A stretch of 32,918 bases of DNA from a virus: positions 1-32,918 of IMG/VR virus record IMGVR_UViG_3300035698_005819; one strand, given 5' to 3'. Each line of letters opens with the position of its first letter. Position 1 is the stretch's first letter. Below, in pieces: positions 1-32,918 of this stretch. The notes beneath the pieces are model-generated. The model saw nothing but the letters and a program-made list of their open reading frames with translations. It was not told where the DNA came from and did no database searches. The position numbers were made by a program, and so were the translations under genes.

Positions 1-595
1 GGTGCGACATGCTGTCCCACACGCTGGCCCCCACGCTGGACCACATGCTGGCCCCCACGCTGGACCACATGCTGTCCCTCACGCTGGCCCCCACGCTGGA
101 CCACATGCTGGCCCTCACGCTGTCCCTCACGCTGGCCCCCACGCTGGCCCACACGCTGACCCCCACGCTGTCCCACACGCTGTCCCTCACGCTGTCCCTC
201 ACGCTGGCCCCCACGCTGTCCCAACGTCTAAGCAGTAGTATGTCTTTTTTGGATACCTTAGTCCTTTTCTTTAAAGCTAGAGGGTTCAATATATCTTTTA
301 TTTTAAGTTGTGGCACTATCTTGTAAAAGTCTAACTTAGCTATAAACTCTTTTGCTTTAACTGTATCATCAGTTGTATTTATTTGATCTACTGTAAACTT
401 CTTTGTTAGAGGATTGTACTCATACTTGTTTAATTTATCTTCTTTCTCCCCCTTAAAGCCGTAATAGTCCGCTATAGATGTATGAGAGTCAGGCTGGTAG
501 TCTAGCTCCCCCTTTAAACATCTATTCCTTAACTTCCAATCAAAGTAATAAAACTTACCCCTACCGTTACTTACAAAACTAAAAAATGAACACAT
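1..595 (-). CDS. Tetrapeptide-repeat (xxSV) protein, C-terminus outside window
   Basis: An open frame begins with ATG at 595, preceded by a GAAGG Shine-Dalgarno, and runs without a stop through the left edge, giving at least 198 residues. The first ~124 residues are an ordinary charged sequence in AT-rich codons. From about residue 125 it becomes 18 consecutive tetrapeptides of the form [W/G/R]-[D/A/S/V]-S-[V/M]. The repeat stays in frame with the upstream part, which supports it as real coding sequence. The codons in the repeat (GGG, GCC, GAC, AGC, GTG) are unlike those of every other gene here. I do not recognise a function. Short-period solenoid or surface-exposed repeats are possible structures. 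The gene ends the leftward early operon within this window. Confidence 0.75.
   Translation of the reverse strand, partial: MCSFFSFVSNGRGKFYYFDWKLRNRCLKGELDYQPDSHTSIADYYGFKGEKEDKLNKYEYNPLTKKFTVDQINTTDDTVKAKEFIAKLDFYKIVPQLKIKDILNPLALKKRTKVSKKDILLLRRWDSVGASVRDSVRDSVWDSVGVSVWASVGASVRDSVRASMWSSVGASVRDSMWSSVGASMWSSVGASVWDSMSH
8..223 (-). repeat. 12-bp GC-rich tandem repeat, 18 copies
   Basis: Read on the minus strand, each unit is [T/G/A]GG [G/T][A/C/T]C AGC [G/A]TG. There are eighteen uninterrupted units. AGC is invariant, and every difference between units changes an amino acid, with no synonymous variation. The repeat is GC-rich in an AT-rich genome. It may continue past the left edge, where the last visible bases read TCG CAC. 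Confidence 0.95.
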
Positions 596-599
596 AATA

Positions 600-818
600 C
601 TATACCTTCTCTCTATATATCTTTTTAGTACCTAAACCATTATCTTGTTTATAATCATAATCCCCAGCATGTTCCTCTTTCCATCCATCTTTTCCTATAC
701 TCTCTAACTCCTTTAGTAGTAGGGCTATAGCTCCACCCAACCCAAACAGTATAAATGTTATCAGGTAAAATGGTCTGATAATCATATCCTTAATATATAG
801 TAAACTGCCCTTTATCAT
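600..818 (-). CDS. Small single-pass membrane protein
   Basis: This encodes 72 residues from an ATG preceded by AAGGAGAAG. Residues ~12-35 form one hydrophobic segment rich in Leu, Ile, Phe and Gly, followed by a charged tail containing many Lys, Glu and Asp residues. The topology is probably N-terminus inside with the charged tail on one face, but the orientation is uncertain. It lies in the leftward operon, and its 3' end carries the Shine-Dalgarno of the repeat-protein gene. No family was recognised. Confidence 0.65.
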   Translation of the reverse strand: MIKGSLLYIKDMIIRPFYLITFILFGLGGAIALLLKELESIGKDGWKEEHAGDYDYKQDNGLGTKKIYREKV

Positions 819-829
819 CTTACTTCTCC

Positions 830-1012
830 TTATTTATAAACTTGTATCTCAAATCCCCTATTGACTAATCTTTGAAATAGTCTGGTATCAATAATCTCAA
901 ACGCCTCTCCTTGTCTAGTCCATGCAGTTCTGCCATCAGGATAATCCTTTGTAATTGTTACTCTCAATTCATTCTCATTAGAAGTCTCTATTGCATCCAT
1001 TATATTAAACAT
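830..1012 (-). CDS. Hypothetical protein, 60 aa
   Basis: This is a small acidic and polar protein with no recognised domain. I start it at ATG 1012 because AAGGAG lies about 10 bases upstream. The in-frame GTG at 1021 abuts that Shine-Dalgarno and would be too close. The Shine-Dalgarno and stop of the preceding zinc-ribbon gene overlap this start region, so the two are probably translationally coupled. Confidence 0.6.
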   Translation of the reverse strand: MFNIMDAIETSNENELRVTITKDYPDGRTAWTRQGEAFEIIDTRLFQRLVNRGFEIQVYK

Positions 1013-1013
1013 C

Positions 1014-1136
1014 TTAATCACTCTCCTTCACTTCTACCATCTCACTACCACACTGTTTACATTTAATTACTAATAGCATCCCTTCCATTTTTACTCTAAC
1101 ATCACTACCGCACCTTTTACATCTATATTTTAGCAT
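1014..1136 (-). CDS. Micro zinc-ribbon protein, 40 aa
   Basis: A 40-residue frame starts at ATG 1136. It has two Cys-x-x-Cys pairs (near residues 6-9 and 26-29), each followed by Gly-Ser, in the layout of a minimal zinc ribbon. The two halves resemble each other, each ending in a basic or polar Cys-Gly-Ser turn. It sits one base from the stop of the lipoprotein gene upstream and runs into the next gene. Such proteins often bind nucleic acid or polymerase, but no partner is evident here. The paired cysteines and tight packing make it more convincing than its length alone would. Confidence 0.65.
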   Translation of the reverse strand: MLKYRCKRCGSDVRVKMEGMLLVIKCKQCGSEMVEVKESD

Positions 1137-1137
1137 A

Positions 1138-1608
1138 TTAATCACCCCTCCCCATCTTTAAGAACCTTACATATTTATAATTAGGGTAAGTTGCTCTAGC
1201 TATTTGTTCAATATTATCGCTAGGGTAAAATATCCCATTATTAATATGGCCTACTCCTTTGATATAAGCAACAACATGGGCCTCTTCAAAGTTGCAGATA
1301 TATAAACATTGTACTTCATAGTTATCTCTTAATAGATAGTAAGCTAATAAAACAAAATCTTCACAATCTCCGTATCTATCATCCCATGTTACAAGAGGGT
1401 TTTTCCATTCATCTTCCTGTGTTACATCAGCTCTCCACCTTATCCATTTACTTATATATTTACTTGCCCCATAAGGTGTCAAGTTCTTAGTCCTTAACAG
1501 TTGTAGCCTAGGTTGTATATCTGCTGGTTCAGGATCAAAATCTGTAGGCGTATCAATTATCCCACAACCTGTTAGAAATACTAATAGTATTATTATATAT
1601 TTATTCAT
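1138..1608 (-). CDS. Lipoprotein with transglutaminase-like (papain-fold) domain
   Basis: The protein has 156 residues. An N-terminal hydrophobic signal ends in the lipobox Leu-Thr-Gly-Cys (Cys15), which predicts lipidation after export. The residue after the cysteine is Gly rather than Asp, which in Gram-negatives favours sorting to the outer membrane. The mature part has a Gly-Asp-Cys-Glu-Asp motif (Cys82) starting a helix, then Ala-His (His111), then an Asp near residue 131. This spacing fits the Cys-His-Asp triad of transglutaminase-like cysteine peptidases (the bacterial BTLCP-like group). A protease or amidase acting on the envelope is plausible, as is a non-catalytic role such as superinfection exclusion. 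The Shine-Dalgarno AGGAG precedes the ATG. It lies in the early leftward operon, not the lysis cassette. Confidence 0.7.
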   Translation of the reverse strand: MNKYIIILLVFLTGCGIIDTPTDFDPEPADIQPRLQLLRTKNLTPYGASKYISKWIRWRADVTQEDEWKNPLVTWDDRYGDCEDFVLLAYYLLRDNYEVQCLYICNFEEAHVVAYIKGVGHINNGIFYPSDNIEQIARATYPNYKYVRFLKMGRGD

Positions 1609-1854
1609 TTAATTTCTCCTATACTTAGTATCAAACATATAACCTATCTCACTACTACTCAACGCCTCTAAATAATCATCCCCATCTAATATCCCGTATT
1701 GCCCGAGTCTATAGTCTATGATAATAAAATCTTCTACCTTCTCAATATTGCCTCTATCCTTTAGCAGTTCTGGAGATGATACTTGACAAGCGCAACTACC
1801 GTCCATCTTAGCTATAAACTTATCACTAATCGTTACACCTTTTTTGTTTATCAT
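1609..1854 (-). CDS. Hypothetical protein, 81 aa
   Basis: A mixed-charge small protein starts at ATG 1854 with AAGGGG about 8 bases upstream. It has a Cys-Ala-Cys near residue 21 and an acidic second half. There is no recognisable domain. Its stop is directly followed by the ATG of the lipoprotein gene, and its last codons carry that gene's Shine-Dalgarno. Confidence 0.55.
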   Translation of the reverse strand: MINKKGVTISDKFIAKMDGSCACQVSSPELLKDRGNIEKVEDFIIIDYRLGQYGILDGDDYLEALSSSEIGYMFDTKYRRN

Positions 1855-1884
1855 CTTTACACCCCTTAATATCTTTCAGCCTCT

Positions 1885-1968
1885 TTAGTTTTGGGGATTG
1901 CCCAATAACCATAATAATGTATCTCTATCGTTTAGTTTAGTATCATATTCCTCAGTTATATTTTCCAT
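1885..1968 (-). CDS. Possible 27-aa peptide
   Basis: A short frame from ATG 1968 is preceded by GAGGTG at a good distance and lies in the gap between two better-supported genes of the same operon. The peptide is acidic at its N-terminus and hydrophobic near Leu-Leu-Trp-Leu-Leu. Only the ribosome site and the position support it. Confidence 0.35.
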   Translation of the reverse strand: MENITEEYDTKLNDRDTLLWLLGNPQN

Positions 1969-1970
1969 AA

Positions 1971-2114
1971 TCACACCTCATCACTTGTTATTACTGCTTT
2001 ATAATCTTTCACTCTTTCAATATGAAGTTTAAACTTTACTGCACTATCATAATCCAGAAATTGTCTACTCATAACCTCTATATTATTTATAGTATATATA
2101 ACTACACTATACAT
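1971..2114 (-). CDS. Hypothetical protein, 47 aa
   Basis: The frame is open back to 2216, but GAGGAG lies about 9 bases upstream of ATG 2114, and the 5' part of the long frame is occupied by another gene in a different frame. I therefore start at 2114. The product has an N-terminal beta-like stretch followed by a charged helix. No family was recognised. Confidence 0.55.
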   Translation of the reverse strand: MYSVVIYTINNIEVMSRQFLDYDSAVKFKLHIERVKDYKAVITSDEV

Positions 2115-2244
2115 GGTAATAAACTCCTCTATAACATTGGTCAACATAAACTCTATTATATTGGTCAATTGTAACACGCCCTGTTCTACAATACTTAAAT
2201 AGTAGTTTTGCATCAACTTCTTTTTGTGTTATATTTACGTCCAT
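2107..2244 (-). CDS. Hypothetical protein, 45 aa
   Basis: A frame from ATG 2244 (AGGTG upstream) runs to a TAG that overlaps the ATG of the next gene by eight bases, giving 45 residues. It is polar, with several Tyr, Arg and two Cys. The overlap places the next gene's GAGGAG inside this coding sequence, which fits translational coupling. The function is unknown. Confidence 0.5.
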   Translation of the reverse strand: MDVNITQKEVDAKLLFKYCRTGRVTIDQYNRVYVDQCYRGVYYHV

Positions 2245-2253
2245 TTTAATCAC

Positions 2254-2556
2254 CTACCTTATTAATTTAAACTCATTATCAATTACTACTCCTAAACTAT
2301 CCTGCCCTAATATCCCTGCAAAGTATTCTATAACCTCTTTAGCTATTATATTATCTCCGTAAGTCTCATATACAATCACATGCTCGGTTTGTTTTTCACC
2401 TTTAGCATTTATATATCCACCTATTGCATTATAATATGTATAACCACCATTTAAACTACTCTTAAACTCTATCTCATTTATGTATCGCTCAATCTTGCAT
2501 TGTGGTATCGGTTTGCCCTCTTTAGTTATTGAAGGGACGTAGTATTTAATATACAT
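2254..2556 (-). CDS. Hypothetical protein, 100 aa
   Basis: The likely start is ATG 2556, preceded by AGGGGG. An in-frame ATG at 2574 lacks such a site. The product is rich in Tyr, Ile and Gly and looks like an alternating beta-strand domain, with a helix near residues 70-85. No family was recognised. It overlaps the 3' end of the preceding 52-residue gene by 11 bases. Confidence 0.6.
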   Translation of the reverse strand: MYIKYYVPSITKEGKPIPQCKIERYINEIEFKSSLNGGYTYYNAIGGYINAKGEKQTEHVIVYETYGDNIIAKEVIEYFAGILGQDSLGVVIDNEFKLIR

Positions 2557-2704
2557 GATTAATCCCCCTGACATTATTGTCTCTTTCTTTTTCTGCTAGT
2601 CTCTCTAAATATTCCCGCTGTTTTAAAGTCAATTCAAATCCATCTAATATCTTGAGCTTTTTCTCATAATTTAAGTTGTTTTGATAAACTTGTGATAGTA
2701 CCAT
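2546..2704 (-). CDS. Small helical protein, 52 aa
   Basis: Starts at ATG 2704 with GAGGGTG about 7 bases upstream and stops inside the start of the next gene. The sequence is strongly helical and charged, with a Lys-Gln-Arg-Glu segment and heptad-like leucines, so a short coiled coil is possible. The function is unknown. Confidence 0.5.
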   Translation of the reverse strand: MVLSQVYQNNLNYEKKLKILDGFELTLKQREYLERLAEKERDNNVRGINHVY

Positions 2705-2721
2705 AATTGCACCCTCTTTCT

Positions 2722-2952
2722 TTAGTCTAAATTAAAATGGTTCATAAACTTGTGGACCTTATATTTTAGTAGTTCTGGTAAGCATTCAGGATTGTCATAG
2801 ACAACATGCCCGCTATTATACATTACAGGATAGTCAACACGCCAGTCATTATCAGTTATTTTATACCACCTTGCACCCGTATCATGTTCATGTATTTCAA
2901 AAGTCCATGTTATTTTCTTTTGTACTAAAATATCTTCTTTAATTAATAGCAT
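2722..2952 (-). CDS. Hypothetical protein, 76 aa
   Basis: Starts at ATG 2952 after AAGGAGATGAG. It is rich in aromatic residues and His, with alternating hydrophobic residues that suggest a small beta-sandwich or beta-alpha fold. It is the second gene of the leftward operon after the promoter. No family was recognised. Confidence 0.6.
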   Translation of the reverse strand: MLLIKEDILVQKKITWTFEIHEHDTGARWYKITDNDWRVDYPVMYNSGHVVYDNPECLPELLKYKVHKFMNHFNLD

Positions 2953-2966
2953 TTTAACTCATCTCC

Positions 2967-3245
2967 TTATTTTGTTTGCTCACCTATGGCTACAACGCCT
3001 GACTTGTTCAATTTTATACAATTGGCTAATATTCTCTCTCTATTGCTATTATCATTCAAAGACTTGATAGCTCTTTTTTGTACCTCTTCAATAGAGACAC
3101 CAGACTTGATTAATCTCCTATAATACTCCTGTTGATTGCGTTCACGTTTAGTCAATGGTGTAAAAGTCTTTACTGTTTGAATAGTATAACCAGACAAGTT
3201 TTGAGTCGTGTTATATTGTTGAATCTCATCATTATAGTTTAACAT
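2967..3245 (-). CDS. First gene of leftward operon, hypothetical, 92 aa
   Basis: Starts at ATG 3245 after AAGGTGGTGATATAAA and lies about 35 bases downstream of a near-consensus promoter. The N-terminus is polar (Asn, Gln, Thr, Tyr). The middle has a basic helix rich in Arg and Glu, and the C-terminal half looks helical. First genes of phage early operons are often host-takeover or regulatory proteins, but nothing in the sequence identifies a function. Confidence 0.6.
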   Translation of the reverse strand: MLNYNDEIQQYNTTQNLSGYTIQTVKTFTPLTKRERNQQEYYRRLIKSGVSIEEVQKRAIKSLNDNSNRERILANCIKLNKSGVVAIGEQTK

Positions 3246-3278
3246 TTTATATCACCACCTTATTTATATATCGTCATT

Positions 3279-3307
3279 ATTATATCAAAACTTGCATGTT
3301 ATTTCAA
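3279..3307 (-). promoter_or_regulatory. Sigma70-type promoter for leftward operon
   Basis: On the minus strand, TTGAAA (3307-3302) is followed after exactly 17 bases by TATAAT (3284-3279). TG one base before the -10 makes it an extended -10 as well. It sits about 35 bases upstream of the first leftward start codon. It is the best promoter match in the window and implies that host RNA polymerase transcribes the early operon. Confidence 0.8.
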
Positions 3308-3384
3308 GGCTTATTTAGTCCCTCTATAATACGGCCCTACTAGACCAAGCGTTTTTGTTGTACCTGCACCATAAACTGAGATAG

Positions 3385-3558
3385 TTGGCATATATAATTG
3401 CATTGATATATTCTGTTGGATAGTTTATTTACTGTACCTAGGCTATATTTAATTGTACCTATGTTTTGTGTTTAATAGCATACTGCCAGTTAAATGGTAG
3501 ATTAGGTTGCCCTCACGAATACTTGGCATAATTATTACATCAACTAAATATGCCAAGT
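3385..3558. repeat. TTGGCATA sites, two forming a 10-bp inverted repeat
   Basis: ACTTGGCATA at 3521-3530 and its exact reverse complement at 3549-3558 are separated by 18 bases. A third copy of TTGGCATA lies at 3385-3392, upstream of the early promoter. The arrangement fits binding sites for a dimeric regulator or an initiator. Confidence 0.5.
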
Positions 3559-3732
3559 TTATACCCTAAATATAGCTCGGGGTAGTAAGAGGTTATATAG
3601 AAATAAAATCACGTTGTAGGGATACTCACGTCCCGTAAATTGCACAGTATTGCACAGTTATTATATGTATAGATAACAGGGTTTTATTCGATTATCTAGT
3701 CATAAAGTAAGAGTCTAATACATATCTCCTAT

Positions 3733-3818
3733 GATATGTACTATATATCCTCAGGGATATGTACTATATATCATTAGAGGCATGTACTATATATCTCCTA
3801 TGATATATATATAATAAT
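3733..3818. repeat. 23-bp iterons with near-palindromic core
   Basis: A 17-base near-dyad, GATATGTACTATATATC, begins at 3733 and 3756 and recurs as GGCATGTACTATATATC at 3779, giving an exact 23-base period with 6-base linkers. A degenerate fourth unit starts at 3802, and a weaker one may end at 3726. The linker TCCTAT recurs at 3727 and 3796. The regular phasing resembles initiator-binding iterons. Confidence 0.7.
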
Positions 3819-3955
3819 ACATATATAATAATACAAAGAAAAGAATATATTATATAAGGAAGATTAGTATATTATCTTTATTTTAATATAATACATCTAA
3901 ATATAATTACAGTTTAGTTAAATTCATGTTGACGATAAGGGGTGCAGAAATACAA

Positions 3956-3968
3956 GTGTCAATGACAC
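3956..3968. repeat. 13-bp palindrome GTGTCA-A-TGACAC
   Basis: This is a perfect 6-bp inverted repeat around one central A, of the size and symmetry of a repressor or activator half-site pair. It lies upstream of the first rightward micro-gene. No linked regulator gene was recognised. Confidence 0.4.
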
Positions 3969-4176
3969 GCTAGACAAGGTACGGTTTTGAATTGATAAGA
4001 GATAAGGTATAGCTTTAATGTCCTGTCTAAGGTATCTAGTTGTCCAGTGACAGCGTTTTTATGGTGTATTGTATTAGTTTGTATGTTATGGTATATCTAG
4101 TGTATTCTAGGGGATTGTCGTAGCCCTAAGAGTATAGGGGAAGTCTAAGTATATAAGATGTAAGGAGTAATAACCA

Positions 4177-4314
4177 ATGATAAGAAAAGATAGCAAGTTC
4201 ATAGAATATATAGAAGAGTTGATAGCTAGTAGGCTTGCATATGATGAGGCTAAGAAGATAGATGATTGCATAATGGAAGGGTACAATCAACATCATAAGG
4301 ATAGTAAAGCATAG
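4177..4314 (+). CDS. Small helical protein, 45 aa
   Basis: Starts at ATG 4177 after AAGGAG with 9 bases of spacing and ends at TAG 4312. The sequence is charged (Lys, Glu, Asp), helical and has one Cys. It is the only supported gene between the control region and the packaging block. A longer antisense frame across it looks like a membrane protein, but that is what the complement of a Lys/Glu-rich helix produces. The function is unknown. Confidence 0.5.
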   Translation: MIRKDSKFIEYIEELIASRLAYDEAKKIDDCIMEGYNQHHKDSKA

Positions 4315-4697
4315 CATGGGTATAACGATAGTCAATAGCATGGGATATCAAGGGTAGGGCACCACCATCACACCTATATCCTATTGCCGACCGTTGAGGC
4401 GATACCACCCACCACTAGTGCTTATATATGGCCTAGTCCATGCTTATATTTTTTATTATTAAATTTTTTATTGGGGGGAATTATGCTGGAGTAGGGGTAC
4501 TATTACTAAAACTCATATTTCGCTTACCTAAGCTAATTAAATATTTTGCGCTACTATAAGTAGAGGGGTAAATTAACGATAAGGGTATAGATATGGGTAC
4601 CTCACCTAATAGGTAATACAGAATTGGCTTAAATACGCTACTTTCTGATAAACAACAATGTACCGCTACACATACCTTTAGAGCAATGGAGATTTCG
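4315..4697. other. Intergenic region, no gene seen
   Basis: About 380 bases without a supportable ORF. ATAGCATGGG occurs twice (4311-4320 and 4335-4344). An A/T run near 4447-4472 is followed by six G. No tRNA-like cloverleaf or clear promoter could be identified. It probably contains the leader of the packaging and structural transcript. Confidence 0.4.
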
Positions 4698-4775
4698 ATG
4701 CTAATAATACCGTTAATTTATATGATGATAATGGTCCTCGCTATGGTTTATGGACTGTGGAAGGAGATCTTATGA
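4698..4775 (+). CDS. 25-aa single-pass membrane micropeptide
   Basis: A frame from ATG 4698 has GGAG seven bases upstream and encodes an almost entirely hydrophobic peptide (Ile, Leu, Met, Val, Tyr) ending in Trp-Lys-Glu. Its TGA overlaps the ATG of the terminase small subunit as ATGA, so it may couple translation of that gene. It could be a leader peptide rather than a functional protein. Confidence 0.45.
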   Translation: MLIIPLIYMMIMVLAMVYGLWKEIL

Positions 4776-5281
4776 GTAGACTCTCAGATGAGGAAGTTAA
4801 GAAGAAATGGGATAAGTTTGCTGCAGCCTATGTAGGAGATGCAAAGGGGAATGGAGCTTTGGCAGCTAGGATGGCTGGATATGCAGAATCTAGAGCACCT
4901 CGGACCGCCTATAATCTACTTAATGAAAATGAGTATGTTAAGAATAAGATAGCAACGTACCAATCTCTCAGTAAAGAGCAATCTACAGATAGTGTAGGAT
5001 CTATAAAGGACATATTTGAAACGGTAGGTCCAACTGCTTTGAAGATTTTAGCTGAGAAAGCTAAGACTGATGTAGGGGCAGCCAAGCAATTTATGGAATT
5101 AAAGCTCAAGTTTGAAAAGAAAGACCAAGAGGTGCTAGGCGATTTTGAAGGATGCAGTACAGCAGAGATTATTAGAAGAATCGGCGATTGTATACAAGAG
5201 GCTTCAAGCATTAAAGCTAGAGCTTTGGAAGCGTTTGGAATTGGAGATCTGCCAGACGGATCTGATGTATCTGGTATCTAA
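4772..5281 (+). CDS. terS: Terminase small subunit
   Basis: The protein has 169 residues. The N-terminal ~75 residues match the Terminase_2 pattern: a Phe-Ala-x-x-Tyr helix, then Asn-Gly-Ala-x-Ala-Ala-x-x-Ala-Gly-Tyr, then a Leu-Leu-x-x-x-x-Tyr-Val segment. In the family this is a helix-turn-helix DNA-recognition domain that binds the packaging site. The rest is helical, as expected for oligomerisation and contact with the large subunit. I start at ATG 4772 because AAGGAG lies just upstream; the in-frame GTG at 4757 precedes that site. The 3' part overlaps the large subunit by up to 137 bases. Confidence 0.85.
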   Translation: MSRLSDEEVKKKWDKFAAAYVGDAKGNGALAARMAGYAESRAPRTAYNLLNENEYVKNKIATYQSLSKEQSTDSVGSIKDIFETVGPTALKILAEKAKTDVGAAKQFMELKLKFEKKDQEVLGDFEGCSTAEIIRRIGDCIQEASSIKARALEAFGIGDLPDGSDVSGI

Positions 5282-6734
5282 GGTACTAGGTAGAGATGAC
5301 CCAAGAAAGAACTTATGGGGGAAGATCCACCAAACAATAGCAGACAAACTAAGAGATGAATTAAAGACAGCTTGCTTAATATTAATACCTCGTGGTCATC
5401 TAAAGTCCACATTGGTTACAGCAGGTTGGGTAATACAACAACTACTAATAGATCCTAGTTTAAGGATACTAATAGCTTCGGCTGAGTCAAAACACGCCGA
5501 GGGGTTCCTGAATACAATTAGGACTCAGATTACTAACAACCCCAAGTTTATCGAAAGATTTGGAGACTTAAAGGATGACAGAAAATGGTCGTCTAAGATG
5601 TTTGACGTAAAAGGCAAGACGGCTGGTGCCAAAGAGAATAGTGTAACTGCGGCTGGTATAGGTACAGATATGACATCTCAGCACTATGACATAATTATAC
5701 TTGATGACTTAGTGAACAGAAGATATGCTAGATCTGAAGAGATGAGATATAAATGCTTTAACTTCTACACTGACTGTTTGGATTTACTTGAACCTGATGG
5801 AAAGCTTATCGCGATCGGGACCAGGTGGCACTTTTTTGACATCTATTCTGAGCTTATTAAAGCGAATAAGACTATAAAGAATCTGGACTTTGTTGTAGAT
5901 GAACCAACAATGTATCATCCTACGTTTGAGCGTAGAGATTTTGAGAAGATGTTTAAAGATAAAGATACTACTTACTGCTTTCCTGAGAAGTTTAGCCCTA
6001 AGTATACTGAAGGATTGTATCATAGGAAGTTATTAAAGCCAGGTGGGTTCTTTGAATTTGCTTGTCAACAAATGAACTTTCCTGTACAGGGTAAGAACTC
6101 CCCATTTAGGGTTGAGGATATAGAATTTATAAAGACATTGCCTGGAACTGTTACTAAGTATATGACTATTGATCCAGCAGGTACTAATAAGATAACTAAG
6201 GAACAAGATGATACAGCTATTGCTGTAACAGCTATGGACCTAAACGGAGATATAATTAACGTAGATATGTTCTCTGAACCAACTACAAATGAGGGTTTGT
6301 TTACAGCAACATATGATATGTACTTGCAGCATCCAGACTGTAGAAAGATTGGTCTTGAGACTAACTTTAATGAGTTGAATGAAATGTACTTAAAGCAGAA
6401 GTACCCTGAGTTAAGGAATAAGGTTAAAGGCTATAAAGCCAGTAATCAAAACAATAAAGAAGATAGAATGAAAGCTCTACAGCCTTACTGTCATAATGGT
6501 AAGTTTAAGATATTAGAGCATGATGATGGAGATGAATACACGTTTGGAGATAAGACAGCCAGACTAAGACCTGGACAAAGAAAGTTACTGGGGCAGATGA
6601 TTGACTTTGGAGTTTCTGGACATGATGATGCTTTAGATGCTCAGGCAGCAGCTTTGATGTTTCTAAAAAGGCCAGTAGTCCATCAAGAGAATAATTATAC
6701 TTATATACCAGATGATGAGATGACAGGTTATTAA
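5145..6734 (+). CDS. terL: Terminase large subunit
   Basis: This is the ATP-driven DNA-packaging motor with headful or site-specific nuclease. With a TTG start at 5145 it is 529 residues. The ATPase part has a Walker A-like Pro-Arg-Gly-His-Leu-Lys-Ser-Thr (residues 82-89), a hydrophobic strand ending Leu-Asp-Asp (Walker B) and an Ile-Gly-Thr-Arg coupling motif. The RNase H-like nuclease has Asp in Ile-Asp-Pro-Ala-Gly, Glu in Gly-Leu-Glu-Thr-Asn and a late His-Asp-Asp-Ala-Leu-Asp. The first ATG is at 5265. The residues before it (Cys-Gln-Thr-Asp-Leu-x-Tyr-Leu...Val-Leu-Gly) look like the conserved N-terminus of this family, so a start upstream within terS is likelier. GAGGTG lies 11 bases before the TTG. 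Confidence 0.92.
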   Translation: MKDAVQQRLLEESAIVYKRLQALKLELWKRLELEICQTDLMYLVSKVLGRDDPRKNLWGKIHQTIADKLRDELKTACLILIPRGHLKSTLVTAGWVIQQLLIDPSLRILIASAESKHAEGFLNTIRTQITNNPKFIERFGDLKDDRKWSSKMFDVKGKTAGAKENSVTAAGIGTDMTSQHYDIIILDDLVNRRYARSEEMRYKCFNFYTDCLDLLEPDGKLIAIGTRWHFFDIYSELIKANKTIKNLDFVVDEPTMYHPTFERRDFEKMFKDKDTTYCFPEKFSPKYTEGLYHRKLLKPGGFFEFACQQMNFPVQGKNSPFRVEDIEFIKTLPGTVTKYMTIDPAGTNKITKEQDDTAIAVTAMDLNGDIINVDMFSEPTTNEGLFTATYDMYLQHPDCRKIGLETNFNELNEMYLKQKYPELRNKVKGYKASNQNNKEDRMKALQPYCHNGKFKILEHDDGDEYTFGDKTARLRPGQRKLLGQMIDFGVSGHDDALDAQAAALMFLKRPVVHQENNYTYIPDDEMTGY

Positions 6735-6744
6735 GGAGTACAGT

Positions 6745-6894
6745 ATGACTAAAAGATTATTACCAAAAGATAACATACCTTGGAATACAATGGTAAAGGA
6801 TTATGTTGAACTACATGAGGTAAATTATCGTGAAGTAGAATATTCTATGGACTTTGATAGTTACCATATTGGTATTAAGTATAGTTTAAACTAA
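6745..6894 (+). CDS. Hypothetical protein, 49 aa
   Basis: A small frame from ATG 6745 has AAGGAG upstream and sits between the terminase and portal genes. It has basic N-terminal residues, then an acidic, Tyr- and Val-rich portion. It ends just before the portal's Shine-Dalgarno. No family was recognised. Position and ribosome site are the support. Confidence 0.6.
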   Translation: MTKRLLPKDNIPWNTMVKDYVELHEVNYREVEYSMDFDSYHIGIKYSLN

Positions 6895-6904
6895 GGAGAG
6901 TAAT

Positions 6905-8797
6905 GTGGACGATTTAGAAAGATATACAGTTAGCTTAGGTATGGATGAGGAAAAGATTGTAGACAATGTTTTGTTACAACTAAAACAAGCGGATGATGCT
7001 ACACAAGTTATGAGGAAAGTTAATTGGCCTAGATATTTTAATATGTATCGCCAGAAGTTTGACTCAGAGTCTACCTATAAGTATAGATCAAAAATATATG
7101 TACCGACTGCATTCAGTCAAATACAAATACTAGCACCCTACTTAATGCAAACTATCTTTTCTGGAGAGACAGCATTTAAGCTAACAGACTCCACAGGGCT
7201 ACGACCAGAACAAGTAACTGCACTTGAAAAACTAATGACACTCCAATTAGACAGAACTAAAATGTATGAGAGATTTTATACATTTATATTAGATATGCTT
7301 ATTTATGGAACAGCTGTAGGTAAGGTATACTGGGATAAAGATGTAAAAGGTAAGATGACTACAAAAAAGACAAAGGTACCTAAAACCTTTAATTTTATGG
7401 GGAAAGATATACCTTATGGTGTGGAGACTGTAGAAGAATCTGTTAATCAAGATTACAGTAACACTAATGGCCCAGCGTTTCTACCAATAGATATTGCTGA
7501 TTTTAGAATAGATCCAAAGGCTACAGAGATGAAGGGATTTTGGAAGGGCCACTATGTAGAGAAAACATTGAGCAAGCTTGTACAAGATAATAAAGCCGCT
7601 GATGGTAAGCTGTATAAGAACTTAAATCTATTAAGACAACGTATAGTATCAGCTAAAGCAACTGATGAAGATGATAGAATAAAAGATGATAGAAAACTAG
7701 CTTCAGGTATACAAGTAGATACTGTATCTTTACCTAATGATAAGATTAAGTTCTTTGAATACTGGAAAGCTGATGACTCAGAATTCTATCTAATTGCAGT
7801 AGACTACAGGGTCTGTGTAAGAAAGAAAGAGAATGTGTTTGACCATGGAGAATCTCCGTTTGTTGGTGGAACATATATGAAAGTCCCTGGACAATTCTAT
7901 GGTGTTGGAGCTTGTGAGACTATCTATGGCTTGCAAAAGAATATCAATACTATTACAAATCAAAGAAATGACAACATTAATCTAATACTAAATAGAATGT
8001 GGAAGTTTAAAAAAGATGGTGGAGTAAATCCAGCTGATTTAAAATCTTCTCCAGGTGGATTGATAGGTGTAGAAGAGATGGATGAAGTAGAAATCTTTGA
8101 TATGCCAGATGTTACACAGTCAGCTTATGCAGAAGTACAGCATAATAAGACTGAAGCACAAGAAGCCTTGGGTACCAGATACATTTCTGGATCTAATCCT
8201 ATAGGAACTACTAAAACAGCTACAGGAATAAAGCTAAATCAGGGAGCTGAAGCACAGAGGGTGCAAGGTATCTTTAGATTATTAGAATCTACTACACTAA
8301 AACCAATAGTTAATATGTTCTATTCACTTAATATGCAGTTCAATGATTCTGATTCTGTAATTAAGATACTTGGCCCAAGAGGAAAGTATATAGACTTTAA
8401 GCTAAGAGCTGAAGTTTTCCAAGAGCAAAGAACATTCTATGCAGCAGGTATTAGAAATGTAATGGAAAGAGATACTCAAGTCCATCAAATGACTAATTTC
8501 TTAGCTATTACTGCGAGAATACCACAAGAATTACTATTATCTTGGAAGATTAATATACCAGAGATATTGAAGAGAATATGGGAAAAGATGGGCTTAGATG
8601 ATCCATCCCTAATAGTTGGTGGTGAACCTGTAGCACAAGAGGCAGCTCAAATAGGTGCAGATGCAGCATTCGGACAAGCACAAGCACAAGAGGCAGCAGC
8701 TCAAATGTTTGCCCCACAAGAGGGAGCAACACAGCCACAAAATAGTACATCATCTGGTAATCCTTCAGGTGGACAACAAGGAACTAGGATACAGTAA
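6905..8797 (+). CDS. Portal protein
   Basis: At 630 residues with a GTG start (AAGGAG seven bases upstream), this gene sits directly after the terminase and before the scaffold and capsid genes, the standard portal position. The N-terminal half contains a Tyr-Arg-Ser-Lys-Ile-Tyr-Val-Pro-Thr segment and a Pro-Phe-Val-Gly-Gly-Thr-Tyr region followed by Gly-x-Gly-Ala-Cys-Glu. A long helix rich in Asn and Arg follows, as in podovirus portals of 600-750 residues. The C-terminal ~60 residues are Gln/Ala/Gly-rich and probably disordered. It would form the dodecameric DNA channel at the capsid vertex. An ATG at 6903 is in another frame and was not used. Confidence 0.85.
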   Translation: MDDLERYTVSLGMDEEKIVDNVLLQLKQADDATQVMRKVNWPRYFNMYRQKFDSESTYKYRSKIYVPTAFSQIQILAPYLMQTIFSGETAFKLTDSTGLRPEQVTALEKLMTLQLDRTKMYERFYTFILDMLIYGTAVGKVYWDKDVKGKMTTKKTKVPKTFNFMGKDIPYGVETVEESVNQDYSNTNGPAFLPIDIADFRIDPKATEMKGFWKGHYVEKTLSKLVQDNKAADGKLYKNLNLLRQRIVSAKATDEDDRIKDDRKLASGIQVDTVSLPNDKIKFFEYWKADDSEFYLIAVDYRVCVRKKENVFDHGESPFVGGTYMKVPGQFYGVGACETIYGLQKNINTITNQRNDNINLILNRMWKFKKDGGVNPADLKSSPGGLIGVEEMDEVEIFDMPDVTQSAYAEVQHNKTEAQEALGTRYISGSNPIGTTKTATGIKLNQGAEAQRVQGIFRLLESTTLKPIVNMFYSLNMQFNDSDSVIKILGPRGKYIDFKLRAEVFQEQRTFYAAGIRNVMERDTQVHQMTNFLAITARIPQELLLSWKINIPEILKRIWEKMGLDDPSLIVGGEPVAQEAAQIGADAAFGQAQAQEAAAQMFAPQEGATQPQNSTSSGNPSGGQQGTRIQ

Positions 8798-9054
8798 TGG
8801 TAGACATAGACGTAATATTAAAAAAGAAAGTTTTTGAATCTGACGTATTTGGCGAGTTTAAATCCACTGATGGATACAATGTACTAGCTGAAGCGATTAC
8901 AAAAATTTATAATGAAACGATAAAGGAGGTGCTAAAGGAAGGAGATCATAAAGACTATTTTGCAGGTAAAGCCTGTGGAATAAAAGTATTTTTCGACATT
9001 GTGGACCGTATTGAAAGATACAAAGAGGAAGCAAGTCGGACACTAAATAAATAA
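8797..9054 (+). CDS. Hypothetical protein between portal and scaffold, 85 aa
   Basis: The start overlaps the portal stop as TAATG. The protein is a compact helical sequence with alternating Lys/Glu and hydrophobic residues and one Cys. Small genes at this place are common in portal-scaffold-capsid modules, but I cannot assign a role. Its stop region contains the start of the scaffold frame. Confidence 0.65.
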   Translation: MVDIDVILKKKVFESDVFGEFKSTDGYNVLAEAITKIYNETIKEVLKEGDHKDYFAGKACGIKVFFDIVDRIERYKEEASRTLNK

Positions 9055-9068
9055 TGGAGGTAACTGGT

Positions 9069-9914
9069 ATGGTAGATTTGGATAACACTGAAGGTCTTTC
9101 AGCAGAAGAAATGAAGAAAGAGATTCTAAAAACAAGTGCCCAAGAAGATAATGGACCTAAGATTGTAAAGACTGTAGAGGATAAACCAGCAGAGGTTGTA
9201 GTAGATAAACCTGAAGCAACTGTGGTGGTCCCAGAAGAGGATTTAATTTTAGGCAAATTTAAGTCAAAAGAGGATGTAGTCAAGGCGTATGCCGACTTAG
9301 AAAAAGACTACACCAAAAAGAATCAAGAATTATCAGATTTGAAAAAGTCTGAGGTGGATGCCCCTAATAAAGGACAAGCTAAAACTGACCCACTATGGGA
9401 TATGATTTTTGATAGAGGAAAAGCAGACAAAGTTCCAGCTGCATCTGTAGTAGAAGATATTATGGATACAGAGGATGTAAGATTTAAAGAGTTAGAAGCG
9501 AAATACGCAAAAGGTGAACAAGCTATACAATATATGTTAGCACAAAAATCAGCCGAAAGTGAATTAGTAAAAGCATATGACTCATTAGGATCTGATCCTG
9601 TACTACCTTTTACAAAAGAGGTAGAAGCAGAGATAGAAAGCAAGATATTTTCGAGGTACCCTCAGCTAAAGTACACAAAAGATGGTTATACTACTGCACA
9701 CAACTTACTAAAAGGCGAAATGTCTAGTAGCCAAGTTGACCAACGTGTTGAAGAGGCCGTTAAAGATGCTATAGCAAAGAAGGAGAAGAATGCAGCAGCT
9801 ATCGTTGAATCTCCTGTAAAGACCGACCCTGAAGCAACAGTTGCTTTAGATGACTTAAAGATAGATCAGTTACGCAAACACCTAGCAGGTGAGCTAGGCG
9901 TATTCGAAAGATAA
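9069..9914 (+). CDS. Scaffolding protein
   Basis: The protein has 281 residues and is strongly acidic, Lys/Glu/Ala-rich and predicted mostly helical with coiled-coil-like stretches (about residues 85-110 and 140-190). It lies immediately before the major capsid gene, which is the diagnostic position. Scaffolds line the procapsid interior and leave during maturation. I choose ATG 9069 because GGAGG lies 8 bases upstream; an ATG at 9054 precedes that site. Assignment rests on composition and synteny, not on a sequence motif. Confidence 0.75.
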   Translation: MVDLDNTEGLSAEEMKKEILKTSAQEDNGPKIVKTVEDKPAEVVVDKPEATVVVPEEDLILGKFKSKEDVVKAYADLEKDYTKKNQELSDLKKSEVDAPNKGQAKTDPLWDMIFDRGKADKVPAASVVEDIMDTEDVRFKELEAKYAKGEQAIQYMLAQKSAESELVKAYDSLGSDPVLPFTKEVEAEIESKIFSRYPQLKYTKDGYTTAHNLLKGEMSSSQVDQRVEEAVKDAIAKKEKNAAAIVESPVKTDPEATVALDDLKIDQLRKHLAGELGVFER

Positions 9915-9937
9915 ATTTTTAAGGAGAGTGATTTATA

Positions 9938-11023
9938 ATGGATTTAAGCGCACCAAGTTCAACGGGCTCAGAAGCCCAATATTTACTTGGCATTTATTAT
10001 GATAAAGTATTATCAGAAAACCTTTACCCAGAGCTAAAGTTTTACGACATAGCGGAGAAAAAGGCTATACCAAAAGGAATTGCGAAAACAATAACTTTTA
10101 GTAAAATGACTCAATTACCTGTAGTTGACGGAGATTTGACAGAGGGTGTTCCACCTTCTCCAACATGGTTGTCATCTTCTCAGATTACAGCTACTTTGGT
10201 TCAAAAAGGTGCTTATACACCTATTTCAGATCTACTTACAATGACAGCTATCGACCCTATCGTGGAAGATGCTTCAACGGAATTAGGTCGACAAGCTGGT
10301 GAAACTGTTGACAAATACATCTATTACAGATGTTTTGGAGATGCAACATCAGAATGTGATGCAGAGAGAACTGGTATCGCTGGTGGAATTGTTATGGATT
10401 GGTCTAACCTTTACAAACAACATCCAACAGCTGCTAAACAAGGTTTCTCAACTATCTTCTTTTCTCAAGATGGTACTGTACCTGCAATCGCTGCTGTTAA
10501 ATCGTTTTTCACATCAGTTAGTTCTTCTACTGCTGCTGAATATGGTTTGACTGTTGATACTGTAAGACGTGCAGTACACCAATTTAGAAAAGATAACGTA
10601 CCAGGCTTTAAAGATGGTAGTTATGCTATGATTGTTCACCCTGATTCTGTGCTTGCACTTAAAAGGGATGAAGAGTTTAAAGATTGGAATGCTGCTGAAT
10701 ATGCAGAAAAAATGTTTAACGGAGAAGTTGGTAAAATTGATGGTGTTAGAATTCTAACGTCCACTAATATTGCTCGTACTGCTTCATCTACATTTTCTGT
10801 AGGAACTACTGTTTCAGGTGTGTTTAACGTATTGTTAGCACCAAAGGCTCTTGCCGTAACTGAAATTGACGGACATATCCACATGAAGATTAAACCAGCT
10901 GGATCAGCTGGAGCTGTTGACCCATTGGATCAAGTAAACACTGTCGGATGGAAATGGACAGGCGTTGCTAAAGTTTTAGATGAAAAACGTGGTAAAGTTA
11001 TTATAACTCTTACTAATGCGTAG
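9938..11023 (+). CDS. Major capsid protein, N4 gp56-like
   Basis: The protein has 361 residues. It resembles the N4-gp56 major capsid family: a Lys-Ala-Ile-Pro-Lys-Gly stretch followed by Lys-Thr-Ile-x-Phe, then Leu-Thr-Glu-Gly-Val-Pro-Pro, then a segment with Asp-Leu-Leu-x-x-Thr-Ala-Ile-Asp-Pro and a helix ending Gly-Glu-Thr-Val-Asp. A late Ala-Met-Ile-Val-His-Pro-Asp-Ser and a Gly-Glu-Val-Gly-Lys-Ile-Asp-Gly-Val-Arg turn also match. It folds as an HK97-type shell subunit. AAGGAG precedes the ATG. A stable hairpin follows the stop codon. Codons ending in T are prominent, as expected for a highly expressed gene. Confidence 0.9.
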   Translation: MDLSAPSSTGSEAQYLLGIYYDKVLSENLYPELKFYDIAEKKAIPKGIAKTITFSKMTQLPVVDGDLTEGVPPSPTWLSSSQITATLVQKGAYTPISDLLTMTAIDPIVEDASTELGRQAGETVDKYIYYRCFGDATSECDAERTGIAGGIVMDWSNLYKQHPTAAKQGFSTIFFSQDGTVPAIAAVKSFFTSVSSSTAAEYGLTVDTVRRAVHQFRKDNVPGFKDGSYAMIVHPDSVLALKRDEEFKDWNAAEYAEKMFNGEVGKIDGVRILTSTNIARTASSTFSVGTTVSGVFNVLLAPKALAVTEIDGHIHMKIKPAGSAGAVDPLDQVNTVGWKWTGVAKVLDEKRGKVIITLTNA

Positions 11024-11034
11024 ATCATAGGTTT

Positions 11035-11058
11035 CGTGGGGGCTTAATTGCCCCCGTG
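11035..11058 (+). terminator. Stable hairpin after the capsid gene
   Basis: GGGGGC (11038-11043) and GCCCCC (11050-11055) pair around a TTAATT loop, and flanking bases extend the stem by about 3 pairs. There is no T-run after it, so it is not a classical intrinsic terminator. It is more likely a partial attenuator or a 3' RNA stabiliser that raises capsid mRNA relative to downstream genes. Confidence 0.6.
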
Positions 11059-11082
11059 ATTCTAACAAAGGTGGTGGAAAAA

Positions 11083-11334
11083 ATGGAAGAGAATGAATAC
11101 ATAAAAGCACAAATACTAGCTGTTGAAGGATATTCTTTGGATAAGGTTGATGTAAGAAAAGCTATCAAAGATAAAGTAGACTTAGCACCAGCCCTAGTAA
11201 ATAGATCAGTTGAAAAGAAAATTGATGCTTACCTAGAAAGCAAAGTAACTGCTATTGATGCAGCTGAACTTGCTATAAAGGCAGAAGCTAAAAAGGTTGT
11301 TACTAAAGTTGTTAAAAAGAAAGAGGAAAAGTAA
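11083..11334 (+). CDS. Hypothetical Lys-rich protein, 83 aa
   Basis: I start at ATG 11083 because AAAGGTGG lies upstream; the open frame extends back to a GTG at 11056 inside the hairpin. The product is helical, Ala/Val/Lys-rich, with a very basic C-terminus. It could be a minor head protein or DNA-binding peptide, but no family was recognised. Confidence 0.6.
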   Translation: MEENEYIKAQILAVEGYSLDKVDVRKAIKDKVDLAPALVNRSVEKKIDAYLESKVTAIDAAELAIKAEAKKVVTKVVKKKEEK

Positions 11335-11338
11335 GACT

Positions 11339-11500
11339 ATGAAAATAGAGTATTTTAAATGTGATAAATGTGGTAAACACATAGAGCCTGTAGAATATAC
11401 AGTACATGTAAAACAGGTAACACCTGAGCATCATGTCAAGGTGGATAAGGTGTATGACTTATGTGAAGAATGTTTTGAGCAGATAAAAGAAGTCTTATAA
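11339..11500 (+). CDS. Zinc-ribbon micro-protein, 53 aa
   Basis: Starts at ATG 11339. It has Cys-Asp-Lys-Cys near residue 8 followed by Gly-Lys-His, and Cys-Glu-Glu-Cys near residue 43, giving a four-cysteine zinc site with a beta-rich middle. Its stop overlaps the aminotransferase start as TAATG, so the two are coupled. The ribosome site is weak (AGAGG some 13 bases upstream). The role is unknown. Confidence 0.7.
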   Translation: MKIEYFKCDKCGKHIEPVEYTVHVKQVTPEHHVKVDKVYDLCEECFEQIKEVL

Positions 11501-12387
11501 TGATTAAGTTTTATGATGGTAGGATATCAGGAGATTACAGCTTAATACCGAAACTCGAAAGAGAGTTTGCAGCCTATACAGGATTTGACCATGCAATAGC
11601 AGTTGACTCTTGTACAAATGCAATTAAGTTATGTTTAGCTTTTGAGAAGCCTAAGATAGTTGGTGTACCAGATCTTACTTTTGTTTCTGTAGCCCATGAG
11701 GTACTTCATTCTGGAGCTAAACTTCACTTGCTAGATAAACATTGTGCTGGATACGCATATAGATTAGAAGGTACTAACATAGTTGATTCAGCTCATGCTA
11801 TTGATAAGAAAGTAGCTCATGAGAAGAATGATAAGTATTGTTATTCATTTTACCCAACTAAATTGTGTCCCTCCTATCAAGGTGGGATGATTTGCACAGA
11901 TAATAGGTTCTTTTCAGAATGGGCCCAAAGTGCTAGGATGATGGGAAGATCAGGTTACGGAGCTTACTATGATGTTAATGTTATTGGATATAAGAATAAC
12001 ATGACTCCCATACAAGCTAAGTATGCTTTAGAATCTTTACATCTGTTGGATAAGACAAAGAAAAAAGCTAGAAAGCAATGTAGCATATACTTAAAAGAAC
12101 TTAGTGATGTTACATATAGATTCACTGAACATCTTTATATACTTTCAATAGATGGTAGAGATGATTTTATAAAGTTTATGAGAAATAATGGTGTTGAATG
12201 TTCAATACATTTTCTACCAATAAGTAAAAAGAGTGCATATAAACATGTAGACTATAGTTCAGATGGTTTTGAATTTACAGGTAAGTTGAGTAGTAAGATT
12301 GTATCTATACCTCTTCATCCTTATCTGACTAGAAAAGACCAAGACGTAGTTATTAAATTAGTAAAAGCCTGGACAGGCAAACTGTAG
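11500..12387 (+). CDS. DegT/DnrJ/EryC1-type PLP sugar aminotransferase
   Basis: The protein has 295 residues and transfers an amino group from glutamate to a keto-sugar nucleotide, using PLP. The sequence shows a Glu-Phe-Ala-Ala-Tyr-Thr-Gly start, an Ala-Val-Asp-Ser-Cys-Thr-Asn PLP-phosphate loop, Asp-Ser-Ala-His (Asp96, His99) and Ser-Phe-Tyr-Pro-Thr-Lys with Lys121 as the PLP lysine, followed by Gly-Gly-Met. A Tyr-Lys-Asn-Asn-Met-Thr-Pro-Ile-Gln-Ala-Lys motif follows. Family members usually have ~370 residues, so this is a compact but apparently complete active site. By homology it could serve as a WbpE/WlbC-like 3-aminotransferase. It sits in the head module, coupled to the zinc-ribbon gene, with three glycosyltransferase genes just downstream. 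The exact substrate is unknown. Confidence 0.88.
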   Translation: MIKFYDGRISGDYSLIPKLEREFAAYTGFDHAIAVDSCTNAIKLCLAFEKPKIVGVPDLTFVSVAHEVLHSGAKLHLLDKHCAGYAYRLEGTNIVDSAHAIDKKVAHEKNDKYCYSFYPTKLCPSYQGGMICTDNRFFSEWAQSARMMGRSGYGAYYDVNVIGYKNNMTPIQAKYALESLHLLDKTKKKARKQCSIYLKELSDVTYRFTEHLYILSIDGRDDFIKFMRNNGVECSIHFLPISKKSAYKHVDYSSDGFEFTGKLSSKIVSIPLHPYLTRKDQDVVIKLVKAWTGKL

Positions 12388-12395
12388 GAGTTGAA

Positions 12396-12785
12396 ATGGA
12401 ATATCAAATAACAAATGCTGCACCTGAAGAGAGTAAAGTAGTACCATCAGAACCAGCAAGTCCCATAGAGGACAGCACACTATTAGAGAGTGGTGAAGCT
12501 GTACAAGATGTAGAATACAAAGCTCTAGTTGATGATTCAGTAAAAGACTTTGTGAAACAAGCTTTGCAGAAATATGACCTAGTTGAGAATGATGAGAATA
12601 GCCATAAGGTACTAAAAGCTCTAAATCAAAGATTAAATCAATGGCTAAAAGAAAAAGATCTAACGTTAGACTTAGATATTAAAATAGATAATAAAGAAGA
12701 TATTGAAGCCTCTATAGAGAGAAAAGGTTTGAAATCTTCTGCTAAGAACTATAAAGATATTATACTAAAACTATTAGGAGATTAA
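12396..12785 (+). CDS. Hypothetical acidic protein, 129 aa
   Basis: Starts at ATG 12396 after GGAGTTGAA. The first ~45 residues are Pro/Glu/Ser-rich and probably disordered, and the remainder is helical and charged. It may be a minor capsid-associated or chaperone-like protein, judging only from its place between capsid and decoration-like genes. Confidence 0.6.
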   Translation: MEYQITNAAPEESKVVPSEPASPIEDSTLLESGEAVQDVEYKALVDDSVKDFVKQALQKYDLVENDENSHKVLKALNQRLNQWLKEKDLTLDLDIKIDNKEDIEASIERKGLKSSAKNYKDIILKLLGD

Positions 12786-12786
12786 G

Positions 12787-12906
12787 ATGACAGAACGCTT
12801 TTGGCCCAACTATTTTGAAACAAATTATAATGATGCAGGTGAGTTAAAGAAACTATGGAACACCTTTCTTTGGGGTCTATGGGAACTAATGGTGCAGGAC
12901 CATTAA
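12787..12906 (+). CDS. Possible 39-aa protein overlapping next gene
   Basis: Starts at ATG 12787 with GGAG six bases upstream, a better ribosome site than the next gene has. The peptide is rich in Trp and Phe and ends inside the decoration-like gene in another frame. It may be a separate coupled peptide, or the natural 5' part of the next gene separated by a frameshift. Confidence 0.45.
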   Translation: MTERFWPNYFETNYNDAGELKKLWNTFLWGLWELMVQDH

Positions 12907-13406
12907 GAATGGATTCAAGTACAGAATCTTTACAAACAATTGATTATAGTCACCATGAGATACATGATGGAAGCCACTATTTTATGGAGGGGTATACACT
13001 ACTAGATAGGGGAGATGCCCTATATGTTAAACTAGAAACTCCAGCAGGTACTAAATGGTCTCATTTTGTATGGGAGATTTCCAGTAGCTTTATTCTTACA
13101 ACTGCTCTTGTAGAAGATCCTACAGGTGGAATGTTGGGTGGATCTAATGTAGCTCCTATTAGTAATAATAGGAATAAGATTAGTGCAAGTGGGATGACAA
13201 TTACTTCTGGAGTAACAGCTTGTACAGGTGGAACAACTATTTCACAGGCAAGTTGGGGAGCAAGGGCAGCAGGTGGAACTAGTAGTAGAGAGGATGAAAT
13301 TATACTAAAAGCAGGATCTACCTATTGTAGAACATTTCTAAGTGGCACTAACTCAAATATAGTGGCATTTAAAGCTAATTGGTATGAGCATACAGATAGG
13401 AACTAA
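12855..13406 (+). CDS. Capsid decoration or fibre-like protein
   Basis: The protein has 183 residues. It contains His-His-Glu-Ile-His-Asp-Gly near residue 35, a central Asn-Asn-Arg-Asn-Lys turn and a late Glu-Asp-Glu-Ile-Ile-Leu-Lys-x-x-Ser-x-Tyr stretch ending in Trp-Tyr-Glu-His. This pattern recurs in small beta-rich proteins next to the capsid gene in many tailed phages, usually unannotated or called decoration proteins. The assignment is from memory of that pattern and from synteny. The ribosome site is poor at ATG 12855; ATG 12879 is an alternative. Being next to the glycosyltransferases makes it a candidate acceptor for glycosylation. Confidence 0.6.
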   Translation: MEHLSLGSMGTNGAGPLRMDSSTESLQTIDYSHHEIHDGSHYFMEGYTLLDRGDALYVKLETPAGTKWSHFVWEISSSFILTTALVEDPTGGMLGGSNVAPISNNRNKISASGMTITSGVTACTGGTTISQASWGARAAGGTSSREDEIILKAGSTYCRTFLSGTNSNIVAFKANWYEHTDRN

Positions 13407-13426
13407 AGTATAGAGGGAGTATAAGT

Positions 13427-15043
13427 ATGAAATTAGGAAAGATGACGTTTGTGATGCCAGCCTACGATATTGCGTGGAGAACTGTAGAGAGGGCTATAGA
13501 TTCAATCTTAGATCAGGACTATGAAAATTGGGAACTGATAATAGTTAAGAATGGTCTAGCAGATGGAGGTAAAATTCGTAGAAGAGTTAAACCCTATCTT
13601 AAAGATAAAAGAATTAAACTAATAATACTAAAAGAAGCTAATGTATGTAATGCAAGAAACAAGGGAGCTGAGATAGCTACTGGAGATTTCTACTCATTCT
13701 TCTCTAGTGATTTTGTAATGAAACCAGGTATGCTTAGATACTGGATTGAGATGTTTAGGGATAATCCAGAGTATGGTATGCTCTATGGTGGATATGATTG
13801 GACTGATGAAAACTATCCAACGTATAGATCTCAAGATTATGATGAGTATACTTTGCTACATGGATTAAACTATATAGATGGTGGATTTCCTGTAAGAAAA
13901 GAATACTACCTACCTTGGGATGTAAACTGTAAGTCTCTAAATGATTGGGAATGGGTAATCAACTTAGTAACTCATGGTTGTAAACCATTGTATACATATG
14001 AGATTGCCTATGAAGCTGATCTACCTAAACCAGGAGGACTGAGTAATGATTCAGCAGGTAACTGGGTAGATAGAGTTAAATATGTTAAAAAGAAACATGG
14101 TATAAAAGAATCAGATATCTGTGTAAGTTCACTAGGGGCACCATTTCATGGAGTAAGAACTGCTAAACTATTAGAGGCAGACTTTAAACCATTTCCTACT
14201 GCAAAACCTCATGAGTATAAAATGTTATACTTGCTAGGGTTCTATGTTGGTCATACAGAATCAGTTAAAAGTCATTTCACAGTATTTAACGATACTAGAG
14301 GTACTGATATAAAGAAAGTAATACATTGGATTGGTTCTGATATACAGACAATGATGGGGCTATCTTGGGGAGCTAATAGAAACATTGTGGATGCTTTCAA
14401 ACGTGAAGGGTTTATTCATCTGTGTGAATGTGGTACTACTCAAAGTGAACTAGAGGCTATGGGTATTGAAGCTAAAATAGTACCATTACCTATAGATATG
14501 GAAAACTATAAAATAAGTAAACTACCTGAAGAACCTGTAGTGGCTGTATACTGTCCTGATAATAACCAAAATGGTGAAGCTCAGTACAACTTGCCATTGA
14601 TGAGAGATGTAGCAGAATCTATGCCAGATGTGAAGTTTAAGTTCTTTGGTGGTAATAAGGTTCAAACAGTAAAGAATATTGAATATGTAGGTTATGTAGA
14701 TAGTATACCAGATCTTATTAAAGAGTGTAGTATGGTACTAAGGGCTACTCTACATGATGGACTACCGATTGGTCCGATAGAGTTTCTACTTTGTGGTAGA
14801 GATGCTATAGTAACAACTCCTGGGATGAGTGGTACTCATTATCTGGGTCATGGTAGAGTTAATGAAGATAACTATGCTGATATGAAACAAGGTGTAATTG
14901 AGAGTATCAGAGAGACTATTAAGGAGCCTCTTACAGCTAAAGAGAAACTACTAGTAAGTCAATATTGGAGACATAAAGTAGGAGCAAGAAACTTTAAAGA
15001 GAAGATTAATGCTATACTTCATGGGAGAAAGCTAAATGACTAA
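13427..15043 (+). CDS. Two-domain glycosyltransferase (GT2 + GT-B)
   Basis: The protein has 538 residues. Residues ~1-230 resemble GT2 (GT-A fold): Val-Met-Pro-Ala-Tyr-Asp at the start, Ser-Ile-Leu-Asp-Gln-Asp-Tyr-Glu-Asn-Trp-Glu, an Ala-Arg-Asn-Lys-Gly turn and Phe-Ser-Ser-Asp where the metal-binding Asp-x-Asp is expected. Residues ~260-535 look like a GT-B (GT4-like) enzyme: His-Trp-Ile-Gly-Ser-Asp, Val-Pro-Leu-Pro-Ile-Asp, a Phe-Phe-Gly-Gly strand and a nucleotide-sugar loop with Asp-Gly-Leu-Pro-Ile-Gly-Pro-Ile-Glu. Two activities in one chain could add two successive sugars. The Ser-Ser-Asp variant leaves the activity of the first domain open. GGGAG precedes the ATG. Confidence 0.82.
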   Translation: MKLGKMTFVMPAYDIAWRTVERAIDSILDQDYENWELIIVKNGLADGGKIRRRVKPYLKDKRIKLIILKEANVCNARNKGAEIATGDFYSFFSSDFVMKPGMLRYWIEMFRDNPEYGMLYGGYDWTDENYPTYRSQDYDEYTLLHGLNYIDGGFPVRKEYYLPWDVNCKSLNDWEWVINLVTHGCKPLYTYEIAYEADLPKPGGLSNDSAGNWVDRVKYVKKKHGIKESDICVSSLGAPFHGVRTAKLLEADFKPFPTAKPHEYKMLYLLGFYVGHTESVKSHFTVFNDTRGTDIKKVIHWIGSDIQTMMGLSWGANRNIVDAFKREGFIHLCECGTTQSELEAMGIEAKIVPLPIDMENYKISKLPEEPVVAVYCPDNNQNGEAQYNLPLMRDVAESMPDVKFKFFGGNKVQTVKNIEYVGYVDSIPDLIKECSMVLRATLHDGLPIGPIEFLLCGRDAIVTTPGMSGTHYLGHGRVNEDNYADMKQGVIESIRETIKEPLTAKEKLLVSQYWRHKVGARNFKEKINAILHGRKLND

Positions 15044-15710
15044 AGTATGTTTTCTACTAACTGTATACAATAAAGAAGTCTGGATAGCTCAGACTATACA
15101 AAGTATCCTAGATCAAACTCTAAAAGATATAGAGATAGTTGTATGGGATGATGGATCTACTGATAATAGTATGGCTATTGTAAAATACTATAGTGATAAA
15201 GATGATAGAATAATAGTGGGTGGAAGTAAAGAAAATCAAGGGATCTCTAAGGCGTACAATGCAGCTAGAGAGCTTGTTACTGCCCCTTATGTTTGCATTA
15301 GTTCTGGGGATGATCTATATGACCCTAAACGTGCTCAACTAACTAAAGACTACTTCACTAAGCATCCAGAAAAGAAAATCCTGTATGGGGCATTCTGGAG
15401 GATCTATGCTAACGGTAAGATAATAGAATATAAACCAGCATTGCCATATGATAAAGAGAAATTGTTTGAAGAGAATAACCAGTATATACCACATGGATTT
15501 ATGTCTGTCCATAAGAGTGTACTTGACAAAGTACCTTATGATGAGACACTTAAATATGGTATTGATTATCCTTGGATTAAAGAACTAGCTAATACTTATG
15601 AGCCTTATGAATGGGGAAGAGTAAAAGCAGACATGGGATTCTATAGATGGTTTAGAACTAATGTAAGCCATGAACATAGAGATGAAATCGTAAGACAGGG
15701 GAACTCATAG
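15036..15710 (+). CDS. Glycosyltransferase family 2
   Basis: The protein has 224 residues with a GT-A fold. It begins with Leu-Leu-Thr-Val-Tyr-Asn-Lys, has Ser-Ile-Leu-Asp-Gln, the nucleotide-binding Asp-Asp-Gly-Ser-Thr-Asp (about residues 38-43), Asn-Gln-Gly-Ile-Ser and Ser-Gly-Asp-Asp as the metal-binding site. The length is that of a single catalytic domain with little C-terminal extension, and no membrane segment is visible, so it is soluble. It overlaps the preceding gene by eight bases. The sugar and acceptor cannot be read from the sequence. Confidence 0.9.
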   Translation: MTKVCFLLTVYNKEVWIAQTIQSILDQTLKDIEIVVWDDGSTDNSMAIVKYYSDKDDRIIVGGSKENQGISKAYNAARELVTAPYVCISSGDDLYDPKRAQLTKDYFTKHPEKKILYGAFWRIYANGKIIEYKPALPYDKEKLFEENNQYIPHGFMSVHKSVLDKVPYDETLKYGIDYPWIKELANTYEPYEWGRVKADMGFYRWFRTNVSHEHRDEIVRQGNS

Positions 15711-15711
15711 T

Positions 15712-16830
15712 ATGTTAAATGTATTTTTTGGTCATACAACAGCTTTAGGTGGTGCTTATTATAGGTGTATGTGCCATGCTTTTGAAATGAAGAAACAGAA
15801 TATAGCTTACTCAACCTATACAGATTATGACCCTAAGACTATGGGTAATATGCCTATCTGTTGGGAGAAAGAGCAACTGTCCGATCCTAATAAGCAAGAG
15901 TCTATTATGATGCAGCTTAATGCTTTAGTTAGACAAGCTGATATTACAGTATACCAGCATTTCATAACTCCAATGGGATTAGCCCTATTGAGAATGCAAC
16001 AAGATGAATTAAAGAAGCCTATAGTTACTGAGATAGATGATTATGCTTTTGATATACCTGCATTAAATGCCTCTTCAGAATTCTTTAGAGATAATAATGA
16101 GAAGGTTAGAATTACTAGATCTCAACTAATGCTAAGTGATGCTTTAATAGTATCTACAGAATACTTAAAGGAACAGTACTCTAGGTACAATAAGAATATA
16201 CATGTAATACCAAATTGTATAGACTTCTCTATATGGGATGGATTACAAAGAAAGTTAAACAGAGGAAAGATAAGAATTGGTCATATAGGTGCCTCTGGAC
16301 ACTTAGATGATAAGCAAATATTGAAAGATGTTATACCACCAATTCTTGAGAAATATGACAATGTAGAGTTTATATTTGTAGGAGATGGATACTACCCTAC
16401 TTGGATGGGTGAATATGTAAAACAAGGAAGAATTAAAGTATCTGCTCATTGGAAAAACATTGAAGAGTATCCAAAGTATTTAGCTGATTATGGCTTTGAT
16501 ATAGGGATTGCTCCTCTAAAGGACTATAGATTTAATAGGGGTAAAAGTAATCTAAGATACTTAGAGTATTCAGCTTTGAAAATGCCATCTGTATGTAGTG
16601 ATGTAAGACCGTTTCATGATACTATCAATGATACTATCACTGGATACTTAGTTACTGAACCAGATGAGTGGATAGAGAGACTTTCTGAGCTAATTGAGTC
16701 AGAAGATAAGAGAAAAGAGATTGGTGATAACGCATATAAATTAGTTGAGAAAGACTTTAACTTAAAGAAGATAACACCAAAGTATGTTAAGGTATTGAAG
16801 AAAATTGTGAAGGAGTACAAACATGAGTAG
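15712..16830 (+). CDS. GT-B glycosyltransferase (GT4-like)
   Basis: The protein has 372 residues. The N-terminal domain ends near Val-Ile-Pro-Asn-Cys-Ile-Asp (about residue 165), the usual linker to the nucleotide-sugar domain. The C-terminal domain has Ile-Gly-His-Ile-Gly-Ala-Ser-Gly-His, Phe-Val-Gly-Asp-Gly, and Asn-Arg-Gly-Lys-Ser-Asn-Leu-Arg-Tyr-Leu-Glu-Tyr, where the glutamate matches the donor-binding position of GT4 enzymes. No signal peptide is seen. It overlaps the adaptor gene by eight bases, so the three transferase genes are co-translated with head-tail genes. Confidence 0.88.
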   Translation: MLNVFFGHTTALGGAYYRCMCHAFEMKKQNIAYSTYTDYDPKTMGNMPICWEKEQLSDPNKQESIMMQLNALVRQADITVYQHFITPMGLALLRMQQDELKKPIVTEIDDYAFDIPALNASSEFFRDNNEKVRITRSQLMLSDALIVSTEYLKEQYSRYNKNIHVIPNCIDFSIWDGLQRKLNRGKIRIGHIGASGHLDDKQILKDVIPPILEKYDNVEFIFVGDGYYPTWMGEYVKQGRIKVSAHWKNIEEYPKYLADYGFDIGIAPLKDYRFNRGKSNLRYLEYSALKMPSVCSDVRPFHDTINDTITGYLVTEPDEWIERLSELIESEDKRKEIGDNAYKLVEKDFNLKKITPKYVKVLKKIVKEYKHE

Positions 16831-17482
16831 TTATTCAGAAATGATAGATGAAATAGCCACTATAGTAAGGGATACAACATCTGGAACTGCAACAGTAATA
16901 GAAATGTATCTAAAAGAGGTGATTGATAGGTTACAGGTAGATGTAAACTTTCCTGAATTACTAACTGAGTTAGATATAACTGCTGGTGGTAGTGAGAGTG
17001 TAGAGTTTTCTGCCACTACAGGATTAAGGACTTCTAATATAATTGATATAAGAGATCCTGATGGAGCTGGTAGAGCTTTAACTTTGTTAGACAACAGAAT
17101 GTTTGATAAGGTAAGAGTTGACCAAAGTAGCACATCTGGGTACTCAAGATATTACAGAATCAAAGATGAGCATAGTGTATATTGTTGGCCTTATGGAAGT
17201 GAGACTGTTTGGAAGTTGAAGTACTATGATTCAGCATCAGATTTTACAGCGGCATCAGAGACTTTTCCACTATCTACAGGAGCTTACAAAACTGTTAAAG
17301 ATGGGGTAATAGCTGAGATATATGATTGGAAAGATGATGATAGAGCAGCTAAACAAGAATTGAAGTACTATAGAGGAATGAAAGAACTAAGAAAAAGATA
17401 TTTAAACAAAGACAAAAACTATTCAATGCAGCCTGGTGAAGGTAGTATTGATTCAACTGATTGGAATAGAATTTTCGGATAA
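16823..17482 (+). CDS. Head-tail adaptor (T7 gp11-like)
   Basis: The protein has 219 residues. The N-terminal helices end in Asp-Val-Asn-Phe-Pro-Glu-Leu, a beta-rich middle has Asn-Ile-Ile-Asp-Ile-Arg-Asp, and a C-terminal helical part is rich in Asp, Lys and Arg. This is the usual build of podovirus adaptor or tail-tubular A proteins, which form a ring beneath the portal. It lies upstream of the nozzle-like gene, as in other short-tailed phages. AAGGAG precedes the ATG. The identification is by architecture and order, with no decisive motif. Confidence 0.65.
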   Translation: MSSYSEMIDEIATIVRDTTSGTATVIEMYLKEVIDRLQVDVNFPELLTELDITAGGSESVEFSATTGLRTSNIIDIRDPDGAGRALTLLDNRMFDKVRVDQSSTSGYSRYYRIKDEHSVYCWPYGSETVWKLKYYDSASDFTAASETFPLSTGAYKTVKDGVIAEIYDWKDDDRAAKQELKYYRGMKELRKRYLNKDKNYSMQPGEGSIDSTDWNRIFG

Positions 17483-17500
17483 TAAACAAGGAGGAATATG

Positions 17501-18004
17501 ATGGGTTTTCCAGGACAAATAGATAATTTACGAGAAAATACAGTATTGGGGGGTAATGGGCAATCTAAGATTGGTGGGCCAGTACCCGTAAGTGCATTTA
17601 GTACACAAGCTACTGAACCAGAGGCAATAAATCCTTGGGCTTCAATAGGCAATCAACCACAAATTGATGTAACACCAGAAACTATTGCTGCACCAGTAAA
17701 ACCTGGGGTAGTAACAGCCAATGACCCATATGGTGGATATGGCTCTTTAGCAGAGAGGATAAAGGCTGTAGAACAACATAAAAGGGGTCTACAATCGCAA
17801 TTTGAGAGGACGGGGGCACCAGCCGGTACGATAGCTCCAGCCTTAGAGGGTCAAGCAAAAGGGATAACGGGAAGTACTTTACAACAAGCAGTTAAATCTC
17901 TAGGATCATTACAAGATTTAGATCAATACCCAAGTATACAAGAGATGCTGTCTGGTCTAGTTGGTAGACATCAGGATGAAGCAGATGAATTTTACTTATT
18001 TTAA
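17501..18004 (+). CDS. Hypothetical Pro/Gly-rich virion protein
   Basis: I start at the second of two tandem ATGs, because the first is only three bases from AAGGAGG. The first ~85 residues are Pro/Gly/Asn-rich and probably unstructured, and the rest contains a helical region with Gln and Leu. It lies between adaptor and nozzle, so it is probably a minor tail or head-completion protein. No family was recognised. Confidence 0.6.
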   Translation: MGFPGQIDNLRENTVLGGNGQSKIGGPVPVSAFSTQATEPEAINPWASIGNQPQIDVTPETIAAPVKPGVVTANDPYGGYGSLAERIKAVEQHKRGLQSQFERTGAPAGTIAPALEGQAKGITGSTLQQAVKSLGSLQDLDQYPSIQEMLSGLVGRHQDEADEFYLF

Positions 18005-18019
18005 AGGAGATACAATCTA

Positions 18020-20587
18020 ATGGGAAGAAAACAACAAGACATACCATTCTTTAATTCACAAGGGATTAATGAAGCAGTATCAGAATTTCAAATGGGTAAA
18101 GCTGAAGCTACAGAAGCTTTAAATGTTTACTTTAAAAACTATAGTAAATATGGATCTATACATAAAAGAAAAGGTGTAGACAGTATAAATACTATAGCAA
18201 TGGGTGGGGCAATTAAAAAGCTCTATCAATTTAGTGCAAATGATAATAAGTTCTTACAGGCCTTTACAGATGATGGTAAAATGAATAGTATTGATTTATC
18301 TGAAGGTACTACAGCTGTAATACTAAGTGATTTAGATCCAGATATAGTACCACAAGCAGCTACAATTGGCGGCAGGTTTTTTATGACAAAATTGCCAGGG
18401 GGTAAAGTTGACATAGACGTAATGGACACTATTACTGGTTGGACTAAGTATGGTGGTGGTGCTATTGCAGATACTATGTTGGCAAGTACAACTATAAAAA
18501 CAGAAGGATATGCTTCAATCGCCAATGAGCATGTAGGTGGACTAGCAGATGATACTGAGACAGGTCTATATAAGGATTTTAGTACTTTTGATGGCACAGA
18601 TAGGAAATTATTTTTCTGGTTTGCCTCTTCATCTACAACACAAGATGGACTAAAACTAAAGATAGCTAAAGAAGCAGCAGAAACTAACTATGGGATATGG
18701 GATATTGCAGAAGATGTAAATGGAGATGCTATAGTCTATGGTGGACCTCAAAGTCCTTGGGTGTTATGCTCTATAAATCTAAACGATCCAGATAGTACAG
18801 GTGGGGCATATGATGTTACTGATCTTACTAGAGTAAAGATTTCAGTGGATACAGATGGTACAGATAAGGAAGCTAATTTTTATATAGATCATCTCTATAC
18901 AGCAGATGCTTCTAATGGTTTATTTTATGCTATAGATAATACAGGTTATTCACCTGTTGAGGATATTAATGGACCACCTACACCTATATCTTTAGTGCAG
19001 TATGATGGTAGATTATTTGCTGCAAAGAACAATATTATATACTGGTCTACTCCTGGCGATGGTACTGATTGGACTACTGATAGTGGTAACATTGGTATTG
19101 ATACAGGTGATGGAGATAGTATTGTAGCAATGGTTCCTCTTGGCAAACAATTGATTGTATTTAAAAAGTATTCTATACATAGAATTAATTATACTAATGA
19201 TACAGTAATACCATATAGAAGGGACCCAATGTACTCAGGTGGGATAGAGGATATTGGTGTTGGTTGTATATCAGCTAATACAGTACAAAATGTACTACTT
19301 GGAACTATACCTGGCCAAGAATTCTTTGGTTCTCTGGAGTATGTATTATTCTATTCTATTAAAGGGTTATATGCTGTAGGACAAACAGGTGGGCCTATTA
19401 AGATGGATGATAGAGTAAGAACTACTGTGGAAAGTATACCCGAAGAGTTAAGAACAAACACTTTTAGTCTTGTCCACCCAGAAAAAGATCAATATATGTT
19501 TTTCTACACTAAAACTGGTGATATGAATAGTAAGCAACAATTAGTTTATGGTATGAAAACAAAATCTTGGTCAAAATATAGCTTTATAGACATGACAGCA
19601 GCTTTATCTTATGTAGATACATATAAGACGTATATTATTATGGGTAATGCTTCTGGTTATCTATTTAAGCATGATTACCAACTAACAGATTCTTTAAGTG
19701 ACTATGCAGATACATATAGTGAACTACAAGATCCCTTTAATTCTGCTTATTATGCGTATGATACAGCAGATCCTTGGGTATTTTCTGGGGATCAAAGTGG
19801 TGGGGGAGCTACAATGGAGAGGACACTAGAGGCTTGTGGGGGGGTTGGTCTAGGTGAAGGGGTATATGTATTTACTGCCTCACCTGGGGTAAGTGTTGGA
19901 CACTGGGCAGCTATGAAAAAGACACTTACTACAACTAGTTATTTAGATAAACAGGTAAGATACAATATGTCGTTTGGATACAATGGCCCAACAGAAACAC
20001 TCATAACAATTGATCCACACTATTGGTATATAAGATTGTATGATACTTCCAGTAACTACAGTGAATATAGAACTCAATATGCAGATACGGATATAACAAT
20101 GCTTACTGCACATGAAGTTGTACTTGATTTAGCTATATTAACTCCTGATGCAATATCAGGTACAGTAGATATGGCTAATATAACTGACGTAGAATTTGGT
20201 TTTCATGGGGAACCAACCGGTAACTCAGGACTGATAGAATTTTGGGGGCTAAGAGTATACTCAAGTTTATCGGCCATAGATGCTAAATGGGAATCTCAAA
20301 GGTCTGACTATGATTTACCTGGAAGATATAAATCTTTGATGGCTACTGAATTGATGATAAAAGAAACTGATACAGACTGCCCTATTACAGTAGAAGTAGA
20401 GAATGAAGATGGAGATATAGCATCTGCTACAGTTAGTACTACAGGGACTCAGGATTGGGTAAACAAAAGAGTTGATACAGGTATCTATGGTAAGTATATA
20501 TCTCATATGTTTGAGAATAATAATTCTAACCAATCAATGGATATCTACTTTTGGACAGCATATGTTAAACCTCATGGAGCTGCATAA
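18020..20587 (+). CDS. Tail nozzle / DNA-stabilisation-like protein with inserted beta domains
   Basis: The protein has 855 residues. The N-terminus (Phe-Asn...Ala-x-Asn-Val-Tyr-Phe...Lys-Arg-Lys-Gly-Val) and the next Leu-Tyr-Gln-Phe-Ser segment resemble the beta-propeller tail proteins of short-tailed phages (P22 gp10 or T7 gp12 type), which plug and extend the portal. Two stretches, about residues 145-300 and 590-755, look like separate jelly-roll domains inserted in the propeller, each with long beta strands and Asp/Thr/Gly-rich loops. Such domains often bind carbohydrate. AAGGAG precedes the ATG. The stop overlaps the fibre gene as TAATG. Confidence 0.68.
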   Translation: MGRKQQDIPFFNSQGINEAVSEFQMGKAEATEALNVYFKNYSKYGSIHKRKGVDSINTIAMGGAIKKLYQFSANDNKFLQAFTDDGKMNSIDLSEGTTAVILSDLDPDIVPQAATIGGRFFMTKLPGGKVDIDVMDTITGWTKYGGGAIADTMLASTTIKTEGYASIANEHVGGLADDTETGLYKDFSTFDGTDRKLFFWFASSSTTQDGLKLKIAKEAAETNYGIWDIAEDVNGDAIVYGGPQSPWVLCSINLNDPDSTGGAYDVTDLTRVKISVDTDGTDKEANFYIDHLYTADASNGLFYAIDNTGYSPVEDINGPPTPISLVQYDGRLFAAKNNIIYWSTPGDGTDWTTDSGNIGIDTGDGDSIVAMVPLGKQLIVFKKYSIHRINYTNDTVIPYRRDPMYSGGIEDIGVGCISANTVQNVLLGTIPGQEFFGSLEYVLFYSIKGLYAVGQTGGPIKMDDRVRTTVESIPEELRTNTFSLVHPEKDQYMFFYTKTGDMNSKQQLVYGMKTKSWSKYSFIDMTAALSYVDTYKTYIIMGNASGYLFKHDYQLTDSLSDYADTYSELQDPFNSAYYAYDTADPWVFSGDQSGGGATMERTLEACGGVGLGEGVYVFTASPGVSVGHWAAMKKTLTTTSYLDKQVRYNMSFGYNGPTETLITIDPHYWYIRLYDTSSNYSEYRTQYADTDITMLTAHEVVLDLAILTPDAISGTVDMANITDVEFGFHGEPTGNSGLIEFWGLRVYSSLSAIDAKWESQRSDYDLPGRYKSLMATELMIKETDTDCPITVEVENEDGDIASATVSTTGTQDWVNKRVDTGIYGKYISHMFENNNSNQSMDIYFWTAYVKPHGAA

Positions 20588-21456
20588 TGGCAAATGAATT
20601 TGAAGATATAGGTAGAAGAATTAAAGATCAAGATACTGAGTTGCAGTTAGCTGATCTTACTCATACAATAGAGCATAAAGGTAATTCTTATTATGGGGCA
20701 GGGGCACCTACGTCTAAACCTAATAGACCTGGGGATATGTACTTTGATACTACTAATGATGTAGCTTATGAGTCTAATGGCAGTACATCTTCTGCTAACT
20801 GGATACAGTTGGTTGTAGCTGATAGTGTACAAACATTAGCTAATAAGATTATAGATGATGATGACAATACTATCAGTAATTTAGAGCATGGAGCTGAGGT
20901 AGACAATCCAAGTTCTGGGGTTCACGGCGTAACAGGTAGCGTAGTGGGGACTACAGACTCGCAATCATTAACTAATAAAACGCTAACCTCTCCTGTAATA
21001 AATACAAGTATATCTGGAACAGCGTTTTTAAATGAGGATGACATGGCAAGTAATAGTGCAACTAAAGTAGCTTCACAGCAATCCATTAAGTCGTACATAG
21101 GCGCAAGAGCATCTCTTTCAATGACATATTCTACATCAAACATTACGCTTGCTTTATCAGACGTGCAAGCCTTTAAAAGAATAGCAAGCGCATCTGATTT
21201 AACCGTCACCGTTCCCCCTAACTCTTCCGTAGCTTTCGATAAGGGAATAGAAATAGAAATATGGGCAGACCTTTCAGGTGAGGTTAAAATAATTGCAGGA
21301 ACAGGTGTAACGATAAGAGGTAGTGTGGGTGGGGTGATAACTAGTATAACGTCTGGGGACCACTCAAACATAGATGGGCAATGGACTTCTGCTACACTAA
21401 GGAAAATAAATACTAATGTTTGGTTTATTGATGGTTCGTTAAAAACAGCAATATAA
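20587..21456 (+). CDS. Tail fibre / appendage protein
   Basis: The protein has 289 residues. Residues ~35-75 form a Gly-x-Gly-x-Pro...Pro-Gly-Asp-Met-Tyr-Phe-Asp-Thr module common at fibre N-termini. Then comes Gly-Val-His-Gly-Val-Thr-Gly...Gln-Ser-Leu-Thr-Asn-Lys-Thr-Leu-Thr-Ser-Pro, a recurrent fibre shaft motif. The C-terminal ~110 residues are a beta-rich trimeric-type head ending in an Ala-Thr-Leu-Arg-Lys segment. It would attach to the nozzle and contact the host surface. From about 20,920 onward the codons include more ACG, GCG, TCG and CCC than in neighbouring genes, suggesting that the distal part came from another source. Confidence 0.8.
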   Translation: MANEFEDIGRRIKDQDTELQLADLTHTIEHKGNSYYGAGAPTSKPNRPGDMYFDTTNDVAYESNGSTSSANWIQLVVADSVQTLANKIIDDDDNTISNLEHGAEVDNPSSGVHGVTGSVVGTTDSQSLTNKTLTSPVINTSISGTAFLNEDDMASNSATKVASQQSIKSYIGARASLSMTYSTSNITLALSDVQAFKRIASASDLTVTVPPNSSVAFDKGIEIEIWADLSGEVKIIAGTGVTIRGSVGGVITSITSGDHSNIDGQWTSATLRKINTNVWFIDGSLKTAI

Positions 21457-21457
21457 T
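21428..21457 (+). promoter_or_regulatory. Possible promoter before internal-protein genes
   Basis: TTGATG (21428-21433) and TATAAT (21452-21457) are 18 bases apart at the end of the fibre gene, 29 bases before the next start. The -10 is perfect and the -35 moderate. In AT-rich DNA such pairs can arise by chance. Confidence 0.3.
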
Positions 21458-21485
21458 GAAGATCGGATAGATTAAAGGAGAAATA

Positions 21486-21812
21486 GTGAGAATATTAAAG
21501 TATATACCAAGCTATAAAAAAGCAATAATAGATTTAACTAAAAAGAATGATGAACCATATGAGTTAGTTGAATTAAATCTTAGACATAAAAAGAAGATCT
21601 GTTTTGTAGCTATAGATAAAGATAGATTTAAAGGATTTATAATTGGTGCTGAAGTAGAGCCTAACGTATTTTATATAAACTACTGGGCATCAAAGAATAA
21701 GAGAGCTGGTTTACGACTAGCTCTAGCAATGAGAAATAGTATAAAGAATAAGTATGAATTTGTTGAATATGTAAGGGATAATAAATATGTAAGGAGAAAG
21801 AGTAATGGGTAA
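21486..21812 (+). CDS. Small GNAT-like or internal core protein
   Basis: The protein has 108 residues with a GTG start and AAAGGAG upstream. It has alternating strands and a Gly-Phe-Ile-Ile-Gly...Phe-Tyr-Ile-Asn-Tyr-Trp-Ala-Ser segment followed by an Arg/Leu-rich helix. This recalls a shortened N-acetyltransferase fold, as seen in some T7 gp13-like proteins encoded just before the ejection proteins. The acetyl-CoA loop is not clearly present. It overlaps the next gene by eight bases. Confidence 0.45.
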   Translation: MRILKYIPSYKKAIIDLTKKNDEPYELVELNLRHKKKICFVAIDKDRFKGFIIGAEVEPNVFYINYWASKNKRAGLRLALAMRNSIKNKYEFVEYVRDNKYVRRKSNG

Positions 21813-23097
21813 TCCACTAAACGCAACTAAACAATATGAGGCTACAAGAGATGCCGAAAGCCAATATGATACTACTGAGGAGGCATTCAGTGGCTATATA
21901 GATAAGCTACGAGCTGAACTAGCTCCATTCTTGGCAGGTGAAGCTACCAAAGGGGACATAGCTTTTCAGGAATCTTCTGCAAATACATTGGAAGAGAGAG
22001 CTGGAGAGTCTGATAAAGTTCTAGCTCAACAATTAGCTAGAGCTGGTATAACTGGTGGTGAAGGTTCTCAATCTGTAGGTGCTAAAGGGTTTACAGGTAT
22101 CCAAGATGCTAAGTTTGATGCTCTAGCTCAAATTGATAGTGCTATAGCTAAGATAGTTTCTGATAGACAACTACAAGCTAAACAATCTCTACTCAGTGCA
22201 GAGGGTCAAAAGTCCCAAGCCTTAGCTGGTCAAGAAGCTAATGTAAAAGCTAACAAATCTGCTTTAGATGATACCCAAGCCTCCAATACTCAAAATGCTG
22301 TTATAGGGGCAATACTGGGCTTAGGTACTGGTGGTCTATCTTCTATGACAGGAGGAGATTTTCTTGGTGGATTAGGTCATACAGCTGCTAAAGCTGGTAT
22401 GGGGGCTGTTGGTGGACAACAAGCTAATATAGCTGCTTTGATAGGTGGACTAGGTAATGTAGCTAAAGGTAATCCTTTTGGTGGGGCAAGCACATATACT
22501 AATGAAGCTGGAGAGATTGTTAATGGTCCAGTACCTACAGGTCTAGCACCTGATGTAGGGGTAGATCCAGGAGCTTTACAACAGCAAGTAACTATGAGTA
22601 ATATAATGCAACAACTAGGTATTAATCCAGCAGCTTTTGCTCAACCTAATGCAACTGCACCAGGACAACCAATACCAAATTATGAAACAGATGCTTTTGG
22701 TAATAAACGTGTTGAAAGCTATGATGAAGCTCCTCTTACTAATAGAGAGAGACTAGCTGCACAAACTAAGAATGTTCCTACAGCTTCAAGTCGATTAGCA
22801 GAAGAGAAGTTTGATTATCAAAAGGAACAGGATCTAGTTAAAGAAAATGAAGTTAAAGGGCTGACTCCAGCTCAAGAGATTGCTCTAACTAACAAAGCTC
22901 AAAAATATGTACAAGAAGTTGGAGAAGCTGGTTGGGAAAGACCAGAAGAGGAAGCTGCATTTTTTGAGGATACTATGGAGGCTATGAGAAATAATAAAGC
23001 ATTACCAAGAAGAACTGACAATCTAGGTAGAGTAAGATACAACCCTAAGAATAGACTAAGTAAAGAGGCTAATAAAGATACATTAGGAATCTTATAA
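21805..23097 (+). CDS. Internal virion / DNA-ejection protein
   Basis: The protein has 430 residues. Residues ~1-160 are helical, rich in Ala, Gln, Glu and Lys. A Gly/Ala/Leu-rich hydrophobic stretch at about 165-225 could insert into a membrane. The C-terminal part is Pro- and Asn-rich, then charged and helical. This composition and the place between fibre and lysis genes match the internal proteins that short-tailed phages eject to build a channel through the envelope. No enzymatic motif was seen. Confidence 0.68.
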   Translation: MGNPLNATKQYEATRDAESQYDTTEEAFSGYIDKLRAELAPFLAGEATKGDIAFQESSANTLEERAGESDKVLAQQLARAGITGGEGSQSVGAKGFTGIQDAKFDALAQIDSAIAKIVSDRQLQAKQSLLSAEGQKSQALAGQEANVKANKSALDDTQASNTQNAVIGAILGLGTGGLSSMTGGDFLGGLGHTAAKAGMGAVGGQQANIAALIGGLGNVAKGNPFGGASTYTNEAGEIVNGPVPTGLAPDVGVDPGALQQQVTMSNIMQQLGINPAAFAQPNATAPGQPIPNYETDAFGNKRVESYDEAPLTNRERLAAQTKNVPTASSRLAEEKFDYQKEQDLVKENEVKGLTPAQEIALTNKAQKYVQEVGEAGWERPEEEAAFFEDTMEAMRNNKALPRRTDNLGRVRYNPKNRLSKEANKDTLGIL

Positions 23098-23108
23098 GGA
23101 GTTATTGA

Positions 23109-25808
23109 ATGGTAGATCAAATGAATATAGATGAATTTGCAGGGAAGATAAAGGCTAGTTATCCAGAGTATCAAGATATTGATAATACTGAGTTAGCTAA
23201 TAAAATTGTAGATAAATTTCCAGAATACAAAGAGCAAGTAAACTTTGGTGAACAAGAGGGATTTATTGAAGGTAAGTTCAATAATACAATGAAGTTCTTT
23301 ATGGGTAGCCAAGAAGAGAAAGAGGCTGCTGTAGATGCTAAACGTGCAGAGTTAAAGTCTGGTAGGATTTCACAAAAGGATTTCTTTGATACTTTAGACC
23401 AATCTGATGCTCCTCTAGTAGACTTAGTGGATGAAGCAATCAAATTAAAACTACAGCTTGCAGCTGGTGGAGCTGCTGGTAAAGCTGTATTAACTTCTCC
23501 TGTAGCTAAAACTATATTGTCTAAGGCTGCATCTATTCCTGTAATTGGTAAAGCATTGACAAGTGGGGTAGGAACTGGGATAGGTCTAGGTACCTTTACA
23601 GCTACTACTGAACTACCAGAACTTATTGGTGGGGAGATAGACTTTAATGAATACAAAGATAGTGTCTGGGGATCTACTAAATTAGGTGCTGGTATTGGTG
23701 CTGTAGCTGGTACTGCAATGGGTGGTCTTGATGCTGTTAGTGCCTACAAACAAACTAGGATGATAAGAGCCTATGAGAAAGCCCCTATAAGAACTCCGTT
23801 AAAGAAGATGCCGTTGACTATAGCTCAACAACAACAAGTAATGGATACTCCAGCTAATTTCAAGAATGGTGAAGCATTGAAGAATAGAGTACTTGTAAGA
23901 AATGTAGCACAAAAACCATTGGATGTAGAAGATGTAAGAGTCCTTAATAAAATATTGGTAGGAAAGAATAAAGTTAATTTAAACAATGAAACAGCATTTA
24001 AAGCTAATAGAACTATGGAAGCTCTAATTACTAGAGAAGAGTTTCATCCTGGATTACTCAGAACTTCTAAAGGACAAGCAAGTTTAGCTAAGAGAGTTAG
24101 AAAAGCTCAAAGATTTATGGACCCTAGTAAGATGGAAATACAGAATGCTACATCAGGATTTGTACCTGGATATGCTCAAGCTGAGAGATATGGTTTTGGT
24201 GAACTTACTAGAGCAGTAGATGCAGCTAAAGTTAAAACAGCTACACAAACTGGTAAGATGTTTAAAGCTTATGATAGAATATATAAAGGTATTGAAAAGA
24301 CTTATCCAGAATCTTCTAAGAAATTAGCAGTTGTCCTAGAGCCTAAAGTTTGGGGTATTTCTGATAAGGGTCATAAACAACTAATTGAAAGTTTAACTAC
24401 TCCTGAAAAGAAGGCTTACAGATTCTATAAGAAAAGAGTAGACTCTTATAAGGCTAGATTAAAAGCTTCAGGTAAGCAAGTCCGTGAAGGTGGATACTTT
24501 ACCCATATAAAGAGTGAGCTAGAGAAGAGTGTTAAAGCTACTCCTGGTGATACGACTTCAATGGATGCGATAAAAGAAATCAATTCAAGATTCTCTAAAG
24601 CCAGAACTGGAGATGGGTCATTCTCCTTAGATGTTGATTCTGTATTGAGAAAATATGAGAACTCAATGATAAGAACCTTTAATGATAATAAAGTATTAAA
24701 GCTTACTGAGAAATTTAACAAGACTCATAGTCTTACAAAAGAAAATGAGAAATATATAAGTAAAGCAATCAAAGAAGATGTGTTTGGGCGTACTGAAAAG
24801 GACTTGTCCTTAACTAAAGATTGGCAAAATACGTTAGAACAACAACCAGAATTTACTAAGAAGATGTTAGTTAAATTAGGTTTAGGTCCAGGTAGTAAAC
24901 ACCCTTTTCAATCTCTTACCAATATAGCTATTAAAGGTATTGCTAGAGCTAAACTAGGTGCAGGTAATTACAAATTTATGGTAAGAAACTTTACTACACA
25001 AAGATTTTATAGTGATATGTTTACTGATGCTAACAGTGGTGCTATTGCAGAAAAGATACTATTACAACCAGCAAAAGCTAAAGCTTTACTACAGCATAGT
25101 AGGGTATTTGATATCTATACTAAACTATCTAGTGGACAGTCTTTATCTGGTCTTGGATTAGAAGAAGAGGCAGCTAGAGTAGCCCAAGCTAGTGGGGTAG
25201 CCAAACGTATGGGGGTTGGGGTTAAAAAGACTGTTAAAGGTGCAGCGGATTTCTTAGGTAAACTAGGTTACTATCCTGTAACTACTTCAGCTAGAAACAA
25301 TGCAGCTAGGTCTTATATACAGGGATATACCCATGCAAAACGTATGGGTCTTGGAGAAATAGCAGCAAGAATGGCTGGTGATGGTGTAGCAGAAACAACT
25401 CAATTTCTATATACTTATACTAATAAATTACAGGCTTTTAGAGGCCCATTAGGTAGAGTAGCTGGACTATTCGGATCTTGGACACCTAATCATTTTCAAA
25501 TGTTACGCAGAGCAATGGGATCTAAACCTTTTTATAAATGGGCAATGAATGTTGGAGTAACTTCAGCAATAGCTCATGGATTAGGTAATATAGACCCTTA
25601 CTTTAAATCAGCTTCTTTTGAGAAGATATATGGTAGACTACCAATCAATAGAGATTTACTTAATGTACCACTTGACTTAGCTGAGGGTGTAATGCAGTTA
25701 GTGGGTCAAGGAGATGACAGAACTTTTAAAAAGGGTACCAAGAATCTTATCAGATGGTACAAACCACCAAAAGATTTAATAGGTGGTCTGATGTTTGATT
25801 CATTATAA
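23109..25808 (+). CDS. Large internal virion / DNA-ejection protein
   Basis: The protein has 899 residues. The N-terminal ~45 residues form a repeat-like module with two Tyr-Pro/Phe-Pro-Glu-Tyr segments (Ile-Lys-x-x-Tyr-Pro-Glu-Tyr...Asp-Lys-Phe-Pro-Glu-Tyr), common at the start of phage ejection proteins. A Gly/Ala-rich hydrophobic region (~115-205) follows, then long helical sequence to the end. No lysozyme or transglycosylase motif is visible. By size and order it is the counterpart of the large T7 gp16 or N4-type internal proteins. AAGGAG precedes the ATG. Confidence 0.7.
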   Translation: MVDQMNIDEFAGKIKASYPEYQDIDNTELANKIVDKFPEYKEQVNFGEQEGFIEGKFNNTMKFFMGSQEEKEAAVDAKRAELKSGRISQKDFFDTLDQSDAPLVDLVDEAIKLKLQLAAGGAAGKAVLTSPVAKTILSKAASIPVIGKALTSGVGTGIGLGTFTATTELPELIGGEIDFNEYKDSVWGSTKLGAGIGAVAGTAMGGLDAVSAYKQTRMIRAYEKAPIRTPLKKMPLTIAQQQQVMDTPANFKNGEALKNRVLVRNVAQKPLDVEDVRVLNKILVGKNKVNLNNETAFKANRTMEALITREEFHPGLLRTSKGQASLAKRVRKAQRFMDPSKMEIQNATSGFVPGYAQAERYGFGELTRAVDAAKVKTATQTGKMFKAYDRIYKGIEKTYPESSKKLAVVLEPKVWGISDKGHKQLIESLTTPEKKAYRFYKKRVDSYKARLKASGKQVREGGYFTHIKSELEKSVKATPGDTTSMDAIKEINSRFSKARTGDGSFSLDVDSVLRKYENSMIRTFNDNKVLKLTEKFNKTHSLTKENEKYISKAIKEDVFGRTEKDLSLTKDWQNTLEQQPEFTKKMLVKLGLGPGSKHPFQSLTNIAIKGIARAKLGAGNYKFMVRNFTTQRFYSDMFTDANSGAIAEKILLQPAKAKALLQHSRVFDIYTKLSSGQSLSGLGLEEEAARVAQASGVAKRMGVGVKKTVKGAADFLGKLGYYPVTTSARNNAARSYIQGYTHAKRMGLGEIAARMAGDGVAETTQFLYTYTNKLQAFRGPLGRVAGLFGSWTPNHFQMLRRAMGSKPFYKWAMNVGVTSAIAHGLGNIDPYFKSASFEKIYGRLPINRDLLNVPLDLAEGVMQLVGQGDDRTFKKGTKNLIRWYKPPKDLIGGLMFDSL

Positions 25809-25819
25809 AGGAGAGTAGT

Positions 25820-26299
25820 ATGGGAATGCAAGACGGGAATAAACCAAAACAGATAGTGATCCATAAATCATCTAAGAAGGATTACAATACCAAAGAGGAT
25901 TATACTGTAGAAGATATTAGAAAGATGCACCAAGAGAGAGGTTTTGGTGATATAGGCTATCATTTTATTATAGAGAAAGATGGTACTCTAGTTACTTGTA
26001 GAGATATAAAGTATTGGCCAGCTTCTTCTAAGGGCCATAACAAAGATGTTGTAGCTATATGTTGCATAGGTGATTTCTGTATGGAAGAACCTACTGACCA
26101 GCAGATCAATGCTTTAAAGATTCTGATACTTAAACTCTGTAAAGAATACAAAATAGATACAGATATGCACCACATATTTACTCACGGTGATTATAGAGAT
26201 CCTCCAGGTAATAGATACTGTCCAGGTAAATTCCTCCATAGAAGAATACCTGAGATATCAAATTGGGTGAGACAAGCAATACGAGGTGGAGTTAGATGA
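25820..26299 (+). CDS. Endolysin: N-acetylmuramoyl-L-alanine amidase (T7 lysozyme-like)
   Basis: The protein has 159 residues and cleaves the amide bond between muramic acid and L-alanine in peptidoglycan. It has the Amidase_2/PGRP zinc site: His15 in Val-Ile-His, His122 in Thr-His-Gly and Cys134 in Tyr-Cys-Pro-Gly. Tyr47 lies in the conserved Gly-Tyr-His-Phe-Ile-Ile. The length matches T7 lysozyme (~151). No signal peptide is present, so release needs a holin, fitting the two membrane-protein genes that follow. Whether it also inhibits an RNA polymerase, as in T7, cannot be told, and no phage RNA polymerase is in the window. GGAGAG precedes the ATG. Confidence 0.93.
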   Translation: MGMQDGNKPKQIVIHKSSKKDYNTKEDYTVEDIRKMHQERGFGDIGYHFIIEKDGTLVTCRDIKYWPASSKGHNKDVVAICCIGDFCMEEPTDQQINALKILILKLCKEYKIDTDMHHIFTHGDYRDPPGNRYCPGKFLHRRIPEISNWVRQAIRGGVR

Positions 26300-26466
26300 A
26301 ATCAATCAGTAAACAAACAGACGGGGATAAGATACTTGAATGTGAAAAAGATATTGACAGGATGGATAAAGAGATTGTTAGGTTAAGTACTATAGTCTCA
26401 ATTTTAATGTGGGCTACACCTATACTGATTGGGGTTGCTATAGCTGTTGCTAGATTAATTAAATAG
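26296..26466 (+). CDS. Small lysis membrane protein (XhlA-like / holin candidate)
   Basis: The protein has 56 residues and starts within the endolysin stop as ATGA. The N-terminal ~30 residues are charged with a heptad-like pattern, followed by one hydrophobic segment (about 33-52) and a basic end. This is the layout of XhlA-type haemolysin or holin-associated proteins. The overlap with the endolysin supports a lysis role. Confidence 0.65.
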   Translation: MKSISKQTDGDKILECEKDIDRMDKEIVRLSTIVSILMWATPILIGVAIAVARLIK

Positions 26467-26475
26467 GAGGATATT

Positions 26476-26706
26476 ATGGGTAGGAAATTTTACTTGACTG
26501 TTGTACTTATATTCTTATTAACTGGACTGCGTATCTATAATTTTATAGATGGGGAGATATTCAAAACTATAATGGTAGCCTTAATAATGAGCTACTATGC
26601 TGCTAATGTTACTCAAAAAATGACTCAGCCTAAAGAGTATATGATACAGTTACCTGAAGATCAAGATAGTGATTTGAAAGAACCTGGGTTTCATCCTAAG
26701 AGCTAA
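26476..26706 (+). CDS. Holin candidate, two membrane segments
   Basis: The protein has 76 residues with two hydrophobic segments (about 5-22 and 28-46) and a polar, acidic C-terminal tail, which fits a class II holin. AGGAGG precedes the ATG. It is the third gene of the endolysin cassette and the last rightward gene. It is called by topology and context only. Confidence 0.6.
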   Translation: MGRKFYLTVVLIFLLTGLRIYNFIDGEIFKTIMVALIMSYYAANVTQKMTQPKEYMIQLPEDQDSDLKEPGFHPKS

Positions 26707-26896
26707 AGAAATCATCTATACTCATCAGTATAGTTAGATCTATAATAGCTATAAATATTACAATATTACCAACAAGTAGCATAGGCAGATATAGAATCTT
26801 AAACCATTTAGGTGTGTATTCTATATTAGCCCCTACTTTACAATCAGCTAAGTACCCTGCAATTAATAGGGCTATAAGTACTAACCAAAACATCAT
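26696..26896 (-). CDS. Small membrane protein, two segments
   Basis: The protein has 66 residues with two hydrophobic stretches (about 3-18 and 33-55). Its 3' end overlaps the last rightward gene by eleven bases on the opposite strand. The start overlaps the upstream gene's stop in an ATGATG cluster. It could be an antiholin or another holin-like protein given its position next to the lysis cassette, but this is only positional. Confidence 0.6.
   Translation of the reverse strand: MMFWLVLIALLIAGYLADCKVGANIEYTPKWFKILYLPMLLVGNIVIFIAIIDLTILMSIDDFFSS
26716..26733. terminator. Hairpin at convergent junction
   Basis: CTATACT and AGTATAG form a perfect 7-bp stem around CATC, ten bases after the last rightward stop. 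On the minus strand it is followed by a partial T-rich run (TTTCTTT), while on the plus strand there is none. A two-way terminator is plausible where the opposing transcripts meet. Confidence 0.4.
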
Positions 26897-27324
26897 ATCC
26901 TAACTTTAACTATTGCTATCGGACCTAAATTACCTACACCTATACCTACTTCTGTATATGGATTCAAGGCATAATTCACAGAGAATGTAAAGAATGATGT
27001 AGTAAATCCTATGTTTAAACTTGCATCACCTATATGGAGTAACTCATAGCTATATCCTATATTAGCAGGTGGAGCAAAGTCTATTCCTAGTTTATGCTTA
27101 GACTCATACGGAGTAACTTTATAGTTACCTGAAGGAGTTATTACTTCTATATCTCCCCTATTGTTTATTCTTTTTACTTTTACTTGAGGGGTGGACAATA
27201 ATACCCTCTCAGACTTATGAGGATCACTCACAGGAGGTTTTCTAAAGATTCTGTACCCAATATACCCCCCAAGGATAAAGGTTAAAAATATGATAATTAT
27301 ACCTGTTTTATACTTAGTCATCAT
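26893..27324 (-). CDS. Membrane-anchored beta-rich protein
   Basis: The protein has 143 residues; either of two adjacent ATGs could be the start. One N-terminal membrane segment (~8-25) is followed by basic and Pro residues, then a periplasmic-type domain of alternating beta strands, ending in Gly-rich amphipathic strands. It lies beside the lysis genes, so an inner-membrane spanin-like role can be considered, but the coiled coil expected of an i-spanin is not evident. The family was not recognised. Confidence 0.55.
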   Translation of the reverse strand: MMTKYKTGIIIIFLTFILGGYIGYRIFRKPPVSDPHKSERVLLSTPQVKVKRINNRGDIEVITPSGNYKVTPYESKHKLGIDFAPPANIGYSYELLHIGDASLNIGFTTSFFTFSVNYALNPYTEVGIGVGNLGPIAIVKVRI

Positions 27325-27472
27325 CTCTCACCAACTCAAAACTATCCATGTTATAGCTAGAAGCTCTCATTACGCATACAAAGAGATCAAACACACCATA
27401 TACATCAAGTTCCCCTTCTGGTATCTCTACTGAATACTTACCATAGTCATTCTCCAATGTTAATTTAGTCAT
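27314..27472 (-). CDS. Hypothetical protein, 52 aa
   Basis: Starts at ATG 27472 with GGGAGG upstream, lying within the 3' end of the preceding gene, and overlaps the next start by eleven bases. The product is acidic, with beta-type alternation in the first half and one Cys. It fills what would otherwise be a gap in a packed operon. Confidence 0.55.
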   Translation of the reverse strand: MTKLTLENDYGKYSVEIPEGELDVYGVFDLFVCVMRASSYNMDSFELVRDDD

Positions 27473-27692
27473 CTAATTCATCCTCCCTTAAATATCTTAT
27501 TGGTTCTATACCACAATCTATTAATCCATCAAGTATACTAGGTTCAACTTGTCGGACTTGTAGACCACTTCGATTCTTCCCCACATGACCTTTGTATTCT
27601 GGTCCAGTAATAAGTTTATCTAACCCATAGAATTTCTTGGTAAACCTATTACAGGTACAGATACCATCTATATGATATTTACAAGAGACCAT
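27465..27692 (-). CDS. Hypothetical Cys-containing protein, 75 aa
   Basis: Cysteines at residues 4, 12 and 14 together with His7 suggest a possible metal site at the N-terminus. The rest is mixed with an acidic tail. It overlaps the epimerase gene by about 14 bases at its start. No family was recognised. Confidence 0.55.
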   Translation of the reverse strand: MVSCKYHIDGICTCNRFTKKFYGLDKLITGPEYKGHVGKNRSGLQVRQVEPSILDGLIDCGIEPIRYLREDELDD

Positions 27693-28545
27693 TAATAATG
27701 CTCCTTATCTTTCTTTCAGCATGACCATCACCAAACATATTCAACTCAGGCCAAGGATTAATCCCTATATACTCACAAGGCAATCCAGCCCAGTAAGCTT
27801 CTCTAACTAATCCACCTGAATCAGTAACTACAGATCTAGCTTGTAGCATACTCCTTAGAACCTCATTATAAGGTACAGGGCTCTCTACTAATATATTAGC
27901 TGGTACATCTATCTTATTATCTACAATATACTTAGCTGTATGAGGATGAATGTAAAACCAAGTCATAGGGTAGTCTATTGATACCTTGTTAAGTATTGCT
28001 TGTAAGTTAGGTAAGTTCTCTCTTCTGTGAAGAGTTAGTATATTAACATCCCAGGTCTTTCTTACATCTCTCCAAGTCTTTAAGAATCTATCCCTCATCA
28101 GATCCCCAACAAATCTTACCTTCTTAAATGCAGTACCCTTAACATTCTCATAAGCCTTAACTGTTGGGCAGAGGAGTATATCTGCCATTTTATCTACTCT
28201 AACCCTTATTCTTTCTTCTATATTGTTAGACCCACTTCGTACACCAGCTTCTATATGAGCTAATTTAACACCACAATGTTTAGCTGCTATAGCCCCTGCA
28301 AAAGTAGAAAATGTATCTCCATAGACTATAATTACTTTAGGTCTTACTATCCCAATAAACTCTATTAAAGCTCTAATTGTTGATTTAAGACTTACCCATT
28401 CTATTCTACAATCTACATTGGGAGAATCATAGTTTAGTGTCTCACTGTAATGCTGACCAGTATCTATGACAAAGCTATCCTCAAACTTTATAAGTTTAAT
28501 ATACTGAGGTCTACAACCTATTATTTGTAGTATATTAGAAGCCAT
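27679..28545 (-). CDS. UDP-N-acetylglucosamine 2-epimerase-like (WecB/WbpI family)
   Basis: The protein has 288 residues. The family inverts C2 of UDP-GlcNAc or of its 3-acetamido uronic acid. Motifs in order are: Gly-Cys-Arg-Pro-Gln-Tyr-Ile-Lys-Leu, Thr-Gly-Gln-His-Tyr, Val-Tyr-Gly-Asp-Thr, His-Ile-Glu-Ala-Gly-Val-Arg-Ser with a following Glu-Glu-Arg, Leu-His-Arg-Arg-Glu-Asn, and Thr-Asp-Ser-Gly-Gly. The Asp, both Glu and the His match residues known to be important in E. coli WecB. Typical members are ~370 residues, so this is a compact version with shortened loops. It overlaps the dehydrogenase gene by eleven bases, implying joint expression. It cannot be told from sequence alone whether the substrate is UDP-GlcNAc or a WbpI-type one. 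Confidence 0.88.
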   Translation of the reverse strand: MASNILQIIGCRPQYIKLIKFEDSFVIDTGQHYSETLNYDSPNVDCRIEWVSLKSTIRALIEFIGIVRPKVIIVYGDTFSTFAGAIAAKHCGVKLAHIEAGVRSGSNNIEERIRVRVDKMADILLCPTVKAYENVKGTAFKKVRFVGDLMRDRFLKTWRDVRKTWDVNILTLHRRENLPNLQAILNKVSIDYPMTWFYIHPHTAKYIVDNKIDVPANILVESPVPYNEVLRSMLQARSVVTDSGGLVREAYWAGLPCEYIGINPWPELNMFGDGHAERKIRSIINGLL

Positions 28546-29317
28546 CTAAATTCCTATCCCCTTTACCAACCTCTATCAGCATTGATAATAGTTGTCCTAG
28601 TTTGTCATTACCACCATCTAGTTTAGGTAGTTGATTGAGAAGCATATGAGCATTCTCTACAACACAATGACCCCCTATTTTATCTCCAGGAGGAGAGAGT
28701 AACTGCTTTCTATATCTCTCACCCGTAGCATTGATACCTTCATTGTAAGTCTCAGTAAAGTCAAATACTACATCCATATAGTCTAACCCATAATGTTTAC
28801 ATAGTCTGTCTTTAAGTTCAGCAAATAGTAAATTAATACCATAATCTGTAGTAGATAGTATCTTACCTAGCTCAGTAGTTTGACTTCCCTCTAAACATTT
28901 AAAATTTATATGGGCATTATATAGGAACTCTATAGCTAGATTCTTTGAGGAGATATCATCATACCCAATATACTTAACATAAGTTTTAATTCCTTTACTC
29001 ATTGACTTCCAATGAACACCTCTAACAGGTGAGTGGACTACTCTAGCTTTAGCAACTTCTCTGATTTTCAGAGTAGTTCCTACAGGTACAGTTGAATGGA
29101 TGATAGTTAGTTTTGGTTTGAAAATAGCTATATACTTAGCAACTATACCTATAAAGTTGGGTAGGTTTCCAGGGATACAGATATTTAATACCTCTTGAGG
29201 ACAAGGCTTATATGTATCTTTATCTGTAATGTCAAATGTATCAGTTACATAATGTTCGTTTAAAGCCTTGTATAAACCTTTACCAATCTCACCCATACCT
29301 ATTATTAAATTATTCAT
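28535..29317 (-). CDS. Nucleotide-sugar 6-dehydrogenase-like (UDP-Glc/GDP-Man DH family), short
   Basis: The protein has 260 residues. A Rossmann start has Gly-Met-Gly-Glu-Ile-Gly. Then come His-Ser-Thr-Val-Pro-Val-Gly-Thr-Thr (near residue 75), the central helix with Glu-Leu-Gly-Lys (Lys152), and Gly-Gly-His-Cys (Cys218), which matches the catalytic cysteine of UDP-sugar dehydrogenases. It would oxidise C6 of a UDP-sugar to the uronic acid with NAD. The usual C-terminal UDP-binding domain is missing (full enzymes are ~420 residues). It may therefore act on another form, need a partner or be altered in function. It is adjacent to the epimerase, the WecB-WecC arrangement. Confidence 0.8.
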   Translation of the reverse strand: MNNLIIGMGEIGKGLYKALNEHYVTDTFDITDKDTYKPCPQEVLNICIPGNLPNFIGIVAKYIAIFKPKLTIIHSTVPVGTTLKIREVAKARVVHSPVRGVHWKSMSKGIKTYVKYIGYDDISSKNLAIEFLYNAHINFKCLEGSQTTELGKILSTTDYGINLLFAELKDRLCKHYGLDYMDVVFDFTETYNEGINATGERYRKQLLSPPGDKIGGHCVVENAHMLLNQLPKLDGGNDKLGQLLSMLIEVGKGDRNLDGF

Positions 29318-29496
29318 AATACATCCCCTAAATTTATTGTAGGTATTACTATAGGTACATTGCTTGTTATATTAATAGGCATATTACCTGTTACTAAGAC
29401 CTCTACAGGAGCTACCTGAACTAACTCAGCTACATGTCTATGAGTAACTGTACAGCCTACTAAACTAAGAACCAAACACAGTGTCAATATTCTCAT
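29314..29496 (-). CDS. Small lipoprotein, 60 aa
   Basis: I start at ATG 29496 because AAGGAGAAGG lies upstream; an in-frame ATG at 29514 precedes it. A short signal peptide ends in Leu-Val-Gly-Cys (Cys15), a lipobox. The mature ~45 residues are Val/Ile/Pro/Asn-rich. An o-spanin (Rz1-like) role is possible by size and lipidation, but it is not particularly proline-rich and lies within the sugar operon away from the endolysin. Its 5' end overlaps the acetyltransferase gene by 32 bases. Confidence 0.6.
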   Translation of the reverse strand: MRILTLCLVLSLVGCTVTHRHVAELVQVAPVEVLVTGNMPINITSNVPIVIPTINLGDVL

Positions 29497-30019
29497 TACC
29501 TTCTCCTTTTTCATAATAGTCTACATTCCAATCATCTACTCCCATTGCTCTGCTACAACCAAGACAGACTCCATACTCATCTAAAGATCTACAGCCCTTA
29601 CATTTATCTCTAACTACAACCTTAGCTGGATTACCATAGACTGTAGAGTAAGGTAATACACTTTTAGTTACTACAGAACCAGCTCCAACTGTACACCCTG
29701 TACCCAATGAGATACCGCAAAGTATAGTTGAGTTAGCCCCTATATTAACTTTGTCATGAACCCTAGTAGATTCAAATTTACCATAGTCTTTTGAGGTAGG
29801 ATACTTGTCATTAGTAAAGCAAACTTTAGGGCCAATAAAAACATTATCCCCTATAGTAACTCCTCTAGGTATGAATACCCCATGCTGTATCTTGCAGTAC
29901 TCACCTATTATAACATCCTGACCTACTTCAGTGTATGCACCTATAGAAGTAAAATCCCCTATCCTACATCCAGGTAGTAGATTTACATAATCCCATATCA
30001 CTGGAGCTTTATGTAGCAT
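29465..30019 (-). CDS. Hexapeptide-repeat N-acetyltransferase (WbpD/WlbB-like) with zinc-ribbon tail
   Basis: The protein has 184 residues. Left-handed beta-helix hexapeptide repeats run through about residues 15-135 (Ile-Gly-x-x-x-x-Ile-Gly and similar). Between them is Val-Phe-Ile-Gly-Pro-x-Val-x-Phe-Thr-Asn-Asp-Lys-Tyr-Pro (about 59-74), a motif I associate with WbpD/WlbB enzymes that acetylate the 3-amino group of UDP-2-acetamido-3-amino-glucuronic acid. After Gly-Asn-Pro-Ala-Lys, which usually ends such proteins, comes a Cys-x-x-Cys...Cys-x-x-Cys extension (Cys140, 143, 152, 155) that looks like an added zinc ribbon. It is co-oriented with the dehydrogenase and epimerase genes. GGGG precedes the ATG. 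Confidence 0.87.
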   Translation of the reverse strand: MLHKAPVIWDYVNLLPGCRIGDFTSIGAYTEVGQDVIIGEYCKIQHGVFIPRGVTIGDNVFIGPKVCFTNDKYPTSKDYGKFESTRVHDKVNIGANSTILCGISLGTGCTVGAGSVVTKSVLPYSTVYGNPAKVVVRDKCKGCRSLDEYGVCLGCSRAMGVDDWNVDYYEKGEGNENIDTVFGS

Positions 30020-30263
30020 AGTAAATCCCCAACCTTTTCTTTAGCAGCTTTATCTCATGGTGACTATTTAGTATATCTTCTTGCATGCGCACAAAATATT
30101 CTTCTAAATCCTCAAAAGATGACCGATAATCTATATAATCAGGGGCTACTGCTATAACGTTTATAAGACCACATGAGGGGCAACGGAATTCCAATCTTTG
30201 AATATGAGACATCTCAGAAGGATCTGTATTTTCATCTAAAGAAAAGTAATTATTCCTTTTCAT
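30009..30263 (-). CDS. Hypothetical protein with Cys-x-x-Cys, 84 aa
   Basis: Starts at ATG 30263 (TGGAGAG upstream), overlapping the previous micropeptide's stop as TGATG. It has Cys-Pro-Ser-Cys-Gly at about residue 28, a half zinc site that would need a dimer or other ligands, followed by an acidic helix and a basic C-terminal helix. The family was not recognised. Confidence 0.6.
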   Translation of the reverse strand: MKRNNYFSLDENTDPSEMSHIQRLEFRCPSCGLINVIAVAPDYIDYRSSFEDLEEYFVRMQEDILNSHHEIKLLKKRLGIYYAT

Positions 30264-30334
30264 CACTTACTCTCCATTGCTACTACTACAAATATAAGTA
30301 TTAATGTAAACATTATAATATAAAAACTAATCAT
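30263..30334 (-). CDS. 23-aa single-pass membrane micropeptide
   Basis: A frame from ATG 30334 has GGGAGGGG just upstream and encodes a nearly all-hydrophobic peptide ending Met-Glu-Ser-Lys. It fills the gap between two genes and shares TGATG with the next one. It may be functional, or may only couple translation. Confidence 0.5.
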   Translation of the reverse strand: MISFYIIMFTLILIFVVVAMESK

Positions 30335-30336
30335 AA

Positions 30337-30747
30337 CTACCCCTCCCATATTATCATCTCTACTCTACCATTGCCTTTATCTACGCATACAAAGTCATCA
30401 GATGTATGCTGTATAAAATTTATATTATCATCTTTAAATACATTGAAGTCTACCAAAGCATCACAAGCAAACTTATCAGCCATACCTGTCCAGTTTCTAA
30501 GGTCTACTTTTCTGTTAGAATCAGCATAGAACTTATAGGCTATCTTAGGTCTAAGGAAAGCCATTGCCCAATCAAGTCCTATTTGATCCTCTATTATCTT
30601 TTTATACTTAGCCTTTATTTTTGTTATAACCTGTGGATGGGCATTTCTCCACCAATTTAAACTTATAGGATAATTCTTGCCTCTAGCAGTCTTACTTATC
30701 TTCAGGTGAAGGGGTAAGATTAGGGTCAATACTCTATCATGCTTCAT
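30337..30747 (-). CDS. RusA-like Holliday junction resolvase
   Basis: The protein has 136 residues. The C-terminal half has Lys-Val-Asp-Leu-x-Asn followed by Cys-Asp-Ala-Leu and then Lys-Asp-Asp-Asn. This parallels the RusA pattern Asp-Leu-Asp-Asn...Asp-Ala-Leu...Asp-Asp that carries the catalytic acids. The second Asp of the first motif is Arg here, so the active site is either variant or the alignment is shifted. RusA cleaves four-way junctions, and in phages it resolves branched DNA before packaging. The length fits the family (120-140). It lies among DNA-metabolism genes. Confidence 0.65.
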   Translation of the reverse strand: MKHDRVLTLILPLHLKISKTARGKNYPISLNWWRNAHPQVITKIKAKYKKIIEDQIGLDWAMAFLRPKIAYKFYADSNRKVDLRNWTGMADKFACDALVDFNVFKDDNINFIQHTSDDFVCVDKGNGRVEMIIWEG

Positions 30748-30749
30748 AG

Positions 30750-30935
30750 TTAACTCTTAAATATAATAGGTAATACAAATACCATAAAGATATTTAGTAA
30801 ACCATAACCAATTTGCATAGCCCCAGCACTTTGTTGTACAGGTGTACCTGCTATAACATACAATGTTCCAGCCAATATCTGACCAGAAAATAGTACCTTA
30901 AATATCCACCCACCTATAACTAATATCATTGCCAT
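30750..30935 (-). CDS. Small membrane protein, two segments
   Basis: The protein has 61 residues, almost entirely hydrophobic with two stretches (about 3-25 and 38-58) separated by a Pro-Val-Gln-Gln turn and few charges. It overlaps the stop of the SprT-like gene by one base. The function is unknown. Confidence 0.6.
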   Translation of the reverse strand: MAMILVIGGWIFKVLFSGQILAGTLYVIAGTPVQQSAGAMQIGYGLLNIFMVFVLPIIFKS

Positions 30936-31270
30936 TATTTTGGCCTCACAATCTCTTTATCTAGTAACTTCATGATTAAAAACTCTTGTACCTCAGTAAA
31001 CAACTTGCCATGATTCATAGGTTTATGATACATGAATTGTAACCAATGAACTATCTCATGAAGCATAGTATCCTCAAAGTCTGAGCTAAACCCACCATCA
31101 CAAGAATGAATATAAGAATTATAAACCTTAGTCTTAGGGTCATAATCTGCCTCTGTAAGTCCTACAGCTTCAGTACCCTTCATGTTATACTTACTATCAC
31201 CAACTACAAAGCTATTACTTGGTACGCTATAAAGTTCTAAGTGAGCTATACGTTTTTTCTTTGCTGTCAT
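30935..31270 (-). CDS. SprT-like zinc metallopeptidase
   Basis: I start at ATG 31270 because GAGGAG lies about 10 bases upstream. The protein has 111 residues. Leu-His-Glu-Ile-Val-His supplies a His-Glu-x-x-His zinc and catalytic motif in a helix, followed about a dozen residues later by Asn-His-Gly-x-x-Phe, the third-ligand pattern seen in SprT/Spartan-like proteins. A beta-rich N-terminal part precedes it. Related proteases act on DNA-protein crosslinks. The neighbouring nuclease and ligase genes fit DNA maintenance, but the substrate is not shown by the sequence. Confidence 0.7.
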   Translation of the reverse strand: MTAKKKRIAHLELYSVPSNSFVVGDSKYNMKGTEAVGLTEADYDPKTKVYNSYIHSCDGGFSSDFEDTMLHEIVHWLQFMYHKPMNHGKLFTEVQEFLIMKLLDKEIVRPK

Positions 31271-31722
31271 TAGTAATGCTCCTCTATGTATTTGCAAGCC
31301 TCAGCTAAAGACGTTACATTCTTAGTTACACCGTAGTTTCTATATTTATCTTCAACATCAAAGCAATGAAACTTCTTAGTCTGTCTGATTATCTGTATGA
31401 TAGGGACTTTCTTATCTCTAAGTTTATTCATAGCCTTAGTGAACCCTATCTCTTGGTTAGTACCCTTCCCCATTATCGTAGCTCCGTTGATGTTCATACC
31501 AAAATGGTAGAAATCAACTATCAGAATATCAGATTCTAATAAAGCGTCTAAGTCTATCTTCTCCTGTATCAGATGATTACCAGCTTGGTTGTTCTCTGGT
31601 ATCCAGATCTTAAACTTGTCGCTAATCATACTTTGACATTCATTGGCCCTACGTCCACAGTCATCAATTAAACCTTCTCCGTTTAATTCCATAGGATGGC
31701 TGTAGTATACCTGCTTAGACAT
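31270..31722 (-). CDS. Nucleoside 2-deoxyribosyltransferase-like protein
   Basis: The protein has 150 residues from ATG 31722 (AAGGA upstream). A GTG at 31773 would extend it by 17 residues. Val-Tyr-Tyr-Ser-His-Pro-Met at the N-terminus, Ser-Asp-Ile-Leu-Ile-Val-Asp in the middle and Met-Gly-Lys-Gly-Thr-Asn-Gln-Glu-Ile-Gly-Phe further on match the nucleoside deoxyribosyltransferase fold, where the late Glu is the nucleophile. Such enzymes swap bases on deoxynucleosides, and phage relatives may act in nucleotide salvage or in signalling. An exact role is not assigned. Confidence 0.65.
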   Translation of the reverse strand: MSKQVYYSHPMELNGEGLIDDCGRRANECQSMISDKFKIWIPENNQAGNHLIQEKIDLDALLESDILIVDFYHFGMNINGATIMGKGTNQEIGFTKAMNKLRDKKVPIIQIIRQTKKFHCFDVEDKYRNYGVTKNVTSLAEACKYIEEHY

Positions 31723-31800
31723 CTGAGGTGTCCTTATAGGGGCAAAACTTGGATGCGCTGCAATATCCCTCACATCTAGTATTAACTCCAGGTCTTACTA

Positions 31801-32553
31801 CTACTGAATGACCTTACCTTTTTCATCTACTAAGGCTTGGCATTCCTCTTCAGTATCAAATAACTTTACAGCAGACTTTCTACCCTCTTTCATACAAGCA
31901 TATACAGTAGGTTTAGCCCATCTCTCCGTAGGAGTACAAGCTACAGCCTCTTCAGCAGTATGAGCTTTGATTCTACTATCTAAGTATTCCTTCTGAATTG
32001 ACTCTTCCCATAGAGGGATGTCAATGACCTGTACTGGACACTGAGGATAATCTGCACTGTTAGCTCTACCCTTAGACCAATCTCTTAGTATAGCGACTAT
32101 CTGTAGCTTCTTAACTTCAACACCATTTTGTCTGCAAAGATAGGCTAGAAGATTACATTGATGAATCCACTCAGGTTTTACTTTACCAACTACAGACCAG
32201 ACTGAAGTTACTTTATAATCACTGATAGTACCACCATCAATTAAATCTGCTTGTCCTGAAATCTTAAATCCTCCAGCTTCCAAGAACATCCTTTTCTCTA
32301 CAGATACACCCTCATCAGCACTATGCTCAAGAATACCATGAACTGCACTACCTATAACAGACCAGATCCTGTCAGTTACATCCTCTTCTATCTCCTCATA
32401 ATGTTCTTTAGTTAGCCTATTTATTAGAGGTGGATTGATTAGCTGCGTAACAGATAAATCTGTATCTCCTCTTCCATCACTATAACCCTTGTCAAAACCT
32501 TTTACAGCATTGACAATAGGTGAAGGTAAATTGTTTTTATTAGTTATTTTCAT
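31801..32553 (-). CDS. PD-(D/E)XK exonuclease (Cas4/RecB-like)
   Basis: The protein has 250 residues from ATG 32553, which overlaps the upstream stop as ATGA. Gly-Ser-Ala-Val-His-Gly-Ile-Leu-Glu (about residues 70-80), Gly-Gln-Ala-Asp-Leu-Ile-Asp and Ser-Asp-Tyr-Lys follow in the order of a PD-(D/E)XK core (His, Asp, Asp-x-Lys). A Gln-Cys-Asn-Leu-Leu-Ala-Tyr helix comes after, similar to RecB-type nucleases. The C-terminal iron-sulphur cysteines of Cas4 are not clearly present. It probably acts in replication-associated recombination or host DNA breakdown. Confidence 0.8.
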   Translation of the reverse strand: MKITNKNNLPSPIVNAVKGFDKGYSDGRGDTDLSVTQLINPPLINRLTKEHYEEIEEDVTDRIWSVIGSAVHGILEHSADEGVSVEKRMFLEAGGFKISGQADLIDGGTISDYKVTSVWSVVGKVKPEWIHQCNLLAYLCRQNGVEVKKLQIVAILRDWSKGRANSADYPQCPVQVIDIPLWEESIQKEYLDSRIKAHTAEEAVACTPTERWAKPTVYACMKEGRKSAVKLFDTEEECQALVDEKGKVIQ

Positions 32554-32828
32554 TCGTCTATTCCCCAATCTATTTCTTCATCATAGTCATCCTTCTTCTC
32601 TTCTACTTTTCTCTCTATAGATCTATCCTCTAAGTTATCCCCAAGGTATTTATCTATAGACTCCTCACAAGATCTCTTAGTCTTAAATCTAGTAGGGCAT
32701 CTATAGTCCTCTGGTTGAGATGTAATAACTATAAAATAGTATCTGCCATTAGCTCCAGAAGATTCTTTAGCTTCTATAGAGGTTATATGGTTCTCATTGA
32801 ATCTCAGGCCATCAATTACTATAAACAT
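32550..32828 (-). CDS. Hypothetical protein with acidic tail, 92 aa
   Basis: The protein has an N-terminal beta-rich domain (~60 residues) followed by a strongly acidic tail ending Ile-Asp-Trp-Gly-Ile-Asp-Glu, reminiscent of the protein-interaction tails of single-stranded DNA-binding proteins, though no OB-fold can be confirmed. It is joined by overlaps to the ligase end (TAATG) and the nuclease start (ATGA), so it is probably part of the DNA replication or repair unit. Confidence 0.6.
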   Translation of the reverse strand: MFIVIDGLRFNENHITSIEAKESSGANGRYYFIVITSQPEDYRCPTRFKTKRSCEESIDKYLGDNLEDRSIERKVEEKKDDYDEEIDWGIDE

Positions 32829-32918
32829 TACTCTCCCTCTCTTATCCTTAACCCAATAGGGAATCTTGGAATACCATATTTAGTTAAGTTCTGATATTGT
32901 ACTGTCAACTGCTTACCA
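32828..32918 (-). CDS. ATP-dependent DNA ligase, C-terminal fragment
   Basis: Twenty-nine residues before the stop are visible: Gly-Lys-x-Leu-Thr-Val-x-Tyr-Gln-x-Leu-Thr...Gly-x-Pro-Arg-Phe-Pro...Ile-Arg. This is the characteristic end of the OB-fold of ATP-dependent DNA ligases. The rest lies beyond the right edge. The stop overlaps the next gene as TAATG. Confidence 0.72.
   Translation of the reverse strand, partial: GKQLTVQYQNLTKYGIPRFPIGLRIREGE

Follow-up and report, generated by a model that had tools for sequence, protein, structure and literature searches.

A rapidly rewritten tetrapeptide array in a widespread family of phage proteins and its possible role in counter-defence

The repeat gene at the contig edge

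The stretch of DNA analysed here, referred to as the window, comprises 32,918 nucleotides of a viral record (IMG/VR record IMGVR_UViG_3300035698_005819), and it begins inside a gene in which a 12-bp unit is repeated many times in frame. The question raised by this locus is whether such an array, lying at the very end of a contig, is a regular part of a phage protein, and if so, then by what process its units are altered and what their alteration could serve. The gene is located on the minus strand (1..595), where its ATG at position 595 is directly preceded by a Shine-Dalgarno-like GAGAAGG; the ORF is cut by the left contig edge, with 198 codons readable and no stop. The first 124 of these codons (224..595, minus strand) are AT-rich and non-repetitive and specify an N-terminal domain (MCSFFSF...DSHTSI...EYNPLTKKF...IVPQL...LLRR), for which no Pfam or PHROG match was found, and which is conserved in the loci L019, L035, L044, L041, L082 and others. 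It is followed by the array (8..223, minus strand), consisting of 18 full units of the form NGG KHC AGC RTG, which encode [W/G/R][D/A/S/V]S[V/M] and run in frame from 223 down to 8. The GC content of the array is 70%, as against 32-36% in the gene body. TRF places the array at 7-223, with a period of 12 and 18.1 copies, and within the units only nucleotides 1, 4, 5 and 10 vary, the third codon positions are invariant and the number of silent differences is 0. The description given in the initial annotation, viz. 18 in-frame 12-bp units lacking silent variation, was thus confirmed both by TRF and by reading of the individual units. For the window alone the lack of silent variation carries little weight, as about 5-6 mutational differences suffice to explain all 18 units and the absence of silent differences has a P of about 0.12 by site opportunity (not significant by itself), but it does become significant across the family, as described below.

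The seven bases at the contig edge (TCGCACC; 1..7, minus strand) match neither the unit nor, when compared with the C-terminal alignment, the C-terminal domain of the relatives. Due to this, the true end of the array is unreadable in the window and its exact number of units is uncertain; these bases are probably either contig-edge noise or the start of an unread segment. The missing C-terminus of the protein is due to a cut by the contig edge. In the remainder of the window, the portal and terminase are podovirus-like, and a sugar-modification cassette (11500-16830, plus strand, and 27679-30019, minus strand), consisting of genes for a DegT aminotransferase, three glycosyltransferases, a UDP-GlcNAc 2-epimerase and a hexapeptide transferase, is interleaved with the structural genes. 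The region 3700-4000, which is very AT-rich (GC 21-23%) and contains short tandem repeats, shows a change in the sign of the GC skew between the leftward and the rightward genes, and it is possibly an origin or a divergent promoter region.

A family of proteins with exchangeable partner domains

A scan of IMG/VR with a DNA pattern that required three consecutive units recovered 48 stretches, and from some 85,000 genomes of bacteria and archaea a scan recovered 10, of which only L065 and the pair L060/L061 (from one single-cell genome) resemble genuine arrays. In the viral pattern set the array lies in the middle of the protein, and two main protein types are seen: type A, to which the window protein belongs, and type B, which carries a C-terminal DUF6745 domain. 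A DUF7666 N-terminus is found in one more contig (L052). As the set obtained in this manner is biased to one codon set, a second search was carried out for which the conserved type A C-terminal domain was the only query; it recovered 112 relatives, of which 79 distinct loci were retained. In the majority of the relatives from this search, an xxSV array is found between one of several N-terminal domains and the sequence AYxSSxF...LWxxGLVPSFDGxxWRLH, so that the common architecture consists of an N-terminal domain, a central [W/R/G][D/A/N/S]SV array and a conserved C-terminal domain. The complete arrays span from 4 to 42 units, and in a minority of the proteins (e.g. L074, L077-L079, L111, L113, L119 and L135) the middle part is degenerate and irregular. 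Separately, positions 1-3210 of L020, about 3.2 kb, are made up of xxSV-like units that fall into several blocks of different reading frame and that have N in place of D/A at position 2.

The window gene fits into this family, showing 56% amino acid identity to L019, which has the same architecture, in an alignment. A single-protein search with its N-terminus found one relative only (55%). The junction is conserved across the relatives, with LLKxWxSV leading into the array and AYxSSxF following it. It follows that the window gene belongs, in truncated form, to a widespread family and has the usual array junction. If the array were instead an assembly artefact or a chimeric join at the contig edge, then its position at the very edge and the seven odd bases beside it would be accounted for, and elsewhere too the arrays often end contigs: in 25 of 119 loci the array lies within about 12 bp of the locus end, and three contigs (L017/L025, L022/L053 and L023/L029) have array sequence at both of their ends. 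However, long contigs from many independent samples contain this junction and array in their interior, and the conserved C-terminal domain comes after them. The artefact explanation, to which we assign next to no probability, is refuted for the gene as such, and the chimeric join near position 223, which the initial annotation had considered, is not present, as the relatives share this junction. What the edge positions do indicate is that the arrays break assemblies, that of the window included.

The terminase of the window has a distant match only, in one of seven type A contigs, which indicates that the gene travels between unrelated phages. Taken together, the array occurs in more than a hundred contigs of uncultured phages, where it is joined to several domain partners and stands on independent codon backgrounds, which makes it a recurrent solution.

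Turnover of the arrays and the uniformity of their codons

In comparisons of close relatives, the array DNA has been rewritten much faster than its flanks: the number and the order of the units and the residues at positions 1 and 2 change, and S and V at positions 3 and 4, like the silent sites, are uniform inside an array. Between L141 and L143, all 195 codons of the gene that flank the array are identical, and the surroundings differ at 9 of 1897 upstream bases and at 0 of 3000 downstream bases, whereas their arrays (204 bases) have 11 differences, all 11 of which are nonsynonymous. Similarly, L011 and L019 have 36 differences in 4000 bases of downstream sequence, and their arrays have only the first two units in common; L014 and L034, identical across 1351 upstream bases, carry roughly 27 and 6 units, respectively; and in L085, L090 and L108 the flanks are 87-95% identical but the arrays are wholly different, with Arg encoded by AGG in one of them and by CGG in the other two. 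Two copies on one contig (L009 and L010) also have flanks that are 99% identical and arrays that differ, one being frameshifted. Identical arrays are, however, seen in many sister-sample pairs, and it would be incorrect to conclude that the change is constant or universal at this distance, fast as it is. For the window protein itself, no near-identical relative was found by the search with its N-terminus. The view expressed in the initial annotation, that the array expanded recently and diversified at defined positions, agrees with these results, as close relatives differ in the array and not in the flanks and amino-acid-changing variation dominates. As a separate observation, the unit reading frame changes part way through the arrays of L010 and L014, and in L014 the flanks are back in one frame (the N-to-C span being a multiple of 3); these changes could be phase variation, decay or assembly error.

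The uniformity of the codons was assessed on 36 arrays, which came from the C-terminal search and were not chosen by DNA pattern, and in this set, which is not strictly independent since relatives already in the pattern set had been dropped, 24 silent alleles were observed where site opportunity, if S and V do not change, would lead one to expect 64.6 (P 7e-12), alongside 150 amino-acid-changing alleles. In 26 of these 36 arrays there is no silent allele, and silent differences inside an array are found mainly in degenerate arrays. Most arrays employ a single codon set throughout, and the sets differ from array to array, with 13 different Ser-Val codon pairs among them (e.g. TCG GTC, TCT GTG, TCG GTT, AGC GTG and AGT GTT). 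The same is seen for Arg at position 1, which in 56 of 61 arrays is specified by one codon only, the array being nearly always all-AGG or all-CGG. Silent variation among related copies, which the initial annotation had named as evidence against its reading, is thus present between loci, but hardly ever occurs within an array, and so counts only by half against it. In a tree of the C-terminal domain, which is poorly resolved, 27 changes of the Ser-Val codon set are counted (against a minimum of 13 and a mean of 32.6 after shuffling), and the codon sets thus turn over almost freely relative to the flanks. At the protein level, W, R or G occupies position 1 in 92% of the units and D or A occupies position 2 in 79%.

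This conservation of residues while the array DNA changes argues strongly against a role at the DNA level only. In favour of the view that the 12-bp array is mainly a recombination site, an origin or a regulatory element, with its coding capacity incidental, an identical unit, NGGNNCAGCGTG, recurs in unrelated phages whose GC content ranges from 35 to 66%. However, it is the amino-acid motif that is kept across the 13 codon pairs, with AGC and TCN serine codons alike, and with few exceptions the array continues the reading frame of two conserved domains, one on either side of it; the codon switching largely refutes this explanation, which we regard as barely credible. The same results bear on the origin of the GC-rich codons, for which the initial annotation had suggested a foreign seed recently fused to the gene. 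This suggestion is not supported, as the junction is conserved, the GC content of the arrays tracks that of their contigs (Spearman 0.63-0.72) and the codon sets switch repeatedly along the tree of the flanks.

The arrangement of the units gives indications of the process by which they change. Words of 2-5 units recur more often than after shuffling (z 5-7), and the residues at positions 1 and 2 are linked (z 10.9); both of these features are expected from duplication by unequal recombination or slippage. At lags 1-10, on the other hand, no autocorrelation of unit identity is seen, contrary to what simple slippage would be expected to give by itself, and hence duplication alone is not the whole story. 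The missing autocorrelation had led us to consider a random, independent writing of the units, and this idea is weakened by the linkage, by the multi-unit words and by the fact that AGG and CGG are not mixed. A more specific proposal would be that a targeted mutator, viz. a diversity-generating retroelement or something similar, writes the variable positions, and the limitation of the variation to defined nucleotides, where it is almost never silent, speaks for it. However, no reverse transcriptase (PF00078) is present in the window record or in 23 array-bearing contigs, these records being fragments; further, random mutation at nucleotide 1 would mix AGG and CGG, which are rarely mixed within an array, and the adenine of AGC is never mutated in the window. 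A mutator of this kind is thus extremely improbable. According to the explanation which we prefer, unequal recombination or replication slippage would duplicate and delete units, thereby wiping out silent differences, and selection would keep W/R/G mixed at the first variable position and D/A at the second.

The part assigned to selection has to be weighed against neutrality. If the array is a slippage-prone helical spacer, whose units drift and in which W/R/G and D/A are merely tolerated, then no adaptive role needs to be invoked; multi-unit duplications are indeed detectable, degenerate and non-repetitive middles exist (L111, L135), the number of units varies over the whole range given above for complete arrays, and many relatives with identical flanks have identical arrays as well. 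However, nonsynonymous alleles exceed the prediction from site opportunity, with silent alleles at about a third of their expectation, the W/R/G by D/A mixture reappears on 13 codon backgrounds, and the differences between L141 and L143 are exclusively nonsynonymous. We consider a neutral spacer unlikely, although by no means negligible. The anatomy of the protein and the rapid turnover of its shuffled repeat are well supported, and in these we have high confidence.

Predicted structure, probable function and comparison with known systems

In an AlphaFold model of L019, a full-length relative of the window protein (mean pLDDT 83), confident helices are present at the junctions on either side of the array, and the array itself is helical at low confidence (pLDDT 48-68). 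The model of L111, whose middle is degenerate (mean pLDDT 90), shows mostly helices in this part at pLDDT 82-85, with one weaker stretch at 56-69. The array segment is thus predicted to be alpha-helical, which argues against a beta-helix of the pentapeptide kind. Foldseek against the PDB returned nothing for either model, the C-terminal and N-terminal profiles gave no convincing match to solved relatives, and VIA-align of L111 residues 1-96 gave an Arr ADP-ribosyltransferase at Z 6.0, which is below the level trusted alone.

With regard to gene neighbourhood, the window gene belongs to an operon of small genes that runs leftward and lies at a distance from the structural genes. The L118 gene lies between an ERF recombinase and replication genes, L084 has a helicase and DUF4406 among its neighbours, L104 has a DNA methylase and a terminase, and RepO and DnaB are also among the genes near relatives. 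These neighbours suggest a non-structural accessory role. If the protein were a virion or host-recognition component, then the array could be a variable receptor-binding surface, for which variable exposed residues on a core of fixed ones would be suitable, and the several glycosyltransferase genes of the window phage hint at surface interactions. However, in addition to the neighbours just described, the DUF6745 domain of type B is also found on plasmids, with no phage structural genes among the neighbours seen, and such a role is very improbable. The variable binding surface as such, which the initial annotation had envisaged, may possibly be formed by the array.

An indication of function comes from sister proteins that share the array and the C-terminal domain and have a DUF7666-like N-terminal domain. 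A model of this domain (m7e59b1dfbfcb, L111:1240-2010) matches DUF7666 and RIIB models in BFVD at E 1.5e-4 and above, and a profile of the same domain aligns with T4 RIIB 214-309 (hhalign E 5e-4, with a probability of only 32). Among the BFVD matches are numerous RIIB proteins of phages, together with one protein of a Rheinheimera phage that bears the name Pentapeptide, and this suggests that the DUF7666-like domain is often joined to repeats. It should not be interpreted from this that the window protein has such a domain, as its own N-terminal domain has no Pfam match to DUF7666 or RIIB and hhalign probabilities of 0.4 and 3.4. T4 rII overcomes exclusion by lambda Rex. A PADLOC search gave no meaningful match, and a literature search on the motif strings, DUF6745 and DUF7666 found no paper in the collection that it covered. 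A function in counter-defence is a guess by analogy, to which we give a less than even chance. The explanation that we favour overall, with slightly more confidence than doubt, is that of a recombination-shuffled helical repeat in a non-structural phage protein, composed of an N-terminal domain, a central alpha-helical tetrapeptide-repeat segment and a conserved C-terminal domain (cut off in the window and present in relatives), whose variable segment would tune its interaction with some factor of the host or of a prophage, most likely in counter-defence. A fast-rewritten array of this kind looks like a quick-change part of a protein, possibly for evading bacterial or prophage defences; if it does tune counter-defence, then it would be a system of rapid adaptation that needs no reverse transcriptase, and one which short-read assembly hides, since the contigs break inside the arrays.

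A broader reading, which we think rather improbable, is that the array is a general quick-change recognition module, in which S and V would provide a helical scaffold, the W/R/G-by-D/A units an alphabet, and each lineage its own recognition string; phages would reshuffle the units by recombination, reseed them with new codons and combine them with different N- and C-terminal domains. The logic of such a module would be comparable to that of TALE repeats. The pentapeptide repeat proteins likewise have short-period repeats in phage proteins; however, their A(D/N)LXX repeat has a period of 5 and forms a beta-helix, whereas the period in the window is four residues, the segment is predicted to be alpha-helical and there is no Pfam match, in keeping with the mismatch to that fold stated in the initial annotation.

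DUF6745 (PF20530) occurs in proteins of phages, plasmids and bacteria, and in those on phage contigs the same [W/R/G][D/A]SV array, often with the same codons, is placed N-terminal to it. Other members of this group have different tetrapeptide arrays, ending in SSL (L067, 5007-6284, [WGRE]SSL), QL (L068, 4263-5708, [WRG][GD]QL) or QV (L069, 576-1932, xxQV), in which position 1 is again mostly W/R/G (NGG codons), and plasmid members from Streptomyces (L070), two Mycolicibacterium (L154, L155) and Nostoc (L156) have non-repetitive middles. In a copy from a Nocardia plasmid, frame changes interrupt the DUF6745 array protein. As far as the window protein can be read, it gives no PF20530 match, and the C-terminal domain of its type A relatives differs from DUF6745; likewise, the likeness to DUF7666 (PF24703) and RIIB pertains to the N-terminal domain of the sister proteins and not to the window's own.

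The closest comparison is with gp54 of mycobacteriophage Tweety, which was described in 2007 as a curiosity that was perhaps more widespread. Its array also has a 12-bp in-frame unit, with a GC-rich core, encoding AA[G/W/Q][S/Y], i.e. two fixed small and two variable residues; the third codon positions are invariant, the variation being at first and second codon positions, and Tweety gp54, Che8 gp57 and PMC gp51 have near-identical flanks and different arrays (PMC2884959). All of these features have counterparts here: the window unit is of 12 bp, in frame, with two fixed and two variable residues, the third codon positions are invariant inside the window array and in most arrays of its relatives, and array differences despite near-identical flanks are seen among the relatives of the window protein. 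The fixed residues, however, are SV here and AA in Tweety, the set of variable residues is also different, and flank homology to Tweety was absent among the matches listed for tblastn of L019, L095, L104 and a type B protein against phage records. A function of the repeat number is known for Tweety only, where escape mutants of gp54 with an altered repeat number overcome a prophage defence (PMC9262239, PMC8549241), and it is by analogy with this case that the variable helical segment may tune a counter-defence interaction. On sequence grounds, the family described here is a new variant of the Tweety gp54 design, unrelated to it by flank.
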